Source: an uncultured Gammaproteobacteria bacterium (GTDB taxonomy: Bacteria; Pseudomonadota; Gammaproteobacteria; Pseudomonadales; Porticoccaceae). From it: a stretch of DNA of 44,218 nt. The first letter of the stretch is position 1, and every line of letters starts with the position of its first letter. The translations under genes and the position numbers were made by a program. The DNA lies in assembly GCA_913060555.1 (NCBI GenBank), contig CAJXRS010000007.1:1-44218 (forward strand), read 5' to 3'. The notes under the pieces are model-generated. The model ran no database searches. It saw only the letters and a list, made by a program, of their open reading frames with translations, and was not told the DNA's origin. Shown here piece by piece: positions 1 through 44,218 of the stretch.

Positions 1-1072
1 CGACGATCCGCTCTGCGCTGACCGTGCGGACCACCGCGGGTTCCAGCCCGCCGATTTTCCTCGTCCCCGCCAGGCGCCGCAGCCATTGTTCGGGATCGGG
101 AAAATGGGTTTCCGGACCGCGATACCCCTGGCGCAAGTCATAGGCGACCAGGCCGTCGGCGACGGCGCGGTCAGCGGCCCGCTGCAGTTCGCTGTCCAGG
201 GTCAGGATCACCCGCAGGCCATCGGAATAGGCGTCGCCGTCGTACCAGGAGAGGATTTCGCGGCGCGCCATCTCTGCCGCATAGGTGGCGGGTATCTCGA
301 TCCGCGTCTGATACAGCTCGGCCGAAACCGGGGCGGCGAGCGCGGCCCGATAGCTGTCCAGATCGATGTATCCGAGCCGGTACATGCGCCCCAGGATCCA
401 GTCGCGGCGGGCCCGGGCGCGCTCGGGGCTGTTGGCGGGGTTGTAGGCCGAGGGAGCCTTGGGAAGACCGGCGATCATCGCCAGCTCCGGCAACTCCAAT
501 TCCGCCAGTGGCCGACCATAGTAGGTCTCGGCGGCGGCGGCGATGCCGTAGGCGCGATTGCCGAGAAAGATCTTGTTGCAGTACAGCGTCAGGATGGTGT
601 TCTTGTCGATTTCGTCCTCGATCCGCAAGGCCAGCAGGATCTCGTTGAATTTGCGGACGAACGTCTGTTCGCGCGTGAGGAAGAAGTTGCGCGCCAGCTG
701 CATGGTGATGGTGCTGCCGCCGGACTGGATGGAGCCGGTCCGGGCCAGCTCGAAGGCGGCTCGGAACAAGCCATTGAAGTCGATGCCGATGTGACCGTAG
801 AAGTGGTCATCTTCCGCCGCCAGCAGCGCCTCGATGAACTGCGGCGGAATCTGCTCGAAGCTGATGGGGTTCCGACGTTGCTCGCCAAACTCGCCAACCA
901 GCTTCAAGTCTTGTGAATAAAGTCTCATCGGCGTTTGAAATTCCACTGTCTTCAAGGCTTCCACTGAGGGCAGCTTGGGGCTAAGGTACAAGTACAGCGC
1001 GGCCGCCACGGCGAGAAATCCGCCGGCCATGAGGCAAAGCAGGTGAGCGAAGATGCGCAACAGTTTGGTCAA
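1..1072 (-). CDS. mrcA: Penicillin-binding protein 1A, N-terminal transglycosylase part (truncated by window edge)
   Basis: Minus-strand translation gives ...MRLYSQDLKLVGEFGEQRRNPISFEQIPPQFIEALLAAEDDHFYGHIGIDFNGLFRAAFELARTGSIQSGGSTITMQLARNFFLTREQTFVRKFNEILLALRIE..., typical glycosyltransferase-51. Putative TTG start at 1072; divergent from pilM as in pseudomonads. Confidence 0.93.
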   Translation of the reverse strand, partial: MTKLLRIFAHLLCLMAGGFLAVAAALYLYLSPKLPSVEALKTVEFQTPMRLYSQDLKLVGEFGEQRRNPISFEQIPPQFIEALLAAEDDHFYGHIGIDFNGLFRAAFELARTGSIQSGGSTITMQLARNFFLTREQTFVRKFNEILLALRIEDEIDKNTILTLYCNKIFLGNRAYGIAAAAETYYGRPLAELELPELAMIAGLPKAPSAYNPANSPERARARRDWILGRMYRLGYIDLDSYRAALAAPVSAELYQTRIEIPATYAAEMARREILSWYDGDAYSDGLRVILTLDSELQRAADRAVADGLVAYDLRQGYRGPETHFPDPEQWLRRLAGTRKIGGLEPAVVRTVSAERIV

Positions 1073-1087
1073 TGGGGTTCTCGATGA

Positions 1088-2263
<1,176 letters not shown>

Positions 2264-2270
2264 CAGTAAC

Positions 2271-2834
2271 ATGGCCAATATCAATTTATTGCCTTGGCGC
2301 GAGGACTTGCGTCGGGAGAAAAAACGCGAGTTTCTCGCCTACCTGGTGATTACCCTGCTGGCCGGTCTGGTGGCAGTGGTGTTCTGGGTCTACCTGGTGA
2401 ACCAGCGCATCGATACCCAGCAGGCGCGCAATGCACTGCTCACCCGGGAAATCGCCGCGCTGGAAGAGAAGGTCAAGGAAATCACTGCGCTCAAGCAGCG
2501 CCGTGAACAGGTGCTGTCGCGGATGCGCGTCATCCAGGATCTGCAAGTCAATCGCCCGGACGTGGTGCGGGTGTTCGACGAATTGGTTCGGGTGCTCCCC
2601 GAAGGCGTCTATCTGGAAAACCTGTCGCGACGCGGCGACAACATCAATGTGGTGGGCTACGCCGAGTCCAACAACCGCATTTCCTCGCTGATGCGTGCCA
2701 TCGATGCGTCATACAAGTTTCTGGATCCGAACCTGACCAAGGTAGTGGCCGACCGCAGGCTTGGCGAGCAGGGCAATCGTTTCGATCTGCGCATCAAGGT
2801 TGTCAAGGCAAACGCAACGGGACAGGCGGGTTGA
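2271..2834 (+). CDS. pilN: Type IV pilus assembly protein PilN
   Basis: MANINLLPWREDLRREKKREFLAYLVITLLAG...; position in pilMNOPQ. Confidence 0.95.
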   Translation: MANINLLPWREDLRREKKREFLAYLVITLLAGLVAVVFWVYLVNQRIDTQQARNALLTREIAALEEKVKEITALKQRREQVLSRMRVIQDLQVNRPDVVRVFDELVRVLPEGVYLENLSRRGDNINVVGYAESNNRISSLMRAIDASYKFLDPNLTKVVADRRLGEQGNRFDLRIKVVKANATGQAG

Positions 2835-2868
2835 TGCCGTTACGGCATCACACTGAGAGGGCGAGGCC

Positions 2869-3474
2869 ATGGCGTTAAGCGGCATCATCGACGAGGTCAG
2901 AACCTTTGACCGGGCGGATTACGAGTTCGACAACATCGGTGTCTGGCCGCGATTGGTCAAGGCGCTGGTGTTGGTGCTGGTTTTTTCCTTGCTGCTCGGT
3001 CTGGGTTACTACGTCAAGGTCAAGGATCTGTATGCCGAGTTTGACCGCGCACTGGCCAGCGAGCAGAAGCTCAAGAAGGACTACGAAGATCGCGCGTTCG
3101 AGGTTGACAATCTCGAGGTCTACCGACTGCAGATGGAGCAGATCGAGGAATCCTTCCAGGGCCTGCTGGCGCAACTGCCCGCCGATACCGAGGTCCCCGG
3201 GCTGCTCGAGGATATCACCGAGCTGGGGCTGGGCAGCAGCCTGACGATCAACAGCATTACGCTGCAGCCCGAGCGGGCCGCCGAGTTCTATGTCGAGCTG
3301 CCGATCAATATCGTCGTCACCGGTGGTTACCACGATTTCGGCGTCTTCGTCAGCGGTATCGCGGGATTGCCGCGTATCGTCACCCTGCACGATCACACCA
3401 TCGAACAGGCGGGGGGAAATATGCTCCGGCTGTCGATCAACGCCAAGACCTATCGCTACAAGGGAGATCTCTAG
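2869..3474 (+). CDS. pilO: Type IV pilus assembly protein PilO
   Basis: Single TM plus coiled coil, PilO-like C-terminus; operon order. Confidence 0.95.
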   Translation: MALSGIIDEVRTFDRADYEFDNIGVWPRLVKALVLVLVFSLLLGLGYYVKVKDLYAEFDRALASEQKLKKDYEDRAFEVDNLEVYRLQMEQIEESFQGLLAQLPADTEVPGLLEDITELGLGSSLTINSITLQPERAAEFYVELPINIVVTGGYHDFGVFVSGIAGLPRIVTLHDHTIEQAGGNMLRLSINAKTYRYKGDL

Positions 3475-3575
3475 TGCGCTTTCAAGGTCATGTTGCCGTA
3501 TTCAGACCGTTTGAGCGCGCCAAGCACAAGGCACTCGAGCGCGGCATGGTGGGTGCTATGGCAAGCGAGTATTAA
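3474..3575 (+). CDS. Possible 33-aa micro-ORF between pilO and pilP
   Basis: GTG start overlaps the pilO stop (TAGTG). Reads (V/M)RFQGHVAVFRPFERAKHKALERGMVGAMASEY* and ends 3 nt before the pilP ATG at 3579. Confidence 0.25.
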   Translation: MRFQGHVAVFRPFERAKHKALERGMVGAMASEY

Positions 3576-3578
3576 GTC

Positions 3579-4112
3579 ATGACGGCCAAGCGCGCAGGTA
3601 CGGGGCTTCTGCTGCTGGCGGCGTTACTGACCGGTTGCAGCGGTGATCGGGAATTCCGCGATCTGCAGGATTTCATGGCCAAGGCCCGGGCCCAACCGGG
3701 TGGCAAGATCGAACCGATTCCCAGTTTCCCCCCCTACGAGGGCTTCAAGTACAGCGCCATGGCGCTGCGCAGTCCCTTTGACGTTCCCGCCACCGTCACT
3801 GCGGAGCGCGTCGCCGGCACGCCCGCCTCCGCTCCCGACGGCAGCCGTCCCCGGGAAGTGTTGGAGAACTACAATTTCGCGGCCCTCAACATGGTCGGGG
3901 TGCTGGATCGGGACGGCAGGCGCTGGAGCCTGATCGACGATGGCGCAGGCCAGATACACAGAATCACGGTGGGCAATTACATGGGCAAGAACCACGGTCG
4001 GGTCGTCAGGGTCACCGAAAACCGAATCGATGTGATCGAAATCATTCCGGATGGGGAAGGCGGCTGGGTGGAGCGGCCGCGCACCCTTTCTCTCAAGGAG
4101 AAGCGCCAATGA
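3579..4112 (+). CDS. pilP: Type IV pilus lipoprotein PilP
   Basis: MTAKRAGTGLLLLAALLTGCSG lipobox; PilP-like domain; operon order. Confidence 0.95.
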   Translation: MTAKRAGTGLLLLAALLTGCSGDREFRDLQDFMAKARAQPGGKIEPIPSFPPYEGFKYSAMALRSPFDVPATVTAERVAGTPASAPDGSRPREVLENYNFAALNMVGVLDRDGRRWSLIDDGAGQIHRITVGNYMGKNHGRVVRVTENRIDVIEIIPDGEGGWVERPRTLSLKEKRQ

Positions 4113-6277
4113 GAAGCATGTCACGATCCAATGCCGCGCCAGGCCGGTCCCGCACCGTCTCGGTTCGGCTGCTCGGCTGGCTGCTGGCATTCTGGCTGAT
4201 GGCGCCGGGCCTGGCGCGAGCGGACGCCACAGTCTTGGGTGACATCGCCTTCGCCTCTCTGCCGGGCGGCAGCTTCGAGGTCAAGCTGAGCTTTTCCGGA
4301 AATCCGCAGACCCCCAATGGCTATGTGATCGAATCGCCGCCGCGCATGGTGTTCGATTTCCCGGACACCGAGAGCGCGCTGTCCCAGCAAAAGTACACCC
4401 TGTCCTTTGATCTCGCGAAGAGCGCGGTGGTCGTTTCTTCCCAGGGCCGCACCCGGCTGATCATCAATCTCAATGGAGCTGCCAACTACGACCTGTCGGC
4501 GCGGGGCAGCGAAGTCGCGATCGTGGTGGGCGGTGGTCGGGGAAATGTCGCGACGCGGGAGCAATATGCCGGTGCCGGCAAGAGTGCGCCCCAGACAGCA
4601 GGCGGCCAGGGGCTCACCGCGGTGGACTTCCAGCGAGGCGAAAGCGGCGAGGGCCTGATCACCGTCGGTCTCGGCAGTCGCGATGTCGCGGTCGATATTT
4701 CGCAGATCGGCAAGAACGTGGTGGCGATGTTCTATCGCACCCGGCTGCCGGAGCCACTGGACCGCAAACTGGATGTCCTGGATTTCGCCACGCCGGTCAA
4801 GTCCATCGATACGGTGGCGGACGGTTCTGCCGTCAAGATGGTGATCGAGACCGTGGGCGAATACGATTACCTGGCCTATCAGGCCGAATCCAACTATGTG
4901 ATCAGCGTCAAGCCGCTCACCCGCGAGCAGGAGGAAGAGCGGCGCAAGGAGTTCCAGTATACGGGGGAGAAGCTGTCGCTGAACTTTCAGGACATCGAGG
5001 TCCGCGCCCTGTTGCAGCTGATTGCCGACTTTACCGACTTCAACCTCGTGGCCAGCGACGCGGTGACCGGCAGCATCACCCTACGGCTGAAGAATGTGCC
5101 CTGGGATCAGGCGCTCGACATCATTCTCAAGGCCAAGGGGCTCGACAAACGCGTCGAGGGCAATGTGTTGATGGTGGCGCCGGCGGCGGAAATCGCCGAG
5201 CGCGAGCGCCTGCAGGTGGAGGCCAACAAGCAGTTGCAGGAGCTGGCGCCGCTGCGGACCGAGTATATCCGCATACGCTACGCCGACGCCGGCAAGCTCT
5301 TCGACCTTTTCGACAATCGCAGAGGGAACGGCGGGCGCAGCGATACCTCCACTGGCTCTATCCTCTCGCCCCGGGGCGCCGTCATCGTGGACGAGCGGAC
5401 CAATACCATCATTCTCACCGATACCGGGGAGAAGATCGCCGAGTTCCGGCGCATAGTCCAGCAGATCGATATCCCGGTACGGCAGGTCGAGATCGAGGCG
5501 CGCATCGTGATCGCCAATACCGACTTCCGCAAGCAAATAGGCGTGCGTTGGGGGGTGGCCGCGGTGCGGACGCACGGCGACAGCCTGGTCGACATCATTG
5601 GTACCCGGGAGGGGTTGGACAGTGATCCCGGGAATCCTGGTGAGTTCTTCCTCGGTGGCGGAACCCTGGATATGAGCGAGTCGCTGGCCGTGGATCTGGG
5701 GGTCGCAGACCCTTCCGGCAGCATCGCGATTGGCCTGATGCGCAACAATACCTTCCTCGACCTGGAGTTGAGCGCGCTCCAGAACGATGGCTACGGGGAG
5801 ATCATCTCGCAGCCCAAGGTGTTGACCAGCGACAAGAAAAAGGCACTGATCGAGTCCGGAACCGAGATCCCCTTTCTGGAGGCCAGCTCTGCGGGCAACA
5901 CCAATATCCAGTTCGAGGACGCCACCCTGAAGCTCGAAGTGACGCCCTTGATCACCCCGGACAACCGGATCGTCATGGAGCTGATCGTGCAGCAGGACTC
6001 GCTCGGTCAGTTCGTGCCCTCTGGCATCGGCGGCCTGGTGCCGACCATCGACACCACCAATATCGAGACCGAGGCACTGGTGGGTGATGGCCAGACTCTG
6101 GTGCTGGGCGGTATCTTCGAGGTGGAATCCCTGGAGTCCATCGAAAAGGTGCCGGTGCTGGGCGATATCCCGGGCATAGGCAAATTGTTCCGCAACAAGT
6201 CGACCGATCAGACCAAGCGGGAAATCCTGATTTTCATCACCCCGAGGATATTGAACGATCCGTTACTCGATCAATGA
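4109..6277 (+). CDS. pilQ: Type IV pilus secretin PilQ (AMIN, secretin/TonB short N-terminal and secretin domains)
   Basis: 722 aa; AMIN-like N-terminus, ...LSLNFQDIEVRALLQLIADFTDFNLVASDAVTGSITLRL..., secretin C-terminus. Confidence 0.97.
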   Translation: MRSMSRSNAAPGRSRTVSVRLLGWLLAFWLMAPGLARADATVLGDIAFASLPGGSFEVKLSFSGNPQTPNGYVIESPPRMVFDFPDTESALSQQKYTLSFDLAKSAVVVSSQGRTRLIINLNGAANYDLSARGSEVAIVVGGGRGNVATREQYAGAGKSAPQTAGGQGLTAVDFQRGESGEGLITVGLGSRDVAVDISQIGKNVVAMFYRTRLPEPLDRKLDVLDFATPVKSIDTVADGSAVKMVIETVGEYDYLAYQAESNYVISVKPLTREQEEERRKEFQYTGEKLSLNFQDIEVRALLQLIADFTDFNLVASDAVTGSITLRLKNVPWDQALDIILKAKGLDKRVEGNVLMVAPAAEIAERERLQVEANKQLQELAPLRTEYIRIRYADAGKLFDLFDNRRGNGGRSDTSTGSILSPRGAVIVDERTNTIILTDTGEKIAEFRRIVQQIDIPVRQVEIEARIVIANTDFRKQIGVRWGVAAVRTHGDSLVDIIGTREGLDSDPGNPGEFFLGGGTLDMSESLAVDLGVADPSGSIAIGLMRNNTFLDLELSALQNDGYGEIISQPKVLTSDKKKALIESGTEIPFLEASSAGNTNIQFEDATLKLEVTPLITPDNRIVMELIVQQDSLGQFVPSGIGGLVPTIDTTNIETEALVGDGQTLVLGGIFEVESLESIEKVPVLGDIPGIGKLFRNKSTDQTKREILIFITPRILNDPLLDQ

Positions 6278-6798
6278 TCCCGCCGGAAACCCTGTATCTT
6301 GTCGGCCCCATGGGGGCCGGCAAGACCACCATAGGCCGCCACCTGGCCAAATTCCTGCAACGCGAATTTGTTGATCTGGACGCGGAGATCGAGGTGCGCT
6401 GTGGCGCGGATATCCCCTGGATTTTCGACGTCGAGGGCGAGCAGGGCTTTCGCGATAGGGAGAGTGCGCTGTTGCAGGAGGTGGCCGGCCGGCAGGGTCT
6501 GGTGGTCGCCACCGGCGGCGGTATCGTGCTGCGCGCAGAGAACCGGCTGTTGCTCAAGGAGCATGGCCTGGCGATCTATCTGTCGGTCACGCCCAGGGAG
6601 CTGTACGAGCGCACCCGCAACGACCTCCACCGCCCGCTGTTGCAGGTGCCCAACAGGCGCGCGGTGATCGACCGCCTGGTGGCGGAGCGGGACCCCCTGT
6701 ACCGGGAGGTCGCTACCCTGACCTACAGTGGTGGCCGCCGCGGCGCCCGGGGTGCTGCCGAGGAGATCCTCCGCGCCATCCAAGCCCGCCACGGCTGA
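6274..6798 (+). CDS. aroK: Shikimate kinase
   Basis: [21 protein letters not shown] Walker A; ATGA overlap with pilQ. Confidence 0.96.
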
Positions 6799-6878
6799 GG
6801 CGGCCCGGATACCCCGGATCGGGCCGGCATCACGTACAATGCTGCGCATCCTTTTCCCCTTGGTTCCGCCCTCTGGCA

Positions 6879-7973
6879 ATGCGACAGGTCGATGTCGAAC
6901 TCGGTGCGCGCAGTTACCCGATACTGATCGGGGAGGGTCTGCTGTCCCGCGCCGGGTGCCTTGCCCCCTATGTCGCCGGCGAACGGGTGTTGATCGTCAG
7001 CAACGATCGGGTGGCGCCTTTGTACCTGGAGCAGGCGCTGACCGCCTTCGCGGGCAAAGCGACCGCGAGCCTGGTGCTGCCCGACGGCGAAAGCCACAAA
7101 AACCTCGACACCTTGAGCAGGATATTCGATGCCCTGATCCAGGGGCGCTACGATCGCGGCACGACCCTGGCTGCCCTGGGTGGCGGCGTGATCGGCGACC
7201 TGACCGGCTTTGCCGCGGCCGCCTACCAACGTGGCATCGACTTCGTCCAGCTGCCGACCACGCTGTTGGCCCAGGTGGATTCCTCGGTTGGCGGCAAGAC
7301 CGGCGTCAATCACCCCGGGGGCAAAAATCTGATCGGCGCCTTTCATCAGCCCCGTTGCGTGCTGGCCGATACCCGCACACTGGCGACCCTGCCGGAACGC
7401 GAGCTGCGTGCCGGACTGGCCGAGGTGATCAAGTACGGGCTGATTGCCGACGGTGACTTCTTCGCCTGGCTGGAAACCAATATGCCGGCGTTGCGCAGCC
7501 GATCTCCGGAGGTCCTGGAGGCGGCGATCGAGCGTTGCTGCCAGCTGAAGGCGAGCATCGTGGCCGCCGACGAGCGCGAGCAGGGGATGCGGGCACTGCT
7601 CAATTTCGGCCATACCTTCGGCCATGCCATAGAAGCCGCGCAGCATTATCGGGGTTGGTTGCACGGCGAGGCGGTCGGTGCCGGCATGGCCATGGCGGCG
7701 CGACTGTCGCTGCGCATGGGCCGCCTGGCGGAGGTCGATTACCGACGCATTCTGGGCATGCTGGCGGCTGCCGGTCTGCCGCAGGGCGCCCCCGTCGAGG
7801 TGGCGGCCGCCGAGCTGCGGCAGCGCATGGCGTCAGACAAGAAGGTCGAGCGTGGGCAGGTTCGCCTGGTGCTGCTCAACCGTATCGGTGACGCCGAGGT
7901 CACCCTGGATTACCCACAGGGTAAGCTTGACGAAGTGTTGCGCGTAGATCGGGTGGCGACGCTGCCGGCATAG
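6879..7973 (+). CDS. aroB: 3-dehydroquinate synthase
   Basis: [55 protein letters not shown] signature. Confidence 0.97.
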
Positions 7974-8120
7974 CGCAGGTCTCGGAATGGACCCCTGGCG
8001 CGCGGGGTGCCGGACGCGCGGGGGCTGGACCCGAGCTGCGGGTTCGCGTTGCGTGGCAGCGGGGAAACATCGGCTTCGCGGGACGGCGTGGGGCGAACGG
8101 TCAGCGACGGGGGAGAACAG

Positions 8121-9200
8121 GTGACGACACCATTGCAGAACGACCGCCTGCTGCGGGCGCTGGCCCGCCAACCGGTGGACATGACGCCCGTCTGGCTGAT
8201 GCGTCAGGCCGGCCGCTACCTGCCCGAGTATCGTCGCGTGCGAGCTGCGGCGGGCGATTTCATGAGCCTGTGCCGGGATCCCCAGCGAGCCTGCGAGGTA
8301 ACCCTGCAGCCGCTACGCCGCTTTGCCCTGGATGCCGCCATCCTGTTCTCCGATATCCTCACCATTCCGGATGCCCTGGGTTTGGGGCTGTACTTCGAGG
8401 AAGGCGAAGGCCCCAAATTTCGCCACCCTCTCCGGGATGCTGCGGCTATCGAGCGCTTGGGCGTTGTGGATACCGCCCGGGACTTGCCCTATGTGCTGGA
8501 TGCGGTGCGCCTGATCCGCCGGGAGTTGAACGGCCAGGTGCCGCTGATCGGGTTTTCCGGCAGTCCCTGGACACTGGCCACCTACATGATCGAAGGGGGC
8601 AGCAGTCGCGATTTCGTTCGGGCCAAGGCGCTGCTCTATGGGCAGCCGGAGGTGCTCCATCTGCTGCTCGATAAGCTGGCCGCTTCGGTGATCGACTATC
8701 TGAACGCCCAGATCGCCGCCGGCGCCCAGGTGGTGCAGATTTTCGATACCTGGGGAGGCGCGCTCAGCGCCTCGGCCTACCGGCGCTTTTCGCTGGACTA
8801 CATGACGCGCATCGTCGCCGCGCTGAGGCCTGCCGCCGATGGCTGCCGGGTTCCGGTAATCCTGTTCACCAAGGGTGGCACGCCCTGGCTGGAGGAAATG
8901 GCGGCCTCGGGGTGCGACGCGCTCGGGCTGGACTGGTGCGCCGATCCCGGCGATGCCCGGGCCAGGGTCGGGGGCCGCGTCGCCCTGCAGGGCAACCTGG
9001 ATCCGGCGATATTGCGTGCGCCTGAAGCAGTTGTCCGCCAGCAGGTGGGCGCAGTGCTCGATGCCTTTGGCCCGGGTCCGGGCCATGTTTTCAATCTCGG
9101 TCACGGAATCAGTCCCGATATCGAGCCGGCTCGAGTGGCGGCGCTGGTTGACGCGGTTCACACAATGTCCGCCAACAAAAGGCAACATATCGACAAATAA
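8121..9200 (+). CDS. hemE: Uroporphyrinogen decarboxylase
   Basis: [35 protein letters not shown] signature; GTG 8121 with upstream GGGGGAG preferred over the in-frame extension to 8007. Confidence 0.96.
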
Positions 9201-9353
9201 GGCGCGTTTGTCGGCAAAAACTACCGATAAGCAGCGTCCGGTTGCAAAAAGGCGCGTTTGGCCTATGCTCCAGTAGTCGCGGGAATGTCGGGCTGCCCGG
9301 TGGCTGCCCAGGCGTTTGCATGCAGCAGGGCAGCGAGGCCGAAAGGATTTGTC

Positions 9354-10748
9354 ATGGCTATCAAACAGGTCAAAGTCAGCGTCAATGATCTGACTATCGG
9401 CATGTACGTGTCCCAGCTCGATTGCGCCTGGACCCACACGCCTTTCCTGCTGCAAGGCTTTCAGATCCGCACCACCGAAGACATCGACACAGTTCGGCAT
9501 TACTGTGATTATGTCTTCATCGACACCACCAAGGGGAAGCGCCCCCTGGACGCGCAACCGCCTCCTGTTGCCGGCTTGTCCGGAGGCACACCCCGCAATC
9601 GCCAGAGGTCCCTGCAGGCGCTGGGACAGCGGCGCCTGGAGGCCAACGAGCCCAGCCCCCTGGTGGTCCGCAAGGGTATCTACACGACCACGGTATCCCT
9701 GCGCGCGGAAATGCGCCATGCCCAGGCGTTGCTCCGAACGCTGCAGGCGCAACTGGTGCAGGCCGCCAAACAGATTGCCAAAGGCCGGCTCGCCGACTAC
9801 GATCAGCTCAAGCACAGCGTCGACGGCATGGTGGAAAGCATCCTGCGCTGCCCCGACGCCTTCACCTGGCTCATCCGCCTGCGCCAGCACGATCAGAACG
9901 TCCACGGCCACAGCCTCAGGTCGGCACTCTGGGCGGTTCAGTTCGCCCGTTTCGTGGGTATGGACAAGCGGGAGATCGCCACCCTGTGCATGGGCACGCT
10001 GCTCAAGGACATCGGCAAGATTCGGGTGCCCGCGCAGATATTGCGCAAGCGCAACCGCGCTCCGGAAGAAGAGGCCGAGTACCAAAAGTTCGTCATGCAT
10101 GGGGTGGACATGCTGCGCCAAACCCGCGACGTCGAACCCCGGGTCATTTCGGTGGTGCGCTACCACTGCGAGCGCATGAAGGGTTCCGGATTTCCCGAGG
10201 GCCTGATGGGCAGCAAGATCCCGCTGCTGGCCAGGATCGCGGGTATCGCCACGGTATTCGACGCGATCAGCAATCCACTCGAAGCGGAACAACCGGTGGC
10301 GCCGTCCAAGGCGGTCAGCCTGCTCTATGACATGCGTGCCACCGAGTTCCAGGAGGATCTGGTGGTACAGTTCATTCAGTCCATCGGACTCTATCCCGCG
10401 GGAACCCTGGTGGAGCTGACCACTGGAGACATCGGTATCGTGGTCGAACAGCATCCCAAGTCCAGATTGACGCCCCAGGTCGCTGTGCTGGACCAGAACG
10501 GCGGCGATCTGAACCGGAATTTTCTGTTGATCGACCTCAAGGAGCAGGACGCGGCGCGTGAACTGCTGGTGGCCGGCGGGCGGGATGGCGGCCTGGGCAC
10601 CGAGCGCATCGCCATTGCGCGCGATCTCGAGCCCACTGGTTACGATATCGATGTGAAGGCCATCTCGACCCTCTTCATGCAGGCCGAGGCGGAGCGCAAG
10701 GCGAGCTTTTTCGAGCAGTTGCGCGACCGTTTCCGCGGCAACTCCTGA
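9354..10748 (+). CDS. HD-GYP domain protein with N-terminal DUF3391; degenerate HD motif
   Basis: DUF3391-like N-terminus (IKQVKVSVNDLTIGMYVSQLDCAW); HD-GYP core with KDIGK in place of HDIGK and GFP in place of GYP. Confidence 0.9.
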   Translation: MAIKQVKVSVNDLTIGMYVSQLDCAWTHTPFLLQGFQIRTTEDIDTVRHYCDYVFIDTTKGKRPLDAQPPPVAGLSGGTPRNRQRSLQALGQRRLEANEPSPLVVRKGIYTTTVSLRAEMRHAQALLRTLQAQLVQAAKQIAKGRLADYDQLKHSVDGMVESILRCPDAFTWLIRLRQHDQNVHGHSLRSALWAVQFARFVGMDKREIATLCMGTLLKDIGKIRVPAQILRKRNRAPEEEAEYQKFVMHGVDMLRQTRDVEPRVISVVRYHCERMKGSGFPEGLMGSKIPLLARIAGIATVFDAISNPLEAEQPVAPSKAVSLLYDMRATEFQEDLVVQFIQSIGLYPAGTLVELTTGDIGIVVEQHPKSRLTPQVAVLDQNGGDLNRNFLLIDLKEQDAARELLVAGGRDGGLGTERIAIARDLEPTGYDIDVKAISTLFMQAEAERKASFFEQLRDRFRGNS

Positions 10749-10791
10749 TCGAGACGCATCGCTCGATCCGGCACTGCAATCAGGATTCTTG

Positions 10792-11637
10792 CTACGCTGT
10801 TCCGAGTGCTTGCCCGGTGCGAATCTGCGCTCCGGCAGTAGCGGTCAAGACCATCCCCGGCGGGGTGAGGACGATCACCGTGGAACCGAAGCGAAAACGG
10901 CCCAGTTCAGCGCCGCGGTCAAAGGCGAGCGCCAAATCCTCGGCGTCGAATTGGCGTCGGTGTTGCAGCCCCGGCCGGTAGTATCCCTGCCAGCGGGTCT
11001 CGATGCCTGCGACCAGCAGCGCACCCACCATCACCACGGCAATTTCTCCCCAGTCGGTGGCAAACCAGCACACCAAGCGTTCATTACCGGCGTAGAGTCC
11101 GGGCAGGGCGGCATCGGTCCGCGGGTTGACCGAGAACAGCCGGCCCGGCAGATAGTTGGCGGCGAGCAAGCGACCCGCCAGCGGCAGGTGGACGCGGTGG
11201 TAATCGCGCGGAGACAGATAGATGGTGGCGAAACTGCCGCCCCTGAGCGCTGCCAGTCGGGATCCGGTTTCGCCCAGCAATGCCGGCAACGGCAATGCGT
11301 GCCCCTTGGCCTGCAGCGCACAGTCGTCGCGGAGTATGCCGGCGGCGCTGAGCGTGCCGTCGGCCGGCGAGACCAGGGTCCGTTCATTGCCGGCCAGGGG
11401 GCGTGCGCCTTCCCGCAGCGCGCGGGTGAAGAACTCGTTGAATGAGTCGTAACGCCGCCAGTCGGACTCCGCAGCTTCGCCGAGATCGATACTGTAACGG
11501 TGAATCGCGGCGCGGATCAGCAGGTTTCGCGCCCAGGGCCGACGACAGTCGGCCACCTGCCCGGCGAGACGGCTGAGCAGATGCTGGGGCAACAGTCGTT
11601 GCAGCGCGATATACAGGGGATCGGGCAGTGGGATCAT
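10792..11637 (-). CDS. psd: Phosphatidylserine decarboxylase proenzyme
   Basis: ...FNEFFTRALREGARPL..., YHRVHLPLAG, autocleavage motif FGST near the C-terminus. Confidence 0.95.
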   Translation of the reverse strand: MIPLPDPLYIALQRLLPQHLLSRLAGQVADCRRPWARNLLIRAAIHRYSIDLGEAAESDWRRYDSFNEFFTRALREGARPLAGNERTLVSPADGTLSAAGILRDDCALQAKGHALPLPALLGETGSRLAALRGGSFATIYLSPRDYHRVHLPLAGRLLAANYLPGRLFSVNPRTDAALPGLYAGNERLVCWFATDWGEIAVVMVGALLVAGIETRWQGYYRPGLQHRRQFDAEDLALAFDRGAELGRFRFGSTVIVLTPPGMVLTATAGAQIRTGQALGTA

Positions 11638-11687
11638 TGGTGGTCTCGGCAGTGCGTGCGGATGACGGCAAGCGCGTGGCGTCTCCC

Positions 11688-12659
11688 TCAGTGCGCAGTC
11701 CGTTCCGGCCGCCGCAGCTGATGGAAGCTCTCCAGGCGCTGAGGGTCGATCTCGCCGCGCCGTGCCGCCTCGATCAGGGCGCAGCCGGCATCGACCCGGT
11801 GCCCGCAGTTACGGAACCGGCATCGGGAGGCGAGTGGCAACAGCTCGACAAAGCCGCGCAGCAGGTGGTCGTCGTCCGCGCACGCGACGTCGAATTCGCG
11901 AATCCCCGGTGCATCGATCACGGCACCGCCAGGCAGGGCGTAGAAGCGAGCGACCGTGGTGGTATGGCGCCCCTTGACGGCGGCTTGCGACAATTCGCCC
12001 ACGGCGGCGCCGGCGTCCGGGAACAGACGATTGAGGAGCGAGGATTTGCCCACGCCCGACTGGCCGCAGAAGATGCTCAGGCTGCCCGCCAGGTGCGCTC
12101 GCAGGTCGTCGATCCCGAGGCCGGTGTGTGCCGAGACCCGGAGCAGGGGATAGCCGATACGGGCGCGGGATTCACCGATTTCCTCGGCGAGCTCGCTGCC
12201 CGGCAGGTCGCATTTGTTGATTACCAGTAACGCTTGGATGCGCTCGATTTCGGCGGCGGCGAGGAAGCGGTCGACCAGCGCGGCATGGGGTTCAGGGCGG
12301 GGGGCGATGACAATCGCGATGCGGTCGATATTGGCGGCGATTACCCGCACCCGGCTGTTTTCGCGGCGCCTCAGCAGGCTGCGCCGTGGCGCCAGTGCGG
12401 TCACCACGCCCTGGTTCTGCTCCGCCTGCCAGAGTACCCGGTCGCCGACCACGGGCTCCAGATTCGCGCGCAGGTGGCAACGTCTCGCCGGACCGTCCAG
12501 GTGGCCGGCATCGACGATCTCGACGTCCTTGCCGAAGCGCGCGGTCACCACGCCCTCGCGCAGCTCGGAATCTGCAGCTTCCTGGCTCTGCGCCAGGGCT
12601 TGCGCGTGCCCGGTCCCTATGCGTCGCTGTTGGCGGAGTGACAACCGGCGTTTGCCCAT
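11688..12659 (-). CDS. rsgA: Ribosome small subunit-dependent GTPase A
   Basis: Circularly permuted GTPase motifs (INKCDL, GQSGVGKSSLLNRL, DAPGIREF) and C-terminal Cys/His zinc finger. Confidence 0.96.
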   Translation of the reverse strand: MGKRRLSLRQQRRIGTGHAQALAQSQEAADSELREGVVTARFGKDVEIVDAGHLDGPARRCHLRANLEPVVGDRVLWQAEQNQGVVTALAPRRSLLRRRENSRVRVIAANIDRIAIVIAPRPEPHAALVDRFLAAAEIERIQALLVINKCDLPGSELAEEIGESRARIGYPLLRVSAHTGLGIDDLRAHLAGSLSIFCGQSGVGKSSLLNRLFPDAGAAVGELSQAAVKGRHTTTVARFYALPGGAVIDAPGIREFDVACADDDHLLRGFVELLPLASRCRFRNCGHRVDAGCALIEAARRGEIDPQRLESFHQLRRPERTAH

Positions 12660-12760
12660 TCAGATTTGGCCCTGTGTTGACGGGCGCTTAGCATATAGGA
12701 TATCGCGCATGTCCCCCATTGGTTCCGCCCGCTGCGCGGTGTCCCGTTGACGGAGTCGGC

Positions 12761-13312
12761 ATGGCAACTATCGCCCACGAGGATCTCAACCTGATCTGGA
12801 TCGATCTGGAAATGACCGGATTGGATACGGTCAACGACACCATCATCGAGATCGCCACCCTGGTTACCGATGCCGAACTCAGCGTGTTGGCCGAGGGCCC
12901 CAGTATCGCCATTTATCAGCCGGATTCCGTGCTGGCGCAGATGGATGAATGGAACACCCGTCAGCACGCCAGGTCCGGGTTGGTGGAACGGGTGCGCGCC
13001 AGTCGCCATCGCGCCCGGGATGCGGAGCTCGAGACCCTGGAGTTCCTGCGCGGCTGGGTGACCGGTGGTGTATCTCCCATGTGCGGCAACTCGATCTGTC
13101 AGGATCGCCGCTTTCTCGCTCGGGAAATGCCGGAGCTGGAGGCGTACTTCCACTACCGCAACCTGGATGTGAGCACGCTCAAGGAGTTGGCGCGGCGCTG
13201 GCGGCCGGAGCTGCTGCCGGGCCTGCAGAAGCAGGCGCGTCACCTGGCCATGGAGGATATCCGCGATTCGGTGGAGGAACTGCGCTACTATCGCGAGCGC
13301 CTGATCCGTTGA
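12761..13312 (+). CDS. orn: Oligoribonuclease
   Basis: [31 protein letters not shown] DEDDh exonuclease; ATG 12761. Confidence 0.97.
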
Positions 13313-13506
13313 TCCAGCAGCTGTTTTTTGCAAGGCTCAGGGAGGAGGATCGCCGGCAAGGCGGGCAGCGCGCGGCGCCGCAGATGACCTGACAGAGCAG
13401 CCCGTCGACGCTCTGCCAGCCTTTGTGACCGCCCGCAGCCCACCTCCCCCTGCGGGCCTCATGTGCCGCTGCGACGCCAGGGGGGCCAGACCTGAGGAGA
13501 ATAATA

Positions 13507-15165
13507 ATGAAACCAGACTCGATGCTTACCCCGGAGCGTATTCGTGACATGCGCGCTGCCGGCTGGTGGCAGGACCGGTACCTGTTCGAACATTTCGAAG
13601 CGGCGGTGACCGCGGTTCCCGATCGCACCGCGGTGGTGGATCATCGGACAGAGAGCGGGATCCGCCACGCGCTGAGCTACCGCGAACTCGACGCAAGGGT
13701 GAGCCGGATCGCCGCCGGCTTGGCTGCGGTGGGCGTGGGTTGTGGCGAAGTGGTGTCCTTTCAGTTGCCCAACTGGTGGGAATTCGTCGCCATCCATCTG
13801 GCGTGCCTCAAGCTCGGTGCCATCAGCAACCCGCTGATGCCAATCTTCCGGGAGCGCGAGCTGGAGTTCATGGTGGATTTTGCGGAGTCCCGGGTGTTGA
13901 TCGTGCCCGGCCGCTTCCGCGGCTTTGATCACGAGGCCATGGTCGAGGGGATGCGCGCCAGGTTGCCCCGCCTCGAACACCTGTTCGTGGTCGGGGGCAG
14001 CGGAGCCAATGCCTTCGAGACTGCGCTGTTGGGCGCCGAAGTGGCAGCGCCGGCGGAATCCCGGGGAGCGGCGCGTCCCGATCCGTCCGAAGTCATGCTG
14101 CTCATGTACACCTCGGGTACCACAGGCACGCCCAAGGGTGTCATGCACTGCTCCTACACCCTGGATTACAACATCGCGCGAGTCATCGAGCGTTGCGCAC
14201 TGACCGCCGAGGACGTCATCTTCATGGGATCGCCGCTGGCCCACCTCACCGGCTTTCTGTACGGCATGTGGATGCCCCTGGTACTGCAGACCGCCATGGT
14301 CCTGCAGGATGTCTGGCAGCCCGAAACCGCCTGGCGTTTGATCGGCGAGGAGCGCACCTCCTTCGCCATGGGAGCCACGCCGTTTCTGGCCGACCTGACC
14401 CATTCCGAGGCGGCGCCGCGGTACAACTCCGACCGCTTCCGGCTGTTCGTCTGCGGGGGCGCGCCCATTCCCCGGGTGCTGGCGGAGAACGCCGCCCGAC
14501 AGCTGGAAATCTCGCTGATGGCGGTGTGGGGCATGACCGAGTGCGGGGCCGTCACCATGACCGGACTGGACGATCCGCCCGAGAAAGTCTTCGGTACCGA
14601 TGGGATCATCGTGTCCGGCAGCGAGGTGCGGGTGGTCGACCAGGAAGGCCGGCCGCTGCCGGCCGGGGAAGAGGGGCGCCTGCAACAGCGGGGGCCGGCG
14701 ACCTTCATCGGCTACCTCAAACGCCCCGAGGCCTACGACGTCGACGCCGAGGGCTTCTTCGAGACGGGCGACCTGGCGCGTATGGATGCCGATGGCTATA
14801 TCCGCATTACCGGCAGATCCAAGGACATCATCATTCGCGGCGGGGAGAACATCCCGGTGATCGAGGTCGAGAACCTGCTCTACAAACATCCGGCAGTCGC
14901 CGATTGCGCGGTAGTGGCCATGCCCGATGAGCGGCTCGGAGAGCTGGGCTGCTGCTTTGTGACGCTGAATCCCGGCGCCGAGCTGAGCTTCGCGGAAATG
15001 ATCGATTTTCTCCGCCAGCAGGGCATCGCCAGGAATTACCTGCCGGAGCGCCTCGAAGTGGTCGAGGCCATGCCGCGCACCGCCAGCGGCAAGATCCAGA
15101 AATTCGAACTGCGCGAAATCGCCAAGCAGTTCCGTCGTCCACAAGTGCTGAAAGGAGCCTCATGA
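13507..15165 (+). CDS. AMP-dependent acyl-CoA synthetase/ligase
   Basis: LLMYTSGTTGTPKGVMH AMP-binding motif; C-terminal RTASGKIQKFELRE. Confidence 0.93.
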   Translation: MKPDSMLTPERIRDMRAAGWWQDRYLFEHFEAAVTAVPDRTAVVDHRTESGIRHALSYRELDARVSRIAAGLAAVGVGCGEVVSFQLPNWWEFVAIHLACLKLGAISNPLMPIFRERELEFMVDFAESRVLIVPGRFRGFDHEAMVEGMRARLPRLEHLFVVGGSGANAFETALLGAEVAAPAESRGAARPDPSEVMLLMYTSGTTGTPKGVMHCSYTLDYNIARVIERCALTAEDVIFMGSPLAHLTGFLYGMWMPLVLQTAMVLQDVWQPETAWRLIGEERTSFAMGATPFLADLTHSEAAPRYNSDRFRLFVCGGAPIPRVLAENAARQLEISLMAVWGMTECGAVTMTGLDDPPEKVFGTDGIIVSGSEVRVVDQEGRPLPAGEEGRLQQRGPATFIGYLKRPEAYDVDAEGFFETGDLARMDADGYIRITGRSKDIIIRGGENIPVIEVENLLYKHPAVADCAVVAMPDERLGELGCCFVTLNPGAELSFAEMIDFLRQQGIARNYLPERLEVVEAMPRTASGKIQKFELREIAKQFRRPQVLKGAS

Positions 15166-16322
15166 GCCTGCCCTGGTTGACCGAAGACGAAAGATTCATT
15201 CAGGAGACCGCCCAGCGTTTCGCCCGTGAGCGCCTCGCCGAGGGTTACCTGGCGCGCAGCAAGGAAGAGTGCATCGACCGCGGACTGATGCGCGAACTCG
15301 GTCAGCTGGGGCTGATCGCGCCAACCCTGGATGAGCGCTACGGCGGCATCGGTTCCTCCAGCGTGGTCGCCGGACTCATCTGCGAGGCGCTGGCCTACGC
15401 CGACATCAATGTCAGCTATGTGCCCATGATCGCTCCGCTGGTCGGTGGCGTCATCCAGCAGCACGGCAGCGAGGCGATGAAGGACGAGGTGCTGCCGCAG
15501 CTCGCCGGTGGCGAAATCATGATCCAGCTCGGGCTCACCGAGCCCCGCGGCGGTTCGGATGCCGCCAACCTCGCCCTGCGCGCGACCCCCAGGGGCGATT
15601 GTTTCGTCCTCAACGGGGAAAAGACGTCCATCACCTACGGCGCCCAGGCGGAGATGATGTTGCTGTTCGCGCGCACCGATGCGGATACTCCGGGCGCGCG
15701 CGGGGTCACGGCATTTCTGGTGCCGCTCGATCTCCCCGGGGTGACCTGCACCAGGTTCGAGGATGTCGGCAGCCGGCCCGTGGGGCGTGGCTCGGTGTTC
15801 TTCGATGATGTCGAGTTGCCCGGCACGGCAATGGTGGGCAATCTGGGAGAGGGATTCACCAAGGTGATGCAGGGGTTCGATCTGAGCCGCTTCCTGATCG
15901 CCCTGCAGTGCGTCTCGGCGGCCCAGGCCTCGGTCGACGAAACCTGGCAATACGTCCAGCAGCGCGAGGCCTTCGGGCGGCCGCTGGCCAAGTTTCAGGG
16001 CACCACTTTTCCGCTCGCGGAGCATGACAGCAGGCTCGCCGCGGTGCGCGCCCTGTGTTACCAGGGTCTGGCGGCGCGCGATCGCGGGCTGCCCCACACC
16101 AAGGAGGCGGCGATGGTGAAGTGGATGGGTCCGAAATGGGGCACCGACATCATCCAGAGCTGCCTGGTGCTGCACGGCCACTACGGCTGGGGTATGGAGC
16201 TTCCGCACCTGCAGCGCATGATCGACGTCATGGGACTGCAGATCGGCGACGGCACCGCCCATATCATGAAGACCATCATTGCCCGCGAGACCATCGGCCC
16301 GATCGGCGTGGCGTACAAATAG
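15162..16322 (+). CDS. Acyl-CoA dehydrogenase family protein
   Basis: Full-length ACAD fold with LTEPRGGSDAANL; ATGA overlap with upstream ligase. Confidence 0.93.
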   Translation: MSLPWLTEDERFIQETAQRFARERLAEGYLARSKEECIDRGLMRELGQLGLIAPTLDERYGGIGSSSVVAGLICEALAYADINVSYVPMIAPLVGGVIQQHGSEAMKDEVLPQLAGGEIMIQLGLTEPRGGSDAANLALRATPRGDCFVLNGEKTSITYGAQAEMMLLFARTDADTPGARGVTAFLVPLDLPGVTCTRFEDVGSRPVGRGSVFFDDVELPGTAMVGNLGEGFTKVMQGFDLSRFLIALQCVSAAQASVDETWQYVQQREAFGRPLAKFQGTTFPLAEHDSRLAAVRALCYQGLAARDRGLPHTKEAAMVKWMGPKWGTDIIQSCLVLHGHYGWGMELPHLQRMIDVMGLQIGDGTAHIMKTIIARETIGPIGVAYK

Positions 16323-16404
16323 CGGCGGCAAGGTGCTTCTTTTCCGGGGTACACTGGGGCGATTTCGTCGGCGGATCCCGAGCCGCGCATCAGGGAGTCT
16401 TTCG

Positions 16405-17259
16405 ATGTTCAGGAAATTCCGCGACCAACCCTGGTACCTGTTCCGCTATATGCTGGTCTGGACCCTGGTGCTCGGTGCCTTGTCGGCGCTGTTATGGTCG
16501 CCGCCGCCCAGCACGGCTGCCGGCTGGCTGCTCGCGTTGACCATTGCCCTGGTCATCAGCACCAGGTTCGACGCCATGCTGGCGGCGTTGATTCCCGCCC
16601 TGGCGCTCAGCCCGGAGCCGGGGACGACTCTGTTGTGGCTGGTTCTGCTGCTGCCGGTCACCTGGTCTTTGGGCGTCGTGCTGGCGGTGTTCATTCACAA
16701 TGCCAGTCACGATCAATTCCGGCCCCGTTGGCTGAATCCCGTGGTCGGCGAGCTGGCGGGTTGGTGTCTGCGCGTCAATCTGCTGGGTTGGAAAATGGTG
16801 CACTACTACCACCACAGATATGCTGACGACCCCGAGCGCGACCCCCACCCTCCCGGAACCATGAGATTTTGGCCCTATGCCAATTCCATGCAGGACGCTC
16901 ATTATCTCCATGCCCGTCATCAGGAGTTGCACGGCATGTCGTCCTGGTTCTACCTCCTGGTCGGAGTGGTGGCATTCACCGGCTTTGCGTTGATGCCGCT
17001 CAGCTGGTACCTGCTGTTGGGACCGACCTGGTTTGCCGCAGTGTGGATGCCGATTCTGCTGTCCGGCTGGTGGCTGTACGTGGTCATCAACTACTACACC
17101 CATCCGCCGGGGGTCGATGGTCGCAACCATGCGGTCGATCTCTGTGCGCGCCCCTGGCACCGACTGGTCAATCGGGTCGGCTTCGGGGTGTTGTACCATG
17201 CCGCGCACCACCGCAATGCGCGCTTGTTCAACCCGAGGCCGGCGAGCTCGGCCGGATAG
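16405..17259 (+). CDS. Membrane fatty acid desaturase family protein
   Basis: Hydrophobic protein with His boxes HNASHD, HYYHHRY and HAAHH. Confidence 0.78.
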   Translation: MFRKFRDQPWYLFRYMLVWTLVLGALSALLWSPPPSTAAGWLLALTIALVISTRFDAMLAALIPALALSPEPGTTLLWLVLLLPVTWSLGVVLAVFIHNASHDQFRPRWLNPVVGELAGWCLRVNLLGWKMVHYYHHRYADDPERDPHPPGTMRFWPYANSMQDAHYLHARHQELHGMSSWFYLLVGVVAFTGFALMPLSWYLLLGPTWFAAVWMPILLSGWWLYVVINYYTHPPGVDGRNHAVDLCARPWHRLVNRVGFGVLYHAAHHRNARLFNPRPASSAG

Positions 17260-17357
17260 GGGAGTAACCGGCTTTTCACCACCGGGGCTATGCGATAATT
17301 CAGCGCACTTTGCGCGGACGTTTCCCCCGGGATTCCACTCAATACAGGAGGCTCTAT

Positions 17358-17840
17358 ATGCCCATCCAAGTTGGCGATACCATGCCCGAAGGGCGCTTCA
17401 ATATCATGAAAGCGGACGGCCCGGGTTCGATCAGTACCCAGGAACTGTTCGACGGCAAGAAAGTGGTGCTGTTTTCGGTGCCCGGCGCCTTCACCCCCAC
17501 CTGCTCTCGGGATCACCTGCCCGGGTTCATCGAAAAGGCGGACGAGATCAAGGCCAAGGGCGTGAACACCGTCGCCTGCATGGCGGTCAACGATGCCTTC
17601 GTCATGGATGCCTGGGGTAAACAGGCCGGTGCCGAGGGCAAGGTGTTGACGCTCGCCGACGGCAATGGCGACTATACCAAGGCACTGGACCTGGTCATGG
17701 ACGGTACCGGGTTCGGCCTGGGCATGCGCGGCCGGCGCTTTGCGTTGATCGTCAATGACGGCAAGGTCGAGGAGGCCTTCATCGAGGAAGGCGGGCAGTT
17801 CAAGGTCAGTTCCGCGGACAACGTCCTCGCCCATCTGTAA
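17358..17840 (+). CDS. Peroxiredoxin (Prx5/AhpC-TSA-like)
   Basis: VVLFSVPGAFTPTCSRDHLPGF active-site motif; AGGAGG upstream of ATG 17358. Confidence 0.95.
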   Translation: MPIQVGDTMPEGRFNIMKADGPGSISTQELFDGKKVVLFSVPGAFTPTCSRDHLPGFIEKADEIKAKGVNTVACMAVNDAFVMDAWGKQAGAEGKVLTLADGNGDYTKALDLVMDGTGFGLGMRGRRFALIVNDGKVEEAFIEEGGQFKVSSADNVLAHL

Positions 17841-17869
17841 GCGCCGGCCGCCGATCCGGTCGGTGTCCG

Positions 17870-18565
17870 TCAATCCGGTTGTGCGATGAACAGCACGGAG
17901 GCGGGCCGTGCGGCGCCGGGCGCGGCAGGTTCGCGCAGTTCCCGGAGCCGCCACTGGTGGCGGGACAGCAGGCGCACCCAGGATCCGAGCGTGCGGAAGT
18001 ACCAGGGCGGCGGGTCGGCTACCGCGTCGCTGAAGGCTGCCCAGGAATCCTCGCGCCAGCCATCGGCATAGGGACTGTCCGACGCCGCCAGGGGGTGCAG
18101 GGTCTGGATCAGGAGCCTCCCGCCGGGCCGCAAGAACTGCGGCAAGGCCGCCAGCAGGTGCTCGACCGGGTCGTGGCCGAGCAGGGCGAAGTTGCTTACC
18201 GCGAGATCAAAGACGCCCAGATCCGCAGGCAGGTCGGCGTAATCCGCGACCCGGAAATCACCGCCGCCGGCCCTGCGGGCTGCGTCCACCAGGGATGCCG
18301 AGGCGTCGATACCCGTGACCGCGATTCCCTTGGGGGCCAGGGAGCGGGCCAGCCAACCCTCACCGCAGCCGAGGTCGAGCAGGCGCGCCGGACGCTGTTC
18401 GAGAATGGCATCGATCAGGGCCTTATCCGTGACCGCGGCGCGGCTGGCGATGCGCCGGCCCCGGACCGCGGCGGCCCAGGCGGCGCCGTGGCGGTGCCAG
18501 CCGGCGGTGATACGCGTCTCGGCGCGGTCGTCAGTGGGCACGGCTTGTGCTCTCGGGTGGTTCAC
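17870..18565 (-). CDS. Class I SAM-dependent methyltransferase
   Basis: LLDLGCGEGWLARSLA motif I. The ORF overlaps the 3' end of metR by ~35 nt, so the start may be further in. Confidence 0.88.
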   Translation of the reverse strand: MNHPRAQAVPTDDRAETRITAGWHRHGAAWAAAVRGRRIASRAAVTDKALIDAILEQRPARLLDLGCGEGWLARSLAPKGIAVTGIDASASLVDAARRAGGGDFRVADYADLPADLGVFDLAVSNFALLGHDPVEHLLAALPQFLRPGGRLLIQTLHPLAASDSPYADGWREDSWAAFSDAVADPPPWYFRTLGSWVRLLSRHQWRLRELREPAAPGAARPASVLFIAQPD

Positions 18566-19454
18566 CGGCGTGATATTCGCCGGCGAGGCGAATGAAATCC
18601 CCCAGGTAGCCCAGGGTCTGTTCGGCGGTGCGCACCGCAGCGAACAGCGAACGGTGCAAGCCGTCGCTGCCCAGAGGCAGTGTGCACAGGCCGCGGGGGT
18701 GGGGAGTATGGCGCATCACCCAGTCGGGAAGCGCCGCCACGCCCTGCGCGTTGGCCACCAGCAAGAGGATCACGGCGGTCAGCTCTGCCTGGCGCACAGC
18801 CGCCGGCTCGACGCCGGCAGGTTGCAGAAAATAACGGAATACATCCATTCTCGCGCGCTGTACCGGGTAGGTGATCAATGTCTGGTCGGCCAGGTCGCTG
18901 GGCAGGATGTGCCCGCGCTTTGCCAGCGGGTGGCCGGTGGGCAATACCAGTCGGCTCTCATAGGCGAACAGGGGCAGGAATGCCAGCTCCGGGGCGGTGA
19001 CCGGATCCGAGGTGATGACCAGGTCGATATCTCCCTGGTGCAGCGCCGGCAGTGAATCGAAGGCCAGCCCCAGGCGGATATCCACGTCGACCGCCGGCCA
19101 CAGTGTCTTGAACCTTTCCAGCACGGGCATCAACCACTCGAAACAGGCGTGGCACTCGATCGCCAGGTGCAGGCGGCCGGCATCGCCGGTGGCGATCCGC
19201 GCCAGATCCCGTTCGGCCTGCTCGAATCTGGGCAGGGTGTCGCGCGCCAGCACCAGCAATCTGTGCCCGGCGGCGGTCAGTCGCATGGGTTTGGTATGGC
19301 GGTGGAACAGGGCTACGCCGTAGTAGTCCTCGAGCAATTTGACCTGATGGGAGAGCGCCGAAGGTGTCAGATGGAGCTGCTCGGCGGCCCGCGCCAGGCT
19401 GCCGCCATCGGCCATCGCGAGCAGGCCGCGCAGGTGCTTGCGGTCGATCATCAT
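18531..19454 (-). CDS. metR: LysR-family regulator, MetR-type
   Basis: LysR HTH (GSLARAAEQLHLTPSALSHQVKLLE), MetR-like effector domain (ECHACFEWLMPVL); divergent from metE. Confidence 0.92.
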   Translation of the reverse strand: MMIDRKHLRGLLAMADGGSLARAAEQLHLTPSALSHQVKLLEDYYGVALFHRHTKPMRLTAAGHRLLVLARDTLPRFEQAERDLARIATGDAGRLHLAIECHACFEWLMPVLERFKTLWPAVDVDIRLGLAFDSLPALHQGDIDLVITSDPVTAPELAFLPLFAYESRLVLPTGHPLAKRGHILPSDLADQTLITYPVQRARMDVFRYFLQPAGVEPAAVRQAELTAVILLLVANAQGVAALPDWVMRHTPHPRGLCTLPLGSDGLHRSLFAAVRTAEQTLGYLGDFIRLAGEYHAGEPPESTSRAH

Positions 19455-19467
19455 GAATATAATTTCA
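19454..19467. promoter_or_regulatory. Candidate MetR operator half-site pair
   Basis: TGAATATAATTTCA in the metR-metE intergenic. Half-sites TGAA/TTCA match the MetR consensus, but with a 6-nt rather than 5-nt spacer. Confidence 0.35.
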
Positions 19468-19548
19468 TTTTAAGGGTATTGATTTGAGATTTTATTGAAA
19501 ATCCAGGGGGAATAGAATCACTGCCCTACCTCACAGCGAGTTTCGGTC

Positions 19549-21849
19549 ATGGCGGTTTCCACCCTCACACACAACCTGGGCTTCCCCCGGATCGGCGGTC
19601 AACGTGAGCTGAAATGGGCTCTGGAGTCCTATTGGCGGGGGGATATCGATCGCTCCGAACTGGAGCACCGGGGGCGCCAGCTGCGCGCCCACCACTGGCG
19701 GCTGCAGGCCGAGGCCGGTCTGGATCTGATCCCGGTCGGGGATTTTTCCTGGTACGACCAGGTGCTGGATGTAACCGCCATGCTGGGCGCGATTCCGCAG
19801 CGCTTCGGCTGGCCCGGCGGGACCGTGGATCTCGATCTGTACTTCCAGCTGGCACGAGGCCAGGCGGCCGGCAGGCAGTCTGTAGCCGCCTGCGCCATGA
19901 CCAAGTGGTTCGATACCAATTACCACTATCTGGTCCCGGAGCTGGAGCCGGGCCAGCGACTGCGCCTGTCCAGTACCAGGCTGCTCGACGAGACGGCGGA
20001 GGCGCTGGCGCTGGGCTTGGCGGTGAAACCCGTACTCGTGGGGCCGCTCACCTGGTTGTGGTTGGCCAGGGCCGCCGAGGACGACGGCGAGGCACGGCTG
20101 GCGTTGCTGCCGGCGGTGGTCGAGATCTATGGCCAACTGCTCGGGCGATTGGCGGCCTTGGGGGTCCGCTGGGTGCAGCTCGACGAGCCGGCGCTGGTCA
20201 CGGATCTGCCCGCCCCCTGGTTGGACGCCCTGACCGCCGCCTACCGGAGGCTGTCGGCGAGCGGCCCCGATATCCTGCTGGCGACCTATTTCGGTCGCCT
20301 GGGCGATCACCTCGATCGCGTCTGCGCTTTACCCGTCGCCGGTGTCCACCTCGACGGGATTCGCGGCGAAGAAGCGCTGGAGGCCGCGGCGGCGCGGTTG
20401 CCGGCGGGCAGGGTGCTGTCCGCCGGAGTCATCGATGGCCGCAATGTCTGGCGCACGGATCTGGACCGCACCCTGGACCTTGTCCGGCGACTGCGCGCCC
20501 GCTGTCGCGGCGATCTGTGGCTGGCGCCTTCGTGCTCCCTGCTCCATGTGCCGGTGGACCTGAATCTCGATGACCGGGTTCCCGACCAGGTCAGGCCCTG
20601 GCTCGCCTTTGCCACGCAGAAGCTCGAGGAGCTCGCGATCCTGAAGGCCGCGCTGGCCGAGGAGGACGGCGGCGCCTCGGTGCGCGAGGCGCTGGCGGCC
20701 TCCCGCGCCGCCCTGGCCGAGCGCCGGGTATCTCCGCGGGTACACCGGCCGGAAGTGGCGGCGCGGGTCGCCGCGCTGACCCCGGAGGACGAGCGCCGCG
20801 CCCTCGGCGGCAGTGCGCGCGCCGCGTTGCAGCGCGCGCGGTTCGGTCTGCCCAGGTTCCCGACCACCACGATCGGCTCCTTTCCGCAAACGCCGGAGGT
20901 CCGCCGGACGCGCCGTCGTTGGCGCGCTGGTGAGTTGACCGACGCCGAGTACCGGGAGTTTCTGCGCGCCGAGATTGCCGCCGCGATCCGCGAGCAGGAG
21001 GCGCTGGGGCTGGACGTGCTGGTGCATGGCGAAGCCGAGCGCAATGACATGGTGGAGTATTTCGGCGAGCAGCTCGAAGGCTTCGTGTTTTCCGGCAACG
21101 GCTGGGTGCAGTCCTACGGCTCCCGCTGTGTCAAACCGCCGATCATCGTCGGCGATGTGGCCCGTCCCAGGCCCATGACGGTCGACTGGATCCGCTATGC
21201 CCAGTCGCTGACCGACCGGCCGGTGAAGGGCATGCTGACCGGGCCGGTGACATTGCTCAACTGGTCTTTCGTGCGCGACGACCAGCCGCGCGCACTCACC
21301 TGCCTGCAGCTCGCCCTGGCGATCCGCGACGAGGTGCGGGATCTGGAGGCCGCAGGTACCGGCATCATCCAGATCGATGAGGCCGCCCTGCGCGAGGGGC
21401 TGCCGTTGCGCCGAGCCGAACAGGCCGATTACCTGGACTGGGCGGTGCGCGCGTTCCGGCTCGCTGCCGCGGGCGTCGCGGACGATACCCAGATCCATAC
21501 CCACATGTGTTACTCGGACTTCAACGACATCATCGCCGCGGTGGCGGACATGGACGCCGATGTCACCACCATCGAGAGCGCCCGTTCCGACGGCCGCCTG
21601 CTCGATGCCTTTCGGGCCTTCGACTTCCCGAGAGCGCTCGGTCCCGGGGTCTACGATATCCATTCGCCGAACCTTCCGGAACCGGCCGAATTGCTGGATC
21701 GACTGCGCCAAGCGAGGCGGCGGATTCCCGCGGAGCGGCTCTGGGTCAATCCGGACTGCGGGCTGAAGACCCGGACCTGGGACGAAGTGCGGCCGGCACT
21801 GGCGGCCATGGTCGCGGCCGCACGGGCGTTGCGCGCGGCAGCCGACTGA
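19549..21849 (+). CDS. metE: Cobalamin-independent methionine synthase
   Basis: [24 protein letters not shown]... through ...[16 protein letters not shown]; full length 766 aa. Confidence 0.98.
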
Positions 21850-21966
21850 CGCTGGCCGCCCCGTCGGTCCCCTTGTCTTGAGGCGGCAGCAGAATCGGGC
21901 TACAGTCCGGCGCCCCTGCGCCGCAGTTGTCTCTTGTGCGCGCGCAGCTTGAATTGAGAGGCCGGT

Positions 21967-23514
21967 ATGAGCGACGGCAAGACCCTGTCCCAGGCATTGG
22001 AGCCCTTCGCCGAGCGCAAGCGGGCGCTGGAGCAGATCGACTACTCGCGGCGCCATGCCAAAGGCCTGCTGTCGGCACGTGAACGAGTGGATCTGTTGTT
22101 CGACCCGGGCACCTTTCTGGAGATCGCGCCCCTGGCACGGGAAAGCGACCTGGCCCAGCAGACCAAGCCGGGGGAGACGCCCCGCGACGGCATCGTGGTC
22201 GGCTATGGCAAGGTCGACGGCCGCCGGGTGGCGGTCGCCGCCTATGACATGGCCTTTCGCGGCGGCTCCATGGGCAAGGTCTGCGAGTGGAAGTTCACCC
22301 GGCTCAAGCGCATGGTGCAGGAGCAGGGCGTCCCCCTGGTGGTCCTGACCGAGGGCACCGGCGCGCGCCTGGAGGAGGAGGTCAGCTCCCAGGGCGCCTA
22401 CGACAATCCGCAGTTTGCCAACCTGGTTGCGCTGAGCGGCTATGTGCCCATCGTGGTCGCGGTGATGGGGTTGTGCGTGGGCGGCCACGCCAACCTGACC
22501 GCGATCGGGGATTTCGTCCCCATGACCCAGGGCGCATGCATGATGATCGCCGGGCCCCAGCTGTTGCGCACCAAGATGGGCATAGACACCAGTCTGGAAG
22601 AGCTGGGCAGCGCCAAGAAACACGTCGAGCGCTCCGGGATGGCGGACCTGATGGTCGCGGACGACCGCGATTGCATCGAGCGGATCAAGGAGTTTCTGTC
22701 CTACGTTCCCGAAAACTGCAACCAGGCGCCGCCGCGCCGCCCGACCCGGGACCGCCCCGACCGGCGCTGTGACGAACTGCTCGAGCTGGTGCCGGCGGAC
22801 CTGCGCTACGCCTATGACGTCCGCAAGGTGGTACGCAGCATCGTCGATGACGGCCGCTGTTTCGAGCTCAAGCCCAGATTCGCGCCCAATGCCGTCACCG
22901 CATTGGCGCATATGGACGGCCGCGCGGTGGGCATCATCGCCAACCAGCCCAATCACATCTCCGGGACCCTGGACGTCAAGGCCTGCCAGAAGATCTGCCG
23001 GTTCATCAACTTCTGCGATGCCTTCGGCTTCGCGCTGATCTTTCTGCAGGACATCCCGGGGTTCTATCCCGGACCCCAGTCCGAAGAGGACGGCATCATC
23101 CGCTGGTCCACCCGGATGCTCTACGAGATCGAGCATGCCACGGTGCCGCGCTTTACAGTGATGCTGCGCAAGGCCTACGGGTTGGCCCACTACGGCATGA
23201 ACAGCCTGGGCATGCGGCCGGACCTGCTGGTCGCCTGGCCGCTGGCGTCGTTCAGTGCCATCTCTCCGGACGATGCCGTCGAGGTGCTGTTCGGCAAGCA
23301 GCTCGCGCAGCAGGAAGATGGCGAACGCCGCAAGCAAGAGTTGATCGAAGAGTTTCGCGCCAAGATCGGCATTCTGCCCGCCGCCGAAGCGGCCCTGGTC
23401 GACGATGTGATCGACCCGGCCGACACCAGGCGGGTGCTGATTCAGGCGCTCGACCTCGCACGCGAGCGCCGTCCGGGTCATCCGTTCAAGCGGCGCGGCA
23501 TCACCCCGATCTGA
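21967..23514 (+). CDS. Acyl-CoA carboxylase carboxyltransferase subunit
   Basis: Carboxyl transferase domain; RERVDLLFDPGTFLEI, GGHANLTAIGDF, ...FLQDIPGFYPGPQSEEDG. Confidence 0.9.
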   Translation: MSDGKTLSQALEPFAERKRALEQIDYSRRHAKGLLSARERVDLLFDPGTFLEIAPLARESDLAQQTKPGETPRDGIVVGYGKVDGRRVAVAAYDMAFRGGSMGKVCEWKFTRLKRMVQEQGVPLVVLTEGTGARLEEEVSSQGAYDNPQFANLVALSGYVPIVVAVMGLCVGGHANLTAIGDFVPMTQGACMMIAGPQLLRTKMGIDTSLEELGSAKKHVERSGMADLMVADDRDCIERIKEFLSYVPENCNQAPPRRPTRDRPDRRCDELLELVPADLRYAYDVRKVVRSIVDDGRCFELKPRFAPNAVTALAHMDGRAVGIIANQPNHISGTLDVKACQKICRFINFCDAFGFALIFLQDIPGFYPGPQSEEDGIIRWSTRMLYEIEHATVPRFTVMLRKAYGLAHYGMNSLGMRPDLLVAWPLASFSAISPDDAVEVLFGKQLAQQEDGERRKQELIEEFRAKIGILPAAEAALVDDVIDPADTRRVLIQALDLARERRPGHPFKRRGITPI

Positions 23515-23521
23515 ATGTCGG

Positions 23522-24292
23522 TCAGCTATCGCCGGTCGGCTTTTCCCGTTGCCCGGCGGTCAGTTGCTCGATCAGCTCCATGGGCAGCGGAAAGACGATG
23601 GTATTGGTCTTTTCACCGGCGATGCCGGTCAGGGTCTGCAGGTAGCGCAGCTGGATGGCCTGGGGCTGCTGAGCCAGGATGCGGGCCGCTGCGAGCAGCT
23701 TTTCCGACGCCTGCAGCTCGCCTTCGGCATGGATCACCTTGGCTCGTCGGGTGCGTTCTTCCTCGGCCTGCCGGGCGATGGCGCGGATCATGGTCTCGTT
23801 CAGGTCGACGTGCTTGATCTCGACGTTGCTGACCTTGATGCCCCAGGCGTCCGTCTGGGTGTCGAGGATATTCTGGATGTCGACGTTCAGCCGATCGCGC
23901 TGCGACAGCATCTCGTCGAGCTCGTGCTGACCCAGCACCGATCGCAGCGTGGTCTGCGCCAGCTGGCTGGTGGCGTCCAGATAGTCCTCCACCTGGATGA
24001 TGGCGCGCTCCGGGTCCATGACCCGGAAATAGACCACCGCGTTGACCTCGACCGAAACATTGTCGCGGGAGATTACGTCCTGGCTGGGCACGTCCATGAC
24101 CAGGATGCGCAGGTCCACCCGGACCATTTGCTGGATGCCCGGGATGATGATGATGAATCCGGGTCCCTTCACCTTCCAGAAGCGCCCCAAAGTGAATACC
24201 ACGCCGCGCTCGTATTCGCGGAGAATCTTGATCGCGCTGGCGAGAAAGACCACCAGCAGCAGCAAGAGGGTATAGAGCGGATATTGCATCAT
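23522..24292 (-). CDS. Slipin family protein (stomatin/prohibitin-like)
   Basis: [42 protein letters not shown] signature; overlaps the NfeD start. Confidence 0.94.
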
Positions 24293-25674
24293 GGGGATGT
24301 CTCCGTGGTGTCGGTCCCTTCGGGTTCCAGGTCCAGGGTCAGGCCGTCGACCGCGGTGATCCTGGCATAGTCGCCGCGTTTCAACGGTGTCCGGCAGCGA
24401 CCGCGCCAGGATTCGCTGTGGACGAACACCCGGCCCTGGCCGTTTTCGAAATCGTCGAGTACGCGGGCGCTGGCTCCGAGCATTTGGTCGACGCCCGAGA
24501 CCACGGCGCGGCGCCGGGATGACAGCGCCATGCTCAGAATCGCGGCCAGGGCGAGGGCGGAGGCGACGGCCGTGGTGGCGATCACCGAGAGATAGATACG
24601 GAAACTGGGCAGCTCGGTGTCCATCAGGATGATGGAACCGATCACGAAGGCGATTACCCCGCCGATACCCAGCATGCCGAAACTGGGCTGAAAGGCCTCG
24701 GCGATCATGAAGCCGATGCCGAGCAGAATCAGGCCAATGCCGGCGTAGTTCACGGGCAACATCTGGAAGGCGTAGAGCGCGAGCAGCAGGCAGATGGCCC
24801 CCACGATGCCGGGGATCAGCCCGCCCGGATTGTAGAACTCCAGCAGCAGGCCATAGATGCCCGCCAGCATCAGGAGATAGGCGATATTGGGATTGGTCAG
24901 CACGCCCAGCAGCCGGGAGCGCCAGTCCGGCAGCAGTTCGGTGACCTGGAGCCCCGCGGTATGCAGGGTCATCTCGCGGCCGTTCACTGTTACCACCCGG
25001 CCGTCCATGCGCTCGAGGAGATCCTCGATATCCGTGGCGATCAGGTCGATGACATTGTTTTCCAGCGCTTCGCTGGCTTGCAGGCTGACGGCTTCCCGTA
25101 CCGCCTGCTCCGCCCAGTCGGCGTTGCGCTCATGCAGTTCCGCGAGGCCGCGGATATAGGCGGCGGCATCATTGATCGCCTTGCGCTCCATGGCGCTCTT
25201 GCCGTCCTCGGTGCCGGAATCCGAGGTTTTGTCCGCCTGGCTATCCGGTTCATCCTGCCCGGGTGACAGCCCGCCGATCGCCACCGGGGTCGCGGCGCCG
25301 AGATTGGTGCCCGGCGCCATCGCGGCGACATGGCTGGCGTAGAGGATATAGGTGCCGGCACTGGCAGCGCGGGCGCCGGTGGGCGCGACATAGGTGGCGA
25401 TGGGAATGGGCGATGCAGTGATACGGCGAATCATGGCGCGCATCGCGGTATCCAGGCCGCCAGGGGTGTCCATGCGCAGAATGATCACCCGGGGCGCGAG
25501 CTCTCGCGCTTTCTCCAGAGACCGCTCCAGATAGTCGTCCGTTGCCGGCCCTATGGCTCCTTCAATGGACAGCAGGACGGCGCCATCGCCTTCCTCGGGC
25601 GAAGGTTCGCCGATGACTGCGGCGGCGAGCGCCGACAGGATCAGCAAGAACAGGAGACGGCTGCTGGTGGCCAT
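24289..25674 (-). CDS. NfeD-family membrane serine protease (ClpP-like domain plus C-terminal NfeD domain)
   Basis: [37 protein letters not shown] segments; C-terminal NfeD OB-fold. Confidence 0.92.
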
Positions 25675-25764
25675 GAAACTCCGGACCTTGGACTACGTCC
25701 GTTCTACCAGTGTCACGGGGTTACGGCAAGTTACCGGCAGCGGCTTGTGGGGTTTGACGGCCTA

Positions 25765-25890
25765 CTGAAAAGCCTTGGCGAGGGGGCGAATGCAAGGCAG
25801 AAATGGCCCAACAGGCGGAGTTCACTGGTGGTAAATGAGCACTTTGCGGTCATTTTCAACGCGCCAGACGCAACGCAGGTGGTTTTTCAG
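25765..25890. repeat. Candidate short interspersed repeat / MITE-like element with CTGAAAA(A/G)CC ends
   Basis: Begins CTGAAAAGCC (25765-25774) and ends GGTTTTTCAG (25881-25890), an imperfect terminal inverted repeat, in non-coding DNA between nfeD and the cytochrome gene. Confidence 0.5.
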
Positions 25891-25934
25891 CGATCTGTTG
25901 ACGTCGCGGTGGGCCGACGGCTGCCGCGATAATG

Positions 25935-25962
25935 GTCGGGGCCGCGCAAGTGCGGCCCCGAC
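25935..25962 (-). terminator. Candidate terminator hairpin downstream of the cytochrome gene
   Basis: GTCGGGGCCGC-6 nt-GCGGCCCCGAC, perfect 11-bp stem; weak U-tract (CATTATC) on the minus strand. Confidence 0.55.
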
Positions 25963-25989
25963 ACGGACACGGGTATAGGCCCAGGGGTA

Positions 25990-26412
25990 TTACCGACTGT
26001 TTTCCACCATATAGTCGACCGTATCCTTGAGCTCCGCATCGGAGCAATCCATGCACAGGCCCTTGGGCGGCATGCCCAGAAAGCCGTTGATGGCACTGGC
26101 GTAGAGGGTGTCCATGCCCTTGTCGATGCGAGGTTTCCAGGCCTCGACGTCGCCGAGCTTGGGTGCCCCGGCCACCCCGCTGGCATGGCACGTCGAACAC
26201 TTGGCCTGGTAGATTTCCTCGGCGGAACGCGCGCCGCCGCTCGACGCCTGGGCGGTAGCTCCCTGGGCGACGACCTCACCGGGAGGTGTAATTCGCTCGG
26301 CGATTTGCGCTTCGACTTCCGGTGGTGTGGGCTGTGTGTCTTCTTTCGCCCCGCAGGCACCGAATGTGACGCTCATCATTACCAGAGCTGTCACCCCGAG
26401 GACTCTCTTCAT
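25990..26412 (-). CDS. c-type cytochrome (cytochrome c5-like), putative lipoprotein
   Basis: MKRVLGVTALVMMSVTFGACG signal/lipobox, CSTCH heme motif, GMPPKG. Confidence 0.92.
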   Translation of the reverse strand: MKRVLGVTALVMMSVTFGACGAKEDTQPTPPEVEAQIAERITPPGEVVAQGATAQASSGGARSAEEIYQAKCSTCHASGVAGAPKLGDVEAWKPRIDKGMDTLYASAINGFLGMPPKGLCMDCSDAELKDTVDYMVENSR

Positions 26413-26566
26413 CAGCCAGATCTCCTTTGCTGCAGGATAAAGCGCGATCGCGCGGCGACATTATAGACCGCGAGCCGCCCAGGGACATGACGCGGCGCAA
26501 CAAGGCGCAACAAAAGGCGGGATTCTGCTACCATGCGCGCCGTTTCCGGGGCCCGCTGCGGTTTCA

Positions 26567-26640
26567 CGCGGCCGGAACCCGGCGCCAGGGACGGGTTAGA
26601 ATCGTACCGTCAAGTTTATACGCACCCGTAGCTCAGCTGG
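26567..26640 (+). repeat. Copy 1 of direct repeat: tRNA-Arg promoter/leader plus first 19 nt of tRNA (truncated)
   Basis: 73/74 identical to 26704-26777; tRNA-like part 26622-26640 GCACCCGTAGCTCAGCTGG, then sequence diverges. Confidence 0.93.
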
Positions 26641-26685
26641 GTGCTGCCGGGCGGGGTGAGGCGAGCACGGCTCGCCGCCCGGCAC
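26641..26685 (+). other. GC-rich hairpin immediately after the truncated tRNA 5' fragment
   Basis: GTGC(TG)CCGGGC...GCCCGGCAC outer arms; GGCGAGC-ACG-GCTCGCC perfect inner stem. Confidence 0.7.
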
Positions 26686-26703
26686 ACGCCGCGCCATGGA
26701 GGG

Positions 26704-26835
<132 letters not shown>

Positions 26836-26867
26836 GCTTCGCTGCCGCCACCGTTCGGATTGCCGGC

Positions 26868-26886
26868 CCGGAATCACAGATTCCGG
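26868..26886. other. Short perfect hairpin downstream of tRNA-Arg
   Basis: CCGGAATC-ACA-GATTCCGG (8-bp stem, 3-nt loop); no strong U-tract. Confidence 0.6.
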
Positions 26887-26911
26887 TCGCTTCGGGCTGG
26901 CCAGGCGGTGC

Positions 26912-27176
26912 AGTGGGCCACGCGGCTAATTAGGTAACACTCAGAGCCACTGTGCTGGTGCGAATCAAGGCGCGTTTCGCAGGGAATGGTTGTTCCCTTG
27001 CCAAGAAACGCAACGCCGAGTCGCGCCAGCACAGTGGCTCCCGGAGGGCCGCCGCGCAAGCGCCGTGGGCTGCGTTCCGCTCGCTTGAATTGGCAAAGCC
27101 AGTCCTGCACTCGCGCGCCTTGCCCACAACGCTTGTGCGACGGCTGAGCGTTACCTCATTAGCCGCGTGGCCCACT
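26912..27176. mobile_element. 265-bp non-coding element with 33-bp terminal inverted repeats and two internal imperfect hairpins (MITE-like or structured-RNA candidate)
   Basis: 26912-26944 and 27144-27176 are inverted repeats at 31/33 positions. Internal arms: 26944-26958/27026-27040 (15/15) and 27057-27070/27122-27135 (12/14). Confidence 0.75.
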
Positions 27177-27210
27177 AGCCTCCGTCCCCTGGGGCCGGAC
27201 CGCCCTTCGC

Positions 27211-27240
27211 CCTCTCGGGTGCGCCAGCTTCGCCGCCGCC
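27211..27240 (+). repeat. Right copy of 30-bp direct repeat (detached tRNA-Arg 3' end)
   Basis: CCTCTCGGGTGCGCCAGCTTCGCCGCCGCC; 29/30 to 26820-26849, 391 bp apart. Confidence 0.92.
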
Positions 27241-27259
27241 CGACTGGGTGACTTGGCGC

Positions 27260-27988
27260 TCAGAGCGCGAGCGACCGCAGCTCCGGACTTCCGCTGTCTT
27301 CCAGGCGTGCATACCAGCCCTGCTCGGTGGTCCAGTCGCCCAGCACGATGCGCTCGCACTCGCGGTCGTCGATCCGGTAGACGTGGCGGCCGGGGCGGTG
27401 GGTGTGGCCGTGGATCATCAGTTCGGCCTGCGAGGTGCGAAAAGCCTCCGCCACTGCCTGCTCGTTGACGTCCATGATGTATTCGGGCTTGTTGCTGTTG
27501 TGACGGGTGCTGGCTTCCCGCCAGCGCTGCGCGATGCGGCGCCGCGCAGCGAGGGGCAGCCGCCGCAGCAGGGCCAGCACCCAGGGGTTGCGGATGCGGC
27601 GGCGAAATCGCTGATAGGCGGCATCGTCTGTGCACAGTGTATCGCCATGGAGGAGCAGGAGACGCCGTCCGGCGATCGACACCGACTCCTGGTCCCCCAG
27701 CAGGCGTGCTCCGGTGCTGCGCGCGAAGCGCTGTCCAACGCTGAAATCGCGGTTGCCGGCGAGAAAGTGCAGGCGGATGCCCCGTGCGCTGGCGGTGGCG
27801 AGCGCGCCGGTCACCGATTGCGCCAGTGGGCTGTCGTCGTCATCGCCGATCCAGGCTTCGAACAGATCGCCGAGGATGTACAGCGCCGGGGTTTCCGCAC
27901 CGCGCAGAAATTCCAGAAAGGCTTCGGTGACCGCGGGGCGCTCCGGGGCCAGGTGCAGGTCGGAGACGAACAGGGCCGCCGCTGGCAC
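27260..27988 (-). CDS. lpxH: UDP-2,3-diacylglucosamine diphosphatase
   Basis: LFVSDLHLAPERP, YILGDLFEAWIGDD, HFLAGNRDF, LLHGDTLC, MIHGHTHRP metallophosphoesterase motifs. Confidence 0.97.
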   Translation of the reverse strand: MPAAALFVSDLHLAPERPAVTEAFLEFLRGAETPALYILGDLFEAWIGDDDDSPLAQSVTGALATASARGIRLHFLAGNRDFSVGQRFARSTGARLLGDQESVSIAGRRLLLLHGDTLCTDDAAYQRFRRRIRNPWVLALLRRLPLAARRRIAQRWREASTRHNSNKPEYIMDVNEQAVAEAFRTSQAELMIHGHTHRPGRHVYRIDDRECERIVLGDWTTEQGWYARLEDSGSPELRSLAL

Positions 27989-27994
27989 CGGGGT

Positions 27995-28504
27995 TCAGCG
28001 CTCCCGGTAGGCTTCCGAAACGGTGACCTGTTCGATCTCGACCGGGGAGAGCGGCACGTTTTGATGAAGACCGGAATTGCCGGTGGGCACGGCCTTGATC
28101 TGCTCCACCACGTCCATGCCGCTGACCACGCGGCCGAACACCGCATAGCCCCAGCCGCGCGGATTCTTGCCGCTGTGGTTGAGGAAGTCGTTGTCCGCCA
28201 CATTGATGAAGAATTGCGAGGACGCCGAGTGGGGATCGTTGGTGCGCGCCATGGCCAGGGTGCCGGCGTCGTTTTTGAGGCCGTTGTCGGCCTCGTTCTC
28301 GATCGGTGCGCGGGTCTCCTTCTGGCGCATCTCGGCATCCATCCCGCCGCCCTGGATCATGAAACCGTCGATCACGCGGTGGAATACGGTGCCGGCGTAG
28401 AAGCCTTCGCGGCAGTACTGCAGGAAATTCGCTGCGCTTGCGGGTGCGCGCTCGAAATCGAGTTCGATGTCGATGGCGCCGTAATTGGTGTGCAGAGTGA
28501 TCAT
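27995..28504 (-). CDS. ppiB: Cyclophilin-type peptidyl-prolyl isomerase
   Basis: [53 protein letters not shown]... Confidence 0.96.
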
Positions 28505-28676
28505 GGGGCGGTTTCTGGCTCGCGGAGGGGTTGCATGATAAAGCCTGATGGTGGTCATGGGAATCGCCGCTCCGCGCCACCCCGTTTCGCGGCCACGTTT
28601 CGCCGCCCCCGGGCGGGGGCTATAATCTGCGGCCTTTTTCCCGCTTTCCGTCCGATCGGTCAGCGCCCGAACCCGC

Positions 28677-30365
28677 ATGGCAAGGTCCGCGATGGATTCC
28701 GAAAAACCGCGCAATTTCATCCAGCAGATCATCGAGCGGGATCTCTCCGCCGGTGTCGTCACGCAGATCGTGACCCGATTTCCGCCGGAGCCCAACGGCT
28801 ATCTGCATATTGGTCACGCCAAGTCCATCTGCCTCAATTTTGGCCTTGCCGAGCAGTATGGCGGCGCCTGCCATCTGCGCTTCGACGACACCAACCCCGA
28901 AGCCGAGAGCGAAGAGTTCGTCAATGCGATCATTGAGGACGTGCGCTGGCTGGGGTTTGCCTGGCACGGGCCGGTGCGTTACGCCTCGGACTATTTCGAG
29001 CAATTGCATGCCTGGGCGCTGCATTTGATCGAGGCGGGCAAGGCCTATGTCTGCGAGCTCACTGCGGAGCAGATCCGCGACTATCGCGGCACGCTCACTG
29101 AGCCCGGCCGGCCCAGTCCCTACCGCGACCGGCCGGTGGCGGAGAGCCTGGCCCTGTTCGAAGCCATGCGCGCCGGTGAGGTGGAAGAGGGCTGCATGGC
29201 GTTGCGCGCCCGGATCGATATGGCCTCGCCCAATATCAATCTGCGCGACCCCGTGCTCTACCGGGTCAAGCGGGTCGCCCACCACCGCAGCGGCACGCGC
29301 TGGAACATCTACCCATCCTATGACTACGCCCATGGCCAGGAAGATGCCATCGAGGGTGTCACCCACTCCATCTGTACCCTGGAGTTCGAGGATCACCGGC
29401 CGCTGTACGACTGGTTGATCGACAATTTGCCGGTGCCCAGCCGGCCGCGCCAATACGAATTCGGCCGTCTCAACCTCAACTACACCGTCACCAGCAAGCG
29501 TAAGCTCCGGCAACTGGTTGCCGAGGGCGATGTCGACGGCTGGGACGATCCGCGCCTGCCGACCCTCGCCGGCCTGCGCCGGCGGGGAGTCTCGCCCGCG
29601 GCGATCCGCGCCTTCTGTGACAGCCTCGCGGTCGCCAAGACCGACGGCGTCGTCGACATGGCCCAGTTCGAGCATTTCATCCGCGCGGATCTCAATGAAT
29701 CCGCACCGCGCGCCCTCTGCGTGCTGCGACCGCTGCGACTGCGCTTGACCAACTGGCCGGCGGCCGAGATCCAGACGCTGCGCCTGCCCAACCATCCACA
29801 GCGCCCGCAGCTGGGCGAGCGCGAGCTGGCCTTCGGCGCGGCCCTGTACATCGACCGCGACGATTTCAGCACCGATACCTCCCTGTCACGGAAGCGTTTC
29901 AAGCGCCTGGTGCTGGGCGACTGGGTGCGCCTGCGCGGCGCCTATGTGATCCGCGCCGAAGACGTGGTTCGCGATGCCGCCGGCGAGGTGGTCGAGGTGC
30001 TGGCACGCATCGAGCCGGATACCCTGGGCGCCGATCCGCCGGCCGGCATCCGCCCCCGCGGGGTCATTCACTGGGTCGATGCGGGCACCGCGGTCGATTG
30101 TGAGGTGCGGCTCTACGACCGGTTGTTTGCGGAGCCCGATCCGGAGGCCGCGGGCGATTTCCGGCAGGCGCTCAACCCGGAGTCGCTCCAGGTACGGCAA
30201 GGCTGCAAGGCGGAGTCCACCCTCGCCGGCGCCGTACCCGGCGCCGCCCTGCAGTTCGAGCGCGAGGGATACTTCTGCCGTGATCCCCGCGCCGGCGAAC
30301 GTCTGGTCTTCAATCGCACCATCGCCTTGCGGGACACCTGGGCGCGGCAGGGTGGCGAGGGCTGA
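28677..30365 (+). CDS. glnS: Glutaminyl-tRNA synthetase (start 28677 or 28692)
   Basis: [29 protein letters not shown] motif; [12 protein letters not shown]. Confidence 0.97.
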
Positions 30366-30369
30366 GGAT

Positions 30370-31770
30370 ATGGAGCTGATCATTTACAACACCCTGGCCC
30401 GGCGCAAGGAGCCCTTTCGGCCCATCGAGCCCGGCCGGATCCGCATGTATGTCTGCGGTATCACCGTCTATGACCTGTGCCACGTCGGTCATGCCCGGGT
30501 GCTGGTCTGTTTCGATGCCATCGTCCGCTATCTGCGCAGCCGTGGCTGGGATGTCACCTATGTCCGCAACATCACAGACATCGACGACAAGATTCTCAAT
30601 CGCGCCGCCGACAATAACGAGCCCTTCACCGCACTGACCGAACGCATGATCGAGGCCATGCATCGGGACGAGCGCGCCCTGGGGGTGCTGCCGCCGGATA
30701 TCGAGCCACGCGCCACTGCACACATCGGGGACATCCTCGACATGGTGGAAACCCTGGTCGACAACCACTATGCCTACGCGGCCGCCAATGGTGACGTCTA
30801 CTACCGGGTCAAGCGTTTTCCCGAGTATGGCAAGCTCAGCGGCAAGGATCCCGAGGCGCTGCTCGCCGGTGCCCGCGTCGATCCCGACGAGGCCAAGGAG
30901 GATCCCCGCGACTTCGCACTGTGGAAGGCCGCAGCTGCCGATGACGTGGGCTGGGATTCGCCCTGGGGTCGCGGCCGCCCCGGCTGGCATATCGAGTGTT
31001 CGGCGATGTCCACCTGTCATCTGGGCGATACCTTCGACGTTCACGGCGGCGGTCCGGATTTGCCCTTCCCGCACCACGAGAACGAAATCGCCCAGAGCGA
31101 GGCGGCGACCGGCAAGCCCTATGTGCACTACTGGATGCACGCCGGACCGGTGCGGGTCGACGACGAGAAGATGTCCAAGTCGCTGGGCAACTTCTTCACG
31201 ATTCGGGAAGTGCTGGAAAGCTACCATCCGGAAGTGGTGCGCTACTTCCTGCTTTCCAGCCACTACCGCAGCCCCATCAACTATTCCGAGGACAATCTGC
31301 GCGAGGCCAAGGCGGCCCTGGATGGCCTCTACTTCGCGCTACGCGGGCGCACCGCAGGCGCGCTGCCGCCGGCGGCAGCGCAGTTGTGGGAAACCGCCGC
31401 CGGCAGTCGTTTCGCGGCCGCCATGGATGACGACTTCAATACCCGCGAGGCGATCGCGGTCCTGCAGGAGCTGGCGGGGCGGATCAACCAGTGCGCGCGC
31501 GAGGGCGGCGAAACCGCCTCACTGGTCGCCGAACTGTTGGGGTTGGGGGCAGTTCTGGGGTTGGCGCAGCAGGATCCGGAGACCTATTTCCAGGGCTCGG
31601 GCGCCGCGGATGACCACGACGCCGACACCGTCGAGCGTTTGATCGCCGAGCGCAACCAGGCCCGCGCCGCGCGGGATTTCGCCCGTGCCGACGCGATTCG
31701 CGACCAACTCAAGGCCGCGGGCATCGTGCTCGAGGATGTACGCGGGGAGACGCGCTGGCGCCGCGAGTGA
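30370..31770 (+). CDS. cysS: Cysteinyl-tRNA synthetase
   Basis: [34 protein letters not shown]. Confidence 0.97.
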
Positions 31771-31930
31771 CGCTGCGCCCGGTGCATCGTCCAGCCATGG
31801 ACTGGAGCACGGCATCGGGCCGTCGCGCTTGTAGTGGCCCACTAGAGCCGGGTCATCGACCGGGGTTGGCCGCCTGTTGCCGTGGCGGGTCCCTGAAGAC
31901 CAGGGAATCGAAAGCCAGGGAAGAAAAGAT

Positions 31931-32006
31931 GGCGCACCCGGAGAGATTCGAACTCCCGACCACCTGGTTCGTAGCCAGGTACTCTATCCAACTGAGCTAC
32001 GGGTGC
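31931..32006 (-). tRNA. tRNA-Arg (anticodon ACG)
   Basis: Minus strand GCACCCGTAGCTCAGTTGG...CCTGG-CTACGAA-CCAGG...CGGGTGCGCCA. Confidence 0.94.
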
Positions 32007-32089
32007 GAGGGCGGCTACTATAGGCAAGCGCCTGCCACCGGTCAAGAAAAAGGCGCCCGACCCGGGATCGTCCGGGCCGGGCAGATGCC

Positions 32090-33637
32090 TCAGCTGACCT
32101 GGCGTTCCAGCGCCGACCAGTAGGGGGCGCGCAGCTCCCGGCGCAGGATCTTGCCGGACGGATTGCGCGGCAGGGCGTCGACGAAGTCGATCGACTTGGG
32201 CACCTTGAAGCCGGCGATGCGTGAACGCGCGAAGGCGATGATATCGGCCTCGGTCGCCTTGGCGCCGGCAGTCAATACCACCACCGCCTTGATCGCCTCA
32301 CCCCACTTGGCGTCGGGGACCCCGATCACAGCGGCGTCGGCGACCTCGGGATGGCTGTGCAGGGCGTTTTCGACTTCCGCGGGATAGACGTTCTCCCCCC
32401 CGGTGATGATCATGTCCTTGACCCGATCCTTGATGTACAGATAGCCCGCTTCATCGACGCAGGCGGCATCGCCGGTGTGGTACCAACCGTCGATCACGGT
32501 CTCGGCGGTGGCCTCGGGCTTCTGCCAGTAGGATTTCATGGTCCAGGCGCAATGCAGCAGGATCTCGCCCACTTCTCCAGTGGGGACTTCGTTACCGGCG
32601 GCATCGACGATTCTGACCTGCGCGCCCGCCACCGGCTTGCCGCAGGAGCGCAGGCGGTTGCGTTCCGGCGCATGGTCCTCCGGCGGCAGCTTGCTCACCA
32701 GGCCGTAATTTTCGGTGGCGCCATAGAGCTGCATGAAATCACAGCCGAACACCTCGACCGCCTCGCTGAGTACCGCTTCCGAGATCGGCGAGGCGCCGTA
32801 GTAGATGCGTTGCAGCCTGCTGTAATCGCGCGCCCGCACCCTGGGTTCCTGCAACAGCATCTGGATCATCGCCGGTACGAACAGTGCGTTGGTGATGCCC
32901 TCGCGCTCCAGGGTGTCCAGCACCTGGGTGGGATGGAACTCGGGGAACAGGTGGAATCCCGCGCCGCGCAGCAGCGGCAATACCGTGAGGTTGATGCCGC
33001 CGACGTGGAACAGCGGCATCACGTTGATGAACACCGCCTCCGGATCGACCGCCAGGATGTCGTCGTTGACGAAGGCATCGAAGACCGCGCTGTAGCCGGC
33101 GTTGGTCAGCTCTACGCCCTTGGGCAGGCCGGTGGTGCCACTGGTGTAGAGCAGCAGGATGTCGTCGTCGCCACGTAGCTCTACCTGAGGGCGGCGCGGG
33201 GCTTGCGCGTCGCGCCAGGCGTGGTAATCGGGCCAGCGCTCGTGGCCGCCGTCGAGGGCGATGATATGCCGCACGGATTTCAGGTTGGGTTCGATCGCTT
33301 CCACCATGGCGTAGAAGTCCCGGCCGACGAACAGCACCTCATTGCCCGTGTAGTTCAGCAGTTGCTCGATTTCCGGGGCCGCCAGCCGCCAGTTGAGCCC
33401 CGCGGTGACCAGTCCGGAAGCTGCGGCGCCGAAAAAAATCTCGAAAAATTCCGGCGAATTCCTGGCCAGATGGGCCACCCGCTGCTGGTGCGAGATACCC
33501 ATTTCCAGTAACCCCCTGCCAACCTGCCAGGCGCGTTCGGCGAGTGTCGAGAAACTGATGGATTCGCCGTCAAACACGATCGCGGTGCGGTCGCCCTGAC
33601 GCTGTTGCAATTGTTCCAGACGGTCGGCAAAAAACAT
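32090..33637 (-). CDS. Acyl-CoA synthetase (AMP-forming), long-chain-fatty-acid-CoA-ligase-like
   Basis: LLLYTSGTTGLPKGVELT; RNPSGKILRRELR; start taken as MFFADRLEQLQQ. Confidence 0.92.
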   Translation of the reverse strand: MFFADRLEQLQQRQGDRTAIVFDGESISFSTLAERAWQVGRGLLEMGISHQQRVAHLARNSPEFFEIFFGAAASGLVTAGLNWRLAAPEIEQLLNYTGNEVLFVGRDFYAMVEAIEPNLKSVRHIIALDGGHERWPDYHAWRDAQAPRRPQVELRGDDDILLLYTSGTTGLPKGVELTNAGYSAVFDAFVNDDILAVDPEAVFINVMPLFHVGGINLTVLPLLRGAGFHLFPEFHPTQVLDTLEREGITNALFVPAMIQMLLQEPRVRARDYSRLQRIYYGASPISEAVLSEAVEVFGCDFMQLYGATENYGLVSKLPPEDHAPERNRLRSCGKPVAGAQVRIVDAAGNEVPTGEVGEILLHCAWTMKSYWQKPEATAETVIDGWYHTGDAACVDEAGYLYIKDRVKDMIITGGENVYPAEVENALHSHPEVADAAVIGVPDAKWGEAIKAVVVLTAGAKATEADIIAFARSRIAGFKVPKSIDFVDALPRNPSGKILRRELRAPYWSALERQVS

Positions 33638-33729
33638 CGATAAAGGCCCCTGTGGCGATAGGAATTGCACTGCTGGCCTTGTCGGTCCCAGCGTGCGGCG
33701 CGCTACCTTAGCGTCGGATCGGGAAGGGA

Positions 33730-34704
33730 TCAAGCGCCGGCCAGGGCGATGGCACGCCGCGGAGCCGGGTGTCCCTCGCAGGTCCGCGCCGGGTTCAGGG
33801 GGTCGAGGAAATCGGCGAGCGACTCGAAGTGCATCCAGGGCGTGCGCCGCTGCTCGGCGGTGGTGGTGGGGGTGATATCGACCACCCGAGGCGCTGCGAA
33901 GCCGGCTTTGCGCAGCCAGGAGACCAGACTGTCGGGATCCGGCAGGAACCAGACGTTGGGCATTCTGGCGTAGCGACCTTCCGGTACCAGCACCTGTCCG
34001 GCCCCGCCTTCCATGACCAGGGTTTCCAGCACCAGCTGGCCGCCCGGGCGCAGCAGCTCACGGAGCTCGCGCAGGTGGTCGAAGGGGGAGCGGCGGTGGT
34101 AGAAGACCCCCATCGAAAATACCGTATCGAAAGCCGCCAACCCCGACGGCAGTTGTTCGACGCCCAGGGGCAGCACATCTGCCGGCAAGGCTCCGGCGTA
34201 GCGCCGCATCGCTTCGAACTGCATCACGAAGCGCGGCGATGGGTCTATGCCGATCACCCGCCGCGCACCCGCACCCAGCATGCGCAGGCAGTAGTAACCG
34301 TTGCCGCAGCCGACATCGAGCACCAGGCGGCCGTCGAGATCGTCGATGTGGGGCGCCAGGCGCTGCCACTTCCAGTCCGAGCGCCATTCGCTGTCGAGGT
34401 GCAGGCCGAACAGCTCGAAAGGCCCCTTGCGCCAGGGATGCAGTGCCATCAGGGCGCCGCGCAGCGCTTCGCGCTCGGCGTCGGTGGCGTCTTCGGCGCT
34501 GCCGATACGCACCCCGGCGCCAAAGTCGAGGGTCGCCGGCCGCAATGCCGGCAGGCGCTCCAGGGCCTCTTGCCAGGCGGGTAGGTCGCCCCAGCGCGCG
34601 GGGCTCAGGCCGGCCGCGATCTGGGTCGGCAGCTGTTGTGCCCAGCCGCGCAGCCGCGGGATGCGTGCCAATGCGTCCAGCAGCGGCTTGTAGTCCGGGG
34701 TCAT
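33730..34704 (-). CDS. cmoB: tRNA 5-methoxyuridine(34)/uridine 5-oxyacetic acid(34) synthase CmoB
   Basis: WRKGPFELFGLHLDSEWRSDWKWQRLAPHI...LDVGCGNGYYCLRML; paired with cmoA. Confidence 0.96.
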   Translation of the reverse strand: MTPDYKPLLDALARIPRLRGWAQQLPTQIAAGLSPARWGDLPAWQEALERLPALRPATLDFGAGVRIGSAEDATDAEREALRGALMALHPWRKGPFELFGLHLDSEWRSDWKWQRLAPHIDDLDGRLVLDVGCGNGYYCLRMLGAGARRVIGIDPSPRFVMQFEAMRRYAGALPADVLPLGVEQLPSGLAAFDTVFSMGVFYHRRSPFDHLRELRELLRPGGQLVLETLVMEGGAGQVLVPEGRYARMPNVWFLPDPDSLVSWLRKAGFAAPRVVDITPTTTAEQRRTPWMHFESLADFLDPLNPARTCEGHPAPRRAIALAGA

Positions 34705-35429
34705 GCGAAGGCGAGCAGGGAGGCGAAATTGAAGCACTGGAACCAGACGTCGGCGGCGGAAAAGCCCGCGTCGCGCAGCCGTGTCCTGTGGGTGTCCAGG
34801 GTTTCCGGGATCAGCACGGTTTCCAGGGCGCTGCGCTTCTGGGCGATCTCCAGTTCGCTGTAACCGTTGGCGCGCTTGAAGGAGTGGTGGAGCTCGGTCA
34901 TCAGCTGGTCGAGCGCGGCGTCGGCAAAGGCGATTTTCTCCGACAGCACCAGCACTCCGCCGGGTACCAGGCCGGCGCGGATCCGCCGGATCAACGCCCC
35001 GCGCTCGGCCGGGGGCACGAACTGCAGCGTGAAATTGAGCACCACCAGTGAAGCCTTGTCGATTGCCAGCGAGCGGATGTCCGCACAGTGCAACTCGATC
35101 GGCGCCGAGCTCCGGTCGGCGGCCAGCATTTCCCGGCAGCGGTCGATCATGGCGGGGGCGTTGTCCGCCGCGACAATGGTGCAGTCGCGACCCCCCAGAC
35201 CGCTGCGCAGCGCCAGGGTGGAGGCACCCAGGGAACAACCCAGGTCGTAGCAGCGGGTGCCGGGCTGCGCATAGCGCTCGGCCAGGGTGGCGGTCATGGC
35301 CACGATGGTCTCGTAGCCCGGCACCGAGCGGCGGATCATGTCCGGGAAAACCGCGGCAACCCGCTGGTCAAAGCGAAAGCCGGCGATTTCCGCCAGTGGC
35401 TGCGCAAACAGCCGGTCGCTGGCGCTCAT
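34701..35429 (-). CDS. cmoA: Carboxy-S-adenosyl-L-methionine synthase CmoA
   Basis: ...FDQRVAAVFPDMIRRSVPGYETIVAMTATLAERYAQPGTRCYDLGCSLGAST; ATGA overlap with cmoB. Confidence 0.96.
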   Translation of the reverse strand: MSASDRLFAQPLAEIAGFRFDQRVAAVFPDMIRRSVPGYETIVAMTATLAERYAQPGTRCYDLGCSLGASTLALRSGLGGRDCTIVAADNAPAMIDRCREMLAADRSSAPIELHCADIRSLAIDKASLVVLNFTLQFVPPAERGALIRRIRAGLVPGGVLVLSEKIAFADAALDQLMTELHHSFKRANGYSELEIAQKRSALETVLIPETLDTHRTRLRDAGFSAADVWFQCFNFASLLAFA

Positions 35430-35452
35430 GGACTCTCGGGATCGCCGGCCGT

Positions 35453-38374
35453 TCACAGTGCCATTGTGGTGAGCTCGAGCGCTGCAAGTCGGGAAGCCCG
35501 GTCCGGCGCCGTGATCACCGAGGTGCTCGCCCGCTCCGGCAGCAGATAGCTCGCCGCCACCCGGCGCAGATCTTCCAGGGTCACTTCCAGCACGCGGCTG
35601 CGGAAGCGCTCACGACGTGCGCGATCGCGGCCGTGAAGCTCGGCGTGAAAGGTCTGCCTGGCTTCGCCGGCGGGTGAGCCCGGCTTGTCGATTTTGGCGA
35701 TGACGCCGAGGATGGCTTCTTCAACGCGCTGTGGGGTGTGGCTCGCCGAGGCCAGCCAGCCGAGGGCGTGGTCGAAATCGGCCAGCGTCTCCTCCAGGCG
35801 GGGATCCCGGTAGGAGAAAAAGCGGAATGCGGCGATGCCGTTGTCCTGGCCGGCGCCGCCGCCATAGGCGCCGCCTTGCTCGCGGATCGCGGTGTGCAGA
35901 AAACCATTGCGCAGGAAGCCCCCGAGGACATTGAGCGGGGCCGCGTCCGGGTGATCCATGGCCACCGTGGGATAGGCGCGGGCGCAGAAGTTGACCTGGG
36001 TGCTGGTGGTCCACAGCTGGTTGCTGGGTTCGCACAGCGCCGGGCGCGCGAATGCGGTGAAGGCGCCGCTTGCGGGCGGTGACAGCGCCTCCAGGAAGCG
36101 ACTGCCAAAGTCAGTCAGCCGTTCGGGTTCGGCAACCAGCAGGCACTGCCGCGGTGCGGCCAGCACCAAGTGATGGATTTCCTGCAGCTGGTCGGCCAGG
36201 GCGCTGAGCCTGCCGGCATCCTCCAGGCTGGCGTCGAGTTGTTTGAGGTTGCGGATGCCCTCGAGTCCGCCCCAGCGATGGTGCAGCAGGGCGCCGTTGC
36301 TGAAGCGCGCCGCCGCCGCGGCCATCGCCAGGGCGTGGCCGTTGCCGGTGACGCTGTGTTCCATGTGCGCGCGCAGCTGCGCGATCAGGTCGCGCAGGCG
36401 ATCCAGCTCGTCGAAGCGCACCTGATTGAGGGTGGCATCGAGCAGCCGCGACAGTTCCCGCTGGTTGACACCGAGCCCCTTGCTGGACACCACCAGGTAG
36501 CCGCGCAGCGCCTGGACGTCGTCCGGCGCGCCGCGCACGCTGGCGTGGACGTTGACGCCGCCGCTCACCGCCGCCTGCCAGCGCTGGGTGGCGAGGTAAT
36601 CCTGCTGCCCGATGCCCAGGTCGGGCAGGCAGCTGGCGTAGAGAGCCAGCAGATCGGCCTGGGCTTCGCTCAGCTGCGGCAGGTCGAGCACCAATTGCTG
36701 ATAGACCAGGCCGTTGGTGCCGGCGCCATAGCTGGTCAGCGGCAGCGGGGTTTCGATGCGTCCGCTGGGCGCCACATAGGCCATCTCCGGTGGCACATCG
36801 GCCAGTTCCACCTTGGGCAGGATGCCGTCGTCGTCGTCCTGGGCCTGGGCCTGGCGTTCGGCCAGAGCTTGGGCGCGGGCCACGATCTCCTGGCGCTGGG
36901 ACGGGTCCAGGGCGGCGCGAAGCTCGTCGAGCTGGCGCCGCTCCGCGGCTTCGCGGCGTGCGGGAATCTCGGGGTCCGGACACAGGTCCAGGCGTACCCG
37001 ATGCGGGTTGTCGAGCAGCAGGGTCCGCGCCAGGTTCTTGATGTAGTCCGGGTCGCGAATGCGCTCGCGCAGCTCGGCCAGCACCGGGTCCAGGTCCAGC
37101 AGCGCCGCCGGGTCGCCGCGGTGGCTGGCGCTGGCCAGTGCGGAGAGAATCAGTTGCAGGCCATAGGGGTAGCCGTCGCCGCCGATTTCGCGCTGCTTGA
37201 GCTCGAGCTGGTGGAGGGCTGCTTCCACTTCATCGGCGGGTACGCCGCGTTCGGCGACTTCGCGCAGGGTGTCCAGCACCAGGGCTTCCACCGCCGCGGT
37301 GTTTTCGGGCTCGGACCCTTCCAGGCCGCAGACGAACAGCACTTCGAGGTGGGAGTCGTCCAGCCCGCACATGGGGGACGGCGCTGTGCCCAGATCGCTG
37401 GTCTCCAGCGCCTGGAGCAGGGGAGAGGCGCTGTTGTCGAGCAGCACGGAATTGAGCAGGTGGGCTTCCAGGTTGGCCATCAGATCCGTGGTCTTGCCGA
37501 GCAGCCAGCCCAGTACCACATGGGTGCGTGCTTTGGTATCGGGCTCGTCGACCGCGTAGGCCTCCTGGACGCGCAGTGGCGCCAGGTAGCGCTTCTCGGG
37601 AGCGACGGCGATGGTTTCCTCGAGGCGCTCGAAGCGGTTGAGCACCTGATTCTCGAACTTGTGCTGGTGCTCGTGGGCGGCAATATCCCCGTAGGTCATG
37701 AAGATGGCATTGCTGGGGTGATAGTGGCTGCGGTAGAACTCCAGCAGCTGTTGGTAACTGAGGTCCGGGATGCACTCCGGATCGCCACCGCTGTTGTAGT
37801 GGTAGGTGCTGGTGGGATAGAGGTACTTGCAGAGCGTGTGCCAGAGAATCGAATTGATCGAACTCATGTCGCCCTTCATTTCGTTGTACACCACGCCCTT
37901 GAAGGTCAGCGGCGAGTCGGGGTCATCCGGTTTGGCGAATTCGAGGCGGTGGCCCTCCTGGGCGAAGTCCAGCGGGTCGAGCCGCGAGAAGAACACGGCA
38001 TCCAGATAGACGTCCAAAAGGTTGTCGAAATCCTTGCGGTTCTGGCTCGCGAAGGGATAGGCCGTCCAGTCCGAGCTGGTGAAGGCGTTCATGAAGGTGT
38101 TCAGCGAACGCCGGATCATCATGAAGAAGGGGTCCCGGACCTGATACTTCTCGCTGCCGCACAGCGCGGTGTGCTCGAGGATATGGGCGACCCCGGTGGA
38201 ATCCCTGGGCACCGTGCGCAGCGCCACGAGAAACACGTTCTCCGCGTTGTCGCTGTGCAGATGGATGTGTTCGGCGCCGGTCTTGAGGTGGCGGTAGCGC
38301 TGGACCTCGACCTTGAGCGAGGACACTGCTCTGCTACCAATGTGAGTGAAGGCGGGGTGGGCCCTGGCGGTCAT
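35453..38374 (-). CDS. M16C family (presequence protease/PreP-like) zinc peptidase
   Basis: STGVAHILEHTALCGSEKYQVRDPFFMM (HxxEH); 974 aa. Confidence 0.94.
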   Translation of the reverse strand: MTARAHPAFTHIGSRAVSSLKVEVQRYRHLKTGAEHIHLHSDNAENVFLVALRTVPRDSTGVAHILEHTALCGSEKYQVRDPFFMMIRRSLNTFMNAFTSSDWTAYPFASQNRKDFDNLLDVYLDAVFFSRLDPLDFAQEGHRLEFAKPDDPDSPLTFKGVVYNEMKGDMSSINSILWHTLCKYLYPTSTYHYNSGGDPECIPDLSYQQLLEFYRSHYHPSNAIFMTYGDIAAHEHQHKFENQVLNRFERLEETIAVAPEKRYLAPLRVQEAYAVDEPDTKARTHVVLGWLLGKTTDLMANLEAHLLNSVLLDNSASPLLQALETSDLGTAPSPMCGLDDSHLEVLFVCGLEGSEPENTAAVEALVLDTLREVAERGVPADEVEAALHQLELKQREIGGDGYPYGLQLILSALASASHRGDPAALLDLDPVLAELRERIRDPDYIKNLARTLLLDNPHRVRLDLCPDPEIPARREAAERRQLDELRAALDPSQRQEIVARAQALAERQAQAQDDDDGILPKVELADVPPEMAYVAPSGRIETPLPLTSYGAGTNGLVYQQLVLDLPQLSEAQADLLALYASCLPDLGIGQQDYLATQRWQAAVSGGVNVHASVRGAPDDVQALRGYLVVSSKGLGVNQRELSRLLDATLNQVRFDELDRLRDLIAQLRAHMEHSVTGNGHALAMAAAAARFSNGALLHHRWGGLEGIRNLKQLDASLEDAGRLSALADQLQEIHHLVLAAPRQCLLVAEPERLTDFGSRFLEALSPPASGAFTAFARPALCEPSNQLWTTSTQVNFCARAYPTVAMDHPDAAPLNVLGGFLRNGFLHTAIREQGGAYGGGAGQDNGIAAFRFFSYRDPRLEETLADFDHALGWLASASHTPQRVEEAILGVIAKIDKPGSPAGEARQTFHAELHGRDRARRERFRSRVLEVTLEDLRRVAASYLLPERASTSVITAPDRASRLAALELTTMAL

Positions 38375-38463
38375 ATGGCGAAACCTCGGCGAAAACTGCG
38401 CTGAGCAGCATTCTACCAGCCCTGCGGGCGAGCCCGGTGTGCGCCGCGCTCGCGGCGCCGGGA

Positions 38464-39414
38464 TCAGGGGATATCGTTGATGTCGCCGGGCGGTCCGACG
38501 TGGTGCGGATGCGTCTCGTGGGGAGGCTGTACCGGCTCGCCCTGCAGTGGCACCGCGCGATAGAGGAAATCCGTCACCGCGTTGGCGAACACATCGTTGC
38601 GGTCGCCGGCGACCATGTGTCCGGCATCGGTGATATTCATGTACTCGGCGTGCGGACACAGGGCCAGAAAAGACCGGGCGCCTTCCTCGCTGAGCACGTC
38701 CGAGAGCCCGCCGCGCACCAGTTGCACCGGCAGCTTCAGGGCACGCGCGCACTCCTCGAGGCGCAGCATGCGCTGTTCCATGTCGCGCTTGGCCTGCATG
38801 AAGCGCGGATCCCAGTGCCAGCGATACTTGCCGTTGGGTGCCAGGCGGAGATTCTTGCCCAATCCCTGGAGGTCCCTGGGCGGCGTGCGGTGCGGCTGGT
38901 AGCTGGCGATGGCTTCGGCCACCTCTTCGAGGGAATCGAAGCCCTCGGGCTTGAGCGACATGAAGTTGATGATCTTGTCGACACCGGCGCGTTCGATCCG
39001 GGGCGCGATATCGACCAGCACCAGGGCGGTCGCGTCGACCTGGTCCTCGCCGATGGCGACCAGGCTGGTGCCGCCGCCCATGGAGGCGCCGACCAGCACC
39101 GGGCGCCGGCCACCCAAGGCGTCGATCACATGCAGGAGATCCTCGACCATGATGTCCTGGCCATAGATGCCGGTCTCGGACCAGTCGGAATCGCCGTGGC
39201 CGCGGGCGTCGAAGGCGACCGCATGATAACCGGCCGCGCCCAGGGCTTCTCCGGCGCCCTTCCAGGCGTGTCGGGTCTGACCGCCGCCGTGCTGCAGCAG
39301 CACCAGGGGGCCGTTGGCGTCGCCCCAGGAATCGCCGGCGATCATCACCCCGCCGGCGCCCGGCCAGCGGTGCATGGGTTCGGGGGTTCCCGGAAGTCGC
39401 TGTCCTGCACTCAT
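38464..39414 (-). CDS. Alpha/beta fold hydrolase
   Basis: LVLLQHGGGQTRHAW, DARGHGDSDW, LVGASMGGGTSLVA nucleophile elbow, C-terminal DAGHMVAGDRND. Confidence 0.93.
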   Translation of the reverse strand: MSAGQRLPGTPEPMHRWPGAGGVMIAGDSWGDANGPLVLLQHGGGQTRHAWKGAGEALGAAGYHAVAFDARGHGDSDWSETGIYGQDIMVEDLLHVIDALGGRRPVLVGASMGGGTSLVAIGEDQVDATALVLVDIAPRIERAGVDKIINFMSLKPEGFDSLEEVAEAIASYQPHRTPPRDLQGLGKNLRLAPNGKYRWHWDPRFMQAKRDMEQRMLRLEECARALKLPVQLVRGGLSDVLSEEGARSFLALCPHAEYMNITDAGHMVAGDRNDVFANAVTDFLYRAVPLQGEPVQPPHETHPHHVGPPGDINDIP

Positions 39415-39588
39415 GATGATTCCTGTAAGCCAGTGGAAAAAACGAGGTGCATTGTGACTGTGCCTCCGAACCGTGGTCAAACCGCGGCGGACCGGGTGCT
39501 CCGCGCATTTTGTCTTTGAGCGTCGCGCGGGTTCTGGATACACTCGCGGCGTCTGCGGCGTTCGCCGCGTCACCCGAGGATAGCGCAA

Positions 39589-39972
39589 ATGAAGTTCCGT
39601 AGACTCTCTGGATTGTTGACCAGCCTGACGCTGGTGTTGAGCCTGACCCTGGCCACTGCGGTGCAGCCCGCTGCGGCAGCCATGATGGGCACCGCCGAAC
39701 TTGCGCCGGATGCGCGCAGCGAGCAGCTGGAGCGCGTCGATCGTTTCCTGGCCCGGGAGCAGGTGCGCGATCTGCTGCTCGCCCAGGGGGTCGCTCAGGA
39801 GGATGCCCGCGCCCGGGTGGCGGCATTGTCCGACAACGAGCTTGCGATGATCTCCAGACACCTCGATGAACTGCCGGCTGGCGCCGGTGGCCTGGCCCTG
39901 ATCGGCGCCGTGTTCGTGATCCTGGTGATACTCGAAATCGTCGGCGTCACCAACGTCTTCAAGGGGCTTTGA
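39589..39972 (+). CDS. PA2779-like small protein: N-terminal signal plus C-terminal TM segment
   Basis: MKFRRLSGLLTSLTLVLSLTLATAVQPAAAA...ELPAGAGGLALIGAVFVILVILEIVGVTNVFKGL; immediately upstream of a C39-like gene. Confidence 0.85.
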   Translation: MKFRRLSGLLTSLTLVLSLTLATAVQPAAAAMMGTAELAPDARSEQLERVDRFLAREQVRDLLLAQGVAQEDARARVAALSDNELAMISRHLDELPAGAGGLALIGAVFVILVILEIVGVTNVFKGL

Positions 39973-40949
39973 GCCCCCTTTGCCGGGTTTTGGCGGTTGC
40001 CGGGGCCCTGCTGCTCACTGCCTGCAGCAGGGCCCCGGTATTGCCACCGGCCGCCGGCGCCGAGCAGGTCGAACTCGACGCCGTTCCCTTCTTTCCCCAG
40101 CGCGACTATCAGTGCGGGCCCGCGGCACTGGCCACGGTGTTCGGCCATTTGGGCCGTGCGGCCGACCCCGACGCCCTGGTCGACGAGGTGTATCTGCCCG
40201 GCAAGAAGGGCAGCCTGCAGGTCGAACTGAAGGCTGCAGCGCGCAGGCGGGGTCTGGTGCCCTACCCGCTGCCGCCGGATCTGGAGGTGTTGCTTGCGAC
40301 CCTGCGCTCGGGGCATCCCGTGCTGGTCCTGCAGAACCTGGGCATCCGGCGCTGGCCGCAGTGGCATTTCGCGGTGGTGGTCGGGTTCGATGCCGCCGCC
40401 GATACCTTCCTGCTGCGCTCCGGAACCACCAGGCGCCAGGTTCTCGCGGCACGGAAATTCCTCGCCACCTGGGAGCGGGCCGATCGTTGGGGTCTGGTGG
40501 TGCTGTCCCCGGGAACGCTGCCGCCCCGCGCCGAGCGCGATCGCTATCTGCGCGCGGTCACCGACATGGAGGGCATAGCGCCGCCGGCGGCCCTGATCGC
40601 CGCCTTCGACGTCGCCGCCGAGCGCTGGCCCGACAGCCCCTGGGCGCGGGCGGGGCTCGGCAACGCCTACTATGCCGCCGGTAATCGGGCGGCGGCGGAG
40701 GCCCAGTTTGCGGCGCTGTTGCGGCGTCAACCGGAATCGGTGCTCGCCCGCAACAATCTCGCCCAACTCCTTGGCGAGCGCGGCTGCCGGGCGGCCGCGC
40801 TGGCGCTGCTCAATGAAGGATTGGCGAGCCATCCTATCGATGACCGCGAGCGCGCCCAGCTGCAGGTGACCCGCGACGAAGTTGCCGCCATGCCCGTCAG
40901 TGCGGGGAATTGCCCGCCGCCGGCGGCGCGGGCAAAGTCTCCTCATTGA
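39969..40949 (+). CDS. PA2778-like lipoprotein: C39-like cysteine peptidase domain plus TPR repeats
   Basis: Lipobox LLLTACS; YQCGPAALATVFGHLG catalytic Cys region; QWHFAVVVGFD His region; C-terminal TPR. TTG start overlaps the upstream TGA. Confidence 0.87.
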   Translation: MSPLCRVLAVAGALLLTACSRAPVLPPAAGAEQVELDAVPFFPQRDYQCGPAALATVFGHLGRAADPDALVDEVYLPGKKGSLQVELKAAARRRGLVPYPLPPDLEVLLATLRSGHPVLVLQNLGIRRWPQWHFAVVVGFDAAADTFLLRSGTTRRQVLAARKFLATWERADRWGLVVLSPGTLPPRAERDRYLRAVTDMEGIAPPAALIAAFDVAAERWPDSPWARAGLGNAYYAAGNRAAAEAQFAALLRRQPESVLARNNLAQLLGERGCRAAALALLNEGLASHPIDDRERAQLQVTRDEVAAMPVSAGNCPPPAARAKSPH

Positions 40950-41009
40950 CCCGACACCGGTTGCGCATCGCCGCCCGCCCGCCGATTTCTCTCCTGCAAG
41001 GAACCCGCC

Positions 41010-42239
41010 ATGACCATCGCGCCCCCACTGCTGCACGACCTCCAGGTCCTGGAAATCGCCACCTTCGTATTCGGCCCCGGCTGTAGCGCCATTCTTGCCG
41101 ATTTCGGTGCCAGCGTGATCAAGATCGAGTCGCCTGGGCTCGGTGACCCCCTGCGCCATGCACACAGGTCGCCGCCCTTCATGCGCTCCGAATTCGATTA
41201 CGCCTTTCAGCAGGACAACCGCAACAAGCGCAGCCTCGCACTGGACTTGAAAAACCCCGAAGGGCGGGAGGTGCTGCTCAAGTTGGTCCGCCAGAGCGAC
41301 GTGCTGATCACCAACTTTCCGCCCGCGGTGCTGGCGCGCCTGCGGATTCGCCACGAGGATCTCGCCGCCGAGAACCAGCGGTTGATCTATGCTCAGGTCA
41401 GCGGCTACGGCGAGCGCGGCGAGGACGCCAATACACCCGGTTTTGATGGTAACGCCTATTGGGCGCGCACCGGGTTGATGGATGCGGTGCGCACCGCCAG
41501 CGGCGAGCCGGCGATGCCTTCCCCGGCGATGGGCGATCACCCGAGCGCCATGACTCTGTATGCGGCGGTCATGACCGCACTCTATCGGCGCCAGCTCACC
41601 GGCCAGGGCAGCAAGGTGAGCAGCAATCTGATGGCCAATGGCGTCTGGGCTGCGTCCAGCCCCCTGTCCGGAATTCTCGCCGGCACCAAGCCCTACCGGC
41701 GCCTCGATCCAGCGCGGCCCGGCAGTGCTTTGGTGAACTATTATCGCACCGGTGATGACCGCTGGATTTCCCTGATCGTGATCCAGGAAGCCAAACACTG
41801 GCACAGCTTCCTGCAGGCCATCGAGCGGCCCGATCTCGATGAGGACCCGCGGTTCGCGGAGTTGCCGGATCGCTTCAGGCACGCCCGGGAGTTGAGCGTC
41901 ATCCTCGCGGAGGTCTTCCGCACTCGTTCCTGCGACGAATGGCGCCAGCGTCTGCGGGACAAGGGCATCACCTTCAGCGCAGTGGCCACCTTCGAGGAGG
42001 TGATCGACGATCCCCAGGCCCAGGCCAACGATCTGTTCATCGATGTCGAAGGTCACCAACATGGCCGCCGCAAGGCGGTGAACAGCCCGTTCTGGATCGA
42101 CAACTGCCCCAAGGTGGCGGCGCGTCTCGGCTCGCCGTTGGGTGCCGACGGTGTCGCGATCCTGCGCCAACTGGGTTACCCCGAGGAGCGCATTACCGAG
42201 CTGGTCAGCAGCGCCGTGGTAGCCCTACCGAAGGGGTGA
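41010..42239 (+). CDS. CaiB/BaiF family (family III) CoA-transferase
   Basis: DLQVLEIATFVFGPGCSAILADFGASVIKIESPGLGDPLR...; DLKNPEGREVLLKLV. Confidence 0.94.
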   Translation: MTIAPPLLHDLQVLEIATFVFGPGCSAILADFGASVIKIESPGLGDPLRHAHRSPPFMRSEFDYAFQQDNRNKRSLALDLKNPEGREVLLKLVRQSDVLITNFPPAVLARLRIRHEDLAAENQRLIYAQVSGYGERGEDANTPGFDGNAYWARTGLMDAVRTASGEPAMPSPAMGDHPSAMTLYAAVMTALYRRQLTGQGSKVSSNLMANGVWAASSPLSGILAGTKPYRRLDPARPGSALVNYYRTGDDRWISLIVIQEAKHWHSFLQAIERPDLDEDPRFAELPDRFRHARELSVILAEVFRTRSCDEWRQRLRDKGITFSAVATFEEVIDDPQAQANDLFIDVEGHQHGRRKAVNSPFWIDNCPKVAARLGSPLGADGVAILRQLGYPEERITELVSSAVVALPKG

Positions 42240-42285
42240 GGGGAGGCGGGAATCGATGGCGCTCAACCGAGTTCGTCGCCATCGA

Positions 42286-44160
42286 TCACCTCGCCGCCAA
42301 CTCCGGGTGCTCGGCGAGCAAGGCTTCCGCGCGATCCATCAGCCGGTTGCAGCGACGGATCACGGCGCGATAGACCTCGGCGTCGGCCATGTCGATGCCG
42401 GCTTCCAGCAATATCTGGTACGGCGGCCTGGCACCGCCGGCCTCGAGGATGCCCAGGTAGGCCGTGCGCTCCGCTTCGCCGCCGTCGAGGACCTGCTCCA
42501 TCAACCGGTAGGCGGCGGCCAGCGAGGTCGCGTACTGGTAGACGTAGAACTCGGTGTAGAAGTGGGGCACATAGGCCCATTCGACGGCGTAGGCATCGTC
42601 GACCTTGAGCACGTCCTGGGCGTCACCCAGATAGCGCCTGAGGATATCGCCGTAGAGGCGGTTGAGCTTGTCGGCAGAGAGCGCGCCGCCGCGCTCGATT
42701 TCGCGGTGCGCGGCCAGCTCGAACTCGGCGAACTGGGTCTGGCGGAAGAAGGTGCCGCGCAGGCCCTGTAGCTCCTGGAACAGATAGAAGAGTTCTTCCC
42801 TGGGACTCTCCGCCGTGGCGCGCAGGTGGTTGTAGAGCAGCACCTCGTTGGCCGTCGAGGCGATCTCGGCCAGAAAAGTGGGGTAGGCGGCCTTGGCGAA
42901 GGGTTGCGCCCGGTTGGCCAACAGCGAATGCATGGCGTGTCCCCACTCGTGGACGAAGGTGCTCAGGGATTCGAAGTCGTCGTTGTGGTTGAGCAACAGG
43001 TAGGGGTGGACGTCGTAGGCGGCGCCCATCATGTAGGCGCCGGCGCGCTTGCCCTCCGCCGGGCGCACGTGCATCCAGGGCTGGCGCAGCGCCTGGTCGA
43101 GGCGAGCGCCATAGTCGGGCCCCAGCGGCTGCACCGCGGCGCGCAGCAGGGCCGCGGACTGGGCGATGTTGTAGCGCCGCGTGGTGGTGACCGCGGGCGG
43201 GTAGATGTCGTAATAGTGCAGCTCGGGCACGCCGAGCATGCGGCCGTGGAGGCGCAGGTAGCGGTGCAGGGTGGGCAGGTTGGCGTTCACCTCGCGGACC
43301 AGGGTTTCGTATACCGCGGGCGGGATGGCATCGCCGTGCAGCGCCTGGGCGAGGTTGGACTCGAAGCCGCGCGCCCGGGCCTGGAAGCCGGCCGCCTTGA
43401 TGCTGCCCGCCAGGGTGGTGGCCAGGGTCTCGGCGTAACCCGCGTAGGTGCCGAAGAAGGCGTCGAACACGGCCTTGCGGTCGGCCCGGGTGTCGGCCGC
43501 GCGGTGCAGGGTATAGAGCGCCGGGTTGAGGTTGACGGTTTCGCCGTTGGACAGGGTCAGCGTGGGCCAGGGCATCTCGGCGCTGGTGAGCACCTGATAG
43601 GCAGTGCCGACCGCGCTCAGCGGATCGGCAGCGGCGGCGAGCAGTTGCTCCTCGCGCGGCGACAGAATATGGGCACCCTTGCGCAGGGTCTCGCGAATGA
43701 AGAAGTCGTAATCGGCGAGCGCCGGGGTTGCGGCGAGCCAGGGTTCGAGCACCTCGGCGCCCAGCGCCACCAGTTCCGGCTGCACATGGCTGGTCACCTC
43801 ACCGTATCTGGTGTAGAGGCTCTGGGCGCGTGAGAAGCGCTCGTTGGCGGCGCTGTTGCGCAGGTCGGTATCGCGATCGAGATAGGCGTAGCTGAACAGG
43901 CGCAAGAGGTCGCGATAGGTGTCGTTCACGCGCTCCAGGCAGGCCGCGAGCTGCTCGGGCCCGGTGCCCAGCTGACCGCGGCAATCGTCCAGGGCGTCGA
44001 TGCGCCGGGCGATCGCCGAGAAGGCCGTCTCCCAGGCGGTGACGTCCGGATAGAGATCGCCGAGATCCCAGACCTCGCTGGGCGGCTGGTTGGCCGTGGC
44101 GGAGCCGCCGGCGAGCGACAGCGACAGAAAAAGCAGAAAACCGGTGGTCTTGCTGGGCAT
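42286..44160 (-). CDS. M3 family oligoendopeptidase F-like metallopeptidase with predicted signal peptide
   Basis: STFVHEWGHAMHS (HExxH); N-terminus MPSKTTGFLLFLSLSLAGGSATANQ. Confidence 0.92.
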   Translation of the reverse strand: MPSKTTGFLLFLSLSLAGGSATANQPPSEVWDLGDLYPDVTAWETAFSAIARRIDALDDCRGQLGTGPEQLAACLERVNDTYRDLLRLFSYAYLDRDTDLRNSAANERFSRAQSLYTRYGEVTSHVQPELVALGAEVLEPWLAATPALADYDFFIRETLRKGAHILSPREEQLLAAAADPLSAVGTAYQVLTSAEMPWPTLTLSNGETVNLNPALYTLHRAADTRADRKAVFDAFFGTYAGYAETLATTLAGSIKAAGFQARARGFESNLAQALHGDAIPPAVYETLVREVNANLPTLHRYLRLHGRMLGVPELHYYDIYPPAVTTTRRYNIAQSAALLRAAVQPLGPDYGARLDQALRQPWMHVRPAEGKRAGAYMMGAAYDVHPYLLLNHNDDFESLSTFVHEWGHAMHSLLANRAQPFAKAAYPTFLAEIASTANEVLLYNHLRATAESPREELFYLFQELQGLRGTFFRQTQFAEFELAAHREIERGGALSADKLNRLYGDILRRYLGDAQDVLKVDDAYAVEWAYVPHFYTEFYVYQYATSLAAAYRLMEQVLDGGEAERTAYLGILEAGGARPPYQILLEAGIDMADAEVYRAVIRRCNRLMDRAEALLAEHPELAAR

Positions 44161-44218
44161 GGCTTCAGTCTCTCCGGGTAACGGGGGCGGCGGCATTGGC
44201 CGGGGTGGTGGCGGTGAC

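Follow-up and report, generated by a model that had tools for sequence, protein, structure and literature searches.

The window, that is, the whole stretch of 44,218 nucleotides analysed (contig CAJXRS010000007.1 of an uncultured gammaproteobacterium of the Porticoccaceae, assembly GCA_913060555.1), contains a non-coding element of 265 bp at positions 26912-27176. It is located between the gene for tRNA-Arg(CCG) (26759-26835), which ends 76 bp upstream, and the 3' end of lpxH (27260-27988, minus strand), which faces it. A segment of 74 nt comprising the 5' part of this tRNA gene and its upstream region is doubled (26567-26640 and 26704-26777, 99% identical), so that a truncated tRNA start precedes the intact gene, with a GC-rich, hairpin-like insert between the two. 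In addition, 30 nt with the tRNA 3' end (26820-26849) are found again at 27211-27240, so the element sits between both tRNA 3' ends.

The element is short, carries no transposase ORF and is bounded by terminal inverted repeats of 33 nt each (26912-26944 and 27144-27176, plus strand), which pair at 31 of 33 positions (94% complementary), the same count as in the original prediction, around two long hairpin arms. Arm 1, a long imperfect hairpin at about 26944-27040 (plus strand), has a base of 23 nt paired at 91% (26944-26966 with 27018-27040) that includes the perfect 15-bp stem noticed earlier, and bears at its tip (26966-27016, plus strand) the conserved motif CAAGGCGC...GCAGGGAATGG...CCCTTGCCAAGA...GCAACGC. 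Arm 2, also a long imperfect hairpin, is an inverted relative of arm 1 with its tip motif on the opposite strand (27072-27122, minus strand); the bounds proposed at first stood for arm 1, and those of arm 2 had to be moved from about 27053-27139 to about 27049-27145 (plus strand). The arms are separated by a mini-hairpin of the form CC-n3-GG, also written CCC-nnn-GGG (27041-27048, plus strand). Folding of the 265 bp returned the predicted layout of an outer stem plus two arms, at -177.5 kcal/mol compared with -109 +/- 5 for shuffled sequences (z -13.7), and the opposite strand folds equally well.

Five full copies (98-100% identical) and more than 20 partial copies were detected at dispersed loci of the host assembly, a sign of a mobile repeat that had been anticipated. 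Many of the partial copies are cut off where a contig stops, the usual fate of repeats in short-read assemblies, and several forms with internal deletions are present too. Allowing up to three mismatches, the end consensus was counted 34 and 22 times in the host vs 3 and 3 times for the reversed control. The suspicion that the inverted repeats could be an assembly artefact was discarded, given that the same sequence is found in several contigs and that relatives exist in isolate genomes and complete plasmids. CTAG borders most host copies, many of them on both sides. In the window, it occupies the right junction (27175-27178), an IS630-type target whose TA falls on 27176-27177; GCAG stands at the left junction, with CA where the TA model expects TA, and is apparently a mutated target. 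Empty sites, whose search had been recommended, were found in relatives of this dispersed, multicopy element: in the congener G001, the site orthologous to a remnant on host contig C68, where the same gene ends, is a single unbroken CTAG. A copy of the related elements in Azotobacter vinelandii has an empty site in A. chroococcum, with a junction too diverged to define a precise target duplication. Among the host's own copies L001-L028, the right flank is always AG and the left CT is often changed (in contig coordinates), perhaps by chance.

The distribution of copies also bears on the other reading offered for this locus, a locus-specific structured RNA co-transcribed with tRNA-Arg. Although the element begins 76 bp downstream of the tRNA, its other copies occupy unrelated loci, the orthologous tRNA locus of the congener lacks it, and Rfam gave nothing above the gathering threshold for the element, only chance hairpin-type matches far below these scores. 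A tRNA-linked ncRNA is already contradicted by where the copies lie and is considered extremely improbable.

On contig C71 of the host (9183-10326), a 1.14-kb insertion sequence of the IS630 family is bounded by CTAGTGGGCCACGCG ends and has the left terminal inverted repeat in common with the element. The match covers 15 nt on the left and, with minor differences, 29 nt on the right (scores of 30 and 43; shuffled maximum 23). Its transposase carries HTH and DDE_3 domains and is frameshifted into two pieces, which match NF033545 (IS630) with E-values of 1e-32 and 9e-15. In PMC2170065, insertion at TA with duplication is described as shown in vitro for the IS630-family member ISY100, and the preference of IS630 for TA in CTAG figures there as the title of a cited paper (Tenzen and Ohtsubo, 1991).

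As the ends match those of a host IS630 and the copies sit in CTAG, the element is classified as an IS630-type (Tc1/mariner) MITE. We consider it probable (roughly 0.8) that it is a non-autonomous MITE moved in trans by a transposase of the IS630/Tc1-mariner family, and one of a superfamily with a fixed body and changing ends. Mobilization in trans had been part of the original prediction, and it is supported by the multiple copies, the CTAG target and the presence in the host of an IS630 whose ends are the same. The transposase would recognize the ~33-bp ends and insert the element at the TA of CTAG; the body of ~265-270 bp, with its outer stem, two inverted arms and conserved tip motif, would persist while the ends change wholly between lineages, presumably following different transposases. 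The fold may arise during replication, when DNA is single-stranded, or in read-through transcripts, and it is proposed that folding accounts for the paired end changes of sister copies and for the recurrent loss of arms with small hairpin scars. Against these points, the C71 copy, the only IS630 found with matching ends, is frameshifted, and the window copy has no intact left TA. No IS630 with matching ends was detected in the 14 other genomes searched, nearly all of which carry relatives of the element, so that mobilization in trans is putative there; a search for inverted end pairs at IS-like spacing was likewise negative for two other end types.

Bacterial MITEs that derive from IS630 or otherwise target TA, of which Correia, ERIC and RUP are examples, resemble the element in being short, non-coding, hairpin-forming and of high copy number, with terminal inverted repeats and a TA-type target. 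Judged by their descriptions, the element differs from them in its body, which keeps a three-way fold of two homologous, mutually inverted arms and a common tip motif while the ends differ by lineage. CTAG-preferring IS630 (Tc1/mariner) elements match it in ends and target through the host IS630 copy, but, unlike them, it has no transposase gene. REP/REPIN-RAYT systems combine short REP hairpins, marked by a GTAG-type tetranucleotide, with a RAYT transposase; they share with the element the paired inverted hairpins, the intergenic location and movement in trans, whereas, by anatomy alone, the element is distinguished by arms of ~95 nt, long transposon-type ends and a TA target. The R0-R200 families of Pseudomonas fluorescens (PMC2718517) and MITEPsy1/2 (PMC3189936) are also small, inverted-repeat and mostly intergenic, and MITEPsy1 uses CTAG as well; the element is set apart from them by their published descriptions. 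MITEPsy1 is 100 bp long and duplicates 4 bp, its ends being like those of ISPsy2 (apparently listed as IS5), MITEPsy2 measures 228 bp and has Tn3-type ends (PMC3189936), and the R families differ in size from the element, the complex ones being described as one stem with a loop (PMC2718517).

The arm-1 tip was found in at least 119 stretches of GTDB contigs; among the matches listed, nearly all organisms named are Gammaproteobacteria, plus Comamonas. Around this tip 33 complete elements were delimited, most of them of 263-272 bp with paired ends of ~30-35 bp (those of Azotobacter and two other forms are longer). Their ends fall into groups without evident mutual similarity (CTAGTGGKCCAYGCGG, TAGTACTCCnnCAA, AGTGCTCTATC, TAAGACAATCGTTAAC, TAGGGYCTGTTGACGTTT and others). 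Folded singly, 30 of 32 elements adopt the outer stem with two arms and the other two prefer arm-to-arm pairing; an automatic test, sensitive to where the ends are drawn, scored TA on both sides in 15 of 32. Arm 2 bears a looser form of the arm-1 tip motif on the opposite strand and, since the elements were collected through arm 1 only, its presence points independently to conservation. The covariance model R1, built from arm 1 and giving rough E-values, matched 104 of 369 sampled gammaproteobacterial genomes at E <= 1e-5, and 51 of 299 genomes in a sample of the phylum, mostly Gammaproteobacteria with a few other families, f219 being rich in matches. Unannotated copies are present in plasmids of A. 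chroococcum, a conjugative plasmid of P. aeruginosa and a Halomonas replicon; plasmid and phage records gave no match to the window element by DNA similarity. Open-access papers yielded no earlier description of the motif or the element (ISfinder and subscription journals were outside the scope) and, as far as searched in this literature and Rfam, the superfamily is unrecognized. What is new is its breadth, the same three-arm shape being present in many gammaproteobacterial lineages with unrelated ends. An ordinary mobile repeat would not be expected to preserve this shape after complete change of its end sequence. If this reading holds, a repeat found in about one in four of the gammaproteobacterial genomes sampled has had no name; it breaks short-read assemblies, and even complete plasmids carry it without annotation.

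Twenty-three elements, aligned by sequence only, were scored against the structure of the window element. Paired cells amounted to 80.9% vs 61.9% in the shuffled alignment, and double changes affected 77 of 108 pairs, with 485 double-changed cells vs 171 when shuffled and at most 207 in slid controls, bearing in mind that the cells counted are not independent events. The covariation score reached 0.493, compared with 0.166 after shuffling and 0.08-0.18 when slid. The outer stem and both arms are thus backed by strongly positive covariation across species, a check that had been suggested, and the "structured" part of the earlier RNA proposal holds. Free prediction with RNAalifold cross-pairs parts of the two inverted arms, and therefore the three-arm structure was tested explicitly. 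The core positions of the tip motif are invariant in the 23 aligned elements, all collected with that motif; for arm 1 this invariance is partly circular, as an exact pattern of the motif was used in the collection. Internal loops and bulges of the motif (e.g., AA opposite AAC) are kept in all 23 sequences.

Pairing may also be maintained without selection. Over the ~200 nt of their arms, the five own copies differ at 2 sites only, while end positions 10, 15 and ~20 vary in register on both ends and one copy has an extra nucleotide in both. Paired end changes of this kind are hard to get by independent mutation and point to end-to-end correction through the folded state, so covariation in the outer stem should not, by itself, be taken for selection. 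It can be proposed that the element is an ordinary IS630 MITE with an unselected fold, in which intrastrand template switching (quasi-palindrome correction) or end-to-end conversion keeps the stems paired as the sequence drifts, and the in-register changes next to near-invariant arms do resemble a mutational process. Such correction, however, would erase the loops and bulges of the tip motif, which all 23 sequences retain (an argument weakened by the collection through an exact motif pattern), and the size of ~263-272 bp is constant across lineages with unrelated ends. As a complete explanation it is considered rather unlikely, and hairpin template switching, instead of selection, may maintain some of the pairing. 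In the arms, the bulges that are retained and the tip motif shared by both, in lineages whose ends are unrelated, argue that the folded shape or a factor binding to it is under constraint. We tentatively propose, at somewhat less than even odds, that the two arms constitute a functional core module, folded as ssDNA or RNA and conserved, which has spread through Gammaproteobacteria and at least one other family of Pseudomonadota by repeated end change, so that one structured passenger would be carried by many different IS630-type transposases. If so, these elements provide a natural test of why bacterial MITEs fold, as a core kept while ends turn over makes transposase recognition (ends) separable from the role of the fold (arms).

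The insertions L005, L009, L097, L098, L101 and L105 lie ~-2 to +21 nt from a predicted stop codon, which L101 keeps; this perhaps reflects the TAG within CTAG. Insertions at or just behind stops, numerous among the own copies, together with a copy between two co-directional genes of a Pseudomonas plasmid, the conserved tip motif and loops and the covarying stems, would also suit arms that act as a functional RNA module (e.g., one that binds a protein or serves in processing or stability at the 3' ends of genes) that mobility only spreads. Yet both strands fold equally well, and placement at stops may follow target choice, because CTAG contains the stop TAG and is generally rare inside genes; we regard this explanation as improbable.

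Decay forms of the MITE occur in the host, where a 20-bp form with its ends fused, AGTGGGCCACGCGGCCCACT, is found at nine loci (L097-L105; contigs C2, C10, C25, C64, C68, C85, C97, C113 and C188), most with CTAG on both sides and one with a change in the last base. The left and right ends contain an imperfect direct repeat (GCCACGCGGC / GCCGCGTGGC), and slippage between its units would give exactly the 20-bp form in either orientation. In a second deletion form, the arm-1 tip (CCCTTGCCAA..) runs straight into the final ~8 nt of the right end; this form occurs at two host loci (L008, L009) and four loci of G011 (L038-L041), and so recurs in two genomes whose elements have unrelated ends. Arm-less forms that keep their ends, with other unrelated end sequences, were detected in A. 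chroococcum, Sedimenticola, the isolate Bco_10 and G011. As several genomes with such forms are metagenome assemblies, some of them may stem from polymerase jumping over hairpins during sequencing; the arm-less cases of A. chroococcum come from an isolate. The arm-tip motif was also observed in single palindromes with quite different outer stems and no evident second arm (L042 in G011 and L031 in G018), and the arm model located further arms outside the 265-bp family in the host, at C5:10531-10737 and C123:5512-5620.
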